Source: Runella sp.
Lineage (GTDB): Bacteria > Bacteroidota > Bacteroidia > Cytophagales > Spirosomataceae
Length of the DNA stretch: 56,263 nt
Reading direction: 5' to 3'
NCBI GenBank assembly: GCA_023254175.1
Contig: JALQYJ010000167.1
Coordinates: forward strand, 1 to 56,263
The position numbers and the translations under genes are program-made. Shown here in pieces: positions 1-56,263 of the stretch; the first letter of the stretch is position 1, and each line of letters opens with the position of its first letter. Below the pieces are notes generated by a model that was given only the letters and a program-made list of their open reading frames with translations, was not told where the DNA came from and ran no database searches.

Positions 1-862
1 CTTGGACAATCAATCGCACAATGTCTTCCGATTGAAATTTGAGCATATTCAAATGCAAAGGCTCATGGGGGCGTATAACTTTTAAACTAAGAGAGCGCCC
101 TTTTAAATTTTCTTTTTCGACAAAGCTTTGTGCCCACGCAATATCACTATTCACAATTTGATTGACGTTAATATCCTTAACTCTCTCCATCAACTGCAAC
201 ACGTTTCGATAGTTCACCGTTTCTCCATAAATGTGTTCGGCATGACAGGCTACACAGACTACTTCCATAGCTCCATCTTCCAGCGCTGCTTTTAAAGGAG
301 CTACTACCCGCAGACCTCCATCCGAAAGCGCCATTTTACGTTGGCCTTTTAAGAGGATAGGAGGCATAATGGCAGGCAATGAACTACTAGCCAAAACATA
401 ATCTAGAAAATCCTCTTCTTGAGGAGTGGCATACACCATCTTACCACTAACCACATCAACAGCTCCTACCTTTAGTTTTATGGGGCTATTGCGTAAAATA
501 AATTCATCGACATTATTTCTGAGGAGTGTTCGCAGGGGGGTAGTATCCAACAGGCCATCAAAACGGCTCATTAAGGTATCAAACCCCAGGGTCAAACGTG
601 AACGAGGTATAGCAATAGCTCCAGGCCCTGTGATATTTTTTACCCAAAACTCAATCAAGAGGCGGCTGATTCGAGGCCAATCAACCTTTTTATGCTCTAT
701 ATGATGGCGCCCAGCTTCATTTACCAAATAGCTTGCATTGAGGCTTCCGACCGAAATGCCGTAAATCATGTCAGGTTCAAAACCTTCTTCTAAAATTGCT
801 TGAACAACGCCAGCTTGAAATGCTCCTTTGAGCGAACCTCCCCCCAATACTAATGCTTTCAT
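1..862 (-). CDS. Patatin-like phospholipase (3' part beyond window)
   Basis: The reading frame is open from an ATG at 862 down to base 1, so about 287 residues are visible and the C-terminus lies outside the window. The N-terminus carries the patatin oxyanion loop GGGSLKG (residues 7-13). The nucleophile elbow GISVG follows, with Ser37. The partner aspartate is in a DGG motif at Asp181. These are the two halves of the Ser-Asp dyad of the patatin/RssA family of lipid acyl hydrolases. There is no signal peptide, so the protein is probably cytoplasmic. The natural substrate cannot be told from sequence. The promoter must lie in the 291-bp gap shared with the divergent prenyl synthase gene; I see no strong promoter match there. 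Family assignment is firm, the exact activity is not. Confidence 0.9.
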   Translation of the reverse strand, partial: MKALVLGGGSLKGAFQAGVVQAILEEGFEPDMIYGISVGSLNASYLVNEAGRHHIEHKKVDWPRISRLLIEFWVKNITGPGAIAIPRSRLTLGFDTLMSRFDGLLDTTPLRTLLRNNVDEFILRNSPIKLKVGAVDVVSGKMVYATPQEEDFLDYVLASSSLPAIMPPILLKGQRKMALSDGGLRVVAPLKAALEDGAMEVVCVACHAEHIYGETVNYRNVLQLMERVKDINVNQIVNSDIAWAQSFVEKENLKGRSLSLKVIRPHEPLHLNMLKFQSEDIVRLIVQ

Positions 863-1153
863 AAATTAACTTTATTCCAATGTTCAATTTTCAATAATTC
901 ACTCTATTATTTTGTTCTTTATCAACTACTTACTATCAACTATTCCTTCATAATGACAGAAAACCTCCTAGCTAAAAAGGGAGAATGTTCTTAAAATCCA
1001 AACAAAATCTGGCACTTTGGTGTAATGTTAATAGATTTTGTCCCAAATTTGGCGTTTGTTAGACAACAAATCAAAAAAAGGTTAAAGTTGCAGGCCCATT
1101 CAGTTAAACTATTTTTTCCACTTTCGTTGTTTACTGAATAGCCTATTGGTAAT

Positions 1154-2128
1154 ATGTCCCTCTCAATAAAAGATATTCAGGCTCCTATCGCCTCCGAAAT
1201 GGATGCTTTTGAAAGCAAGTTTCGGCAATTTATGAAAAGCGAGGTGATGCTCCTCGACCAAATCATGAATTACATTATCCGTCGAAAAGGAAAACAACTT
1301 CGACCGATGTTTGTTTTTTTGACGGCGGGTGTTAGTGGCAACATCACTGAAGCTACCTACCGAGGTGCCGCTCTTATTGAATTGCTGCACACAGCTACCT
1401 TAGTTCACGACGACGTAGTAGATGATTCAAACTATCGTCGTGGTTTTTTTTCGGTCAATGCCCTTTGGAAAAATAAAATTGCGGTTCTTGTGGGTGATTA
1501 TTTACTTTCACGGGGGTTACTACTTTCAGTTGACAATCAAGATTTTACACTTCTAAGAAGTGTATCTAATGCCGTTCGTGAAATGAGCGAAGGGGAATTA
1601 CTTCAATTAGCCAAAGCCCGTCGATTAGATATTACAGAAGAAATTTATTTTCAAATTATCCGTCAAAAAACAGCCTCTCTTATTGCGTCTTGTTGCGCAG
1701 TGGGAGCACAATCGGCAGGTGCTACGGAAGAATTTGTGGAAAAAATGCGTTTGTTTGGCGAAAAAGTAGGATTAGCTTTCCAAATCAAAGACGACCTTTT
1801 TGATTTTGGGGATGCCGAGGTCGGCAAACCGTTAGGAATTGACATTAAAGAAAAAAAAATGACACTTCCGCTCATTTATGCACTCAGCCAATCTACCTGG
1901 AGTACCAAACGGCATATTATCAACCTCATTAAAAACCACAGCGATAAACCCCAAAAAGTAGCCGAAGTTATTCAATTTGTGCGTGAGTCAGGAGGCATTC
2001 AATACGCGACTCAAGCAATGCAACGCCTAGTTGAAGAAGCAAAAAGTGTGTTACATACTTTTCCAGAATCGAAATACAGAACATCCCTTGAAGGATTGGT
2101 TCAATTTACAATTGATAGAAATAAATAA
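1154..2128 (+). CDS. Polyprenyl (trans-isoprenyl) diphosphate synthase
   Basis: A 324-residue protein of the usual size for long-chain trans-prenyl diphosphate synthases (IspB/HepT type). The first aspartate-rich motif is at residues 86-90 (DDVVD) and the second at 213-217 (DDLFD). Both bind the Mg-diphosphate of the allylic and isopentenyl substrates. The GKQLRP segment near residue 46 is the conserved GKRxRP substrate-binding motif. The enzyme elongates farnesyl or geranyl diphosphate with isopentenyl diphosphate to make the side chain of menaquinone. Quinone use is inferred from the phylum; chain length cannot be read from the sequence. The gene stands alone, with the patatin gene divergent and the next gene convergent. 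Confidence 0.93.
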   Translation: MSLSIKDIQAPIASEMDAFESKFRQFMKSEVMLLDQIMNYIIRRKGKQLRPMFVFLTAGVSGNITEATYRGAALIELLHTATLVHDDVVDDSNYRRGFFSVNALWKNKIAVLVGDYLLSRGLLLSVDNQDFTLLRSVSNAVREMSEGELLQLAKARRLDITEEIYFQIIRQKTASLIASCCAVGAQSAGATEEFVEKMRLFGEKVGLAFQIKDDLFDFGDAEVGKPLGIDIKEKKMTLPLIYALSQSTWSTKRHIINLIKNHSDKPQKVAEVIQFVRESGGIQYATQAMQRLVEEAKSVLHTFPESKYRTSLEGLVQFTIDRNK

Positions 2129-2141
2129 CCGCGTAATTGCG

Positions 2142-3308
2142 TCAGTTATCGCTTTCTGTACGAACCTGGAACAAGCGTTTTAACCAACCTACTTTTTCTT
2201 CATTTTCCTCTTTTTGAATGGCAGCATCCAATTTAAAATTCGCTAACTCAGCGAGATTGGGCTGACCTGCGTCTACCCAACAGGTGAACCAAAAATCACC
2301 GACCATCTTAACTGAAGCACGCATTTGGCGTTCTACTTGATGGTTCAACATTTGATGGTATTGGGTCGAAAACTCCCGTGAATACGTTTTCATAATTACC
2401 CCATTTCTATCTTCCAAAACGAATTTTTGTTCAGGTCGAACCCTATGAGTCAGTTCTTTTTCAAAACGCAACACACTATCTAACGCCGCATTGGCCTGCC
2501 TCACTGCTTGCCAAGCCCGATGAGCTACTTTATATTCGTAAGAAGCTGCCCCCACAAACATATCATAATTCTCCCCGAAAAGTTCAACAACTCTCGACTC
2601 CCAAAAAGCGTGAATCCCTTCTTGTCCAGTAAGTTGCCCGTTGTAATTTCTAGTTGTATGAAGCGGAACATTTGCATCGGCGATGTAATGCCCCAAATCT
2701 GCCGCTATTCGTAAAATTCGTCGGGGATTTTTTTCTCTAAAAGCCTCCGTTAACTGAAATTTATACTGTTGGATTGTCCATGGAACTGTTCCATTGAGTG
2801 CCAGCGTATCTTCCCCATATTTTTCGACAGCCTCTTTCCAATAAAAGGGCAGTCGAAATAATGCACTGTCTCCGTAAGCTTCGGCATCAATGTAATGCCG
2901 CGAAGCCTCCCCAACAACGGCATACCTGCGTTTATCAGGGTTTACGGCGTTATCAGTAAGATAACCGATTTGTCGCTTAAAAAAAACCTGCATTTCGGAA
3001 GGAAGCGTAAAAACGGCAAGACGATTGATGCGTTGATGCGCCCAAAAACCCCAGTTAATTTTGTTTGGGAAAACTTCAATCGGCCGAGTTAATAGAAAAC
3101 AAAGAAAAATAAATGTAAAAAACCTCGGAATGAATCCACAATTATTGGTCAACAATCCAAATATTATTCTGAATTCATACTTTGAAAAAAAATGCAATAA
3201 CGCATTTTCTACCCTCAAAAACAGAAATAAACCGTTCAAATAGTTGAAAAATGATTCAAAGTAAGTTTTTAAAATAAGTAATTGATTAAGTATTTTTTGT
3301 AAAATCAT
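2142..3308 (-). CDS. Secreted S1/P1-nuclease or zinc-dependent phospholipase C-fold protein
   Basis: The mature region begins WGFWAHQRIN just after a hydrophobic segment. In the S1/P1 nuclease and phospholipase C superfamily the mature N-terminal Trp and the His five residues later bind zinc, and both are present here. The other trinuclear-zinc ligands are recognisable: SRHYID, LGHYIADANVPLH and GIHAFWES. The most likely role is an exported phosphodiesterase acting on nucleic acid or phospholipid; the two cannot be separated by eye. The start is uncertain. The only upstream ATG (3308) gives about 75 residues of AT-rich, odd N-terminus before the signal-like stretch FFTFIFLCFLL. A TTG near 3155 or 3152 would give a normal signal peptide. 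The gene converges on the prenyl synthase gene with 13 bp between them. Confidence 0.75.
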   Translation of the reverse strand: MILQKILNQLLILKTYFESFFNYLNGLFLFLRVENALLHFFSKYEFRIIFGLLTNNCGFIPRFFTFIFLCFLLTRPIEVFPNKINWGFWAHQRINRLAVFTLPSEMQVFFKRQIGYLTDNAVNPDKRRYAVVGEASRHYIDAEAYGDSALFRLPFYWKEAVEKYGEDTLALNGTVPWTIQQYKFQLTEAFREKNPRRILRIAADLGHYIADANVPLHTTRNYNGQLTGQEGIHAFWESRVVELFGENYDMFVGAASYEYKVAHRAWQAVRQANAALDSVLRFEKELTHRVRPEQKFVLEDRNGVIMKTYSREFSTQYHQMLNHQVERQMRASVKMVGDFWFTCWVDAGQPNLAELANFKLDAAIQKEENEEKVGWLKRLFQVRTESDN

Positions 3309-3458
3309 AAAATTTAATCTTCATTTTTTTACTGAGACGCGGTATAAGGTTGTATTGTCACATCTTCTTCTCTCCTAATTTGATTTGGTAAAATTTTATT
3401 TTTACAGAATTGTTTATATTTTTAATAAAAAAAATACAATTTTTTAAAATTCATTCGT

Positions 3459-3466
3459 TATCTTTG
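3459..3466 (+). promoter_or_regulatory. Candidate Bacteroidota -7 element for the Dabb gene
   Basis: TATCTTTG matches the Bacteroidota sigma-A -7 consensus TANNTTTG exactly and lies about 60 bp before the ATG at 3526. The upstream -33 TTG is not clear; the region there is only A/T-rich. Position and -7 match support it, the missing -33 weakens it. Confidence 0.4.
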
Positions 3467-3525
3467 TATCATCATTAAAAACAGAGTATCACAGCCTGTC
3501 TCAAATCAGCTAATACATTACTACA

Positions 3526-3924
3526 ATGAACAAGAAGAAGTTTTTCGGATATATCAAACCAGTATTTGGCCTTTGTGTATTTATGCTCGTTATTTACGGA
3601 GCCTACACACCAAGCCAAAACGCAGAAATTCAAAAAATTGTCTGTATTAAGTTTAAAGCCAACGCGAGCGCAACCGACATTGAGCGCCACATGAATGAAT
3701 TTGCCCAACTCCGTCGTGAAATTCCACAAATGGTTGCTTACTCTGGCGGAAAAACATTAAGCGTTGCAGGAAAATCAGACTATGATGCCATGCACTATCT
3801 TACTTTTCGTACAAAAGACGACATATTAACTTTCCAAAATCATCCCAAATACCAGGAATTCGTCAAAAATAATGAAGCTTCTTGGGAGAAGGAATTAGTC
3901 ATTAATGCAAACATTGCTAAATAA
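3526..3924 (+). CDS. Membrane-anchored Dabb (stress-responsive alpha-beta barrel) protein
   Basis: A 132-residue protein. Residues 1-27 form a basic N-terminus and one hydrophobic segment (signal peptide or anchor). Residues 35-128 form one Dabb ferredoxin-like domain: a beta strand IQKIVCIKFKA, the helix ATDIERHMNEFAQL, and the typical late motif HPKYQEFV. Dabb domains usually dimerise into a barrel. Cytoplasmic members include stress proteins and some polyketide cyclases. In Cytophagales, secreted Dabb proteins are common and functionally uncharacterised. No neighbour suggests a pathway. A hairpin terminator follows about 210 bp downstream at 4137-4170. Confidence 0.85.
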   Translation: MNKKKFFGYIKPVFGLCVFMLVIYGAYTPSQNAEIQKIVCIKFKANASATDIERHMNEFAQLRREIPQMVAYSGGKTLSVAGKSDYDAMHYLTFRTKDDILTFQNHPKYQEFVKNNEASWEKELVINANIAK

Positions 3925-4136
3925 TTCTTTTGTTAGATTTTAGTTTATTAACCAGCTACTTTGTCCATATCTTCCTCCTCTTCTGGCGTCGAATCTGGTA
4001 CTTTCGAGAGTAGTTCATCGTCAACAAAGGTCAATATTTCTGGGTAAATTTTAGAAAGGCAATCCACTTCCCTCGTTCTTGTTCAGAAACGTTCCCTGAG
4101 ACAGGGTAAAAGTCTGGTTAGACAGTTGAGTGTACC

Positions 4137-4170
4137 AGCAGGGCAGTTTGCCCTGCTATCTTTTTTTATT
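4137..4170 (+). terminator. Intrinsic terminator
   Basis: Nine-bp perfect stem AGCAGGGCA (4137-4145) with TGCCCTGCT (4149-4157), a 3-nt loop, then a T-rich tract (TCTTTTTTT) on the plus strand. It can end plus-strand transcription coming from the Dabb gene. It sits between converging genes, so it may also slow minus-strand transcripts, although there is no T run on that side. Confidence 0.7.
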
Positions 4171-5368
4171 CAACCCAAAGTACAAGCCCTTTGAGGTAAC
4201 TTCCTTCTGGATGAAAAAGGTTGACGGGGTGATCGGCGGGCTGCGTAATTTGGTGCAGTACTCTCACTTGACGCCCTGCCTCGATAGCCGCCGCAACAAT
4301 GGTATTATAAAACAACTCACGATCAACTACTTGGGAGCAGGAAAACGTAAACAATATTCCGTTTGGTTTTAAATGCTTGATACCTTCGGCATTGAGACGT
4401 TTATATCCTTGAACAGCACGGTGCCGAGCCGACATGCTTTTGGCATATGCAGGTGGGTCAAGAATCATTAAATCGTATGTCCCCGTCGTTTCCTTTAAAA
4501 ACTTCATTACATCTTCGGCATACGAATGATGGTGAGTAGCTTCACCAAAATTTGCGGCTACGTTTCGGTCCGTGAGTTCAATTGCTTTTTTTGAAGCATC
4601 TACCGAATCCACTGCTTCTGCCCCTTCTACTAGGGCATAAATCGAAAAACCTCCCGAATAGCAAAATGCATTAAGCACAGTTTTCCCTTTAGCATACTGC
4701 CCCAATAAACGCCGATTGTCCCGTTGATCAAGAAAAAAACCTGTCTTTTGGCCTGTTTCCCAATCAATTAGAAACGTATGTCCGTTTTCTTTGACAGGAT
4801 GAGGTACAGGACAGGCTCCAACTAAATATCCGTTTTGGGTAGATTTGGCAAATTCTTCAGGTAAGGTATCTGCACTTTTGTTATAAATTGCTTTCAAACT
4901 AGAACCGTACAACTCACGCAACGCTTCCGCCAACTCTTCAATCACCCGAAACATACCAATAGAATGCGTTTGAATTACGAGTACACCGTCATAAAAATCA
5001 ATGATAAGACCAGGAAGTCCGTCACCTTCTCCATGTACCAAGCGATAGCTATTGGTTTGAGTGGTTTCATTTTCCCATTGTCGTGCAAACAACTGTTGAC
5101 GTACGACAAGTGCCTTTTGAAGCTTTTGTTTCCAGAACTCAACATTGGGAACAACTTGCTCAAAACTAAAAAGTTTAACGGCAATGTTACCATTATGATA
5201 ATGCCCCGTAGCTAAGTATTGCCCCCGGCTGTCACATACTTCAACGATTTCACCGTCAGTGGGTTGGCCTTTGATTCGGGCGATAGCTCCCGAAAAAACC
5301 CAGGGGTGAAAACGTCTTACAGCCTCATCACGATTAGGCTTTAAATAAACAAGTGGAAATGATTGCAC
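4166..5368 (-). CDS. rlmI: Class I SAM-dependent rRNA (cytosine-C5) methyltransferase, RlmI-like
   Basis: A 400-residue protein with the RlmI/YccW architecture. An N-terminal PUA-like domain (about residues 1-80, with HPWVFSGAI) is followed by a small linking domain and a Rossmann methyltransferase. SAM-binding motif I is NAFCYSGGFSIYAL. The catalytic loop contains LDPPAYAKS, and the later FSCS stretch holds the cysteine that attacks C6 of cytosine. E. coli RlmI makes m5C1962 in 23S rRNA, and the same activity is expected here by homology. It is transcribed alone, away from the Tat-exported isomerase gene. The DPPxF/Y motif and family length make the assignment firm; target specificity is inferred. 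Confidence 0.9.
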   Translation of the reverse strand: MQSFPLVYLKPNRDEAVRRFHPWVFSGAIARIKGQPTDGEIVEVCDSRGQYLATGHYHNGNIAVKLFSFEQVVPNVEFWKQKLQKALVVRQQLFARQWENETTQTNSYRLVHGEGDGLPGLIIDFYDGVLVIQTHSIGMFRVIEELAEALRELYGSSLKAIYNKSADTLPEEFAKSTQNGYLVGACPVPHPVKENGHTFLIDWETGQKTGFFLDQRDNRRLLGQYAKGKTVLNAFCYSGGFSIYALVEGAEAVDSVDASKKAIELTDRNVAANFGEATHHHSYAEDVMKFLKETTGTYDLMILDPPAYAKSMSARHRAVQGYKRLNAEGIKHLKPNGILFTFSCSQVVDRELFYNTIVAAAIEAGRQVRVLHQITQPADHPVNLFHPEGSYLKGLVLWVE

Positions 5369-5466
5369 GAATTATATAATTAATTGGAACAACAAAAATA
5401 CTTAGTGCAATGCAAGTAGAAAGCACATTGTTCGTTTTTTTTCCTAAAACTAACCACCAATCACTC

Positions 5467-6306
5467 ATGAATCGTCGCGATTTTTTGAAACACACCTCTG
5501 CCCTAAGCACAGGAATTGCCCTAAGTCCTAGTCTCATTGCCGAAGCAAAACCTCTCAAAAAATTTGGCATCCAATTGTACAGCGTCCGTGATTTGATGCC
5601 CAAAGATGCCAAAGGAACTATGAAAAAGTTGGCAGAAATGGGATATACTCAATTTGAAAGCTACGGTGGCCCCGATTTTTTGTGGGGAATGGCTCCCAAG
5701 GAATGTAAGACCTTTTTAGGTGACATAGGCGTTAAAATGGTCAGTACGCACTTTGATATGAACAAAGACTTAGAAAAGAATATCGAACGAGGTGCCGAGG
5801 CTGGTCTTAAATACATGCTTTGCCCCTTTTTAGGGCCTCAAAAAACCATTGACGACTGGAAGAAAAAAGCCGATTTATTTAACCAAGTGGGCGAAAAAGT
5901 AACCAAAGCAGGGATGAAGTTTGGTTATCATAACCACGACTATTCATTCAAACCGTTGGAAGGGCAAATTCCTCACGAAGTACTTTTGGCCAATACCGAC
6001 CCAAAATACGTCATGTTTGAGTTAGATTTGTGCTGGATTGTAGCCGCTGGACAGGATGCCGTTGAGCATTTCAAAAAGTACGGCCAACGCTACGAATTGG
6101 TTCATATCAAAGACATGGTTAAAGATAACAGCGGGAAGGTTACTCAAAAGGATTTAGGACAAGGGTCGATTGACTTTGTAACAATCCTTGGGGCAGCTAA
6201 AAAAGCAGGGGTGAAATATTACCTTGTTGAGCAAGAACAATACCCAGGAACTTCCATTGATAGCATCAAAGTAGATGCAGATTGGATGAAAAAGCTTACT
6301 TTTTAA
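5467..6306 (+). CDS. Exported sugar phosphate isomerase/epimerase-like TIM-barrel protein
   Basis: I start the gene at the ATG at 5467, because this gives a twin-arginine leader MNRRDFLKHTSALS followed by a small-residue stretch ending LIAEA. An earlier in-frame ATG at 5410 would put 19 odd residues in front. The mature part is a xylose-isomerase-like TIM barrel (AP-endonuclease family 2 superfamily). It opens FGIQLYSVRDLM and has later metal-site candidates at GYHNHDYSF, FELDLCW, ELVHIKDM and YLVEQEQYPG. Such Tat-exported proteins are numerous in Cytophagales and are thought to act on sugars or sugar derivatives in the periplasm. The substrate is unknown. Confidence 0.88.
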   Translation: MNRRDFLKHTSALSTGIALSPSLIAEAKPLKKFGIQLYSVRDLMPKDAKGTMKKLAEMGYTQFESYGGPDFLWGMAPKECKTFLGDIGVKMVSTHFDMNKDLEKNIERGAEAGLKYMLCPFLGPQKTIDDWKKKADLFNQVGEKVTKAGMKFGYHNHDYSFKPLEGQIPHEVLLANTDPKYVMFELDLCWIVAAGQDAVEHFKKYGQRYELVHIKDMVKDNSGKVTQKDLGQGSIDFVTILGAAKKAGVKYYLVEQEQYPGTSIDSIKVDADWMKKLTF

Positions 6307-6317
6307 TGACTAATTTT

Positions 6318-6350
6318 ATCTTCCCGAGAGTTTAAAACTTTCGGGAAGAT
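6318..6350. terminator. Bidirectional terminator hairpin
   Basis: Fourteen-bp stem ATCTTCCCGAGAGT (6318-6331) with ACTTTCGGGAAGAT (6337-6350), one G-T pair, 5-nt loop. It sits between the converging isomerase (ends 6306) and SanA-like (ends 6381) genes and is flanked by A/T-rich tracts on both sides. Confidence 0.6.
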
Positions 6351-6380
6351 TTGTAGAAGCTTTCGGCAAGGCAGTTAATT

Positions 6381-7004
6381 TTATTCCCCTTCTCTAACCC
6401 CTGCCTCGGGTCGGATGACGTATACATCGAGCATCGCTTTAGGGCGAGCGAGGTACTCCCTTAACAAAGTTTTTAATGAATAACCGTTTGGAACATCTTG
6501 TGCAGCAAATCCAACGGCATTGAGGCCTTCGTGTTCGGCCAAATAAAGTGCACGTGCGTTATGAAAGTTTTGTGAAATCACTGTTACTCGGTCTTGGCCG
6601 TAGATTTCGCGACAACGAACCACCGAGTCATACGTGCGGTAGCCCGCCGTGTCCAAAAGCATAACATCCTCAGGAATTCCCAGTTTCGTCAACGCTTGTT
6701 TCATTGCTCTAGGTTCGTCGTAGGTTTCCGCTTCCTTGTTACCGCTCAAAATCAGGTATTTCACTTTCCCTTCTTTAAATAAGAGTGCAGAAGCCTCCAT
6801 TCGGTACTTAAAAAATAAATTTTCTTTGCCCTTCGCCACGTACTTACTCGTTCCCAACACTAGCCCAACATCATTGGAGGGCAGTGATGCAATATCAAAA
6901 AAAACTTTATGATGAGTTGTTAAAACTACAATCCAATTACATAACAAAACAGCTACTACCACCCCAAAAACAGACCACAAGCTGACTTTGATGATTTTTT
7001 TCAT
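6381..7004 (-). CDS. SanA/YdcF-like (DUF218) membrane protein
   Basis: With the start at the ATG at 7004, the protein has a short basic N-terminus (MKKIIKVS), one transmembrane segment (about residues 10-30) and a DUF218 domain. Family hallmarks are VLGTSKYV, the helix KYRMEASALLFKEGKVKYLILSG and the nearby PRAMKQAL and DTAGYRTYDSV segments. E. coli SanA affects envelope barrier function at high temperature, and YdcF is a related SAM-binding protein. The precise activity is unresolved. An upstream ATG at 7067 would place 21 extra polar residues ahead of the anchor, which is less likely. It lies 75 bp after the parC stop and is probably the last gene of that transcript. Confidence 0.85.
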   Translation of the reverse strand: MKKIIKVSLWSVFGVVVAVLLCNWIVVLTTHHKVFFDIASLPSNDVGLVLGTSKYVAKGKENLFFKYRMEASALLFKEGKVKYLILSGNKEAETYDEPRAMKQALTKLGIPEDVMLLDTAGYRTYDSVVRCREIYGQDRVTVISQNFHNARALYLAEHEGLNAVGFAAQDVPNGYSLKTLLREYLARPKAMLDVYVIRPEAGVREGE

Positions 7005-7079
7005 CAAGGTCACTCGTAAGCGCCGAGAGTGACGAATGGCATTGGTATGTAGCAGTGTGGTTCTCACTCAATAGTATGG

Positions 7080-9737
7080 TTAGAATAACCCTAGTTGCCC
7101 CGTTTCATCTAGTGCTGCTGCAGGTGTCGGAAGGGGTGGAGGTGATATATCTTCCTCTGTTTTAGTTATGGTTTCTGATTCAACTACTTCATTTTCAACG
7201 TCTTCTTCAGGTAGAGATTCTAATTGTTTTATCTCTTTTATTTTTAAACTTGAAATTTTATTTCCAAGCGCTTTCCAACCTCTCACGTCAACCAATTCAT
7301 CAAGCGTATGCAGTTCGGTTTGTGTTTCCGTTTTGCTTTTCTCTGTGATAACTTCCATTCGTGGATGTGCATCGGTGGATACAAACACAAGTTTTGAGCC
7401 TTTATTTTCCCCAATAAATAAAAATTTCTTATCCGTTGTGGTGGTTTCTACTTTAAAACGCTTAGCAAAGTAATTTTTTTGTAAAGCTTCATAATAAACT
7501 ACGGTGATTGGTTTCTCAGGAGCAAACTTCTCTAACTGTACCAATTCTTTAGGCTCATAGCGATTGGTTAAATCAAAATTAGTCAGTTCGTACGTTCCTT
7601 CTTTGTAAATCACCAAAATCAAATCACCGTTATCAAAATTGCCTAAGTAGCGACCCCGTTCGTCACGATTGAGGCGTCCAAGTACTTCGTCGTACCACAA
7701 ATCCACGCCACCCAATGTTGATGCACCTGCTGATTTGAACGCAATTTTACGAACGGGGTATTTGGTCAACACATTCCCCATTGCCGAACGGTTTTTAACC
7801 CCAATTTTTGAAAAATCAAACTCAAACAGTTTAATCCGAGCGGAACTTTGTGCGGTTAAACTTACCATAATTGTTTCGGCTTCACCGTTATCGTTGGCAC
7901 TAAAGTACGTCATTTTTGATTTATTAGTACCTAGCGTCAGGTCATAATCTTTATCGCGGGTAATCCCTGTTACGGCAAAACGTTTGGCATAACTTACCCC
8001 CGACTTCCCATCAAGATAGGTAACGTTATAAATCTTACGCTCGTCGTTTTTCTTGAATACCGATACGTAAACAATGTCTTTTCCTACAAACACTTTATCG
8101 GCCACACGAACAATCTTATATTTACCATCTCGGCGGAAAACGATAATATCGTCGATATCCGAGCAGTCCATCACGTACTCATCTTTTTTAAGACCATATC
8201 CAATAAAACCTTCTTCACGGTTGACGTACAGTTTTTGGTTGGCAGCAGCTACCACAGTTGCAGCAATGGTATTGAAAGAACGAATTTCAGTACGACGTTC
8301 ACGGTTTTTACCATACTTCTTCAGCAGGCCTTTGAAGTAAGCAATGGCATAGCGAGTCAAGTGAACAAGGTTATCTTCCACTTCTTTCAATTCTTCTTCT
8401 AACCGCCTCATGGCTTCGTCTGCCTTAAATGCGTCGTATTTTGAGATACGTTTGATGCGAAGTTCAGTCAAGCGTAGAATATCCTCTTCGACAATTTCAC
8501 GGTAAAAATCATTTTTGTAGGGAGTCAATCCCAAATCAATGGTTTGAATCACCGCCTCGAAAGTTTCGCACTCCTCAATGTCCCGATAAATACGGTTTTC
8601 AATAAATATTTTTTCGAGCGAACTGTACAAAAGTTTTTCCTTCAGCTCAAACCGTTTAATTTCCAACTCACGTTTCAGTAAATGAACGGTTTGGTCGGTA
8701 CAGGTTTTTAGAATATGTGAAACAGTAACAAAATGCGGTTTTTCATCAAAAATCACACACGCATTGGGCGAAATACTTACTTCACATTCTGTAAAAGCAT
8801 AGAGGGCATCAATCGTAATATCGGGCGACACCCCTGGTGCAAGGTGAATCACAATCTCAACGTCCTTGGCCGTCAAGTCTTCCACCGCTTGCATTCCTTT
8901 GTCAGGTTTCTTGATTTTAATTTTACCTTCTTCGCTGGCTTTAATGATAGAATCCTTGATGGAAGTTGTGGTAGTTCCAAACGGAATTTCACGAATAACC
9001 AAAGTTTTCTTATCAACTTCTTCTATTTTGGACCGAACCCTAATTTTCCCCCCGCGCAGTCCATCATTGTAATTGGTTACGTCGACATAACCACCCGTAG
9101 GGAAATCGGGATAAAGCGTAAAAGGTTGTCCTTTGAGTAAAGCAATCGATGCCTCTAGTAATTCTACGAAATTATGAGGCATGATTTTGGTCGAAAGCCC
9201 AACCGCAATCCCTTCTACTCCCATCGCTAGGAGCAACGGAAACTTAACAGGCAACGTAACAGGCTCGCGCTTGCGGCCGTCGTAGCTCATTTGCCACTCG
9301 GTCGTATCATCATTAAAAATAACTTCGTTGCCAAATTTAGAAAGGCGAACTTCAATGTAACGAGCCGCCGCCGCGCCGTCGCCAGTGCGAATGTCGCCCC
9401 AGCTTCCTTGGGTATCAAACACCAAGTCTTTTTGACCCATATTGACGATAGCTTCATTGATAGAAGCATCGCCGTGTGGGTGAAACTGCATCGTAGCCCC
9501 AATCACGTTGGCTACTTTATTAAAGCGCCCATCGTCCATCTCTTTCAAAGCATGAAGGATACGGCGTTGCACAGGCTTTAATCCATCTTCAATCGTAGGG
9601 ATGGCTCGCTCTAAAATTACATAAGAAGCATAATCCAAAAACCAGTTTTGATACATATCCGACACAACCAACTGGTCATGGCGTGAGGGTTCGTTAGAGT
9701 TTTGGTCTTCAGGTAAAGTGTCGTTTATTTCGCTCAT
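7080..9737 (-). CDS. parC: DNA topoisomerase IV subunit A / gyrase A family protein
   Basis: An 885-residue type IIA topoisomerase breakage-reunion subunit. The QRRILHAL helix of the winged-helix domain is at residues 57-64. The GDASINEAI segment follows near residue 89, and the catalytic tyrosine is Tyr127 in AAARYIEVRLS. The C-terminal part (about residue 520 on) is a beta-pinwheel-type domain that lacks a canonical gyrase GyrA-box in the segments I read. This favours topo IV (decatenation) over gyrase. The acidic, proline-rich C-terminus (about 845-885) is a typical variable tail. The partner parE is not in this window. It lies downstream of hemF, 131 bp away, on the same strand. Confidence 0.9.
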   Translation of the reverse strand: MSEINDTLPEDQNSNEPSRHDQLVVSDMYQNWFLDYASYVILERAIPTIEDGLKPVQRRILHALKEMDDGRFNKVANVIGATMQFHPHGDASINEAIVNMGQKDLVFDTQGSWGDIRTGDGAAAARYIEVRLSKFGNEVIFNDDTTEWQMSYDGRKREPVTLPVKFPLLLAMGVEGIAVGLSTKIMPHNFVELLEASIALLKGQPFTLYPDFPTGGYVDVTNYNDGLRGGKIRVRSKIEEVDKKTLVIREIPFGTTTTSIKDSIIKASEEGKIKIKKPDKGMQAVEDLTAKDVEIVIHLAPGVSPDITIDALYAFTECEVSISPNACVIFDEKPHFVTVSHILKTCTDQTVHLLKRELEIKRFELKEKLLYSSLEKIFIENRIYRDIEECETFEAVIQTIDLGLTPYKNDFYREIVEEDILRLTELRIKRISKYDAFKADEAMRRLEEELKEVEDNLVHLTRYAIAYFKGLLKKYGKNRERRTEIRSFNTIAATVVAAANQKLYVNREEGFIGYGLKKDEYVMDCSDIDDIIVFRRDGKYKIVRVADKVFVGKDIVYVSVFKKNDERKIYNVTYLDGKSGVSYAKRFAVTGITRDKDYDLTLGTNKSKMTYFSANDNGEAETIMVSLTAQSSARIKLFEFDFSKIGVKNRSAMGNVLTKYPVRKIAFKSAGASTLGGVDLWYDEVLGRLNRDERGRYLGNFDNGDLILVIYKEGTYELTNFDLTNRYEPKELVQLEKFAPEKPITVVYYEALQKNYFAKRFKVETTTTDKKFLFIGENKGSKLVFVSTDAHPRMEVITEKSKTETQTELHTLDELVDVRGWKALGNKISSLKIKEIKQLESLPEEDVENEVVESETITKTEEDISPPPLPTPAAALDETGQLGLF

Positions 9738-9868
9738 TGGTTCGTATTGAGTACCACGTAATTTAGGAGCTTTTAAAGCTCTTTTACCAAAATTAGTTGC
9801 TCAATCGCTATTGGTACATTACTATTATTTAACACGTAAATATACAAAGAATGTCCAAAAATTACGTT

Positions 9869-10759
9869 TTAAACCCAATCAATCCCTTTTTTCAGCATTG
9901 AAAGGGTGTAGTCTTCGCGTGAATTGGGAGCAGGCTGATGGTCGTACTCCCAGCCTGCTAGTGGAGGTAAACTCATCAAAATAGATTCGGTTCGTCCACC
10001 CGTTTCTAATCCAAATTTTGTGCCACGGTCCCAAACTAAATTAAATTCGACATAACGACCACGTCGTACCAACTGCCATTTTTTTTCATCTTCCCCAAAC
10101 GGCAACTCATGATTTTTTCGCATCAATTCGGTATACGTTGGAGCAAAAGTTTCCCCCACTGCTTTTACAAATTCAAACAACTGATTTTTATGTTCATCGT
10201 TGGTTGGTTTCAAATAATCGAAGAAAATACCGCCTACGCCGCGAGTTTCTTGACGGTGGGGCAAAAAGAAATAATCGTCGGCCCAGTGTTTAAATTTGGA
10301 ATAATAATTCGGGTCATGAGCGTCGCAAGTTGCTTTGAGTTGTTGGTGAAACCACCGAGCCTCCTCATCGACGATGTAGTGCGGCGTAAGGTCGATTCCG
10401 CCCCCAAACCAGCTTACACCATTTGACATTTCAAAGTAACGCACGTTCATATGAATAATCGGAACCATTGGGCTGAGAGGATGCATCACGATTGATACGC
10501 CCGTTGCAAAATATTCAGCCTGTTCTGTAAGATTCATTTGCTTCATTAGAGCCTCGGAGGTTTGACCCTGCACGGCAGAAAAATTGACCCCACCTTTTTC
10601 GAGAATATTTCCCGACTGAATCAACCGTGTTCTTCCTCCGCCGCCGCCATGGTGTTGCCAAAGGTCTTCATGAAACTTTCCTTTCCCGTCGGTTTTTTCA
10701 ATAGCTGTACAAATTTGGTCTTGTAAATGCTGAAAATAGGTCGAAATCGTGTTACGCAT
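9869..10759 (-). CDS. hemF: Oxygen-dependent coproporphyrinogen III oxidase
   Basis: A 296-residue HemF. The family signature GGGGRTRLIQSGNILEKGG near residue 38 and the conserved segments SMVPIIHMNVRYFE, WFGGGIDLTPHY and YVEFNLVWDRGTKFG are intact. It converts coproporphyrinogen III to protoporphyrinogen IX in the cytoplasm using oxygen, so the organism makes heme aerobically. The start at 10759 is 8 bp downstream of the stop of the methyltransferase gene, which indicates co-transcription with the RNase H and methyltransferase genes above it. Confidence 0.96.
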   Translation of the reverse strand: MRNTISTYFQHLQDQICTAIEKTDGKGKFHEDLWQHHGGGGGRTRLIQSGNILEKGGVNFSAVQGQTSEALMKQMNLTEQAEYFATGVSIVMHPLSPMVPIIHMNVRYFEMSNGVSWFGGGIDLTPHYIVDEEARWFHQQLKATCDAHDPNYYSKFKHWADDYFFLPHRQETRGVGGIFFDYLKPTNDEHKNQLFEFVKAVGETFAPTYTELMRKNHELPFGEDEKKWQLVRRGRYVEFNLVWDRGTKFGLETGGRTESILMSLPPLAGWEYDHQPAPNSREDYTLSMLKKGIDWV

Positions 10760-10767
10760 AGTTCTAT

Positions 10768-11484
10768 TTAGAATATCAAATAATAGTCTTTTAATAAAGT
10801 ACGAAAATCTTCAGAATACTTCCCATCTTCCTCATGAATGGTTAATTTCTCCCGAATAAGCGGGATTTTCTCCCTCGAAAATGTTGTTATTTTACGAAAA
10901 AGTGGTTTATTTTCTTTTTGAAACACCTCAAGTTGTTTCACTGGCTCAAGCCCTTTTACTTGCAGAAGTTCGGTTATCTTTTGGGTTTCAAAAGGAGGTA
11001 ATAATACAACAAATCGCCCTTTTTTATGTAATAATTGAGTTACTGACATGGCCAATTCAACCAACGTAAGGCTCTCTGTATGCAACGATTGGTTTCTGAT
11101 TTCGTTGGTCGACAGTAAGTGATTTTCAAAAAAGGGCGGATTACTAATAATTAAATCATATCCCTTTTCTGGCTTCCAATCTTGGAGCGCTGTTTCATAC
11201 ACCCTGATTCGTTCGGCATAAGGGCTTTGACTGACATTTTCTTGGGCTTGTTCGACGCTTGAACGCTCAATTTCAATGGCATCGATGTGTAAATTTTCGT
11301 TCCTTTGCGCCAGCATCAAGGCCAATAAACCTGTACCTGTACCAACATCGAGCCCTTTTTTAGCTCCCGCCACCGACGCGTACGCCCCCAACAAACAGGC
11401 TTCTGTGCACACACGCAATGAACTGCGGTCGTGCCAGACAGTAAATTGTTTGAACTTAAAATAGGGATTTGAGCTACGTCCCAT
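10768..11484 (-). CDS. tRNA1(Val) (adenine-N6)-methyltransferase family protein (TrmN6/YfiC-like)
   Basis: A 238-residue Rossmann methyltransferase. It shows the N-terminal family motif FKFKQFTVWHDRSS, SAM-binding motif I LDVGTGTGLLALML, and the N6-adenine catalytic motif SNPPFF. E. coli TrmN6 methylates A37 of tRNA1Val, and the same or a related tRNA target is expected. The C-terminal region ends with the KDYYL segment seen in the family. It lies between the RNase H gene (25 bp upstream) and hemF (8 bp downstream) on the same strand. Confidence 0.88.
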   Translation of the reverse strand: MGRSSNPYFKFKQFTVWHDRSSLRVCTEACLLGAYASVAGAKKGLDVGTGTGLLALMLAQRNENLHIDAIEIERSSVEQAQENVSQSPYAERIRVYETALQDWKPEKGYDLIISNPPFFENHLLSTNEIRNQSLHTESLTLVELAMSVTQLLHKKGRFVVLLPPFETQKITELLQVKGLEPVKQLEVFQKENKPLFRKITTFSREKIPLIREKLTIHEEDGKYSEDFRTLLKDYYLIF

Positions 11485-11509
11485 GGTGTTTATTTAAATG
11501 ATTATTCAA

Positions 11510-12142
11510 CTACTTTCGACCAAAGTCAGCGGGATTTTCCCCCCAATATTCGGTTTCCCATTTTAAAATCGAATTGGTGTATTTATTGTTCGAAAGCCAT
11601 TCTTCCGCACGTTGCAGCATTTCAAAGAGGGCTTTATTACGCGGAGTTACTTCCAATTTAGTGTTTGCATGTCTACGCTTAATCCACGCCATAGCCGTTT
11701 TGGAATCGGTATAAATGGGCAAATTACTTTGGTGCTTTTGCAAGTACGCTAAACCGTGGACAATTGCCAAAAACTCGCCAATATTGTTTGTCCCATCTTG
11801 AAAAGGGCCTTGATGAAACAGCTTTTGCCCTGTTCGGACATATACCCCCTGATACTCCATATCTCCAGTGGCGGTGTTCCAAGCAGCATCCACTGCTATG
11901 CTTTCTGTATTAGGCTTCCCCACGTTGGCAGGTGCTTCTTTGATTGCTAGTTTTGGTTTGCTGGGGGTAATAAACTCCCAATAGCTCTTACTTAATGCCG
12001 CTTCTGCTTCTTTCAGGGTATCAAATGACTTGTATTTTGCCTCGGCAAAACCCTTAATTTGCGCCTCACATTCCTCCCACTCCGTAAACACTCCTCGACG
12101 GCGGCCTTCCCAAACTACATAAAATTTTCTTTTTTTAGCCAT
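11510..12142 (-). CDS. Ribonuclease H1-type protein with N-terminal hybrid-binding (viroplasmin) domain
   Basis: A 210-residue protein. Residues 1-52 form a caulimovirus-viroplasmin/RNase H1 hybrid-binding domain (KFYVVWEGRRRGVFTEW), which grips RNA-DNA hybrids. Residues about 75-210 form the RNase HI fold. The catalytic acidic set is visible: Asp in SIAVDAAW, Glu in NNIGEFLAI, Asp in IYTDSKTA, and a C-terminal Asp in NPADFG. It cleaves the RNA strand of hybrids, for example at R-loops and primers. It is the first gene of the leftward RNase H-methyltransferase-hemF run, with a divergent partner 75 bp away. Confidence 0.9.
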   Translation of the reverse strand: MAKKRKFYVVWEGRRRGVFTEWEECEAQIKGFAEAKYKSFDTLKEAEAALSKSYWEFITPSKPKLAIKEAPANVGKPNTESIAVDAAWNTATGDMEYQGVYVRTGQKLFHQGPFQDGTNNIGEFLAIVHGLAYLQKHQSNLPIYTDSKTAMAWIKRRHANTKLEVTPRNKALFEMLQRAEEWLSNNKYTNSILKWETEYWGENPADFGRK

Positions 12143-12217
12143 GTTACAAACATAAAGAAAGTACGGGGTAAAATTGGAAGTAACTCGTCTTTTGAAAGAA
12201 AATCCACTATAAATTCT

Positions 12218-13240
12218 ATGAAATTTCTTTTTTTAGTGGGCACTTTGGCACTTTCAAGTTTAGCCATCGCCCAAAAAGGGGTTATCCTCACCCCCAACGA
12301 AACCGAAAAGAAAATTGAAGTTAGCATCGACGGTAAACCCTTCACTAACTACTTTTACCCTGGCCCTGATGTTTTAAAAAAAGCGGTTCTTTATCCGCTT
12401 CTTACCGCCCAAGGTACCGAAATTACACGTGGATGGCCTATCAAACCTCGTACGGGCGAACGCGTAGACCACCCGCACCACGTCGGGATGTGGCTCAACT
12501 ATGAATCAGTCAATGCCCACGACTTTTGGAACAACTCCTCGAAAGTTGACCACGAAAAACATACCTATGGTACCATCGTTCATACAGGAATTACCCAGAT
12601 GAAAAGTGGTAAAAAAGAAGGTATTCTAACAGTTACAGCCGATTGGCTTGACAAAAAAGGCGGCTTGATGTTGACCGAAACCACCACGTATATTTTTAAG
12701 GGAGACGCCACCACCCGCACCGTTGACCGCATCACGACGCTGACTGCTAAAACGGAGGTAGTGTTTAAAGACGTGAAGGATGGCATGTTTGCCATCCGGG
12801 TAGCCCGTCAATTGGAACACCCTTCCAATGGCGCTGCGGAGTTTACCGATGCTTATGGGGTGGTGACTAAAGTTTCGTCGATGGACAACACGGGCATTAC
12901 GGGAAGTTACCGAACCAGTGAAGGTATTGAGGGCGATAATGTTTGGAGTACGCGTGGTCGTTGGTGCAACCTGCGGGGGAAGATAGGCAACGAAACTATC
13001 AATGTTGTGATCATTGACCATCCCAAAAATGTGGGATATCCTACTTATTGGCACGCCCGTGGCTACGGTCTTTTTGCCGCTAATCCGCTTGGGCAGGCCA
13101 TATTCAGCAAGGGCAAAGAGACCCTCAATCTGACGCTCAAAAACGGCGAATCCACTACTTTTCGATACCGTACGGTTATTGCTTCAAAAACCCTTTCTGA
13201 CGACCAAATCAATAAAATAGCGACAGATTTTGGGCAGTAG
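12218..13240 (+). CDS. Secreted PmoA-like protein (DUF6807 family)
   Basis: The ATG at 12218 gives a clean signal peptide (MKFLFLVGTLALSSLAIAQ). An in-frame ATG at 12059 would overlap the divergent RNase H gene and prepend 53 residues that look non-coding. The 340-residue protein matches the family often labelled methane oxygenase PmoA in Bacteroidota. Hallmarks are the HPHHVGMWLNYESVN stretch and repeated beta segments, and a late IDHPKNVGYPTYWHARGYG motif. Despite the label it has no similarity to particulate methane monooxygenase that I can see. It is a secreted beta-rich protein, likely carbohydrate-related. Function is unknown; family assignment is fairly firm. Confidence 0.82.
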   Translation: MKFLFLVGTLALSSLAIAQKGVILTPNETEKKIEVSIDGKPFTNYFYPGPDVLKKAVLYPLLTAQGTEITRGWPIKPRTGERVDHPHHVGMWLNYESVNAHDFWNNSSKVDHEKHTYGTIVHTGITQMKSGKKEGILTVTADWLDKKGGLMLTETTTYIFKGDATTRTVDRITTLTAKTEVVFKDVKDGMFAIRVARQLEHPSNGAAEFTDAYGVVTKVSSMDNTGITGSYRTSEGIEGDNVWSTRGRWCNLRGKIGNETINVVIIDHPKNVGYPTYWHARGYGLFAANPLGQAIFSKGKETLNLTLKNGESTTFRYRTVIASKTLSDDQINKIATDFGQ

Positions 13241-13300
13241 GCTCGATCTGACTATGGTATCGACTTTCTCCCATATTATCCGAACGATGGTAGTTCTTGA

Positions 13301-13735
13301 AAAGTGTGGATAAAATGTCCAAATGGTGGCTGTACCAACATTGTTAAAAATGGATTTACCCCTTATGGTAATCAACGTATTAAATGCAAGAATTGTAATA
13401 AAAGCCCCGTTTTGAACCGTAAAAAATCCTTAAACTATGATAGGGATTCTGTAATTAGATTTTTCTTAGTGTGAGTTAAATTTAGCTTGTCTGTTACTGC
13501 CCAACTTTAAGACATATATATTTGATTCTAAGAGTGATAAAGAGGTTTTTGAGTTTGATGAGCTGTGTGTATTTTGTAAAAAGAAAACCAATAAAGAGCG
13601 GCTTTGAGCCGCTCTTTGTAAACGTACCCGACAAATTGTAGACTATGTCATTGGCGACCGCAGTGAAATGACTTTCCGACGATTATTGCGTAAAAGCCCC
13701 ATTGAATATTTACGTGGTAAATCATATAGTGATTA
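13301..13735 (+). pseudogene. Decayed IS1-family transposase (InsA zinc finger + InsB catalytic fragments)
   Basis: Translating 13304-13474 gives an InsA-like zinc-ribbon start (KCPNGGCTNIVKNGFTPYG, then KCKNCNK) that ends in an early stop. Further down, 13550-13730 reads FEFDELCVFCKKKTNKER, then a TGA, then a stretch with KRTRQIVDYVIGDRSE, ending SYSDY plus a second TGA. This order matches InsB of IS1 (ELDELW, RRTRQIV..VIGDRS, SYSDFW). Both TGA codons sit where the family has tryptophan, which fits TGG to TGA decay. The middle part is frameshifted. I see no terminal inverted repeats or target duplications, so this is an old fragment. The surrounding 13241-13863 gap holds no intact gene. Confidence 0.75.
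13593..13617. repeat. Perfect hairpin inside the IS1 remnant
   Basis: AAAGAGCGGC (13593-13602) and GCCGCTCTTT (13608-13617) form a perfect 10-bp inverted repeat around a 5-nt loop. It contains the first in-frame TGA of the transposase remnant. It looks like a terminator without a long T run. Confidence 0.5.
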
Positions 13736-13863
13736 TTGAAAATCCTAACGGATACTTTGCAGTAAAGGCAATCACAGGCAAGTTGGTAAAGGCTTTTGTT
13801 AAAGTACTTTTCAAATCAAAATTTATTTTTATTACTGATAATCAGTAACTTACTAACAAATTA

Positions 13864-16407
13864 TTAACGACCAATAAACACACCTGACCGCTTACCTGTA
13901 GGCTTTTGGGAGTGGTACACTTCCTCTCCATTCACCCATACGCGTTCAATCCCTGATGATAAGGCCGTTGGGGTTTGAATAGAAGAATTTCCATTAACTT
14001 GATTAGGGTCAAGCAAAACCAAATCAGCATAAAAATCTGTCTGTATAAGACCTCGTTGCTGAAGTCCCAGATTTTCTGCCGTCAATGATGTCATTTTTTG
14101 AATTGCCATTTCTAGCGACATAAGTTGTTTTTCACGTACGTAATACCCCAACACCCGAGTAAACGCCCCATATCCACGCGGATGCCCTCCCCAGCCTCCA
14201 TCCGAACAAATTGTAGTAAATGGCCACTTCAAGAATGTCGCTACGTCATCTTCACTCATGGATTTACCCATAATGGTTTCCGTGCTTTCCTTGAAATCAG
14301 GATTTTTTTCGTCAAAATCAGCCGCTTCAGCAATCAGCCCCATAAGCGTTTTGGCCGTTGATTCTTTTCGGATAACGGCAATTTCTGAAATGGTTTTCCC
14401 TACGTACGCAACGTTGGGTGCATACCTCACTAACACCGAGCCAGAGGGGTCAAACAATTGATTGGCGGCAAATTCGGCGCTTTCAGCGTTCGTATAATCT
14501 CGTTTCGGAAACAAAACCCGCAAAGTCGAATTCCAAAAATCATAAGGGTAGCAATCAGCGGTAATATTAATTCCCTGCGCTCGTGCTTTTTGCAACGTCC
14601 TCAACACTTGCCTCGACCGCCCCCACTGGTCGCGTTTAGCAATTTTAATGTGCGAAATCTGAACGGGCATCTTTGTTTGTCTCCCAATCTCAATGATTTC
14701 ATCCAAAGCTTCATCAAATCCAATGTCTTCGCTGCGAATGTGGCTCATATATCTTCCGCCTGTTTCGGCAACGACTTTGGCCAGTTGCAATACCTCATCA
14801 CGGTTGGAGAAGAAAGCAGATTCGTATTCCAATCCCGTCGCCAATCCCAACGAACCTTTGTCCATTTCAGCTTTAAGCTCAAGCTTCATCTTCTCAACCT
14901 CGTCCTTTTTAGCAGTTCGGAACAGGCTTTTAGCCCCCATCGCCTTAACACGTAGGGTCGAATGCCCTGTGTAGGTCGCCACATTAACTGCCACTGGATG
15001 TTGTTTCATTCGTTTTTGTAAGGTATCAATCGGATAGCTACTTCCATCCTGTCCAATCACAATCGTCGTTATTCCCTGGCTCACCAAAGCTTCCGCATCA
15101 GGTCGGTTCTCTAATCCTCCAAAATGATGGCTATGGGCATCAATAAACCCTGGTGCTAACACTAATCCGTTGGCATCGATCACCTTTTCTCCCACAAAAG
15201 GCTGTAAATCACCAATTTCCCAGATACGATTATTTTTTATACGAACGGAACCTGCATAAGAAGCTATACCCGTTCCATCCACTATTTTAGCGTTAATAAT
15301 GAGTTCAGTAGTAGGCAGTTTGGCTATTTTTCCTTCTAAAATCTGTTGAGCAACCCGAATCGCCGTTCCATCTTCTGAACTCGTGAGTGCAATGAATGTC
15401 CATTTCTGCGCTAGATACCGTTCAATAATCGTTTGAAAACCAACCCAACCACCAGTGTGGGAAACTTTCGACCCCTCTTTATCTAACCCCCACCCAAAGC
15501 CATACCACGAAAACGAGCCATCATTAAGTATGGCAGGCTTAAAAGCATCTTGCAGCGTAGCTTTTTTAATCAGTTTTTCGGTCAATAATGCCTGATCCCA
15601 AATCAACAAATCTTCGACAGACGAATAAATATTTCCATCTCCCCAGACGCCATCTAATCGTATCAAATCATTGGGTAAGTATTTTTCATTCACTCTTTTA
15701 GAGCCAAATACCCTGTTTTCTGGTGATTTGGGCATTTTAAGGGTGTAGATATACGTGTTTTTTAACCCCAAAGGTTGCACAATCTTCCGTTCGAAATAAC
15801 GCTGAATGGGTTCTTCCGTCAATTTTTCAATAAGATGTGCCAGTAAAATATACCCTGTATTACAATACGAGAATTGCGAATTGGGTTGAAACTGCAATGA
15901 TGGATGATGATTTTTGAGCAGCTGCACAACCCTTTCGTTAGTGAGTGTATCAAGCGTAGTATTGTACTGCGTAGCCAAGTCAAAGTATTCAGGCAAGCCA
16001 TGCGTATGATTCAACAGATGTCGAATTGAGATAGAATCATAAGGAAAATCGGGAACATATTGCCTTAGTTTATCATCGTAGTTGAGCTTCCCTTGTTCTT
16101 TGAGCATCATAATCATCATGCTCGTAAATTGTTTAGAAACTGAAGCTAAATTGAAAGAAGATTCCGTGGTTAGGGGTTGAGTAGAGTGAGCGGCTACCGT
16201 TCCAAACACTTTTTTATACACCACTTTCCCCTCCTTAGCGACCAAGAAAGTACCATTCAGCATTCCACGTTGGTATAGTAAAGTTAGAGATGAGTCGAGT
16301 GTAGCAAGTTTTTGAGCATTAGGTTGGGCCATTACAGTTCCCAGAGCAGTCAAAGCAAGGCATAAAGCCTTACGAGCCCATTGATGAAGTGTGCTATACA
16401 AAGCCAT
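13864..16407 (-). CDS. Fusion protein: serine hydrolase (beta-lactamase fold) + N-acyl-D-amino acid deacylase
   Basis: I start at the ATG at 16407, giving a signal peptide (LCLALTALGTVMA); an upstream in-frame start at 16452 lies inside the terminator hairpin of infC. Residues about 35-355 form a class C beta-lactamase/D,D-peptidase-like domain with SVSK (Ser89, Lys92), YCN (Tyr181, Asn183) and HTG (from His317). Residues about 375-847 form a D-aminoacylase-type amidohydrolase. Its metal sites are the HSH pair (His425, His427), YMSHIRSE, ISHIK and SDGGWGGHPRGYG, the last being close to the family motif. Both active sites look intact. Predicted role: periplasmic release of D-amino acids, with the first domain acting on esters or peptides and the second deacylating N-acyl-D-amino acids. 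The pairing of modules is unusual. Length 847 residues. Confidence 0.85.
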   Translation of the reverse strand: MALYSTLHQWARKALCLALTALGTVMAQPNAQKLATLDSSLTLLYQRGMLNGTFLVAKEGKVVYKKVFGTVAAHSTQPLTTESSFNLASVSKQFTSMMIMMLKEQGKLNYDDKLRQYVPDFPYDSISIRHLLNHTHGLPEYFDLATQYNTTLDTLTNERVVQLLKNHHPSLQFQPNSQFSYCNTGYILLAHLIEKLTEEPIQRYFERKIVQPLGLKNTYIYTLKMPKSPENRVFGSKRVNEKYLPNDLIRLDGVWGDGNIYSSVEDLLIWDQALLTEKLIKKATLQDAFKPAILNDGSFSWYGFGWGLDKEGSKVSHTGGWVGFQTIIERYLAQKWTFIALTSSEDGTAIRVAQQILEGKIAKLPTTELIINAKIVDGTGIASYAGSVRIKNNRIWEIGDLQPFVGEKVIDANGLVLAPGFIDAHSHHFGGLENRPDAEALVSQGITTIVIGQDGSSYPIDTLQKRMKQHPVAVNVATYTGHSTLRVKAMGAKSLFRTAKKDEVEKMKLELKAEMDKGSLGLATGLEYESAFFSNRDEVLQLAKVVAETGGRYMSHIRSEDIGFDEALDEIIEIGRQTKMPVQISHIKIAKRDQWGRSRQVLRTLQKARAQGINITADCYPYDFWNSTLRVLFPKRDYTNAESAEFAANQLFDPSGSVLVRYAPNVAYVGKTISEIAVIRKESTAKTLMGLIAEAADFDEKNPDFKESTETIMGKSMSEDDVATFLKWPFTTICSDGGWGGHPRGYGAFTRVLGYYVREKQLMSLEMAIQKMTSLTAENLGLQQRGLIQTDFYADLVLLDPNQVNGNSSIQTPTALSSGIERVWVNGEEVYHSQKPTGKRSGVFIGR

Positions 16408-16424
16408 TTTTTTTTTCGCTATAA

Positions 16425-16459
16425 AAAAAGCGTGGAACCACAATAGCCCCACGCTTTTT
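16425..16459 (-). terminator. Terminator of infC
   Basis: Eleven-bp perfect stem AAAAAGCGTGG (16425-16435) with CCACGCTTTTT (16449-16459) and a 13-nt loop. It lies 22 bp after the infC stop. A/T tracts on both sides of the stem supply the T run for minus-strand transcripts. It separates infC from the following fusion gene. Confidence 0.8.
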
Positions 16460-16480
16460 AAAGTTATAAATAATACGCAA

Positions 16481-17035
16481 CTACTTTTTCAGCGCCTTGG
16501 GCGTCAAAATCATACTCATACGTTTACCTTCCAGTTTTGGTTCAAGCTCCACTTTTCCAATTTCTTCCAGCGCTTTAGCAAATCGCTCTAACAGTTTATA
16601 ACCTTGGTCTTTGAAAACAATTTCACGTCCAGAAAACTGTACATATGCTTTTACTTTGGCACCTTCTTTAAGGAAGTTCAACGCGTGCTTGAGTTTGAAA
16701 TCATAGTCATGGTCATCAGTAGTTGGGCTAAAGCGGATTTCTTTAATCACTACTTTCTGAGCATTAGCCTTGATTTCCTTTTGCTTTTTCTTTTGTTCGT
16801 ACTTGAATTTCGAATAATCAATTACTTTACAAACGGGTGGGACTGCATTTGGTGAAATTTCCACCAAATCTAAATTTTGCTCCTCTGCCATCTTAAGTGC
16901 TTGCTGGATTTCGTAAATGCCTTGAGGGACATTTTCTCCAACCAAGCGAACTTGCGGTACACGAATACGTTCATTAATACGGTACGGTTCTTCTTGTCTT
17001 ACAGGGCGAAAAGGTTTGCGTTGTTGTTGAGCCAT
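16481..17035 (-). CDS. infC: Translation initiation factor IF-3
   Basis: A 184-residue IF-3 with the usual two domains. The N-terminal domain has [15 protein letters not shown] and the linker [21 protein letters not shown]. The C-terminal domain has [17 protein letters not shown] and [16 protein letters not shown]-3 keeps 30S subunits free and checks initiator tRNA and start codon choice. The start is a plain ATG at 17035, not the rare AUU codon that gives E. coli infC autoregulation. The genes for L35 and L20, which normally follow infC, are absent; a terminator and an unrelated gene follow. Confidence 0.97.
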
Positions 17036-17252
17036 TCAATAATTAAATTATGGTAATCTTGTGTTTGATGCGAAAACTAACGAATAGTTGAATTTTCTAC
17101 AAAGTTTTAGCGAAAAAAGTTTATTTTTTTGCAAAAATAGAATTTCTTCTGAAACTCTATATGACTGAAAATAAAAAAGATAACAGTTAATAGTAAAAGC
17201 TTTTTGTCAATGACGACAATTTACCATTAACTGTTACCTAGCAATGATGAAG

Positions 17253-18215
17253 TTATTTTACTTTAAAAGTTGTCGAACCAATTCGGAAGCCTTCACAATA
17301 AAGCTCTATGATATGCTCGCCTTTTTTTAGTGGAATACCACCGCGTGAATAAATAATTGACCCTTGTGATCCGTCAGTACTATAATTGAGGGCTTGTTTT
17401 GCCGTATATACTGTTTCACGACCTCCGTAAACAAATGTACCTGAGCCAGTTGCCATATCTGCCATCACAGCACCCTCCGGGTCAAGAATTCGCAAGTAGA
17501 CCTCACGATTTCCATTTTTAGCAATAGGATTAGCTGCTAAATCAAAATCTACTTTAAGTTTATCGATTCGTTTGGCACGGTAACTGCCGCCATCACGTTC
17601 TTTACCTTTAGATGATACCGCATTGACTTCGATTTTTTCCGCTTTAAGCGCCGACGCAATCGTGACTTTTTCTGATAGTTCTTTGTTTTTATTGCTCAAA
17701 TTATCCACCGAATCTTCAAACGTTTTTTGAAGCGTTACTTTTTCCTCCTCTAGGCCAGTAATTTTGCTTGAAAGTTCCTGATTTTGAGCTGTTACAATAC
17801 CCAATTCTTCTTTCAGTTTGGCAATATATTGGTCTTTTTGAGCCAAAATTGCTTCATAATTGGCAATCTTTTGTTTGTATTTTGACACATCAACCGATCC
17901 CGATGTAGACGTATTTTTCAAAGCAGTGCGGTCACGGTCAAGTTGCTGTTTTAACATAATCAACGAATCCACTTTCCCTCCAAGTTGCTGAATTTCAGCA
18001 ATTTTAGCATCTAATTGTGTCGAAATAGAGTCAAGTTTCATTTTGGTAGCCACGACTTCTTCCGTTTTTGCCGCAATCACTGTTTCTTGTTCTTTGTTCT
18101 TTTCCCGTTCTTTGTAGAAAAAATAAATTAACACTACGTTGAGTAGCGCTAAAATCGCTAATGCAGCAAGGAGCAGGCTTTTGCGGTCATTCTTTTGTCC
18201 TTGATTGTAGTCCAT
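17253..18215 (-). CDS. Membrane-anchored coiled-coil protein of unknown function
   Basis: I do not recognise the family by name. The 320-residue protein has a cytoplasmic basic N-terminus, one transmembrane segment (about residues 13-34, LLLAALAILALLNVVLIYFFY) and a long heptad-rich coiled coil (about 35-205). A compact beta-rich C-terminal domain (about 206-320) ends STTFKVK. The C-terminal part contains DFDLAANPIAKNGNREVYLRI and IPLKKGEHIIELYCEG, which look like a strand-rich binding domain. Such proteins recur in Cytophagales and Flavobacteriia and are often mislabelled as partitioning or chromosome proteins. Orientation suggests the coiled coil and beta domain lie in the periplasm. It is divergent from the pseudouridine synthase gene (83 bp). 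Confidence 0.7.
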   Translation of the reverse strand: MDYNQGQKNDRKSLLLAALAILALLNVVLIYFFYKEREKNKEQETVIAAKTEEVVATKMKLDSISTQLDAKIAEIQQLGGKVDSLIMLKQQLDRDRTALKNTSTSGSVDVSKYKQKIANYEAILAQKDQYIAKLKEELGIVTAQNQELSSKITGLEEEKVTLQKTFEDSVDNLSNKNKELSEKVTIASALKAEKIEVNAVSSKGKERDGGSYRAKRIDKLKVDFDLAANPIAKNGNREVYLRILDPEGAVMADMATGSGTFVYGGRETVYTAKQALNYSTDGSQGSIIYSRGGIPLKKGEHIIELYCEGFRIGSTTFKVK

Positions 18216-18298
18216 AATGTTTGTTAATTAGTTAGAGTAGTTAACGCCCAAGAAACGCAATACTTGGGAATTTATTGCGAAAAATAACAAAAATTTAA

Positions 18299-19330
18299 AT
18301 GTTAGAAAATCAACTCCCCCCTAACGAAGACGAGGAAGAAGAATATTACGAACATCACCGCATTGTAGCCGACAAAGGTCAGACGTTGATGCGAATTGAC
18401 CATTATCTCAAGCATCACCTTTCGGGAGTCACACGGACTAAGCTTCAAAATGCGATTGAGACTGAATCAGTCAAAGTTAATGATAAACCTGTAAAGTCAA
18501 GCTATAAAGTAAAACCGTTTGACATTATAACGATTTCAATGCCACATCCACCAAAAGTTACGGAGATTTTGGCAGAGAATATTCCGCTTTCTATTACCCA
18601 TGAAGACCCCGAAGTACTGATACTCAATAAACCAGCAGGAATGGTCGTACACCCTGCCTATGGCAATTGGAACGGTACGGTGGTCAATGCACTTTTATAT
18701 CATTTTAACAATTTGCCTACGGGACGAAACGGAGAAGCGCGCCCAGGTTTAATTCACCGAATTGACAAAGATACGTCGGGGCTGTTAGTCATAGCCAAAA
18801 CCGAATATGCAATGGCTCACGTAGCTCGGCAGTTTTTTGAGCATACCACTGAGCGCACCTATTACGCCCTCATCTGGGGCATTCCAAAAGAAACGAAGGG
18901 AACGATTGTAGGGCATATTGGCCGAAGTGCCCGCGACCGAAAAGTAATGGCCGTTTATACCGATGGTAGTCAAGGGAAACATGCGGTAACCCATTATGAA
19001 GTACTTGCTACCTACAAATATGTTTCTCTCATCAAATGTAACCTCGAAACGGGGAGAACGCACCAAATTCGAGCACATTTTCAATTTTTAGGACACCCGC
19101 TTTTTGGTGACCCTGTTTATGGCGGTGATAAAATTCTTCGTGGCACAACGAGCGGGAGCTATCGTGCATTTGTAGAACACTGTCTACAAATTATACCACG
19201 ACAGGCGCTTCATGCCAAATCGCTAGGCTTTCAACACCCTCGTACCAAGCAGTGGTTACAGTTTGATTCAGAATTGCCAGAGGATTTTAGAACAGTATTA
19301 GAAAAATGGGAAAAATACGCTAATCAATAA
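18299..19330 (+). CDS. RluA-family 23S rRNA pseudouridine synthase (RluD-like)
   Basis: A 343-residue protein. An N-terminal S4 RNA-binding domain (about residues 25-85, DHYLKHHLSGVTRTKLQN) precedes the RluA catalytic domain. The catalytic loop GLIHRIDKDTSGLLVIAK carries the conserved HRLDxxTSG-type aspartate. Later family motifs TGRTHQIRAH and HPLFGDPVYGG are intact. RluD makes three pseudouridines in helix 69 of 23S rRNA, and this is the likely role. The acidic N-terminal tail (NEDEEEEYYEH type) is common in the phylum. It is a monocistronic gene by spacing. Confidence 0.92.
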   Translation: MLENQLPPNEDEEEEYYEHHRIVADKGQTLMRIDHYLKHHLSGVTRTKLQNAIETESVKVNDKPVKSSYKVKPFDIITISMPHPPKVTEILAENIPLSITHEDPEVLILNKPAGMVVHPAYGNWNGTVVNALLYHFNNLPTGRNGEARPGLIHRIDKDTSGLLVIAKTEYAMAHVARQFFEHTTERTYYALIWGIPKETKGTIVGHIGRSARDRKVMAVYTDGSQGKHAVTHYEVLATYKYVSLIKCNLETGRTHQIRAHFQFLGHPLFGDPVYGGDKILRGTTSGSYRAFVEHCLQIIPRQALHAKSLGFQHPRTKQWLQFDSELPEDFRTVLEKWEKYANQ

Positions 19331-19541
19331 CCCTTTATTCAACAATCCCTGAAAACAAATCCAGAGCAACCTTACCATTCTGAGATTGAACGTGAATTAC
19401 TCTTATTTATTCGACTTTTCAGGAAAGAAGTGGGTGAAAATCCTAAATAATTTCAACTTCGGTTAGCCTCCGCTAGAGTGTCCGAACTCGTATATCTCTT
19501 TTAAAAAAATAACAATTTCAACACAACCCAAATAAGAAAAA

Positions 19542-19576
19542 ACCTCAAAGATAGGGAGGCCATCTTTGAGGTTTCT
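19542..19576 (-). terminator. Terminator of kdsA
   Basis: Perfect 13-bp inverted repeat AAACCTCAAAGAT (19542-19554) with ATCTTTGAGGTTT (19564-19576), 9-nt loop, located 20 bp past the kdsA stop. A T run (TTTTTT) follows on the minus strand, which is the expected layout for kdsA termination. Confidence 0.85.
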
Positions 19577-19595
19577 CTTTGTGAATTAGTATGAT

Positions 19596-20447
19596 TTATC
19601 CAAGCTCTTGGGCCGAAGAACGGTATTTTACTTCTACGTTGTGCAATTCAATCAACGGTTTCAAAAACTCTTCTAAGTAATTAATATCCAACTGACTAGC
19701 CGCATCACAAAGGGCTTCTGATGGGCACGTATGTGCTTCTACAAAAAGACCATCCACGCCTGCGGCCACGCCTGCGCGAGCCAAAACTGGCAAATATTCG
19801 CGCGCGCCTCCTTTACTATCTTTCGACGGAATACCATACTTACGAATGGCATGGGTTACGTCAAACACCACAGGATACCCTGTTTTATTCATGTGGTAAA
19901 AACTACGTGGATCCACAATCAAATCATTGTAACCAAACGTATAACCACGTTCCGTCAAAATAATCTGCTCATTTCCACTGTCTTCAATTTTCTTTACTGG
20001 GTGCTTCATGTTCTCAGGCGCTAAGAACTGACCATGTTTCAAATTCACCACTTTGCCCGTTTTGGCAGCCGCCACCACGAGGTTCGTTTGCATACACAAA
20101 TACGCAGGAATTTGAAGGACATCAACCACTTCGGCCACGGGAGCACATTGTTCGGGATAGTGTACATCGGTCAAAAGAGTAAAACCAAACTGCTCCTTCA
20201 CTTTTGCCAAAATACGCATTCCTTCCTCCAACCCTGGCCCCATGTAGTAATCTAGGCTACTACGGTTATCTTTCATAAACGAAGACTTGTAAATGATTTT
20301 GATTCCCAAACGTTCCGAAATTTCTTTCAAACGTTCGGCCACGGTCATCATAATTTTTTCGTCTTCAATAACACATGGCCCCGAAATCAAGAACAACTCG
20401 TCGGTTCCGCATTCAATATCGCCTACGCGAACAATTTTCTTTTGCAT
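19596..20447 (-). CDS. kdsA: 3-deoxy-8-phosphooctulonate (KDO-8-P) synthase
   Basis: A 283-residue KdsA. Signature segments are LISGPCVIEDE near the N-terminus, FKASFMKDNRSS-like IYKSSFMKDNRSS, LLTDVHYPEQ, NLKHGQFLAPENM, VFDVTHAIRKYG and GVDGLFVEAHTCP. It condenses phosphoenolpyruvate with arabinose 5-phosphate to make KDO-8-phosphate for lipopolysaccharide inner core. Its presence shows a KDO-containing outer membrane. The next gene upstream (MoxR) is on the same strand but 192 bp away, so independent transcription is likely. Confidence 0.97.
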   Translation of the reverse strand: MQKKIVRVGDIECGTDELFLISGPCVIEDEKIMMTVAERLKEISERLGIKIIYKSSFMKDNRSSLDYYMGPGLEEGMRILAKVKEQFGFTLLTDVHYPEQCAPVAEVVDVLQIPAYLCMQTNLVVAAAKTGKVVNLKHGQFLAPENMKHPVKKIEDSGNEQIILTERGYTFGYNDLIVDPRSFYHMNKTGYPVVFDVTHAIRKYGIPSKDSKGGAREYLPVLARAGVAAGVDGLFVEAHTCPSEALCDAASQLDINYLEEFLKPLIELHNVEVKYRSSAQELG

Positions 20448-20639
20448 TTTTTATAATCGATTCAGTATATTTCCAATTTTAGTTTTCAAGTCGGGGATGT
20501 CATTTTATACAACTCTCCCCAAACAACAGGCTGTGTTTTAAAGTACTGCTGAATTTGCTGGACATTTGGGGCTGAAAGTTACATGATACTCTCAAATTTT
20601 ATGTACAAAAATGGGCGATTTTATCGGGTAAAACAATTT

Positions 20640-21557
20640 TCAGGCATCCTCCCACTTCGACTTGATTCCTACTTTATCAAAAAGTTCTGACAAGCTCAAC
20701 TGGGTCTGACGAATATCTTGCCAATCTTTTAGTACTACGCCTAAGGTCGACTCCACCAACGATTTTTCGAGGTGTTGGATGTGCATCCCCGCCAATGCTT
20801 CGGCCCAATCGAGGGTTTCGGCAATGCCTGGCACTTTGTTAAGGCGCTGTTGGCGAAGCTCTTGCATAAACGCCGTAATCTGTCGCGCGAGTGTAGCGTC
20901 AATTTGTTCTACTTTCGATTTGACAATAGCCAATTCTTTTTCAAACGGCGGATAATCAATCCACAAATACAAACACCGACGCCGAAGTGCCTCCGAAAGT
21001 TCTCGGGTACGGTTTCCCGTCAGAATGACGTGAGGAATGTGAGTCGCTTGAATAGTACCGATTTCGGGAATGGTGATTTGCCAATCCGACAACATTTCAA
21101 GCAAAAAACTTTCAAATTCTTCATCAGCTCGATCTACTTCATCTATCAATAATACCGGAGCTTTCGGCTGCGTTAACGCTTTTAATAACGGCCGCTTTAA
21201 CAAAAATTTTTCGCTAAATAATGTATTTTCTATGTTTCCAAAAGGGTTTTCGTTGGTATAATCCCCCATTGGGGGCAAGGGGGCTATTTTCAAAAACAAC
21301 AATTGATGTTGGTAATTCCACTCATAAATGGCATGATTTGCATCTAATCCTTCATAGCACTGTAAACGAATCAGTTCCGTTTCCAGTGCCTGTGCCATTA
21401 CTTTGGCAATTTCCGTTTTGCCAACCCCCGCTGGCCCCTCAATAAGCAAGGGTTTACGAAGTTTCATGGCCAAATACACCGACATAGCTACGTACTCGTC
21501 GGCAATATATCCCCGAGTTTGAAGCAAAGTTTGGACAGAGGCAAGGGTTTGAGACAT
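20640..21557 (-). CDS. MoxR-family AAA ATPase
   Basis: A 305-residue AAA+ protein. Walker A is GPAGVGKTEIAK near residue 40, Walker B is LLIDEVDRADEEFE, and sensor 1 is the TGNRTREL segment. MoxR proteins act as chaperone-like ATPases that mature or activate partner complexes, normally beside a VWA-domain (CoxE-like) gene. No VWA gene is adjacent here, so the partner is elsewhere or lost. Between the conserved KIA and LFSEKF segments the protein carries an insert containing PLPPMGDYT. The insert is encoded by an in-frame palindromic repeat (21255-21284). A hairpin and the amidohydrolase gene precede it. Confidence 0.9.
   Translation of the reverse strand: MSQTLASVQTLLQTRGYIADEYVAMSVYLAMKLRKPLLIEGPAGVGKTEIAKVMAQALETELIRLQCYEGLDANHAIYEWNYQHQLLFLKIAPLPPMGDYTNENPFGNIENTLFSEKFLLKRPLLKALTQPKAPVLLIDEVDRADEEFESFLLEMLSDWQITIPEIGTIQATHIPHVILTGNRTRELSEALRRRCLYLWIDYPPFEKELAIVKSKVEQIDATLARQITAFMQELRQQRLNKVPGIAETLDWAEALAGMHIQHLEKSLVESTLGVVLKDWQDIRQTQLSLSELFDKVGIKSKWEDA
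21255..21284 (-). repeat. 30-bp C5/G5 palindromic repeat inside the MoxR gene
   Basis: On the minus strand this reads G-CCCCC-TTG-CCCCC-AAT-GGGGG-ATTATACC. It is exactly 30 nt and adds ten codons (APLPPMGDYT) without breaking the frame. A second copy with the same spacing, C5-N3-C5-N3-G5-then TTATA-CC, lies between susC and susD (31714-31744). The C5/G5 pair can form a short hairpin. Confidence 0.65.
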
Positions 21558-21630
21558 TTTCGAGTGTCGATTTTTTGATTGCAGAGGGCCGAATTGAAGT
21601 GTTGAGGGTTGCGCACAACCCGATATGTCT

Positions 21631-21659
21631 ACGAGGTTAGACCGTTGGTCTGACCTCGT
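21631..21659. terminator. Terminator-like hairpin
   Basis: Thirteen-bp stem ACGAGGTTAGACC (21631-21643) with GGTCTGACCTCGT (21647-21659), one G-T wobble, 3-nt loop. It lies 12 bp past the stop of the amidohydrolase gene and before MoxR on the same strand. The T run is on the plus strand only, so it is an imperfect intrinsic terminator or a REP-like element. Confidence 0.5.
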
Positions 21660-21670
21660 TTTCTGTTATT

Positions 21671-22801
21671 CTACTCAGGAAACTGCGATTTATCAATGGC
21701 AGGAATGAGTTTCAGGGCATTTTTGTAGTACACTTTTTTCAGTACTTCGTCAGGCAAACCCATACCATACATGCGCCAGAAAGCATGGTATTTTTTGTGG
21801 TAAGGAAAATATTCATCTTCCGTTTCAAGTACGCGGAAATACGTAGCGTATTCAGAAGGTACCCAACTGTCTTTTCCAAAAAGAATTTTATCCTGCCACT
21901 TTACAAAAAAATGCCTGGCTGCGCGGGGTTGACGCCCTAATTCGGCAATTACGGCACCAATTTCCACGTACATATTAGGAAAACGAGTCATCAAACTATC
22001 TAGTTTTCGCAAATCATTAGGATACCAACCCATGTGGGCGTTGATGAATTTGGTTTTGGGATGACGAGTAAAAACCGCGTGTTGTTCTTTCATCAAAGAA
22101 TCAAACGGAACGGGGTCATTGTTGCTACGCTTACGTCCTGCGTGAGTTTTAAGCTCTAGCCAACGTTCGTTGTAACGGTCGAGGGGATCCCAAAACGATT
22201 TGGGGTCAGCCGTGTGAATAATGACGGGGATACCTAGTTCACCACACTTGGCCCAAATAGGGTCTAAACGGGGGTCACTTACAGCGACACGCTTCCCGTC
22301 AGTATCTTTTATTCCGCTAAAACCCAAACTTTTATACACTTTCATCCCTACTGCGCCCGCTTTTACATCCTCTTCAACTTGCTTGGCAGCTCTCTCGCCA
22401 TAACCAGGCGACCCTACTCCTTTTAATTCGGGGTTAGTAAACACCATAAAACGCTTAGGATAATTCTTTTTTACGTTAGCAAGCATTCCCTTTATCGTGG
22501 CTGTCCCTTCTTCCCACTGTTGCGACCATCCACGTCCGCTCAAATTAACCATAACACCCATGTTTAAGGCATCCATGTCAGCAACAAGCTTTGACAAATC
22601 TTGATTTGACATGCTGTATTGATGGTTGTGAATGTCGATAAAAGGGTACTTAGATCGGGTGACTTTATGTTCAGCCACTTTCAAGGTCGAAACGGGGTCG
22701 TACTCTTCAAAACCCAAAGGTTGCTCAATTTGTCCTCCATTGGTTTGAGCCACAGCGGTCAGTGAGCCCAATAAATACAGTAAGGTTAAGTGTTTTTTCA
22801 T
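21671..22801 (-). CDS. Secreted amidohydrolase (Amidohydro_2 family)
   Basis: A 376-residue protein with a signal peptide (MKKHLTLLYLLGSLTAVAQ). The metal-dependent TIM-barrel hydrolase domain opens with FIDIHNHQYS. Later ligand candidates are IIHTADPKSF, NAHMGW and the FGKDSWVPS loop, as in the Amidohydro_2 (PF04909) family of decarboxylases and lactone hydrolases. The substrate is not evident. It is 24 bp downstream of ispF on the same strand and is probably the last gene of the M16-ispF unit, although its secreted nature suggests the grouping is not functional. Confidence 0.85.
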   Translation of the reverse strand: MKKHLTLLYLLGSLTAVAQTNGGQIEQPLGFEEYDPVSTLKVAEHKVTRSKYPFIDIHNHQYSMSNQDLSKLVADMDALNMGVMVNLSGRGWSQQWEEGTATIKGMLANVKKNYPKRFMVFTNPELKGVGSPGYGERAAKQVEEDVKAGAVGMKVYKSLGFSGIKDTDGKRVAVSDPRLDPIWAKCGELGIPVIIHTADPKSFWDPLDRYNERWLELKTHAGRKRSNNDPVPFDSLMKEQHAVFTRHPKTKFINAHMGWYPNDLRKLDSLMTRFPNMYVEIGAVIAELGRQPRAARHFFVKWQDKILFGKDSWVPSEYATYFRVLETEDEYFPYHKKYHAFWRMYGMGLPDEVLKKVYYKNALKLIPAIDKSQFPE

Positions 22802-22825
22802 ATTACATTAAAGGATTTAGAACGA

Positions 22826-23305
22826 TTATTGTCTATAAATCAACGCAACACAATGAGCGGCAATGCCTTCTTTTTTTCCGACAAAACCCAAATGCTCAGA
22901 AGTCGTGGCTTTGATGGAAATATCCTCAATATCAATGTCCATGACCTTTGAAAGACATTCCTTCATCGTCGGAATGTGCGGATTGAGTTTGGGTTCTTGA
23001 AGCACGACCGTCACATCAACATTTCCCACTTCGTAGCCTTTTTCGCGTATCATTTCCATAACTTTCGCCAGCAAAAGTTTGCTATCTACGCCTTTCCATT
23101 GGGGGTCTTTGTCTGAAAAATGATACCCAATGTTTCGCATATTGGCTGCACCAAGGAGGGCATCGCACAGCACGTGACAAACTACGTCGGCATCTGAGTG
23201 ACCTTTAGCTCCGTGCGTATAAGGGATTTTAATACCCCCTAACCAAAAATCACGTCCTTCTTCCAATTGATGTACGTCGTAGCCTTGTCCAATTCTATAT
23301 TTCAT
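22826..23305 (-). CDS. ispF: 2-C-methyl-D-erythritol 2,4-cyclodiphosphate synthase
   Basis: A 159-residue IspF. The zinc ligands Asp10 and His12 are in GQGYDVHQL, and the third ligand region is HSDADVVCHVLCDALLGA. The C-terminal motif LGFVGKKEGIAAHCVALI is typical. It cyclises CDP-ME-2-phosphate in the non-mevalonate isoprenoid pathway, so this organism makes isopentenyl diphosphate by the MEP route and thereby feeds the prenyl synthase at 1154. It is 8 bp downstream of the M16 peptidase gene. Confidence 0.97.
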   Translation of the reverse strand: MKYRIGQGYDVHQLEEGRDFWLGGIKIPYTHGAKGHSDADVVCHVLCDALLGAANMRNIGYHFSDKDPQWKGVDSKLLLAKVMEMIREKGYEVGNVDVTVVLQEPKLNPHIPTMKECLSKVMDIDIEDISIKATTSEHLGFVGKKEGIAAHCVALIYRQ

Positions 23306-23313
23306 ACGTTTAT

Positions 23314-24552
23314 TTAGCTTACTGCTCGATAATACATCGTTGAACAGTTATTTTTAGAAAGTACTTTTTGGGCCATTGCTTGAATATGTTTGGCCGTTAC
23401 TGCCTGAATTTTGTCCGCTTCTTGATTAACCAAGTCTGGATTTCCAGCGTTGGCGGCGAAGGCCAAGTTCATAGCTCGATTGAGTAACTCAACTTCCGAG
23501 AATACCAACGTTGACTCCGCTTGATTTTTCACTTTTTCCAATTCTTTTTCATCCAATACAACCTCTATTAACTCCTGCAATACTTCCTCCAAGGCAGCAT
23601 CGGCTTCGTCCAGGGTTACTCCAGCGTTCAAATTTCCCTGAATTATCAATAAACCTGGATCAATAGACGAAGTATTGTAGGCATTGATATTTGAAAATAA
23701 CTGTCTTTCTTTCAGTAGTTTTTGGTACAAACGTGCCGATTTCCCTCTTCCCAAAATATCACCTAGTAAATCTACCGTGTAAAAGTCGTCCTCAAAACGA
23801 CCAGCAACATGATAGGCTTTGTAAATTGCATTCAAAGGAACTTTTGCTTCAGTTTCCAAAAATCTTGGTGCTGTCTGAATGGGTTCAGATGGTAATTTGC
23901 GAACGTATTTCTCACCCGCAGGAATGGGGTCAAACCATTTTTCAGTCAGTGCCTTCACTTGTGACACAGTAACATCACCTGCTACCACCATGATGGCATT
24001 GTTGGGCAAATAATATTTGTAGAAAAATGCTTTGACGTCGTCCATGGTAGCATTTTCGATGTGGCTAATTTCTTTACCAATGGTGGCCCAACGATACGGA
24101 TGCAATTGATAAGCCAGTGGTCTAAGTTTCAACCATACGTCACCATAAGGTTGGTTCAAATACCGTTGTTTAAATTCTTCCACCACCACTTTTTGTTGAA
24201 CCTCTAACACTTTAGGGTCAAAAGAAAGGCTCATCATTCGATCAGACTCCAACCAAAAGGCCGTTTCAAGATTGGCCGCAGGCAGTGTAATGTAGTAGTT
24301 AGTAATATCGGCAGAAGTAAAGGCATTGTTTTCTCCTCCCACCGTTTGGAGGGGTTCATCATAAGATGGTATGTTTTGCGAACCTCCAAACATCAAGTGT
24401 TCAAACAAATGTGCAAATCCTGTACGGTTTTCGTCTTCGTCTCGCGAGCCAACATTATACAGGATATTCACGGCGGCCATCGCAGTCGTGTGGTCTTCAT
24501 GAACATAGACTTCTAGCCCGTTCTGAAGGGTAAAATGGTCGTAGTGAATCAT
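23314..24552 (-). CDS. M16-family zinc metallopeptidase (insulinase/MPP-like)
   Basis: The first in-frame ATG is at 24552; the codon at 24561 is TTG. The 412-residue protein has an N-terminal active M16 domain with the inverted zinc motif HLFEH near residue 50 (AHLFEHLMFGG) and the downstream glutamate in VVVEEFKQRYLN. The C-terminal half is the inactive partner domain. Such single-gene M16 peptidases degrade short peptides. No signal peptide is visible, so it is probably cytoplasmic. It is the first gene of the leftward M16-ispF-amidohydrolase set and is divergent from the TPR gene. Confidence 0.9.
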   Translation of the reverse strand: MIHYDHFTLQNGLEVYVHEDHTTAMAAVNILYNVGSRDEDENRTGFAHLFEHLMFGGSQNIPSYDEPLQTVGGENNAFTSADITNYYITLPAANLETAFWLESDRMMSLSFDPKVLEVQQKVVVEEFKQRYLNQPYGDVWLKLRPLAYQLHPYRWATIGKEISHIENATMDDVKAFFYKYYLPNNAIMVVAGDVTVSQVKALTEKWFDPIPAGEKYVRKLPSEPIQTAPRFLETEAKVPLNAIYKAYHVAGRFEDDFYTVDLLGDILGRGKSARLYQKLLKERQLFSNINAYNTSSIDPGLLIIQGNLNAGVTLDEADAALEEVLQELIEVVLDEKELEKVKNQAESTLVFSEVELLNRAMNLAFAANAGNPDLVNQEADKIQAVTAKHIQAMAQKVLSKNNCSTMYYRAVS

Positions 24553-24750
24553 CGGAAACAATTATCTTTCAAAAAAACAGAAATTAATAAACTCTTTGTT
24601 AGTTGTCTAACGTTAGATGCAAAGCGAAAGGTTTCTATCCCAACGCTCAAAAATAGTATTTTCTGTCTATTTTACAGGTACAGCTTCATGAAACGAATTT
24701 TCTTTCTTACCAACAACCCTCTATCTATCATTCCGTCTTGTACTTCATTA

Positions 24751-25866
24751 ATGCCTTATTTCATTCGATTTGTAGTACTTGTACTTAGTTTGACCCAACT
24801 TCCCGTTCGTGCTCAAATTTTATACGATACAACTACCCAAGATTTGGTTTTAGATGCCATCGATCACATTTACAATTACGAGTTTACAGCCGTCGAGCCT
24901 ATTGCTAAACAAATTAGGGCCAAATACCCCAATCATCCCGTAAATGCTATGCTCAAAGCAATGCAATTACAGTGGCAATATTTGCCTGTGAAGGATAACA
25001 AAGCGATGAGTGGACAGTATGCAAAGTTGTTGGAAGAGTGCATCAATAAAGCAAAGATTTTGGAGAAAAACGAAAAAAATCGTTCAGAAGCGGCGTTTTT
25101 TTCCATGGCAGGACACGGTTACATCGCGTTGATTCATAATTACAACAACGAAAAAATGAAGGCAGCGAGCGAGGCAAAGAAAGCCTATGATTATGTCATG
25201 GACGGCTTTAAATACATGCAACACAATCCCGAATTTTACTTTTCGTCGGGCTTGTACAACTACTACATGATTCGCTACCCCGAAGATCACCCAATTGTAA
25301 AACCTGTCGTTTTTTTCTTTAAAGATGGAAATAGAGAAGAGGGCCTTCGACAAATGGATATTGCTTCCCGTAAAGGTGTGTTTACTCGTACAGAATCGGC
25401 TTTTTATTTGGCACGCATTTATTTAAAACACGAACAACGCTACGACAAAGCAAGCGGGTATTTGAGTCATTTGGTCGAAAAGTATCCCAATAACCCTATT
25501 TTTTTGATGAAGCATACCGAAGCATTAATGCTTTATGGAAAGTTTGAGGAAGCACAGCCTTTTTTAGAAAAGCTCAAGAAAAGAAACGAGGCTTTTTTTT
25601 CGCTGATATCACATACTTTGGAGGGTATGTATCAAGAAAAACACTTTCGCAATGACTCTGCCGCCCAAAGAATGTATTTGATAGCCATTCGCCAAACACG
25701 TGATGAAGAATACACAAAAGAATACCAAGCCTTCGCATATGCAGGCTTGGCGCGCATTTCGCTTCGAGCAGGAGACAAGATAAAAGCAACCGAGTATTAC
25801 AAAAAAGTAATGGAACTAGCAGAGTACAAAGGTACTCTCAAAGAAGCCAAAAATTTTTTAAAGTAG
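24751..25866 (+). CDS. Secreted TPR-containing protein
   Basis: I choose the ATG at 24751, which gives a clean signal peptide (MPYFIRFVVLVLSLTQLPVRAQ). An upstream ATG at 24688 is also possible, and one at 24535 would overlap the divergent M16 gene. The mature protein is alpha-helical with tetratricopeptide-like repeats. Recurrent features are aromatic/alanine-spaced helices such as FYLARIYLKHEQRYDKASGYL and AYAGLARISLRAGDKIKATEYYKKVMEL, the latter a good TPR near the C-terminus. TPR proteins scaffold complexes; no partner is evident here. It converges on the carbohydrate kinase gene with 40 bp between stops. Confidence 0.8.
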   Translation: MPYFIRFVVLVLSLTQLPVRAQILYDTTTQDLVLDAIDHIYNYEFTAVEPIAKQIRAKYPNHPVNAMLKAMQLQWQYLPVKDNKAMSGQYAKLLEECINKAKILEKNEKNRSEAAFFSMAGHGYIALIHNYNNEKMKAASEAKKAYDYVMDGFKYMQHNPEFYFSSGLYNYYMIRYPEDHPIVKPVVFFFKDGNREEGLRQMDIASRKGVFTRTESAFYLARIYLKHEQRYDKASGYLSHLVEKYPNNPIFLMKHTEALMLYGKFEEAQPFLEKLKKRNEAFFSLISHTLEGMYQEKHFRNDSAAQRMYLIAIRQTRDEEYTKEYQAFAYAGLARISLRAGDKIKATEYYKKVMELAEYKGTLKEAKNFLK

Positions 25867-25906
25867 TTAATACTTTGCTAAAGTGATTTGAAGCATTCAC
25901 CCTCTC

Positions 25907-27421
25907 TTAGCCCTGTAAAGCAACCAAATCGTCAAAATCTTCTGCTAGTTTATAGCTTAAACGGTCAAAAATTTCCGATAACTGGCCATATTGCTGATGA
26001 TTTGAGTCATTGGGGGAATACGTTTTTACTGATTTTATGGTACGAGAAGCTTCTTCTAAGTTTTCATATCTCCCCAATTTTGTTGATGCCAGTAAGGCAG
26101 CCCCTGCACTCGCACTATCGTGTTTATCATTGATATACACCGTTTTACCGAATACATCTGACAGTATTTGTGCAAACAAAGGTAGCGTAGCATAGACGCC
26201 ATTAATGTACAAGTTTTGGATAGATCGGTATTGTTGAAGCAATTTACCAATACTGTACACTTCATAAATAATACCTTCTACGGTTGCTCTGATGAAGTGT
26301 GTACGTTCATGGGTAATATTTACTCCTATGTAGGCTCCACGCGCATTGGCATTCCACAATGGGGCGCGTTCCCCCAATAAATAAGGTAAAAATAACAACC
26401 CTCTTGCTCCTGCAGGTACACGTTCGGCCTGCATCAACAATTGGTTGATAGCATATTCCATATCGGTATTTATACCTGAAGCTCCAAATTGCTGCACAAA
26501 CCACTCAAAAACAACCCCACCATTGTTGGTTGGTCCCCCAGAAATGTAGGTACCCTCGGTTAATATATAGTTAAAAAATCGTTGCTTTTCGTCTACAAGC
26601 ACTTGTTTACCCGCTACACGTACGGCTCCACTCGACCCGATTGTAATCGTCGCATCTCCTTCAGTAACCACCCCGGCCCCCAGTGTTGCTAAACAGCCGT
26701 CGCTCGCCCCCACAATCACTTTGATGGTGGGAGGCAATCGAAACAATCGAATGTACTCCTTCTTGAGTTTTAAATCGTCGAAGTCGATGGAAACGGGTTC
26801 TGATAATTGATGGGATTTAATTCGCGCAAAGTCAAGTGCCGACGGTTCCCAATTAAGCTGGTGAATGTTGAACAAGCCTGTTGAAGATGCTAAGCTATAA
26901 TCCACAACCAGCTGCCCTGTCAATTGATAAATAATATATTCTTTGATGGAAACAAATTTATAGATTTTCTCTAACCAAGACGGCGAAGTGTTAGTACCAA
27001 ACCAACGAATTTTAATCAACGGAGACATTGGGTGAATGGGCGTACCCGTCTGCTCATAAATAGCTGCTCCTAAATTTGAGTTTTTTAGAAGCATAGCCTC
27101 GTCTCTTCCACGGTTATCGGCCCAAATTACTGCATTACGGAGCGGGACTCCATGTTTATCTATGGGAAGAACACTATGCATTGATGCGCTAAAAACAATA
27201 GCCACTGGTCGATACTTTTTGGATAAAACATCGTTAAAAAGACCTTTTAAAGCATACAAAACAGTCAAAAAAATTTGTTCAGGGTCTTGTTCACTAAAAT
27301 CAGGCTGAGGGTGAAAAGTAGGATAACTCCCCTGCCGTGTTCCAAGTAGATTATTTGTTAAATCAAAAGCAGATGCTTTGACTTTTGTGGTACCAATGTC
27401 AATAGTGATGATGTACTCCAT
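25907..27421 (-). CDS. gntK: FGGY-family carbohydrate kinase, probable gluconokinase
   Basis: The first ATG in frame is at 27421 (a TTG lies at 27472), giving 504 residues. The N-terminal ATPase motif MEYIITIDIGTTKVKASAFD and the second-domain motifs ATITIGSSGAVRV and SGGPTNNGGVV match the FGGY kinase fold. Gluconokinase is favoured over xylulokinase because the gene clusters with a 6-phosphogluconate dehydrogenase gene (33408). The cluster also has an AraC regulator on the same strand and a SusCD pair. The kinase would phosphorylate gluconate to 6-phosphogluconate for that dehydrogenase. Substrate is inferred from context. Confidence 0.82.
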   Translation of the reverse strand: MEYIITIDIGTTKVKASAFDLTNNLLGTRQGSYPTFHPQPDFSEQDPEQIFLTVLYALKGLFNDVLSKKYRPVAIVFSASMHSVLPIDKHGVPLRNAVIWADNRGRDEAMLLKNSNLGAAIYEQTGTPIHPMSPLIKIRWFGTNTSPSWLEKIYKFVSIKEYIIYQLTGQLVVDYSLASSTGLFNIHQLNWEPSALDFARIKSHQLSEPVSIDFDDLKLKKEYIRLFRLPPTIKVIVGASDGCLATLGAGVVTEGDATITIGSSGAVRVAGKQVLVDEKQRFFNYILTEGTYISGGPTNNGGVVFEWFVQQFGASGINTDMEYAINQLLMQAERVPAGARGLLFLPYLLGERAPLWNANARGAYIGVNITHERTHFIRATVEGIIYEVYSIGKLLQQYRSIQNLYINGVYATLPLFAQILSDVFGKTVYINDKHDSASAGAALLASTKLGRYENLEEASRTIKSVKTYSPNDSNHQQYGQLSEIFDRLSYKLAEDFDDLVALQG

Positions 27422-27492
27422 AGAATAAACAAAAGATAACGATGAAGAAGGTAATTGAATATAAACGTGCAAAAATTACTTTTTAGAATTTG

Positions 27493-28377
27493 CTACGAGC
27501 TGTCACCCGTCTGGCGTTTTCGATAATGCCCTGGCGTATAACCAGTCAATTTTTTAAAGGTAGTGGAAAAGTGCTGCGAAGAATAAAACCCCGTATCAAG
27601 AGCTATATCAGTAAGACTTTTTTCGGTTTGCCGAAGTTGGCGCATTGCCTCAGCAATACGGATATTTATCAAATAGTTTAAAGGCGAAAAACCTGAGTAT
27701 GCTTTTACTTTTTCGGTAAAAGCCGTACTTCCCAATCCTACTACAGTAGCCATTTCTTCGACGGTCCACGGGTAGTCAAGGTTATCACGAAGCATTTTTT
27801 CTAATTGTTCAAAAGCCTTAGGAAAGTCTCGTCGTTGGTTTTGTTGTTGACTTTGTTGGCGAACAATGATAACGAGCAGTTCATCAAGCAGTTGGTTGAC
27901 TCTTGTCTGGTACGCAAACTCTGCCTGTTTGAGCTCTTGCTCTATTTTTGTAAGTAGGTCATTGACCTGCTTTAACTGGTTCAAAACCATCGGTGCATGT
28001 GACACCATTAAGCGCCCCATCAGCTTCTGGTCATTTTCCTGAATCGCCGACCAAGCCCCTAAACGCAGCTCGCCGCTAGGCTCAAATACCTCAACTTCCA
28101 ACTTTAACCAAGCAAAACTTCCAATTTCTAATGTATTTGTTGGACTACCTAACTGCTGCCAAGGACACAAAGCAACAACATCATTTGGGTACAATACGTA
28201 GCGTTTCTGCTCAATTATCCACTCATATTTACCTTCTAAAATACATAATATATAAATACCCCCTTTTACTTCAATAGGCCAATCATTAAGCCTAACCGTC
28301 TGATTTTTAAGACGAACAAGCTCCTTTAAGTGTAAAAAATCGGAAAACGGCACTAAAGAATATGCGGGTTTATTCAT
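27493..28377 (-). CDS. AraC-family transcriptional regulator
   Basis: A 294-residue regulator. The N-terminal part (1-190) is an AraC-type sensor domain with a short cupin-like beta segment. The C-terminal part (about 195-290) has two helix-turn-helix motifs: WTVEEMATVVGLGSTAFTEKVK and the second helix ending FYSSQHFSTTFKKLTGYTPGHYRK. These match the AraC/XylS DNA-binding domain. It is co-directional with the kinase (71 bp downstream) and divergent from the susC gene. The likely job is to sense the cognate sugar acid or a derivative and control both directions. Effector and operators cannot be read directly. Confidence 0.88.
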   Translation of the reverse strand: MNKPAYSLVPFSDFLHLKELVRLKNQTVRLNDWPIEVKGGIYILCILEGKYEWIIEQKRYVLYPNDVVALCPWQQLGSPTNTLEIGSFAWLKLEVEVFEPSGELRLGAWSAIQENDQKLMGRLMVSHAPMVLNQLKQVNDLLTKIEQELKQAEFAYQTRVNQLLDELLVIIVRQQSQQQNQRRDFPKAFEQLEKMLRDNLDYPWTVEEMATVVGLGSTAFTEKVKAYSGFSPLNYLINIRIAEAMRQLRQTEKSLTDIALDTGFYSSQHFSTTFKKLTGYTPGHYRKRQTGDSS

Positions 28378-28552
28378 TTAAAAACAACTTATTCACTATT
28401 TTTTTTAATAAAACATCAAAATATTACAAAAATCAACATCGTCTAATCGTAGAAGTTTTTGGCACTTTCTTCTTATTTTTTTGCACTCAGTTCATTAACC
28501 TATCAGTTCAATTCGACATACCCTTTAAACTTACCAACAATTTATCATTAAG

Positions 28553-31500
28553 ATGAGAAAATTTCTATTCATGCCCAAAGTCATTCTAATGTTAATGACA
28601 TTTTTGGCACTCACGACCACACTCTGGGCCCAAAATCGTGTAAATGGAACTGTTACTAATGCCGCCGACAAATTACCCCTTGCTGGAGTATCGGTAGTTG
28701 TAAAAGGAAGCACAACAGGTACATCTACCGACGGCAGCGGAAATTACAGCCTATCGGCCCCAAATGGAGCCACCCTTGTTTTTAGTTTCATTGGCTATGG
28801 TTCAAAAGAAATTTCGGTGGGAAACCAAACTCGAATCGATATTTCGCTATCTGAAAGTGCTGAAGCCCTCAATGAAGTCGTCGTAACGGCTTTGGGTATC
28901 AAAAAAGAAGCCAAAAAGCTTGGTTATGCCACGGCTACTATCAATGCCGATGCCCTCACCGAAAACCGTACTCCTAACTTCATGAACTCTTTACAGGGTA
29001 AAATTGCGGGGGTAAATATTTCTGGGTTGGGAACAGGACCTGCGGGTACTTCTAAAATTCGGATTCGTGGCCAATCTTCTATTTCGGGGCAAAACAACCC
29101 CTTAATTGTCGTAAACGGTATTCCAATTGATAATACCAACTTTGGGACTAACCCAGGAAATGCCGCTGCGGATAACTCCGTTGGGGTCAGAGGAGGGGGA
29201 AATACATCAGACGGTGGTGACGGTTTATCGTCGATTAATCCTGACGATATCGAGAGTATGACTGTCCTCAAAGGTGCAACTGCGGCTGCTCTGTACGGCT
29301 CACGCGCTAAAGACGGAGTATTGATGATTACCACCAAAACAAAAGGAAGTGGTAAAGGAATTGGTGTTAGTTACAACAGCAACTATACTAACGAAACGCC
29401 CCTTGATTTTACAGATTATCAGTACGAATACGGTCAAGGCGAAAACGGTGTTCGTCCTACGACTCCTAACCCCACTTCAGGCCAGTGGTCGTTTGGCGAG
29501 AAATTTCAACCAGGTATGACCCAAGTTCTGTTTGACAATGTGACGGTTCCTTACGTACCAGTTTATAACCGTATCCGTAAGTTTTTCCGTAATGGTTCCA
29601 ACTTTACCAATACGGTCAGCTTATCATCTGCTAGTGAAAAAGGAGGCTTTAACCTTTCCTTTGCCAACATGGACAGCAAGGGAATTGTACCCAACAACAG
29701 TTTTAATCGTAAAACCATTAACCTCGGCTATTCATACGAGTTATCGAAAAAATTGAGTTTCTCAGGAAACATCAATTATTCTCACGAGTACAACAAAAAC
29801 CCACCAAACATTGCCAACCAAGATAACTCTATCCCCACTGCCCTCTTCAACTTAGCCAACTCAATGCCGTTGGAATTGATGGAAGCCAAGAAATTCAATG
29901 CAGCTGGAAACGAGTACATTTATTCGCGTTTTCAAAACCGTACAAACCCTTACTTTACCCTCTCTGAACAATTCCAAAATATTATCCGCGACCGCCTTTT
30001 TGGTAACATTTCGGTTAAATATAATTTGCTTCCTTGGTTATTTGTTCAAGGACGTGTGGGTCAAGATTATTGGTCGCGCGACCAAGATTACAACAACTTC
30101 CCAACGGGTCAAGCATCGCTTGCGCCAGCACCTGCGGGTTTTGTAAACGGTTTGTACACGCAAGAATCAAGAAGATTCCGTGAAATTAACACCGATATCT
30201 TGATTTCGGGCACTCAGAAATTTGGCGATTTTGGCTTAGATTTCAACTTGGGTGGCAATAAAATGTACCGTCGTTCGGACGTCAACAGCGTTCAAGTACA
30301 GGATTTTGTCGTAAGAGGTTTGTATACCGTTATGAACGGGCGCGTTAAAGACCCCATTTATGGACTTTCTGAGCGGGCAGTTAACTCGGTTTACGGGTCA
30401 GCTGAATTTTCGTACAAAAACGTATTGTTCTTAAATGCAACTGTACGAAACGATTGGTTTTCTACTCTTTCTCCCGAGAATCGTAGCATTCTATATCCTT
30501 CTCTTTCTGGAAGCTTTGTATTTTCACAGGCTTTCGACAATATTCCTAGCTGGTTAACCTTTGGGAAACTCCGTGCTGCTTATGCTGAAGTGGGAAGCGA
30601 TACCGACGTAGCCCCTTATTCCAACAATTTGTTTTACGGTATCAATGCTAACCTCTTTGGCGGGCAGCCAGTGGGTGGTTCGTCAGGAACAACTACCTTG
30701 CCTAACGCCAATCTCCGCCCAATGCGTACGGCCGAAACCGAACTTGGATTAGAACTCAAATTGTTGGATAGTCGTGTATCGTTGGATGCGGCAGTGTACA
30801 ACAAAATAACGACAGACCAAATCGTTTCTGCTCAAATTTCGGATGCTTCAGGTTTTGTCACAACCCTTATCAACAGTGGCAAGAGCCAAAACCGTGGTTT
30901 TGAAATGTTGTTAAATATCATACCCATCAAAACCAATGATTTTCAGTGGGATTTAACTCTCAATGGATCGTATAACAAAACCAAAGTACTGAGCCTTTTA
31001 ACAGATACTCCAGGTGAACGAATTACGGTTGGAACGCACGTATTTAATGGAGAGCTCCGCCAAGTGGTTGGAGAAGAAATGGGGCAGATTTATGGGTTTG
31101 GATTCAAGCGGGATGCTAACGGTCAAATGATCTTTGGTGGTAACGGTATCCCACTTCGCACTGACAACCTCATTTCGTACGGTTCGGCCTTGCCAAAGTG
31201 GATTGGTGGTATTAACAACACCTTTAATTATAAAGGCATCAATGTATCATTTTTAATTGATTTCAAATTGGGAAACATGATGCTTTCAGGTACTAACTTC
31301 AACGCTGTTCGCCACGGTTTACATAAAATGACATTGGTAGGTCGCGATGGGGGTGTACTTGGAGTGGGTGTTAACGCAAAAGGTGAACCTAATACGGTGA
31401 AAGCACCTGTGCAGGACTACTGGTCAGTGGTACGGTCGCTTGCACTCGTCGAACCTGTCATTTATGATGGCGGCTACTGGAAACTTCGCCAAATTACTGC

Positions 31501-31714
31501 TGGATATGACTTTACACGCTTTTTACCCAAAAACTTCCCTGTTAAAAATTTAAAACTAAGTGCCGTAGCAAACAACGTATTCCTACTTAAAAAGTGGGTT
31601 GATAACATTGACCCTGAATCGTTTGGTTATTCTTCGGACAACCTTGTGGGCATGGAATCAACAGGATTGCCAACGACACGAAGTATTGGTTTCAATCTCA
31701 ATGCAAAGTTTTAA
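28553..31714 (+). CDS. SusC/RagA-family TonB-linked outer membrane transporter
   Basis: A 1053-residue protein with a signal peptide ending TLWA. It opens with a carboxypeptidase-D regulatory-like segment (VNGTVTNAADKLPLAGVSVVVKG; about residues 28-108) and then the plug motif LNEVVVTALGIKKEAKKLGYATA. This is the TonB-box region typical of SusC proteins. The rest is a plug and 22-strand beta barrel (RIRGQSSISGQNNPLIVVNG; C-terminal RSIGFNLNAKF). SusC barrels with a SusD lid form pedal-bin importers of oligosaccharides or other complex ligands. It begins the rightward half of the gluconate-type locus and is followed 63 bp later by susD. Confidence 0.95.
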   Translation: MRKFLFMPKVILMLMTFLALTTTLWAQNRVNGTVTNAADKLPLAGVSVVVKGSTTGTSTDGSGNYSLSAPNGATLVFSFIGYGSKEISVGNQTRIDISLSESAEALNEVVVTALGIKKEAKKLGYATATINADALTENRTPNFMNSLQGKIAGVNISGLGTGPAGTSKIRIRGQSSISGQNNPLIVVNGIPIDNTNFGTNPGNAAADNSVGVRGGGNTSDGGDGLSSINPDDIESMTVLKGATAAALYGSRAKDGVLMITTKTKGSGKGIGVSYNSNYTNETPLDFTDYQYEYGQGENGVRPTTPNPTSGQWSFGEKFQPGMTQVLFDNVTVPYVPVYNRIRKFFRNGSNFTNTVSLSSASEKGGFNLSFANMDSKGIVPNNSFNRKTINLGYSYELSKKLSFSGNINYSHEYNKNPPNIANQDNSIPTALFNLANSMPLELMEAKKFNAAGNEYIYSRFQNRTNPYFTLSEQFQNIIRDRLFGNISVKYNLLPWLFVQGRVGQDYWSRDQDYNNFPTGQASLAPAPAGFVNGLYTQESRRFREINTDILISGTQKFGDFGLDFNLGGNKMYRRSDVNSVQVQDFVVRGLYTVMNGRVKDPIYGLSERAVNSVYGSAEFSYKNVLFLNATVRNDWFSTLSPENRSILYPSLSGSFVFSQAFDNIPSWLTFGKLRAAYAEVGSDTDVAPYSNNLFYGINANLFGGQPVGGSSGTTTLPNANLRPMRTAETELGLELKLLDSRVSLDAAVYNKITTDQIVSAQISDASGFVTTLINSGKSQNRGFEMLLNIIPIKTNDFQWDLTLNGSYNKTKVLSLLTDTPGERITVGTHVFNGELRQVVGEEMGQIYGFGFKRDANGQMIFGGNGIPLRTDNLISYGSALPKWIGGINNTFNYKGINVSFLIDFKLGNMMLSGTNFNAVRHGLHKMTLVGRDGGVLGVGVNAKGEPNTVKAPVQDYWSVVRSLALVEPVIYDGGYWKLRQITAGYDFTRFLPKNFPVKNLKLSAVANNVFLLKKWVDNIDPESFGYSSDNLVGMESTGLPTTRSIGFNLNAKF

Positions 31715-31744
31715 CCCCCAAACCCCCGAAGGGGGCTTATATCC
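31714..31744 (+). repeat. C5/G5 palindromic repeat in the susC-susD gap
   Basis: The element reads A-CCCCC-AAA-CCCCC-GAA-GGGGG-CTTATATCC, starting at the last base of the susC stop codon. It shares the C5-N3-C5-N3-G5-NTTATA-CC layout with the repeat inside MoxR. The central C5/G5 arms with a 3-nt loop make a small hairpin that could protect or attenuate the transcript between the two genes. Confidence 0.65.
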
Positions 31745-31777
31745 AAGCTTTCGGGGACACTACAAAAGATTAATATA

Positions 31778-33316
31778 ATGAAACACATACTTAAAAAATC
31801 GGTTTTTTTACTCCCAATTTGGGCTGCTGCTGTCGTTAGTTTAGGAGGATGTGATCAAGGTTTTGACGAACTCAATATCAATAAAAACGCCGCACTTTCG
31901 GTCAATCCAATCTTTATTCTTAACAATGCGACTGTAAACTCAGCTTTTACAACAGGCTCTGTTTTCTATGAAATTGGTATTGTTCAACAAATGATTTCCC
32001 CAAACTCTGGAGTGTTAACAGGGGCTAATTTTAACCAAGACAACCGAGACAACACCGTTCAGAATTGGCAAAAGTATTACCGTAACGTGATTCGTAACTC
32101 GCAGGACGTTATTAATCAAACACAATCGGTTGCAAGTCGTAGCAATTTATACAATATGGCCCGAATCATTCAGGCCAACGCCTACATGATTTTGACCGAT
32201 TCCTACGGCGATATTCCCTACTCGGAGGCGGAAAAAGGCTACACCAATCAAATATTTTTGCCAAAATATGACACCCAACAGGCTGTTTACACAGGAATTA
32301 TAAAAGAACTGACAGAAGCAACTGCCGCGTTAGATGCTTCTAAAACCGTTGAAACGGCGGATGTACTCTACAGTGGAAACATCGCGCTCTGGAAAAAGTA
32401 CGGCAATTCACTACTACTTCGTGCAGGAATGCGCTTGAGTAAAGTAGACGCAGCTCAAGCTCAACAAGTAGTAGCAAGAGCCGCCCAAGCGGGTGTTATG
32501 GAGACCAACTCGGACAATGCCATTATTAAACACGACGCCAACTATGTCAATGGTATTGGTAACTTATTGAATGCCACCGAGGCAGCTAACGTATATTTGG
32601 CAGCCCCATTTGTTGATTTCCTCAAAAAGACGAACGACCCCCGTTTGAAATCCATTGCTGTTCGTTATGTTGGGGCAAAATCAGGGCCTGAACAAGTGGC
32701 CTCTCGTGCCTCTACTGACCCTACCCTCCAAATTGGGATGCCTTTAGGATACGATAATAACACTATTTCGGCTGAGGTAACTAAAAATAAATTAGCTAGT
32801 TTCTACGACTTTACACAAGTTGACCGCACTCGTGTGGTAAAAACTACGGCTCCTACTTTCTTGGTGACAGCTGCCCAAACGCAACTTTTGTTAGCTGAAG
32901 CAGCTCAGAAAGGCTGGGTTACAGGCACCACTGCCGAAACCTACTTCAACCGTGGAGTTCGTTTGCACATGGAGCAAATGGCCTTGTATGATGCCAACTC
33001 GGCAGTAGCCGCAGTAGATATTGATGCCTATTTGAAAGCCAATCCTTATGTTGCAGCTAGCGCATTAGAACAAATCAACACCCAATATTGGGTAGCGTCT
33101 TTCTTAAATGGCCCCGAAGCTTTTGCTAACTTCCGCCGTAGTGGTTTCCCAAAACTTACCCCTAATCCATTCCCAGGAAAGGGTATTAAAGGCGATTTTA
33201 TTAAACGATTGACTTATCCCAACTCCGAAATCTCGGTTAATAATGCCAATGTAAAAGAAGCCATAGCTCGTCAGGGAGCCGATGATTTAGATACAAAAGT
33301 TTGGTGGGATAAATAA
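31778..33316 (+). CDS. SusD/RagB-family outer membrane lipoprotein
   Basis: A 512-residue protein with a lipoprotein signal whose lipidated cysteine is Cys25 (VVSLGGC). The mature protein is alpha-helical and resembles the SusD-like_2 branch, with the starting signature GFDELNINKNAALSVNP and internal helices such as NMARIIQANAYMILTDSYGDIPYSEAEKG. It would bind ligand at the cell surface as the lid of the SusC barrel encoded just upstream. No glycoside hydrolase is encoded nearby, so the ligand is probably small, consistent with sugar acid uptake. Confidence 0.93.
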   Translation: MKHILKKSVFLLPIWAAAVVSLGGCDQGFDELNINKNAALSVNPIFILNNATVNSAFTTGSVFYEIGIVQQMISPNSGVLTGANFNQDNRDNTVQNWQKYYRNVIRNSQDVINQTQSVASRSNLYNMARIIQANAYMILTDSYGDIPYSEAEKGYTNQIFLPKYDTQQAVYTGIIKELTEATAALDASKTVETADVLYSGNIALWKKYGNSLLLRAGMRLSKVDAAQAQQVVARAAQAGVMETNSDNAIIKHDANYVNGIGNLLNATEAANVYLAAPFVDFLKKTNDPRLKSIAVRYVGAKSGPEQVASRASTDPTLQIGMPLGYDNNTISAEVTKNKLASFYDFTQVDRTRVVKTTAPTFLVTAAQTQLLLAEAAQKGWVTGTTAETYFNRGVRLHMEQMALYDANSAVAAVDIDAYLKANPYVAASALEQINTQYWVASFLNGPEAFANFRRSGFPKLTPNPFPGKGIKGDFIKRLTYPNSEISVNNANVKEAIARQGADDLDTKVWWDK

Positions 33317-33407
33317 TTTTCCACGTGTGAGAGTGGGGATTGAGCAATGATACCCCTATTTTTGCCTTTTCCCTCTCATTTATTCATGTTATAAAATATC
33401 AGTATTA

Positions 33408-34307
33408 ATGCAAATTGGATTTGTAGGTCTTGGCAAAATGGGGTACAACCTAGCCCTCAATCTTCATCGTCACGGTTATGAAGTAGTTGCGTACGATGTA
33501 ATGACCGAAAACGTCAAAAATATTCTTCTTGAAGGTGTAACTCCCGCCTTTAGTTTGGAGGAGCTTTGCCAACAACTTAACGGCAGAAAAGTAATTTGGC
33601 TCATGGTACCAGCAGGAAAACCAGTTGATGATTGTATCGAAGCCTTACTACCTTTTTTGACCGCCAATGACATTATCATTGATGGTGGAAATTCTAACTT
33701 TAATGACTCGATCCGTCGCTATACTTACCTCAAATCCAAAAATATTGATTTCCTTGATTGCGGAACAAGTGGAGGCGTAGATGGCGCCTTAAATGGTGCC
33801 TGTACCATGATTGGTGGCGAAGATGATGTTTTCAATTACTGCACTTCAGTCTTCAACGACATTTCACTTCCCAACGGTTGGCTTCACGCTGGAGGCCCTG
33901 GAAGTGGCCACTTCGTAAAAATGGTTCACAACGGCATCGAATACGGGATGATGCAAGCCATTGCGGAAGGTTTTGAAGTCATGGAACAATCAAAATACAA
34001 CCTTGATTTGGAGCAGGTGGCTCGAGTATTTAATCATGGTTCAGTGGTACGGAGTTGGTTAATGGAATTGACTGAGAAAGCCTTTTCCAAAGACCCTAAA
34101 TTAGAGGCCATTAAAGGTGTTATGCACTCCTCTGGTGAAGGTAAATGGACACTAGAGACGGCCCTCGACATGGGGATTCCAACCCCAGTGATTGCTCTTT
34201 CATTATTGATGCGCTATCGCTCACAGCAAGACGATACCTTTACGGGCAAAGTCGTAGCGGCACTTCGCAACGAATTCGGCGGCCACGCCGTAGAAAAAGC
34301 CCATTAA
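33408..34307 (+). CDS. gnd: 6-phosphogluconate dehydrogenase, decarboxylating (short YqeC/GndA-type)
   Basis: A 299-residue enzyme, the size of the NAD-linked short 6PGDH type rather than the 470-residue form. The Rossmann motif GFVGLGKMG is at residues 4-12. The substrate-binding stretch IIDGGNSNFNDS and the catalytic segment GPGSGHFVKMVHNGIEYGMMQ, with its lysine and HNGIE, are intact. It oxidatively decarboxylates 6-phosphogluconate to ribulose 5-phosphate. Its placement after the SusCD pair and near the FGGY kinase makes a complete two-step route from imported gluconate into the pentose phosphate pathway. The stop codon overlaps the first base of a large hairpin. Confidence 0.94.
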   Translation: MQIGFVGLGKMGYNLALNLHRHGYEVVAYDVMTENVKNILLEGVTPAFSLEELCQQLNGRKVIWLMVPAGKPVDDCIEALLPFLTANDIIIDGGNSNFNDSIRRYTYLKSKNIDFLDCGTSGGVDGALNGACTMIGGEDDVFNYCTSVFNDISLPNGWLHAGGPGSGHFVKMVHNGIEYGMMQAIAEGFEVMEQSKYNLDLEQVARVFNHGSVVRSWLMELTEKAFSKDPKLEAIKGVMHSSGEGKWTLETALDMGIPTPVIALSLLMRYRSQQDDTFTGKVVAALRNEFGGHAVEKAH

Positions 34308-34365
34308 ATGACGAGTGCAGAATGTCGAATTATTGTTTTTTATTCGACATTCTGCACTCGTCATT
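34307..34365. terminator. Very long perfect hairpin between gnd and ssb
   Basis: The arms AATGACGAGTGCAG...TCGAAT (34307-34330) and its exact complement (34342-34365) form 24 perfect base pairs around an 11-nt T-rich loop. The hairpin overlaps the last base of the gnd stop codon and ends 6 bp before the ssb stop. Being between two converging genes, it is well placed as a bidirectional terminator. Confidence 0.75.
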
Positions 34366-34370
34366 CTGAT

Positions 34371-34685
34371 TTATTCTACTTCCTGCACTTTATAGACCTG
34401 AATTTCGGTTACGTACACGGTTTTTTCTTCTTTGTTTTTGTAAGAACGATAGTTCAATTTGCCTTCTATCGATACCTTTTTTCCTTTGGTAATCAACCGT
34501 TCGCACACATCCGCTACTTTGCCAAATGCTACAAGGTTGTGCCACATTTTACTTTCAACCTCTTCATTATTACGGTTCTTGTAAATCTCTTTTGTCACCA
34601 TTGTGAAAGAAGCCAATTTCCCATTTTCGAATGTCCGTACGTTCAAATCTTTACCTACGTTACCTGTTAATGTTACCTTGTTCAT
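34371..34685 (-). CDS. ssb: Single-stranded DNA-binding protein (OB-fold, no acidic tail)
   Basis: The ATG at 34685 starts the protein at MNKVTLTGNVGKDLNVR, which is the conserved SSB N-terminus; an upstream ATG at 34730 adds 15 odd residues. The 104-residue OB-fold carries the FTMVTKEIYK strand and KMWHNLVAFGKVAD. The protein ends directly after the fold (YKVQEVE). The glycine-rich linker and the acidic DIPF-type C-terminal tip, which most bacterial SSBs use to recruit partners, are missing. It may be an accessory SSB; a main full-length SSB could exist elsewhere in the genome. Confidence 0.88.
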   Translation of the reverse strand: MNKVTLTGNVGKDLNVRTFENGKLASFTMVTKEIYKNRNNEEVESKMWHNLVAFGKVADVCERLITKGKKVSIEGKLNYRSYKNKEEKTVYVTEIQVYKVQEVE

Positions 34686-34809
34686 GTTCCTAAAAGTTTG
34701 TATTTGAGTGATTTGATTTTGTTTGTCCATTGTCTTTCAATCGACGGTACAAAGTTGCTGCCTCACCACTACTCGATTCGGTTCGTAATCGTTTCTAGTT
34801 GGATAAAAA

Positions 34810-34831
34810 CGTTTGTAACCGTTTACAAACG
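34810..34831. promoter_or_regulatory. Operator-like perfect dyad between ssb and the zinc-ribbon gene
   Basis: CGTTTGTAA (34810-34818) and TTACAAACG (34823-34831) are perfect inverted repeats separated by 4 bp, 22 bp in all. GGATAA copies flank the dyad on both sides. It lies 41 bp before the ATG of the zinc-ribbon protein and upstream of ssb. The symmetry and size suit a dimeric regulator controlling one or both genes. No regulator gene is adjacent. Confidence 0.55.
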
Positions 34832-34871
34832 GATAAGAATATGTATATTGCGTAAGCAAAACCAAAAAGCC

Positions 34872-35225
34872 ATGAAAAATTGCCTTGAATGCGGGGAAAA
34901 AATAATGGGCAGATCTGACAAAAAATTTTGTTCGGATGCCTGTCGAAATGCTTATAACAACAAATTAAACTCAGGCTCCAATAATTTAGTCCGAAACATC
35001 AACAATACGTTACGAAAAAATCGCCGTATTTTGGAAGAAGCCTGTAGAGCAGATGACAAAGGAAAAATCTCAAAAAGTGCCTTACTCCGAGAAGGCTTCG
35101 ATTTTACCTATTTTACCAGTATCCGAACCACTCAAAAAGGCGCTACGTACATCTTTGTGTACGAATATGGTTATTTACTACTCGACAACGAACAGTACTT
35201 GGTTGTGAAAGACCGTAAATCATAG
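34872..35225 (+). CDS. Small zinc-ribbon protein of unknown function
   Basis: The ATG at 34872 gives a 117-residue protein that opens MKNCLECGEKIMGRSDKKFC. The four cysteines Cys4, Cys7, Cys20 and Cys24 form a Cys4 zinc ribbon of the type seen in DUF2116-like proteins (CxEC ... FCSDACRNAYN). The rest is a predicted helix-strand mix (LRKNRRILEEACRADDKG; YIFVYEYGYLLLDNEQYLVVKDRK) of unknown role. Earlier in-frame starts would read through the dyad-bearing promoter region. It is divergent from ssb; a shared operator dyad sits between them. Confidence 0.75.
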   Translation: MKNCLECGEKIMGRSDKKFCSDACRNAYNNKLNSGSNNLVRNINNTLRKNRRILEEACRADDKGKISKSALLREGFDFTYFTSIRTTQKGATYIFVYEYGYLLLDNEQYLVVKDRKS

Positions 35226-36263
35226 TCAAGGCTGAGCATACCCTTCTTTGAGAACTGCTTCAGCGGGCTTTTCTTGAAACGAAAAAGCATCGTGGTAAAA
35301 TTGACGACGTGGTGGTTGAAGAAACCATTTCCACGCAAAAGCCCCCACTAGCCACTTTTTGGGCCAAACTTCTTTGAAAAAAGCGCGGTAGGCATCTGCT
35401 TGTAAAGCCAAATTTTCAACTTTATCATTTTGCGATTCCCAAGGTTTTTCAGTAGCAAAATCAACACTTCGGTACCCTATTTCGGTAAATAAAACAGGTT
35501 TTTGAAATTTACTCGCAAACTCTTCTATTTCTTCCAAATGCGATTGCCATCCTTTTTGAAGTGACTCCACAGAAGGATGCTTTTCTGTCGATAGAGGGAA
35601 ATAAGCATCTATGCCAATGAAGTCTAAATCTTGCCAAAAAGGATTTTTGGGGTAATGATTCCAGTTATCAGCATACGTGAGCGGCCCCGAATAAATCGTT
35701 CGTATTTTTTTGATTAAGCTTCTCCAAAATTCAGGTCTTTTTCGAGCAAAATTATCCATTTCTGTACCTATACACAGCAATTCTACTTTCAACGAATCAG
35801 CAACACTTGCATTGGTGAGAATGTAATCACCAAAATCTTTTTCAAAAATTCTCCAGTCCGCCTCCGACTTTAAATCAAAATCTCCAGTGTACATCCCCCT
35901 ACTTACCCAAGCATGAGGCTTAAGCATGACTTTAAGCTTGTTTTTGTGGGCTAGCTCAATGGTTTTAGAAATTCCTTCTATGGTCTCTCCCCACCACATT
36001 TTATTCTTATTAAAGTAAAAGTGCGGTTCATTTTCTCGGCAAAAACCATAGGGTACTACAGCTACCCATTCAGCATTGGTATTACGAATTGGTACAAAAA
36101 CCAACGAATCTACTGGTTCGGAGGGAGCTACCAAATTCAAACCTTTCATTTTGACACCCGAATATACAGGAGGTGTTGGACGTGTACAACTGTTACCAAT
36201 AACTGACAGAACCACCAAAAGGATAGCACTAAATGTGAGGCGGTGAACGTCATAGCCAACCAT
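35226..36263 (-). CDS. GH113-like glycoside hydrolase lipoprotein
   Basis: A 345-residue TIM-barrel hydrolase with an N-terminal hydrophobic stretch and a cysteine at residue 26 (VLSVIGNSC), suggesting a lipoprotein, although the lipobox is imperfect. The fold resembles GH113 and related clan GH-A members. The acid/base candidate is Glu168 in LLCIGTEMDNF. The nucleophile candidate is Glu261 in PVLFTEIGYRS. GH113 enzymes act on mannan or related beta-glycans, so the activity here is a guess within that clan. The stop abuts the end of the zinc-ribbon gene (they meet at 35225/35226). Confidence 0.75.
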   Translation of the reverse strand: MVGYDVHRLTFSAILLVVLSVIGNSCTRPTPPVYSGVKMKGLNLVAPSEPVDSLVFVPIRNTNAEWVAVVPYGFCRENEPHFYFNKNKMWWGETIEGISKTIELAHKNKLKVMLKPHAWVSRGMYTGDFDLKSEADWRIFEKDFGDYILTNASVADSLKVELLCIGTEMDNFARKRPEFWRSLIKKIRTIYSGPLTYADNWNHYPKNPFWQDLDFIGIDAYFPLSTEKHPSVESLQKGWQSHLEEIEEFASKFQKPVLFTEIGYRSVDFATEKPWESQNDKVENLALQADAYRAFFKEVWPKKWLVGAFAWKWFLQPPRRQFYHDAFSFQEKPAEAVLKEGYAQP

Positions 36264-36505
36264 GTTGCGAGGGGTATAGATAAGTTTAAAATCAGGATTT
36301 ATTACAAAAGAAAAAACTTCTGCTTTTTACAGATGGAAGCTCCAAAAATCTTTTTTAGCGCTCTTATCAAACAGGTGATCTGTAACGTACTACTCCAATC
36401 ATTATGGTAACCCATTACTTAAATACTTAATGGGAGGCACCTGCTACTTTAATGTTTAAATTACTCACTTGGTAGGTCAAGTCAGTTTCAAAATTAGTGT
36501 TCGTT

Positions 36506-37045
36506 TTATTTTTTTTCAAAAATTAAAAAATTGCCTTTATTCCCAATAAGCCCCGTTGCTTCTTGCTCACTAAAGGCACCTAATTCGAGTTGCTGTTTTC
36601 CGTTAGTAGTACTCAATTGAAAATCCACCGCTTGTTCCAGCAACGAAAAATAACGGGATTCACATTTCATCAACTCTGGATAACCACCCATTTTTGTACT
36701 CCTAATAGGTACCATTTTAAGTTTTCCATTTTTTTTAGTTTCGTTATATAATTCAACTGTGTACCTCCCGAAATACTGATTGACCGAAGAACGACCATTT
36801 AATAATAGCATCGCCTCCGTTTCGTCTTTTGTGGTCGTTAGTGTCAAAGTGATTGGTTCAAAAATACCTTCATTTTGTACTCCACAGGGCAAATCCATAA
36901 TATCCCCAAGAAGAATACTTTTTAGCACCCACGTACCCGTCAAATCACTTACCGAGCCTAATTCAACATTGGTGGATTTAGTACAAGCCCCAAGGTTAAA
37001 AACCAACAGACCACCTATCATCCTTAAAATTATAATCTTTTTCAT
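36506..37045 (-). CDS. META/lipocalin-like lipoprotein of unknown function
   Basis: The start could be 37045 (MKKIIILRM) or 37051 (MAMKKII); both give a lipoprotein signal ending NLGAC. An upstream 37075 start would be less likely. The roughly 180-residue mature protein begins with the motif LTGTWVLKSI, which is typical of META/HslJ-like and lipocalin-type beta domains, and continues with alternating strands. Family assignment rests on that motif only. It stands alone, preceded by a 120-bp gap that contains the palindromic terminator of rpoD. The 242-bp gap on its 3' side (36264-36505) shows no gene or strong signal. Confidence 0.6.
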   Translation of the reverse strand: MKKIIILRMIGGLLVFNLGACTKSTNVELGSVSDLTGTWVLKSILLGDIMDLPCGVQNEGIFEPITLTLTTTKDETEAMLLLNGRSSVNQYFGRYTVELYNETKKNGKLKMVPIRSTKMGGYPELMKCESRYFSLLEQAVDFQLSTTNGKQQLELGAFSEQEATGLIGNKGNFLIFEKK

Positions 37046-37132
37046 AGCCATATTTTTCCAGTAGTGACTTCTCAAGTTAGAAAAAGGTTGGAATTAGGTA
37101 CAAAATTTTCGAAGCGAACATAATCCAAGCTG

Positions 37133-37180
37133 CCTACTAACAAAAAAGGCCACTTCAAAGTGGCCTTTTTTGTTAGTAGG
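37133..37180. terminator. 48-bp perfect palindromic terminator at the rpoD end
   Basis: Two 23-bp arms (CCTACTAACAAAAAAGGCCACTT at 37133-37155, trimmed in this text to its start CCTACTAACAAAAAA) pair perfectly across a 2-nt loop with 37158-37180. The inner GGCCACTT core and flanking A/T tracts form a bidirectional terminator 15 bp past the rpoD stop. Confidence 0.8.
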
Positions 37181-37194
37181 TGCTCTCTCTTCGC

Positions 37195-38058
37195 TCAACC
37201 AAGATATGTTTTAAGTGCTTTGCTGCGTGAAGTATGACGCAAGCGACGAATCGCTTTTTCTTTGATTTGGCGAACACGTTCGCGGGTCAAATTAAATTTC
37301 TCACCGATTTCTTCAAGTGTCATTGGATGCTCACCGTTCAATCCGAAATAAAGTGCTATGACATCCGACTCACGTTGGGTGAGGGTCGAAAGCGCACGAG
37401 CTACTTCTTTACGGAGTGAATCGTTGATAAGCCCTTGGTCGGGCTTCTCTTCCATATCATTCTCAAGAACGTCAAGAAGGCTATTTTCTTCCCCTTGCAC
37501 AAACGGCGCATCCATCGAAACATGGCGCCCCGAAATTTTCAGTGTATCAACTACCTCATTAGCTGAAATATCCAATACTTCGGCCAATTCTTCGGGGGAA
37601 GGCTCACGCTCAAATTTTTGTTCGAGGTCAGAAAACGTCTTTGATATTTTATTAAGAGAACCGACACGGTTGAGTGGAAGGCGAACAATACGCGATTGTT
37701 CAGCCAACGCTTGCAAAATGGACTGACGAATCCACCATACAGCGTACGAGATGAATTTAAAACCACGGGTTTCATCAAAGCGCTGAGCAGCCTTAATCAA
37801 ACCTAGGTTTCCTTCATTGATAAGGTCACCAAGTGAAAGACCTTGATTTTGGTATTGTTTCGCAACCGATACCACAAATCGGAGATTCGCTTTGGTTAGT
37901 CGTTCCAAAGCTTGCTGGTCTCCTTCTCGAATGCGCTGCGCCAAAGTCACCTCCTCATCAGGAGTTAGCAAATCCACCTTACCAATCTCTTGTAAATACT
38001 TATCGAGGGACTGGCTTTCGCGATTGGTTATTTGCTTACTAATTTTAAGCTGTCTCAT
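37195..38058 (-). CDS. rpoD: Primary RNA polymerase sigma factor (sigma-A, short Bacteroidota form)
   Basis: A 287-residue sigma-70 factor. Region 1.2 begins [12 protein letters not shown]. Region 2 has [17 protein letters not shown] and the promoter-recognising [18 protein letters not shown]. Region 3 has [14 protein letters not shown]. Region 4 ends [36 protein letters not shown]. It lacks the long region 1.1 and non-conserved region of proteobacterial RpoD, as is normal in this phylum, where it recognises TTTG/TANNTTTG promoters. The gene has its own palindromic terminator and no adjacent dnaG. Confidence 0.96.
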
Positions 38059-38160
38059 CTATCTTTACTTTGGTGCTTTGTACTATTACAATTCTGTAAC
38101 GTAAAAAGCGAAACAAAAGTTGATTTTCTAGTTTCTAATTTAAGTTAAAAAAACAAAAAT

Positions 38161-40383
38161 CTACTTATCGCGACGACGGTTATCATCACGACGGCGATCA
38201 CCGCCACGGTCGTTGCGTTCTCCTCTGTCTTCACGCGGTGGTCTTTCAACAAAACCTTCAGGTTTTGGCAATAATATCTTGCGTGAAAGGCGAAATTTAC
38301 CCGTTTTCTTATCATGCTCTACAAGTTTGACTTGCACCTCATCTCCTACATTCAAAACGCCATCCATACTTTCGAGGCGCTCCCATGTAATCTCGGAAAT
38401 GTGCAATAATCCATCCTTGCCTGGCATAAATTCTACAAAGGCGCCAAACGGTTGAAGAGTTTTTACCGTACCAGTATAAACTTCCCCTACTTCAGGAATC
38501 GCAACGATGCCTTTGATGCGCTTAACGGCAATGTCCATACTATCGGCGTTGTTTGCAAAAATGCTAACGTAGCCCATACTATCCCGCTCTTCAATAGTAA
38601 CCGTTGCTCCAGATACGCGCTGAATTTCTTGAACCACTTTTCCACCTGGCCCAATCACGCCACCAATTTGGTCTTGTGCAATTTGGATAACAACCGCACG
38701 CGGAGTTTGTGGTTTAAGGTCAGGGCGAACTTCCACAATGGCTTTCTTCATTTCACCCAAAATATGCAAACGCCCGCGACGAGCTTGGTCAAGTGCTTCT
38801 ACCAACACTTCGTACGAAAGGCCGTCTACTTTCAAGTCCATCTGACACGCTGTGATACCTTTTTCGGTACCAGTCACTTTAAAGTCCATATCACCGAGGT
38901 GATCTTCGTCTCCCAAAATATCAGAAAGTACAGCGTATTTTCCTTGTTCGTCGGTAATCAATCCCATCGCAATCCCAGCAACAGGTGCTTTAATTTTTAC
39001 CCCTGCATCCATCAATGCCAAGGTACCAGCACAAACAGTTGCCATCGATGATGACCCATTTGACTCTAAAATATCTGATACAATACGTACAGTGTACGGG
39101 TTTTCCTCATCAGGTGGCATTACCTTCTTCAACGAACGGTGTGCTAAGTTTCCGTGCCCTACTTCGCGACGCCCAGGGCCACGGTTTGGTTTCACTTCAC
39201 CCGTTGAAAAACCTGGGAAGTTATAGTGCAAGAGAAAACGACCGTAGCCATAATACATAGCCGTATCAATGATTTGCTCGTCAAGCTTTGTTCCTAACGT
39301 TACGGTTGTCAATGACTGAGTCTCTCCACGAGTAAACAATGCAGAACCGTGAGGAGTAGGTAAGAAATCTACTTCACACATGATTGGACGAATCTGGTCT
39401 AGTGCACGTCCATCAAGGCGTGTACGCTCATCTAACACCAAACGACGCGATGCTTCCCACTCTAAATCATGGTAATAACGCTTAATTAAGCCTACTTTTT
39501 CATCGTAAGTATCTGGGTTTTCCGCTTTATACTGCTCCAAAAACTCAGCAATAACGGCCTTAAACCCTTCTTTACGCAATTGCTTATTAGCATTTCCTTG
39601 ACGCGCTACGGCATAAATTTTATCGTAACAAGCTTCGCGTACTTTCGCACGAAGTTCTTCATCATGAATCACATACTCAAAACTACGTTTTTCTGTTTTT
39701 CCTGCCTCGGCTTCCAATTCTTTCTGAACAGCACATTGAAGCTTAATGACTTCGTGTGCTGCTTTCAGCGCCTCTACCATTTCTTCTTCAGAAGCCTCAC
39801 TCATTTCCCCTTCTACCATACAAATATCTTTCTCAGAAGCCGCAACAATCAAATCCATCGTTGCATTCTTCAATAAAGAAGTGGGGGGATTAATAACGTA
39901 TTCCCCGTCTATTTTCGCAACGCGAACTTCCGAAATGGGGCCGTTGAAAGGTACATCCGTAATCATCAACGCAGATGAAGCGGCCAATGCTGCAAGGGCA
40001 TCCGGCAAAACCTCAGCATCGGCTGATATTAAAAATACGTTTACTTGGGTATCTGCATAGAAATCATCGGGGAACATAGGACGCAAAGCGCGGTCCACCA
40101 AACGACTCACTAACACTTCATGGTCTGACAAACGACCTTCGCGTTTCTGGAAACTACCAGGAATGCGACCAGCCGAAGCAAATTTTTCTTGGTAATCAAC
40201 CGAAAGAGGCAAAAAATCAGTGCCTGGCCTTACATCGGGATTAGATACAACTGTCGCCAAAAGCATCGTATTACCCATACGAACCACGACTGAACCGTGA
40301 GCCTGACGGGCTAGCTTTCCTGTTTCAATTGTAATGATACGACCATCGGGGAGGTTGATAGTCTTTGTGATGATATTAAACAT
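38161..40383 (-). CDS. pnp: Polyribonucleotide nucleotidyltransferase (PNPase)
   Basis: A 740-residue PNPase. Two RNase PH-like domains flank a helical linker: the first begins [14 protein letters not shown], the second has [21 protein letters not shown] and the phosphorolysis loop [21 protein letters not shown]. The KH domain ([16 protein letters not shown]) and S1 domain ([20 protein letters not shown]) follow. An arginine/aspartate-rich tail ends the protein. It degrades RNA 3' to 5' by phosphorolysis and can add tails. It lies downstream of rpsO, the classic rpsO-pnp arrangement; a terminator between them is at 40497-40532. Confidence 0.98.
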
Positions 40384-40496
40384 GAAAGAAGAATTAAAAA
40401 ACCGCTTGAAAACCTATCCCTCAGCGAACATGATAGGTTATTATTTATAAAACCGCAAAAAGAAATTATTTACTTATTTAGGTGAAGATAAATAAC

Positions 40497-40532
40497 AAAC
40501 AGGGAAGTCAGTTGTCTGACGTTCCCTGTTTG
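40497..40532 (-). terminator. Terminator of rpsO
   Basis: Outer arms AAACAGGGAA (40497-40506) and TTCCCTGTTT (40523-40532) enclose an inner GTCAG/CTGAC stem with a TTGT loop. The 15-bp-scale hairpin lies 10 bp beyond the rpsO stop codon, before pnp. It likely limits read-through so pnp level is set independently or by attenuation. Confidence 0.8.
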
Positions 40533-40542
40533 AAGTATCGCA

Positions 40543-40812
40543 TTACTTTCTGATATTCAGTTCAGCGATGATTGCACGATAACGGCTGATATCATTCTTG
40601 AGAAGATAGTTCAACAAACGTCTGCGCTTTCCTACCAATTTCAAAAGACCGAGACGAGTAGCATTATCATGCTTGTGCTGCTTCAAGTGCTCTGTCAAGT
40701 GGTTGATACGGTGAGTGAATAGAGCGATTTGTGATTCAGATGAACCTGTATCGCTGTCTGACTTGCCATATTTTTTGAACAAGTCTTTTTTTACTTCCGA
40801 TGTTAAATACAT
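40543..40812 (-). CDS. rpsO: 30S ribosomal protein S15
   Basis: The ATG at 40812 gives the normal 89-residue S15 ([16 protein letters not shown] ... [14 protein letters not shown]). An in-frame upstream start at 40869 would add 19 residues that are not S15-like and would overlap the promoter. The central segment [22 protein letters not shown] and [10 protein letters not shown] contact 16S rRNA helices 20-22. A strong phylum-type promoter lies 55 bp upstream at 40867-40897. Confidence 0.97.
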
Positions 40813-40866
40813 GATTGTAACCTCAGATGGATTTAATGTGAAAAATATAAAAAACAAAAACGCCTG

Positions 40867-40897
40867 CAAAGATAGACGTTTTTATTGTAACAATCAA
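40867..40897 (-). promoter_or_regulatory. Bacteroidota sigma-A promoter for rpsO
   Basis: On the minus strand the region reads TTG (-33; at 40895-40897), 20 bp, TATCTTTG (-7; 40867-40874). Both elements and spacing fit the Bacteroidota consensus TTG-N19/20-TANNTTTG. Expected transcription start is about 50 bp before the rpsO ATG. It overlaps the last few bases of the upstream sprE gene. Confidence 0.75.
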
Positions 40898-43125
40898 CCA
40901 TTTTTCTTACTAGATGTCGATTGTTGCGATTCAAGTACTTCACGAACTCTTGGCAACAGGGCACTCGTAGGATAATCTTTGGTAAAACTATTTAATGCCT
41001 TGAGATACGCCTCTTTACCTTGCAGTTTCCCAAGTAGATAAATGCGAAGCAACGCATACTTATCCTCAATTTTACTACCTGAGTAAGTGACCATTGCCAT
41101 TTCAAGTTGAGCAAATGCTTCTGAGTAATTACCAGCTTGATAAAGCATTAAAATTTTCTCGTAATCCTTCAATGCTTCCAGTTCGATGTTTCCTGAAGCA
41201 GCTACTGTAATTCCACCATTTTTAGATAATAATCGAGTGTACGATGAATTTGGGAACTCAGCCAACAGTTTTTCTTTCCACAATTGATTATTTTTGACCG
41301 AGGTTAAGAAAAGCAAATAATAAATTTCTGGCTTGTAGTTTGTATTCGGAAAGCGAGAAAGAGTTGTTTCGAACGTTTTGATGGCATTTTCAGGTTCTTC
41401 TAGGTTAAATTTATAAATTTTTCCTAGCTTATAGTATGCATCTTCCATCCGTTGGTTGGATGCGTCCAATTCTTGTTTCTTGAGAGGGATATTACGGTAC
41501 AATGCATCCTTTTTAGCTTTCCACTCGGGAGAATCTTTAGTCAACTTGGCTAAATCATCCCCCATCATTTGAATATTAGTCCCCGTTCCTTGAGCAGATG
41601 AAACAGCGGTAATATTATTGTCAGAGGGGGAAAGCAGAGAGGCAATTTTTGCGCTTCGACGCCAATCATCTTCCAATTGCCGATTTCCCCATTTTTGACG
41701 AAACTCTACTCTCCCATTATTGACCATTGTTAAATCGTACAGGGGGAATCGGTCGGCAGGATTTCCGTCAAAATTAGCAGCATTAGCACTTAGGCTTTGG
41801 GCTTGCGAAACCAGTCTTTCGGCTTCTTTCAATTTTCGTTTGTATTCTGCAATTTCATCATCAATCACCTTATCCAAGTATCTATCTAGGGTAGCAGGAT
41901 TCATTTGAGAAAGTCGTTGTAAGCTGTCTTCCGTCCGTATAGTCGTTATTTGTTTTACAAAATCATCCAAAACATCTTTACGCTCAGCCACTTTTTGGCG
42001 CTGAGGCGAAGAAACAGGCAACAACACTAACGCACTGTCAAAATAAGCCTTGGCAAGTTCATAATTTTGAAGTTTATCGTAATAAACCTTTGCCATTTCT
42101 AGATATGTATAAGGCACTTGCGAAGTATTGATAGTTGTCTCACGAACTGATTTGCCAAAAAACGCAAGCCCTTTTTTGTAATTTTTTTTACGGATTTCAA
42201 TAACCCCCATTGAGTAGTAAAGGCGGTCGATAAGGTCGCTATTTTTACGGTCGTTCAAAATCTTTTTGAACCCATCTTCCGTTGAAATTTTGGTATCAGT
42301 TAATGCTTCGTTTTGAAGAGAATTCATTTTTGCAAAAAACTCTAAGTCATACGAAGGTCTATTTTTAGAAACGGCTTTATAATGAACATTAGCCGCCACA
42401 GGCTTGTCTATCATGTCGTACATTTGAGCAGCTGAATAGTGAATTCGAGCTGTTTCTTCGTTTTTTGAAAGCAAAGGAAATGTCTCTTCCAAAATACCAA
42501 GTGCTAGTGGATACTCTTGTTTTTGTTGATGGAGATAAGCCTTAACCAAATAAAAATTGCGAGTATTATCCTCATTTAATGGCAAACTTCGAAGATGCTC
42601 TGCCACGCTCAATGCACTGTTGTAGTCTTTGGTTTCTACATAAGCCCGCATTAACCAAATCAAACCTTCATGTTTGTCATCGTCATCTTTTCCTTTTGCA
42701 TTCACGTAGCGAAGGGTTTCAATACCGTCCGTAAATTGCCCTTTGTACAAACGAGCACGACCAATCAACACCAACGCATTATCAACCCAGCGGCTATTTT
42801 GGTGGCGGTCAGGAATTAAAGACCCCTTTTTGATGACATCTTGCAAAAGTGCATCTACACTCTTTGCCTCCATCGAATCCAGCGGATTAAGAATAGGAAG
42901 TAGTTGGTTATAATTTTCTTTTCTATTTTTTTTCAATGCAATGTCCGCTTCTTTCATTTTATCACGGGCAATGACATACGCATTGTACTTGGCGGTCAGG
43001 TTATGATACCCCACACTCAATCCACTAGTGCTATACTGTGAACAACCAAAAAATAGGGAAGAAACCCCAAAAATGAAGAGGGGAAGGTAATACTGCGAGG
43101 AAAAAAGGCGATTTCTAATTTTCAT
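40894..43125 (-). CDS. sprE: Type IX secretion/gliding TPR lipoprotein SprE/PorW-like
   Basis: The ATG at 43125 gives a lipoprotein signal with Cys28 (VSSLFFGC); the TTG at 43143 is a less likely start. The 743-residue protein begins with the N-terminal motif YHNLTAKYNAYVIARDKMKEA and then a long series of tetratricopeptide-like repeats (LGILEETFPLLSKNEETARIHYS, NAIKTFETTLSRFPNTNYKPEIYYL). This layout matches SprE/PorW of the type IX secretion system, a periplasmic lipoprotein needed for gliding and secretion in Flavobacterium. No other type IX gene is in the window. It is assigned on the N-terminal motif, lipoprotein signal and repeat architecture. Confidence 0.8.
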   Translation of the reverse strand: MKIRNRLFSSQYYLPLFIFGVSSLFFGCSQYSTSGLSVGYHNLTAKYNAYVIARDKMKEADIALKKNRKENYNQLLPILNPLDSMEAKSVDALLQDVIKKGSLIPDRHQNSRWVDNALVLIGRARLYKGQFTDGIETLRYVNAKGKDDDDKHEGLIWLMRAYVETKDYNSALSVAEHLRSLPLNEDNTRNFYLVKAYLHQQKQEYPLALGILEETFPLLSKNEETARIHYSAAQMYDMIDKPVAANVHYKAVSKNRPSYDLEFFAKMNSLQNEALTDTKISTEDGFKKILNDRKNSDLIDRLYYSMGVIEIRKKNYKKGLAFFGKSVRETTINTSQVPYTYLEMAKVYYDKLQNYELAKAYFDSALVLLPVSSPQRQKVAERKDVLDDFVKQITTIRTEDSLQRLSQMNPATLDRYLDKVIDDEIAEYKRKLKEAERLVSQAQSLSANAANFDGNPADRFPLYDLTMVNNGRVEFRQKWGNRQLEDDWRRSAKIASLLSPSDNNITAVSSAQGTGTNIQMMGDDLAKLTKDSPEWKAKKDALYRNIPLKKQELDASNQRMEDAYYKLGKIYKFNLEEPENAIKTFETTLSRFPNTNYKPEIYYLLFLTSVKNNQLWKEKLLAEFPNSSYTRLLSKNGGITVAASGNIELEALKDYEKILMLYQAGNYSEAFAQLEMAMVTYSGSKIEDKYALLRIYLLGKLQGKEAYLKALNSFTKDYPTSALLPRVREVLESQQSTSSKKNG

Positions 43126-43457
43126 CAAATAACTCACTTTCAAGAGCTTGCTCCTAAATTGTTAGATTTTCTACCGTAAAAGTAACGTTTTATACTGACT
43201 AAAAGTATGCAATCCTGATGCCAATATAGTTTTAAATACTTGAAATTGATTTATTAGGCAACTGATAAAATACGTCACAAGTATTAGTAGTTTTTATCTT
43301 TATAGATAAACAATAATACATTATTTATCTATAAAAATACTATATAAAAGACTTTATTTATTTATTTTACGTAGCAATATCCATTTATTCTCTTGTAAAT
43401 TTAAACAATATGTAATTTTGTTACGTTAAAGAACAAGTCCATCAAATTTCTTTTCCA
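43126..43457. other. AT-rich intergenic region with long dyad
   Basis: This 332-bp gap between sprE (divergent) and the DUF2452 gene contains no recognisable gene. Its main structure is a perfect 12-bp dyad, TTTATAGATAAA (43299-43310) with TTTATCTATAAA (43324-43335), flanked by AGTATT/AATACT. A TAATTTTG hexamer-like element at 43413-43420 matches TANNTTTG and may be the -7 of the DUF2452 promoter, with a -33 TTG 17 bp upstream instead of the usual 19-20. Confidence 0.5.
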
Positions 43458-43895
43458 ATGGAGCAAAATCCAATAAATCCTGATAAAGTAGCCGAAAACC
43501 CTGGGCTCATGGCCTATGCTCACTCTGTTGGTGGGGCAGTCATTAAGCCCATCGATATGGGCAAAGCAAAAGGGAAGGCCGTGCTGGCAATGCGTCAACA
43601 AACTGAGCGGCAATTGAACCAAATTTACCAACAAATGGCCACGCTAGCCCAACAAGCTAAAGAACTTCGGCAACGAGTAGAGGTTTCGGAACGAATCTAT
43701 GCTGCACAAATGAATTTTGAACCCGTGCTAAACGAAACCTACTATGTGTATGAAAAAGAAGACGGCAAGGACGTTTTGTCGATGGTAGCTCCCAGCGAAT
43801 GGGGACGAGCTTATAAATTCAGTCGTTTTATTGCCAAAGTGACCATGTTAGCCGACCATACATGGCACGTTGAATACAACGAAAACCAGCCTTAG
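43458..43895 (+). CDS. DUF2452 domain protein
   Basis: A 145-residue cytoplasmic protein that matches the Bacteroidota DUF2452 family across its length. Family hallmarks are the N-terminal MEQNPINPDKVAENPGLMAYAHSVGGAVIKPIDMGK and a helix ERQLNQIYQQMATLAQQAKEL. Function is unknown. It is followed by a strong hairpin terminator at 43922-43962. Confidence 0.85.
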   Translation: MEQNPINPDKVAENPGLMAYAHSVGGAVIKPIDMGKAKGKAVLAMRQQTERQLNQIYQQMATLAQQAKELRQRVEVSERIYAAQMNFEPVLNETYYVYEKEDGKDVLSMVAPSEWGRAYKFSRFIAKVTMLADHTWHVEYNENQP

Positions 43896-43921
43896 AATGC
43901 TACTATATTTTTTTCAAACGT

Positions 43922-43962
43922 GAAAAATCCCTTCGCTCTTCAATACAGCGAAGGGATTTTTC
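43922..43962 (+). terminator. Terminator of the DUF2452 gene
   Basis: Sixteen perfect base pairs GAAAAATCCCTTCGCT (43922-43937) with AGCGAAGGGATTTTTC (43947-43962), 9-nt loop, flanked by T-rich sequence. Because it ends the DUF2452 transcript, the next gene must start downstream, which supports the GTG start at 44043 below. Confidence 0.85.
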
Positions 43963-44042
43963 GTTATTCAACTTTAAATATTGCAACATTCCCCCCTCCA
44001 TATGTCGTAAAAAAGGGTAGTACTATCAAAAAATCCCCACCA

Positions 44043-46568
44043 GTGATAAAACATCTATCCGTCTACCAGGCCATTCACTTATTCATCTCCATTATATTCT
44101 GCTGGAGTGAAAGTTATAGCCAAACTACCTTCACTCTTGCAGGTAGAATAACCGATGCCCAAACGGGAGAAGCAGTACCTTTTGCTGCGGTTACTATTAA
44201 AGGAAAAACAGCAGGAGTTACCACCAATTTTGAGGGGTTTTATACCTTAAAAACGACCCAAATCGGCGACTCATTGGTGGCTTCATCTATTTCTTACAAA
44301 AAGTGTGCAAAGGCTATTAACCAAGCATTAACTACCCAAACCATTGATTTTCAGCTCGAATCATCAGAATTTAAGCTTCCAGAAGTAAGAGTATATGCAG
44401 GAGAAAACCCTGCCTACGGCATTCTAAGGAAAGTAGTAAAACAGAAACCACTGCACAATCCTAATCGCCTACAAGCGTACGAATATGAAAGCTATAATAA
44501 AATTGAAGTTGATGTAGACAACCTTTCCGAACGTTTTAAAAAACGTAGGGCACTTAAGCAAATCACTGGCGTTGTAGAACAATTTGATAAAATTGCGGGG
44601 GAAGATGGTAAGCCAGTGATTCCCATTTATTTGTCAGAATCGATTTCAAATTATTATTACCGAGAAGACCCAAAAAAGAACAAAGAGAAAATACTTAAAA
44701 CCAAAGTTTCGGGAATAGCTGTGACCGATGGAAGTTTGATTTCTCAGATGATTGGTTCTTCCTTTCAACAATATAACTTTTATCAAAATTGGCTGAGTGT
44801 TCTTGATAAAGACTTCCACTCTCCCATCGCCGATGGCTGGAAAAATACGTATGAATATTATCTTGTTGATACAACGTTTGTGGGAGGATACTGGTGCTAT
44901 CACATTGACTATGAACCCAAAAGGGAACAAGATCTAGCTTTTAGTGGTTCACTCTGGGTTGATACACTTTCTCACGCCTTAGTTCAAATCGACGCTTCAG
45001 TTGGTAAAAAAGCCAACATCAACTTTGTTGAGAAAATTAAACTTCAGCAAGAATACGAGCAAATTGGAGATAGTACTTGGATGCCCGTAAAGTCTCGCAT
45101 TCTTATTGATGTTGCTGAACTAACTGACTCTACAGCTGGGATGTTAGTAAAGTTTTATACTTCCAATCGAAATATCTTAGTAAATCAACCTCGCCCTCCT
45201 AAATTTTACGACTATCCCATTGAATTATCCACCGACTACCGAGACTACCCCAAAGATTTTTGGGAAAAAGCCCGGCACGAACCCCTAACTGTAGGAGAAC
45301 AAACCGCCTACCAGCTCATCGACTCAGTGAAGCAAGTTCCTATCATGCGAACTTACATTGAAGTATTCAACACGGTTGTGAATGGCTACAAACGCATCCC
45401 TAAAGTAAACGTGGACATGGGTCCTTTTTTATACTTGTATTCCAACAACGAAGTCGAAGGGCATCGTTTTCGAATAGGAGCTAAGACGAATCCTGACTTT
45501 AGTCGGAAATGGGTATTAAGTGGAGCCGCAGCCTATGGAACCCTCGATAAAATATGGAAATACAACGTAAGTGTTGATTATATTTTCAGCCGAAAACCTT
45601 GGACGATTGGCGGAATCAGTCATAGTTATGACTTAGAACGAGTAGGGCTTTCTACCGAGGCCATTGGAAACAATGTACTTTTTGGGGCTTTAACGAGGTG
45701 GGGGGCAGTTCGTCGCGGGTATTTTGAAAGTATTACATCAGCACACATCAAAAGAGAGTTATTTAGGGGCTTCACTCAAACAGTAGGTGTACGCCGACGA
45801 ACGTTTGAACCCATTTATCCTTTCGCCTTCAAAACAGAACCATCCCTTGGCGACCGTTCTCCTATCCAAAGTAATTACCAAACGGCAGAGTTATTTTTTG
45901 AAAGTAGATGGGGGAAAGATGAGATTTTCATCTACAACGAAAACGAGCGCTTGACCTTAGGAACTCAAAAATGGCCCTTGGTTACTTTTCGCTATCAATT
46001 GGGTTTACACAAATTTTTAAATAGTGATTTTAGCTATCATCGATTATCGCTAAATGTAAAGCAGAGTTTTCGAGTCGGTATTTGGGGGCGCTCTAACTAC
46101 AATCTGACCTTAGGGTATATTCCGTCTACCCTTCCTTATCATTTGTTATATACTCCTTTAGGAAACGAATCAGTATTTTACGTAGAAAGTGCGTTCAACC
46201 TCATGAATTACTTTGAGTTTGTAAGTGATAAATACCTACAATTACGGTTTGAACATAATTTTGAAGGATTGTTATTTAATCGACTGCCTGCTATTAAAAA
46301 ATTAAAATGGCGTTTTTTGGCCAACGCAAAAATTTTATACGGAAGCATCCACCCTTCCAATATAGCACTTCTTTCTCCAAACAATGCGCTCGGGCAATCA
46401 GTATTTGCCTTTAATACACTCAAAAATACCCCGTATGTAGAAGTTGGATACGCCATTGACAACATTTTCAAAGTACTTCGAGTCGACGCAATCCACCGAC
46501 TCAACTATCGGCAAAATCCAAGTATTACTCCTTTTACCGTTAAATTTTCCTTTTGGTTTAATATTTAA
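44043..46568 (+). CDS. Outer membrane CarboxypepD_reg-like + DUF5686 barrel protein
   Basis: I start the gene at the GTG at 44043, giving a normal signal peptide (VIKHLSVYQAIHLFISIIFCWSESYSQ). The first in-frame ATG at 43920 would run through the preceding terminator hairpin. The 841-residue protein begins with a carboxypeptidase regulatory-like beta-sandwich (TLAGRITDAQTGEAVPFAAVTIKG) followed by the DUF5686 region and a C-terminal barrel ending FTVKFSFWFNI, typical of outer membrane assembly. The family is common in Bacteroidota and of unknown function; it resembles a SusC-like plug fused to a distinct barrel. Confidence 0.75.
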   Translation: MIKHLSVYQAIHLFISIIFCWSESYSQTTFTLAGRITDAQTGEAVPFAAVTIKGKTAGVTTNFEGFYTLKTTQIGDSLVASSISYKKCAKAINQALTTQTIDFQLESSEFKLPEVRVYAGENPAYGILRKVVKQKPLHNPNRLQAYEYESYNKIEVDVDNLSERFKKRRALKQITGVVEQFDKIAGEDGKPVIPIYLSESISNYYYREDPKKNKEKILKTKVSGIAVTDGSLISQMIGSSFQQYNFYQNWLSVLDKDFHSPIADGWKNTYEYYLVDTTFVGGYWCYHIDYEPKREQDLAFSGSLWVDTLSHALVQIDASVGKKANINFVEKIKLQQEYEQIGDSTWMPVKSRILIDVAELTDSTAGMLVKFYTSNRNILVNQPRPPKFYDYPIELSTDYRDYPKDFWEKARHEPLTVGEQTAYQLIDSVKQVPIMRTYIEVFNTVVNGYKRIPKVNVDMGPFLYLYSNNEVEGHRFRIGAKTNPDFSRKWVLSGAAAYGTLDKIWKYNVSVDYIFSRKPWTIGGISHSYDLERVGLSTEAIGNNVLFGALTRWGAVRRGYFESITSAHIKRELFRGFTQTVGVRRRTFEPIYPFAFKTEPSLGDRSPIQSNYQTAELFFESRWGKDEIFIYNENERLTLGTQKWPLVTFRYQLGLHKFLNSDFSYHRLSLNVKQSFRVGIWGRSNYNLTLGYIPSTLPYHLLYTPLGNESVFYVESAFNLMNYFEFVSDKYLQLRFEHNFEGLLFNRLPAIKKLKWRFLANAKILYGSIHPSNIALLSPNNALGQSVFAFNTLKNTPYVEVGYAIDNIFKVLRVDAIHRLNYRQNPSITPFTVKFSFWFNI

Positions 46569-46894
46569 ACGAGCTTTCCAAAAAACAAAATGTTATTTAT
46601 TCTGCTTACAACACGTCGTAAGAATGCCTAATTTTGCCTACTTTAACAGATACACGGGTATTGCTACCTTTTCAAACTTTACAATACCCAAAACAGAGTA
46701 GTTTTTTTTCACCTAGTAGCAACAACAATAAATCAGTAACACTCCGATTTTCTGAACCTTATGTCATTGAGCACAACACAACAGGCATAACAAACATAAG
46801 TAACTATACCATTACAGGTTAAGAAGATGATACCATCCTTCTCTTCCGATATAACTTCTGAACCCAAGGCACTATTTTAGTAAATTTCAATCCC
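46569..46894. other. Intergenic region with a possible Ig-like fragment
   Basis: The 326-bp gap between the DUF5686 gene and the converging DUF819 gene contains a plus-strand reading frame at 46634-46822. Its second half (NNKSVTLRFSEPYVIEHNTT ... NYTITG) resembles a bacterial Ig-like repeat from a surface protein, with no signal peptide or partner domains. It is probably a remnant. No terminator hairpin is obvious. Confidence 0.35.
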
Positions 46895-48142
46895 CTACTC
46901 AACCATCCATTGCATCATCAATCCTGTCAAATAACCGCCATACGTTCCAAGTGCATAGCCCAAAATAGCCAATAATACCCCTACCGACGCAAGCGACGGA
47001 TGAAACGCAGCAGCTACAACAGGAGCTGATGCTGCTCCGCCAACGTTGGCTTGTGAACCTACTGCAGCAAAAAAGAAAGGGGCTTTAAGGAGTTTCGCAG
47101 CCACTAGAGTAACTATGACATGGATAATCATCCATAAAATTCCAACGACAAAAAGTCCTGGGTTAGCAGCAACCGCAAAAATATCCATTTTCATCCCTAT
47201 GGTGGCCACAAGTATGTAAAGAAATAAACTTCCTACTTTGGAAGCCCCCGCAAATTCCAACTGACGTACACGGGTAAAGGAGAGTAGAATGCCGATAAAT
47301 GTAACAACGGATACAACCCAAAAGAAAGAAGATGTTAAGCTAAATTTTTCCAATGAAGGATAATTTTCTTTAATCCAAGGAGCCAAAAAATCAGCAGTAA
47401 GATGAGCTAGCGCAGTCGCACCAAAACCCACAGCAGCAATCATCACCAGATCATTTAGAGTTGGAATACGTTGTAACTTTTTTTGCTCTTGTTCTAATTT
47501 AACACGTAACTCATCAATAGCCGAAGCATCTGCTTTGAAAAAACGATCTATTCTTGTTGCAATCCCCGCACCATAAATTAAAACAGCCATCCATATTTCA
47601 GCAGTAATCACATCTACAGCAATTACCTGCGAAAAAAGTTGATCGCTAGGTTGGAACACTTCCTTAAGTGCAGTTTGGTTAGCCCCTCCCCCAATCCAAC
47701 TTCCAGCAATAGTGGCTAAACCTCTCCAAACAGCATCAGGCCCTGCCCCTCCAACTACCTCAGGTGCAAAAAATTTTACGATAGCTACCGACATCGGCCC
47801 ACCCAGCATTACTCCTAGTGTTCCTGCTAAAAAAACAATAAGGGCTTTAGGACCAAGTTTTATAACGGCTTCAAAATCCATTCCAAGGGTAAAATAGACC
47901 AAACAAGCTGGAAGAAAATACTGAGAAATGACCGAGTATAGTTTAGATTCTTCTCCAGAAATTACATTAAACGAGTTTAACACCCCTGGAACAAAATAAC
48001 AGAGCAGTAATGGAGGGAAAATAGCATAAAACTTAATCCACAAACGGTGCTTTAACGATGCAGTGTAAAAAACACCCGCAAGAATAAGCAAGAGTAAGCC
48101 AAGAACAATGGCATCCGACGTAAAAAGTACTAGAAGGAGCAT
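46895..48142 (-). CDS. DUF819 (YjcL-like) polytopic membrane protein
   Basis: The ATG at 48142 starts the hydrophobic N-terminus MLLLVLFTSDAIVLGLLLLIL; earlier in-frame starts (to 48250) would add 36 non-membrane residues. The roughly 415-residue protein has about ten transmembrane segments and the DUF819 signature PACLVYFTLGMDFEAVIKLGPKAL and GGANVGGAASAPVVAAAFHPSL-like segment (QANVGGAASAPVVAAAF). A cytoplasmic loop rich in charged residues sits mid-protein (RVKLEQEQKKLQRIPTL). DUF819 proteins look like small-solute transporters but have no assigned substrate. It reads toward the DUF5686 gene. Confidence 0.8.
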   Translation of the reverse strand: MLLLVLFTSDAIVLGLLLLILAGVFYTASLKHRLWIKFYAIFPPLLLCYFVPGVLNSFNVISGEESKLYSVISQYFLPACLVYFTLGMDFEAVIKLGPKALIVFLAGTLGVMLGGPMSVAIVKFFAPEVVGGAGPDAVWRGLATIAGSWIGGGANQTALKEVFQPSDQLFSQVIAVDVITAEIWMAVLIYGAGIATRIDRFFKADASAIDELRVKLEQEQKKLQRIPTLNDLVMIAAVGFGATALAHLTADFLAPWIKENYPSLEKFSLTSSFFWVVSVVTFIGILLSFTRVRQLEFAGASKVGSLFLYILVATIGMKMDIFAVAANPGLFVVGILWMIIHVIVTLVAAKLLKAPFFFAAVGSQANVGGAASAPVVAAAFHPSLASVGVLLAILGYALGTYGGYLTGLMMQWMVE

Positions 48143-48329
48143 AAAATGGAAGTGTATCAGTCGACAAAACAAAGTCAAACTTTTGTGAATACCTATTGTG
48201 TAGGCACAAAAAAAACACACAGGCCTCAAAGCTGAGCCTGCGTGTCGCAATTACACTTCATCAACAAACTAAAAACCAAATAGTTTTTCTTTAATCAAAT
48301 GTCAATTGGACACTTAATTTTATATTTTA

Positions 48330-48373
48330 AAAGGATAACTCGTTAAATGTATCATTTGAACGAGCTATCCTTT
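48330..48373 (-). terminator. Terminator of the tRNA-like RNA gene
   Basis: AAAGGATAACTCGTT (48330-48344) and AACGAGCTATCCTTT (48359-48373) form a 15-bp stem with one G-T pair and a 14-nt loop. The minus strand continues with T-rich sequence (TTTTAAAATATAAAATT). It lies about 40 nt beyond the RNA's predicted 3' end and before the divergent DUF819 start, so it closes the RNA transcript. Confidence 0.75.
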
Positions 48374-48413
48374 GTTTGGTTGCAAGTAACATTCGTTACC
48401 ATTCACTCGAAAG

Positions 48414-48576
48414 CTGTAGGAGGGGGATTCGAACCGCCCACGGTGCAGTTAGCTGCGATACAAAGTTTGGTGGTCTACCCCAGTCGACTTAGAGTGCCGG
48501 CATTATATCGTGTTTATTCTGAACTCACCACCCCCGAGACAGGAGGGCATGGCTGCCAAGTTTCATCATCCTACAG
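48414..48576 (-). ncRNA. tRNA-like RNA with a giant (~92-nt) variable region
   Basis: The minus strand can fold as a tRNA. The ends CTGTAGGA (5', 48576-48569) and TCCTACAG (3', 48421-48414) pair perfectly. A 3-bp D stem ATG/CAT encloses a 12-nt loop with GG. The anticodon arm is CCCTC-CTGTCTC-GGGGG, with GUC at positions 34-36. The T arm is GGCGG-TTCGAAT-CCCCC, with one C-C mismatch. U8, A14, G18, G19, U54, U55, C56 and A58 are all present. Where a variable arm of 4-24 nt belongs there are about 92 nt (48530-48439) that can fold further, starting with UGGUG-AGUU (48530-48522) against 48450-48441. It has a promoter upstream and a terminator downstream, no encoded CCA, and no match I know. Confidence 0.6.
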
Positions 48577-48639
48577 TATAAAGAACTAGTATCAATTAGT
48601 TGACTTGTGTAGCGCGTGGCTTTTTTTTAATTGACAATG

Positions 48640-48671
48640 CAAAACTAGTAGATTTAATTTTTTGTTGCAAA
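48640..48671 (-). promoter_or_regulatory. Bacteroidota sigma-A promoter for the tRNA-like RNA
   Basis: On the minus strand, TTTG (-33; 48668-48671) and TAGTTTTG (-7; 48640-48647) are separated by 20 bp. This is an exact fit to the phylum consensus. Transcription would start near 48633, leaving a leader of about 57 nt before the tRNA-like 5' end, as for RNase P-processed tRNA precursors. Confidence 0.7.
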
Positions 48672-48698
48672 TTTTCTATAATTATTTTTAAAAATTTT

Positions 48699-48738
48699 GA
48701 TTTTATTCAACAAAAATAGACTTTTGTTGAATAAAATC
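48699..48738. promoter_or_regulatory. Perfect 17-bp dyad upstream of the Lrp/AsnC-type gene
   Basis: GATTTTATTCAACAAAA (48699-48715) and TTTTGTTGAATAAAATC (48722-48738) are perfect inverted repeats with a 6-bp spacer, ending 18 bp before the ATG of the regulator at 48757. The symmetry fits a dimer site of the regulator itself (autoregulation). It also lies about 28 bp upstream of the -33 element of the tRNA-like RNA promoter, so the regulator may influence both transcripts. Confidence 0.65.
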
Positions 48739-48756
48739 TAATTTTACCACTTCATC

Positions 48757-49233
48757 ATGGAACGAAATTTAGAAATTGACAAAATTGACAGTACTGACCT
48801 AAAAATTTTATCACTTCTTTTAGAAGACGCCCACCTACCCTATACCGAAATTGGCAAAAGAGTCCACGTATCTGGAGGAACTGTTCATGTTAGAATGAAA
48901 AAATTGGAACAACTTGGAATCGTAAAAGGCGCCCAGTTGCTAGTTGACCAAACTAAACTAGGCTGGGATATTAGTGCATTTTTAGGTATTTATTTAGATA
49001 AAAGTTCCCTTTATGAAGAAGTCGCTATTGAGCTCGAACAAATTCCAGAAGTAGTTAATATTCATTATACAACAGGGATTTATAGTATCTTCGCTAAAAT
49101 AGTTTGCCGAGATACTGAGCATCTTCGAAAGGTTCTTCACGACAAAATTCAAAAAGTAGGTGGTATACAGCGGACTGAAACATTTATATCTTTAGAGGAA
49201 CGAATCGCCCGTTCGATTCCGTTAACAGAATAG
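48757..49233 (+). CDS. Lrp/AsnC-family transcriptional regulator
   Basis: A 158-residue Lrp/AsnC protein. An N-terminal winged helix-turn-helix (DSTDLKILSLLLEDAHLPYTEIGKRVHVSGGTVHVRMKKLE; about residues 10-50) is followed by the RAM ligand-binding domain (VNIHYTTGIYSIFAKIVCRDTEHLRKVLHDKIQ). The first helix-turn-helix uses the recognition helix SGGTVHVRMKKLE. It probably binds DNA as an octamer and responds to an amino acid. A perfect dyad lies 18 bp upstream and the tRNA-like RNA gene is divergent. The target regulon is unknown. Confidence 0.9.
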   Translation: MERNLEIDKIDSTDLKILSLLLEDAHLPYTEIGKRVHVSGGTVHVRMKKLEQLGIVKGAQLLVDQTKLGWDISAFLGIYLDKSSLYEEVAIELEQIPEVVNIHYTTGIYSIFAKIVCRDTEHLRKVLHDKIQKVGGIQRTETFISLEERIARSIPLTE

Positions 49234-49254
49234 TGTTTTTTGCGTCGTTTTTGA

Positions 49255-49262
49255 TACATTTG
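49255..49262 (+). promoter_or_regulatory. Possible -7 element for the beta-CASP operon
   Basis: TACATTTG matches TANNTTTG exactly, about 115 bp before the ATG at 49378. No good -33 TTG is visible at 19-20 bp, so the call is tentative. Confidence 0.35.
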
Positions 49263-49377
49263 CACAAACCCTTCTTCAAACGTTTAACCTGAAAAATGGG
49301 TTATAATGATTGGAGAACTGTAACAAAACTTACCTCTTGTACCATTTTGAGTACAAAAGAGGATCAACTGACTTGAT

Positions 49378-50820
49378 ATGAAATTAACTTTTTGGGGGGC
49401 CACTCAACAAGTGACGGGGAGCATGTACCTCCTAGAATTGGAAAGCGATTATCGTATTTTAATTGATTGTGGTTCTGATTTTGAAAGTAGCGACCGAAAA
49501 CGTGCGCTTACCGAAAAAGCCACACCTTATCCCAATGCCCTCTTTCCTTTCGAAGCTTCTTCCATCAATGTCGTTTTATTGACACATGCTCATATCGATC
49601 ACTCTGGAAATATCCCTAATCTGTACCGTGACGGCTATGAAGGACAGGTTTTATGCACAGATTCTACGCTTGCATTGACTAGTATCCTTTTAAAGGATGC
49701 AGCTTCACTAAATCAAAAACGCCTTAATGAAATTAGTAGTGCCGACTCTCAGAGAAAACGTAAAAAAGGAAAGAAAAAGGAGTTACCCAAAGATTTGTAT
49801 CTTGAAAAACAGGTTCGTGAGTCTTTAGAAAACTTTGTACCACTAGCTTTCAATCGTAGATTTAGGGTTGCCGACGACGTCATTGTGACTTTTGTTCCTG
49901 CGGGGCATTTGTTGGGGGCCGCCCACATCTTCATAGAAGTTTGGGAAAATGGGCAGAAAAAAACAATTGGTTTTTCGGGTGATGTAGGCCGTAAAGGTTA
50001 CCCTTTGTTGATCGACCCTGCAACCATTCCTCAGGTTGATTATTTAATCTGTGAAACTACCTATGGAGACCGTTTGCATGAAAAAAAGGCAACCCCAGAA
50101 CTTGCCTTAGAGGAGGTCATCAAGCGCACTTGCGTCGATATTCCAGGAAGGCTCATTATCCCGTCATTCAGTGTTGGAAGAACACAAGCTCTACTATACA
50201 CTTTGAACAAATTGTATAATGATAATAAGCTTCCTCCTATCAAGGTTTTTGCCGATAGCCCTCTTGCTTTTGAGAGTTCTAGAGTCTACCAACGAAATGT
50301 GCGAATGCTCAATCGGGAAGCTCGTGAATTCAATGAAGACAACGAATCGTTGTTTGACTTTGAAAATTTAATCTACCTCGAAAGTACCGATGCCAGCCGA
50401 GCCATTTCGAATCATGTCGAGCCTTGTATTATCATTTCTTCTTCTGGAATGGTACAAGGGGGTCGCGTAGAATACCATGTTGCTCAGAACATTAGCAATC
50501 CGTACTGTACTATTCTATTGATTGGTTATTGTGCAGAAGGAACATTGGGATGGAGACTTCTAAATGGCCAAACAACTCTTCGAGTAAGAGGGAAAGACGA
50601 ACAAGTATTGGCCAATATCGAAAAAATTGACGTATTTAGCGGCCACGGAGACAAAGAAGACCTTCTGACGTTTGTTCAGCAACAGGCACCCGCCGAGTTA
50701 AAAAAAATCTTTCTTGTCCATGGTGAAAAGCCAAGTATGGAACATTTTAAAAACACTTTACAATCAGTCGGTTACGAAAATATCGAGATTCCCACAAAGG
50801 GACAAACTTTTGAATTGTAA
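49378..50820 (+). CDS. MBL-fold metallo-hydrolase with beta-CASP/RNA-specificity domain
   Basis: A 480-residue metallo-beta-lactamase-fold nuclease. The zinc motif HAHIDH is at residues 70-75, with further ligands in the PAGHLLGAAH and SGDVG segments. The beta-CASP insert and the C-terminal RNA-specificity segment (SSSGMVQGGRVEYH; FSGHGDKEDL) match the CPSF/Ysh1-type branch. Such proteins cut RNA; RNase J and the CPSF73-like bacterial proteins are relatives. It begins a five-gene rightward run with accA 12 bp downstream. Confidence 0.88.
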   Translation: MKLTFWGATQQVTGSMYLLELESDYRILIDCGSDFESSDRKRALTEKATPYPNALFPFEASSINVVLLTHAHIDHSGNIPNLYRDGYEGQVLCTDSTLALTSILLKDAASLNQKRLNEISSADSQRKRKKGKKKELPKDLYLEKQVRESLENFVPLAFNRRFRVADDVIVTFVPAGHLLGAAHIFIEVWENGQKKTIGFSGDVGRKGYPLLIDPATIPQVDYLICETTYGDRLHEKKATPELALEEVIKRTCVDIPGRLIIPSFSVGRTQALLYTLNKLYNDNKLPPIKVFADSPLAFESSRVYQRNVRMLNREAREFNEDNESLFDFENLIYLESTDASRAISNHVEPCIIISSSGMVQGGRVEYHVAQNISNPYCTILLIGYCAEGTLGWRLLNGQTTLRVRGKDEQVLANIEKIDVFSGHGDKEDLLTFVQQQAPAELKKIFLVHGEKPSMEHFKNTLQSVGYENIEIPTKGQTFEL

Positions 50821-50832
50821 GCAACCAACTTT

Positions 50833-51786
50833 ATGCCAACTTACTTAGATTTTGAAAAACCCGTGGCTGAGCTCGAATCAAAGCTTGCCGAGTTAAAAAA
50901 ACTCGCCGATACGACTCAAGTCGACGTTTCGGAAGCCATTACAAGACTCGAAGGCAGCATCATACAATTACGCAAAGACACCGCTCAGAACCTCACTAGA
51001 TGGCAACGGGTGCAGCTTTCTCGCCACCCTGACCGCCCATATACCCTCGATTACATTGAGTTAATGTGCGAGGAATTTATCGAACTCCATGGGGATAGAA
51101 CCGTTCGTGACGACCCTGCTATGGTAGGCGGTTTTTGTAACATTGATGGCCAAAGTATGCTTATTATTGGTCAACAAAAAGGTCGGAACACGAAGCAGCG
51201 TCAGCATCGTAACTTCGGAATGGCTAATCCAGAGGGCTATCGCAAAGCATTACGCCTAATGAAATTAGCCGAAAAGTTCAACAAACCCGTTGTAGCGCTA
51301 ATTGATACCCCAGGGGCTTTTCCTGGCTTAGAAGCGGAAGAACGTGGTCAAGGTGAGGCAATTGCGCGTAACTTGAAAGAAATGTTTATGCTCAAAGTAC
51401 CTGTCATTTGTATCATTATTGGTGAAGGTGCTTCAGGGGGTGCTCTGGGAATTGCCATTGGCGACCGAGTTTTGATGCTTGAAAATACATGGTACTCGGT
51501 TATTTCACCCGAATCTTGTTCTTCCATCCTATGGCGAAGCTGGAATTTTAAAGAACAAGCAGCAGAGGCACTTCGCCTAACGGCATCAGATATGACAATG
51601 GCAAAACTAATTGATGGAATCGTTGATGAACCACTCGGTGGTGCTCACCTCGACCATCAAGCAATGGCCAACATCCTTAAAAAAGTTATTTTGGATAGCA
51701 TCAATGAACTCCAAAAGCTAAGACCTGAAGAACGTATCAATCAACGAATCGACAAATTCTGTTCAATGGGTGTCTTTACGGAATGA
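50833..51786 (+). CDS. accA: Acetyl-CoA carboxylase carboxyltransferase subunit alpha
   Basis: A 317-residue AccA. The N-terminal helix pair ([21 protein letters not shown]) and the carboxyltransferase domain motifs [49 protein letters not shown] and [20 protein letters not shown] are intact. With AccD it transfers carboxyl from biotin to acetyl-CoA to make malonyl-CoA for fatty acid synthesis. The accD gene is not in the window. The stop overlaps the start of the HAD gene by 4 bp (ATGA), indicating coupled translation. Confidence 0.97.
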
Positions 51787-52409
51787 AAACAATCAAAAAC
51801 ATCATTTTTGACCTTGGAGACGTTATCATCAACATTGACGTCCCTCGTGCTTCTCAAGCTTTTGCCGAATTGAGTCAAAAGCCATTTGAAGAGGTGCAGC
51901 GATTGATTCAGCACAATGACGTTTTTAAAAAATTTGAGACGGGGCAGTTATTTGCCCCTGATTTTAGGAACTACATTCGTGAAATTCTGTCACAACCTCA
52001 TTGGACAGACGCCCAAATTGACCAAGCTTGGAATTCTCTTCTGTTAGACATCCCTTCCCAAAGAATTGATAAAATTCAAGAATTGGCTCAAAAAGGGTAC
52101 AGACTTTTTCTTCTTAGCAATACAAGTTCTATACACATTGAAGAAGTAAATCGAATTTTACACCGTACGACAGGAATAGCACAATTGGGTGATTTATTTG
52201 AAAAACTTTACCTTTCCTTCGAAATGGGTGTGATGAAACCTCACCGCGACATCTACCACGGCGTATTGCAAGACGCTAGAATTTTACCACAAGAGTCTTT
52301 GTTTTTAGACGACAATGCCGATAACATCCGAGCTGCAAGCGAAGTTGGTATTCAAACCATCCACGTTCAAAAACCAACCTCTATTATCGAATATTTAAAA
52401 GATTTCTAA
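51783..52409 (+). CDS. HAD-superfamily phosphatase
   Basis: A 208-residue HAD hydrolase. Motif I is IIFDLGDV (nucleophile Asp10), motif II is LFLLSNTSS, the conserved lysine of motif III is in [11 protein letters not shown], and motif IV is [13 protein letters not shown]. This is the subfamily IA type of HAD phosphatase, like YihX, that acts on small sugar phosphates or other phosphoesters. The substrate is unknown. It overlaps accA by 4 bp and the M50 protease gene begins immediately after its stop, so translation of all three is likely linked. Confidence 0.9.
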
Positions 52410-53564
52410 GTGAACTCTACCCGCACCCTACTTATTCAGCTCCTTTTATTTGTACTTACGCTCATTAGTACGTCGTTAGCTGGCGCAGAATGGATGTTTG
52501 GGCGGCCTTTTGATTTACCTTTTTACCAGATAGAGAACCCATTAGGGTGGGAACACTTTTGGCAGGGTTTTCAGTTTTCTATACCTTTTCTGGGAATTCT
52601 AACTATCCATGAATTTGGGCATTATTTCGCAGCAAAGTTTCATAAGGTAAAAGTAACTTTGCCCTATTATATTCCTCTTTGGATTGGGATTGGTCAAACC
52701 ATCGGAACACTCGGTGCTTTTATTCGAATTAAGGAGTTTATCCGTTCGCGAGAAAAATACTTTGACATTGGTGTCGCAGGCCCACTTGCTGGTTTTGTTG
52801 CAGCCATTGGAGTGCTTTGGTATGGATTTGCCCATCTTCCAACGCTCGACTACGTTTTTAAAATACACCCCGAATACCAAAAATTTGGGATGGGATTTGC
52901 ACGGGTGGTATATGCCAAGAATCAAAGTGGCAACATTTTGTTGGGTGATAATCTCCTTTTTACGTTTTTCAAAATGTACGTTGCAGACCCCACTCGCCTC
53001 CCCCCTCCGCAAGAAATTATGCACTACCCTTTGATTTTAGCGGGCTATTTGGCCTTATTTTTTACCTCCCTTAATCTTATCCCTATTGGCCAACTCGACG
53101 GTGGGCATATTTTGTACGGACTGGTTGGTAATAGAAAGTACCGTATTATCTCTCCCATTTTGTTTTTTATTTTCATTACCTATGCAGGTCTAGGTACTTA
53201 CAAAGCAGAGGAATTTGCCATTGCAAATGAAAACTTATTTTGGGAACAATTAGCATCATTAGGGATTTATATCATTTTTCTACAACTATGTTTTAGCCGA
53301 ATTGATGAAGAAAATTCACTTACCAAATGGATGCTAGCTTTACTTACTGTTACTATTCAACTTGGAATTTCTCTTTTGGATTCGACTATCGACGGCTATT
53401 CAGGTTTCCTTGTTTTCGGGTTTCTGATAGGTCGTGTTTTGGGGGTTTATCACCCTCCCACCGATGACTTAACTCCATTAAGTCCCTCACGAAAAGTAGT
53501 GGGTTGGCTAGCTTTGATTATCTTTGTGCTCTGTTTTAGTCCAAAACCTTTCGTTATCTTGTAA
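52410..53564 (+). CDS. M50-family (site-2-protease-like) intramembrane metalloprotease
   Basis: The gene begins with a GTG at 52410, directly after the HAD stop (TAA at 52407-52409). The 384-residue protein has several transmembrane segments. The zinc motif HEFGH is at residues 67-71 in ILTIHEFGHYFAAKF, and the second motif LNLIPIGQLDGGHI near residue 230 carries the third ligand. Site-2 proteases cut membrane-bound anti-sigma or regulatory proteins. The substrate is not evident. No PDZ domain is visible. Confidence 0.88.
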   Translation: MNSTRTLLIQLLLFVLTLISTSLAGAEWMFGRPFDLPFYQIENPLGWEHFWQGFQFSIPFLGILTIHEFGHYFAAKFHKVKVTLPYYIPLWIGIGQTIGTLGAFIRIKEFIRSREKYFDIGVAGPLAGFVAAIGVLWYGFAHLPTLDYVFKIHPEYQKFGMGFARVVYAKNQSGNILLGDNLLFTFFKMYVADPTRLPPPQEIMHYPLILAGYLALFFTSLNLIPIGQLDGGHILYGLVGNRKYRIISPILFFIFITYAGLGTYKAEEFAIANENLFWEQLASLGIYIIFLQLCFSRIDEENSLTKWMLALLTVTIQLGISLLDSTIDGYSGFLVFGFLIGRVLGVYHPPTDDLTPLSPSRKVVGWLALIIFVLCFSPKPFVIL

Positions 53565-53611
53565 AATAAACGACGTTGAGGTCACTTATTGACCCAGCTC
53601 GTCTTCTTTCC

Positions 53612-54772
53612 ATGATTATTTCTCTTGCAAAACGCGCCACTCAGGCACAAGAATACTATTTTTCGGTGAAGCTTGCCGAAGTTCGTAAATTAGTTGCCCA
53701 AGGTCACGATGTCATCAACATGGGCATTGGGAATCCCGACCAAGCTCCTTCGGAGGCAACTATCGAAGCTCTAAAAAACACGGTATCTCTCACTAATACT
53801 CACGGGTATCAATCGTATAAAGGTATTCCTGCACTTCGTCAAAGTATATCCAAATGGTATGAACGTGTTTACGGCGTTACACTTGACCCAGAACATGAAA
53901 TATTACCATTGATTGGCTCGAAGGAAGGAATCACCCACATCAGTCTGACGTTCTTGGATGAGGGCGACGAAGTACTTGTTCCTGAGCTTGGTTACCCTGC
54001 CTATCGTGCCGTCAGCGAAATGGTAGGAGCAACAGTCGTTGAATACCCCCTTCAAGAGGACAATCACTGGCAGCCTGATTGGGAAGCCATGAAGGGTTTG
54101 ATAAGTCCCAAAACAAAAATAATGTGGCTCAACTATCCTCACATGCCCACGGGAGCCCCTGCCACTCCCGAGCTTTTTGGCGAAGCCGTTCGATTTGCTA
54201 AAGAAAACAATATTTTATTATGCCATGACAACCCTTACAGCCTGATACTCAATCAAAAACCACCAATAAGCTTGCTTTCCGTTGAAGGAGCTAAAGAAGT
54301 TGCGATTGAGCTAAACTCCATGTCAAAATCTCACAATATGGCAGGTTGGAGAATGGGCTGGCTTTCGGGCGCAAAAGAGTATGTAGATGCCGTTCTTACC
54401 ATAAAAAGCAATGTGGATTCAGGAATGTTCTTGGGAATTCAACAAGCCGCTGTTGCTGCACTCCAAAACTCTGACCAATGGCATGCTACCCAAAATGCCG
54501 TTTATCACAGCCGCTTAGATGCCGCAAAAGCTTTTTTAACTGCCCTAAACTGTACCCTCGACCCTAGCCAAGAAGGTATGTTTTTGTGGGCAAAACTTCC
54601 CGACGATGTTGTCTCAGCTGAACAACTTGTAAATCAATTACTTTATCAAAAACACATTTTTATAGCCCCAGGATTTATTTTTGGCCCTAAAGGTCAACGC
54701 TACATTCGAGTTTCTCTATGCATGCCTGCGGAACGAATTTGGCAGGCCATTGAGCGCTTAAAAAACTACTAA
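53612..54772 (+). CDS. PLP-dependent class I/II aminotransferase
   Basis: I start the gene at the ATG at 53612 (MIISLAKRATQAQEYYF), which aligns with family N-termini; an upstream start at 53576 would add 12 residues. The 386-residue protein has the fold-type I motif MGIGNPDQAP, the NYPHMPTGAP stretch, and the Schiff-base lysine Lys239 in SMSKSHNMAGWRMGW. Relatives include LL-diaminopimelate, methionine and aspartate aminotransferases. The best specific guess is a diaminopimelate or amino-acid transaminase. It follows the M50 gene by 47 bp as the last of the run. Confidence 0.88.
   Translation: MIISLAKRATQAQEYYFSVKLAEVRKLVAQGHDVINMGIGNPDQAPSEATIEALKNTVSLTNTHGYQSYKGIPALRQSISKWYERVYGVTLDPEHEILPLIGSKEGITHISLTFLDEGDEVLVPELGYPAYRAVSEMVGATVVEYPLQEDNHWQPDWEAMKGLISPKTKIMWLNYPHMPTGAPATPELFGEAVRFAKENNILLCHDNPYSLILNQKPPISLLSVEGAKEVAIELNSMSKSHNMAGWRMGWLSGAKEYVDAVLTIKSNVDSGMFLGIQQAAVAALQNSDQWHATQNAVYHSRLDAAKAFLTALNCTLDPSQEGMFLWAKLPDDVVSAEQLVNQLLYQKHIFIAPGFIFGPKGQRYIRVSLCMPAERIWQAIERLKNY

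Positions 54773-56263
<1,491 letters not shown>

Follow-up and report, generated by a model that had tools for sequence, protein, structure and literature searches.

A tRNA-like RNA with a greatly enlarged variable region was noticed on the minus strand of a 56,263-bp contig of Runella sp. (accession number JALQYJ010000167.1; this whole stretch of analysed DNA is called the window), raising the question of whether it was a decoding tRNA, a remnant of one, or an RNA with another function. An earlier note on the same DNA had proposed either an RNA descended from a tRNA, with a regulatory role or a dedicated function, or a class II tRNA that is highly expanded. The letters were found as that note had described them and belonged to a family conserved in relatives, and its proposal gained support from a Leu-type core, promoter and terminator signals, a conserved arm domain, and an anticodon loop unusual for decoding (see below).

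Location and parts of the RNA

The RNA, its parts, and its surroundings were located in the window as listed in Table 1; its 3′ end was read as A72 (48415), G73 (48414), and C74 (48413). The folding energy of the window RNA alone was unexceptional (z 0.35; 126 of 200 shuffles folded at least as well), and the evidence for the fold therefore rested on relatives.

Table 1. Features of the RNA locus in the window (R1, covariance model; own, of the Runella genome)
Feature	Position	Strand	Basis
tRNA-like RNA, position -1 to C74	48413..48576	-	T1 at 48575; 102.2 bits with R1; covariation in relatives
Acceptor stem, 5′ strand TGTAGGA	48569..48575 (partner 48421-48415)	-	Paired in 183-184 of 184 host copies
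D arm ATG-loop-CAT, tRNA-Leu-type loop AAACTTGGCAGC	48549..48566	-	Family pairing; comparison with own tRNA-Leu
Anticodon arm CCCTC-CTGTCTC-GGGGG (GUC, U37, C38)	48531..48547	-	Paired in 184 of 184 host copies; loop conserved
Variable region	about 48530-48440	-	Sequence reading
V1 stem, GGTG and CACC	48526..48529 and 48445-48442	-	Family GRNG/CNYC; third pair covaries
V2 5′ strand CAG and internal-loop strand AATAAA (family RAYAAA)	48512..48521	-	Motif enrichment; V2 covariation
Internal-loop strand CTAA and V2 3′ strand CTG	48446..48452	-	CTAA enrichment; V2 covariation
Distal variable part of arm, with TGGGGTAGACCACC module	48453..48511	-	GACCAC in 106 of 184 host and 108 of 116 phage copies
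T arm GGG(C)GG-TTCGAAT-CCCCC, bulged	48422..48439	-	Family pairing and covariation
G73-C74	48413..48414	-	26 of 31 distinct canonical own tRNA genes likewise with C74 and without full CCA
Putative Bacteroidota-type promoter TTG-N20-TAGTTTTG	48640..48670	-	TTG read by eye
Terminator-like hairpin GGATAGCTCGTT...AACGAGTTATCC-TTTT	48329..48370	-	Sequence reading
Conserved downstream 23-nt element TTTGGTTTTTAGTTTGTTGATGA	48258..48280	-	Fuzzy pattern in 47 of 151 loci vs 9 shuffled
DUF819 membrane protein gene, downstream of RNA	46895-48250	-	Recurs in 18 loci, mostly of close relatives
Divergent Lrp/AsnC-family regulator gene	48757..49233	+	Pfam PF01037, E 2.1e-18; HTH_AsnC-type, 1.2e-14
24-nt inverted repeat between Lrp start and RNA promoter	48692..48745		Candidate Lrp operator
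Beta-CASP/RMMBL metallo-hydrolase gene, beyond Lrp gene	49378-50820	+	Pfam; 7 loci of close relatives

Relatives and distribution

BLAST with 181 bases gave matches in 42 of 59 genomes (the own genome included) and in 26 of 296 phylum genomes. A sequence pattern made from the BLAST relatives hit at least 120 named contigs, all of which, among the matches listed, were titled Bacteroidota or Ignavibacteria/Ignavibacteriales (groups to which we take the taxa of the contig titles to belong), with Dyadobacter, Spirosoma, Hymenobacter, Chitinophaga, Algoriphagus, and others as carrier genera among these listed matches. A total of 187 distinct host copies were extracted, and 184 were parsed, the remainder being two truncated copies and one with a deletion. 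RNA length to C74 was 109 to 197 nt in the 184 copies, with a 78-nt relative in genome G047 as the exception.

The covariance model R1, built on 33 short forms, was run on 395 Bacteroidota-phylum genomes under the stricter filters used for large runs, which were able to lose weak matches, and it located the family in 41 of them (two via low-scoring relatives). The scores fell into two tiers: (i) 39 genomes reached at least 92 bits, with matches of 110 to 177 nt, and (ii) the remaining listed matches were around or below 68 bits, nearly all of 84 to 89 nt, i.e., of tRNA-Leu size. The two low-scoring relatives were that of G147, with a long insert and 62.7 bits, and that of G047 (G047:C23:55337-55414, locus L273), with 78 nt, no variable arm, the loop CTATCTC (A34), and 68.2 bits. 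The acceptor ends of this arm-less copy were as in the family, and it scored as a tRNA in Rfam. Carriers by coded family were f1 4/4, f19 8/8, f12 3/3 (counting G047), f26 5/5, f23 11/13 (counting G147), f22 7/10, and f65 3/3; no high-scoring genome was present in f24, f25, f34, f35, or f41 in the 395-genome search. A pattern search in six genomes returned background-level matches only, the known place in G047 excepted.

Pairing and covariation of the cloverleaf

The parser accepted only copies with TG at positions 8-9, a D loop containing GGC, a T loop containing TTC.A, and GC at 73-74, so that counts there were not free; likewise, loci from L088 onward came from a pattern fixing part of the anticodon loop, and their loop counts were not free. 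Compensatory changes, proposed in the earlier note as a check, were present in the acceptor, D, anticodon, T, and variable stems. Acceptor pair 4 was A-U, G-C, or U-A and pair 5 was G-C or A-U across the 184 copies; D-stem pairs 12, 11, and 10 were formed in 184, 184, and 164 copies, respectively; the T stem was paired in all 184 except at pair 51 (152/184), where 30 copies had one extra base fitting a bulge. The T-stem C-C mismatch reported before was better read as the bulge GGG(C)GG/CCCCC. An acceptor stem of 8 bp had also been drawn: seven pairs held, while the eighth, involving position -1 (C 104, U 57, and A 23), was not strict.

When APC-corrected mutual information was ranked for all column pairs of the 108-column core (effective number 84), the top nine were helix pairs. 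Among the 33 short forms (alignment A2), 96.1% of cells paired versus 51-58% with partners slid, and 16 pairs had changed on both sides; the observed values were reached by 0 of 500 shuffles. The family displayed the acceptor, D, anticodon, and T stems and the conserved tertiary bases of tRNA (some of these bases fixed by the parser), together with a variable region outside the normal tRNA size.

A conserved domain in the variable arm

As judged from covariation and motif recurrence, the variable region is a real domain, in which two stems covary and an internal loop is conserved. The arm was ordered as V1 (GRNG/CNYC), V2 (NNG/CNN), internal loop, and variable stem, and longer forms carried an additional module around GGGUUGACCAC. 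The third V1 pair was G-C in 75, A-U in 65, and U-A in 37 of the 184 copies, and it took rank 1 in the mutual-information ranking. The internal-loop strands had initially been found by a search fixing some of their letters, and they were hence recounted freely: RAYAAA near the insert start in 157 of 180 distinct inserts versus 7.3 in shuffles, CTAA in the last 18 nt in 179 of 180 versus 11.6, and both jointly in 156 of 180 versus 0.4 (maximum 3). Pairing between the anticodon loop and the RAYAAA strand, tabulated at position 34, was unsupported. Among the insert stems drawn before, GGUG/CACC was retained and a 3-bp CAG/CUG stem was also supported, but AGUU/AACU was not conserved. At L053, L052, L111, L037, L041, and other loci, two to three RNA copies lay close together, having the same or similar loops and different arm tips.

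Resemblance to tRNA-Leu and tRNA-Asp

R1 was also applied to the own tRNAs (26 of 30 fetched loci; the four omitted overlapped these), giving 52.0 and 48.5 bits for tRNA-Leu, 37.1 for tRNA-Tyr, 34.1 for tRNA-Ser, and at most 25.3 for the others searched; the own tRNA-Leu genes ranked second and third, behind the window copy. Together with these scores, the D loop AAAYUGGCAG and the arm layout U44-stem-GU indicated the tRNA-Leu type, and the own tRNA-Leu(taa) had the matching layout T-GAGC..GCTC-GT. A73, the discriminator in both own tRNA-Leu genes seen, was absent: all 184 parsed copies had G73, which was a parser requirement, but the three unparsed copies had failed through truncation or deletion. 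Compared to tRNA-Leu (class II, RF00005), the RNA was alike in D loop, variable-arm placement, and tertiary bases, but it differed by its GUC loop, G73, larger size, and conserved internal loop in the arm.

The own tRNA-Asp had the loop CTGTCAC, differing from the RNA loop CTGTCTC solely at position 37, and it carried G73 and G2-C71. A purine at position 37 is a general rule for decoding tRNAs. In the 184 host copies, position 37 was U in 183, C in 1, and a purine in none; U37, which had been called abnormal, was indeed an unusual base, yet it was a rule of the family and not a quirk of the window copy. U33 was present in 153 of the 184. A parse that left the anticodon loop free, but kept the requirements for full acceptor pairing, TTC, and GC, was made on the BLAST and covariance-model loci; it succeeded at 84 of 87 loci and yielded 58 distinct copies, with U 57 and C 1 at position 37, C38 in 58, U35-C36 in 58, G34 in 55, and U33 in 52. 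A review of tRNA identity names G73, G34, U35, C36, and C38 as strong aspartate determinants and G1-C72 and G2-C71 as conserved in bacterial tRNA-Asp (PMC9976931). G34, U35, C36, C38, G73, and G2-C71 all occurred together in 174 of 184 host copies, whereas U1-A72 replaced G1-C72 in 183; the RNA further differed from tRNA-Asp by its class II arm, pyrimidine 37, and Leu-type D arm. C34 was found in 9 of 184 copies (six Hymenobacter-type loci, Pontibacter, Ekhidna, and one MAG), A34 in one (L198), and U34 in one further copy found by the covariance model; because they are devoid of the G34 determinant, these copies and the A34 relative of G047 count against aspartylation there.

At the 3′ end, 26 of 31 distinct canonical own tRNA genes shared C74 without full CCA (counted by eye; 5 of 35 tRNA matches not included), and the conserved C74 was therefore the usual look of a tRNA 3′ end here. 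Positions -2 and -4 were A in 168 and 166 of 184 copies, respectively. The best reading of these comparisons is that the RNA core would be derived from tRNA-Leu, having the body of one tRNA with the putative charging signals of another.

Transcription unit and the Lrp/AsnC neighbour

The putative promoter followed what we take to be the Bacteroidota consensus: of 154 distinct upstream regions, 105 had TAnnTTTG no more than 100 nt from the RNA versus 14.9 in shuffles, and TTG lay 18-25 nt further upstream at 55 of the 98 TAnnTTTG sites with enough sequence. Of 155 downstream regions, 139 had a terminator-like hairpin no more than 130 nt from the RNA, versus 16-25 in shuffles. The 23-nt downstream element was near-identical in close relatives, at 12-169 nt from the RNA, and similar elements were seen in other families.

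By script, 109 of 156 loci had a divergent Lrp/AsnC gene immediately upstream, or 111 when two with a frame past the RNA start were counted; six of the other 45 loci had fewer than 300 upstream bases and were unjudgeable. Since loci overlapped between collections, genomes were the better unit, and an alignment of 14 linked Lrp proteins was searched against 39 RNA-bearing genomes (G147 and all high-scoring ones but G012, 38 of 39) and 29 RNA-lacking ones (30 chosen, with G047 removed for its short relative and first-tier Lrp). All 39 RNA-bearing genomes had a first-tier match (one each, 225-270 bits), which by coordinates adjoined the RNA in 29 and was unlinked in 10; first-tier matches were found in 3 of the 29 RNA-lacking genomes (G060, G178, and G413), the others having matches of at most 191 bits or, in three of them, none. 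The association had a Fisher p of 8e-16 with common ancestry ignored. R1 detected no copy at 19 loci around Lrp genes of RNA-lacking genomes (G047 included), the one clear match being an ordinary tRNA.

The own genome had five Lrp-type genes: the linked one carried the helix SGGTVHVRMKKLE, and the four paralogues differed there. A motif search in 106 Lrp-RNA intergenic regions returned mostly AT-rich words, plus ATTTGCA, which fits the promoter, in 44 of the 106 versus 3.5 in mononucleotide shuffles. We infer that the 24-nt inverted repeat may serve as the Lrp operator. The back-to-back placement with one Lrp type in many bacteria suggests a job outside ordinary protein synthesis.

Phage copies

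A total of 118 IMG/VR viral contigs matched the RNA pattern; because the pattern fixes part of the loop, loop conservation in phages was not free. Of 116 parsed copies, 94 had all seven acceptor pairs (the rest including misparsed starts), and 62 of the 94 were distinct; R1 gave 80-119 bits on 16 viral loci. ARAGORN found other tRNAs in 74 of the 116 loci, and the 51 copies with a same-strand tRNA within 150 nt suggest tRNA-style processing there. An ordinary tRNA-Asp(gtc) was present in 14 of the 36 viral loci that had at least five isoacceptors. Two protein clusters recurred: (i) one lying about 1 kb downstream of the RNA in 40 of the 116 loci, whose representative matched the terminase large subunit (phrog_6681), and (ii) one in 23 loci, whose representative matched a portal protein; the proteins of the viral loci included no Lrp match. 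With the window copy or two phage copies as queries, blastn returned no match in plasmids or isolated phages.

CTAA was present in 48 of 62 distinct phage copies, while about 15 had [TC]GAATC instead, and the internal loop was thus not universal. Directly after GACCAC, 24 of 52 distinct phage segments had a palindrome of at least 10 nt, against a shuffle mean of 0.6 and maximum of 4, and none of 92 host segments had one; the phage palindromes varied in sequence (GCTTGCAAGC, GCCGGCCGGC, GCATGCATGC, and others). They would fit RNA self-pairing, and a DNA-level role is also possible. Across viral loci L281-L398, self-complementary arm tips of 6-12 nt were enriched relative to hosts and resembled dimer-forming RNA loops. 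Separately, L299 (IMG/VR, 169,854 nt) harbored at 8252-5129 (minus strand) about seven tRNA-Leu-like shells in one phage tRNA array, with near-identical ends TAGTCAGGTGGCG...TACAGGTTCGAATCCTGTCCTGACTAC and different inserts, perhaps tRNA-ended RNAs with exchangeable payloads.

Comparison with known RNA classes

ARAGORN called no tRNA in the window, and under standard settings it called none of the 184 host copies and none of the 94 full phage copies; when introns of up to 300 were permitted, the calls rose to 20 of 184 and 1 of 94, respectively, of mixed tRNA types. The earlier note had asked for a comparison with described RNA classes: no Rfam family reached its threshold for the window copy, one weak unrelated match lying nearby on the opposite strand. 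At ten further loci (E ≤0.5), no RNA-strand match was found except for the arm-less L273 (RF00005, 40.8 bits); a weak plastid-family match, below threshold, overlapped the other strand of the L111 copy. A literature search, with most subscription papers and preprints outside its reach, found no description of this RNA.

Candidates dismissed in that note were likewise rejected here. tmRNA is a longer RNA with a tRNA-like part, as is the RNA here, but the latter has a complete anticodon arm, and the ARAGORN tmRNA search called 0 of 184. Allo-tRNA and selenocysteine tRNA are unusual long-armed tRNAs, the latter with a long D stem and a UCA anticodon; the RNA had instead a 7-bp acceptor stem, a 3-bp D stem, a much longer arm, and a GUC loop (NNGUCUC in most copies), and both were rejected on anatomy. 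A group I intron in a tRNA was rejected by size alone. An analogue in proposed role was tRNA-Other of Bacillus cereus, which is described as a tRNA-like RNA or pseudo-tRNA with a proposed role outside translation, but with a Trp anticodon, in Bacilli, responsive to iron (Fur), and made within larger RNAs, unlike the RNA here (PMC3399842).

Interpretation and alternatives

Our preferred reading, held tentatively and somewhat short of probable as a whole, is a non-standard tRNA derived from tRNA-Leu that would combine tRNA-like processing, aspartylation, non-decoding, and Lrp control; taken singly, the RNA is probably aspartylated, and its level is probably Lrp-controlled. The RNA would be trimmed like a tRNA and then given CCA. 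The major aspartate determinants, five in number, are retained along with G2-C71, and on these grounds AspRS would charge the RNA in most lineages. Its decoding would be weak or lacking, since a purine is never found at 37 and U33 is not constrained (position 33 itself leaves room for decoding, since U33 is kept in most copies). The long arm would bind a partner protein or RNA, and the neighbouring Lrp protein would set the RNA level by amino-acid supply; the RNA could then act as an aspartate-status signal, an AspRS-binding mimic, or an Asp donor outside the ribosome, and phages would bring a copy of their own, by which this function is maintained or overridden. Points against this reading are the non-G34 copies, U1-A72, Lrp without detected RNA in three genomes, the ten unlinked genomes, the lack of a viral Lrp match, and the phage copies with [TC]GAATC in place of CTAA.

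The closest rival, possible but doubtful, is a regulatory RNA that uses a tRNA scaffold without being charged, with the UCUC loop pairing with targets or the RNA titrating a tRNA-binding protein and the arm as a docking site. Loop bases 35, 36, and 38 are fixed where 33-34 vary, an Lrp link would fit a regulated regulator, and pseudo-tRNAs with roles outside translation exist (PMC3399842); G2-C71, G73, and the lineage-typical C74 would be unneeded, however, and so short a conserved loop would select targets poorly. The GUC of most copies, their place beside phage tRNAs, and the frequent U33 would also suit a decoding tRNA-Asp with an enlarged arm, additional to the ordinary one, but this is unlikely given that no copy has a purine at 37, that ordinary tRNA-Asp(gtc) is present in the own genome and in over a third of the tRNA-rich viral loci, that C34 and A34 copies exist, and that the Lrp association would be unexplained.

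Less likely again, the RNA would be carried by phages to counter tRNA-cutting defence enzymes, as a decoy or as a repair substitute, and hosts would have captured or kept it. This reading would accord with the viral contigs, often near tRNAs and with a terminase-type gene downstream, and with the beta-CASP/RMMBL gene beyond Lrp, although beta-CASP enzymes also have ordinary RNA-processing roles; Lrp-linked chromosomal copies in several families plus Ignavibacteria are not what a phage-borne decoy predicts. That the locus is a pseudogene or an integration-site remnant of a tRNA gene is hardly credible: standard ARAGORN and Rfam make no call, but across the phylum every helix shows compensatory changes and the internal loop is conserved, which contradicts it.

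A bolder extension of the preferred reading, rather unlikely as a whole, is that an Asp-charged non-decoding tRNA with an arm domain and Lrp would form an ancient amino-acid-responsive unit of Bacteroidota and Ignavibacteria, and that phage arm tips would be self-complementary hooks for RNA self-pairing by which phages take over the pathway.

The RNA is a conserved structured RNA of many cultured genera, with no Rfam family that finds it and uncalled by standard ARAGORN. Its loss of features used in normal decoding makes it a testable case of bacterial tRNAs for jobs outside translation, and it poses the question of why an Lrp-type amino-acid regulator sits on such a gene; the phage copies provide a second, independent route to its function.
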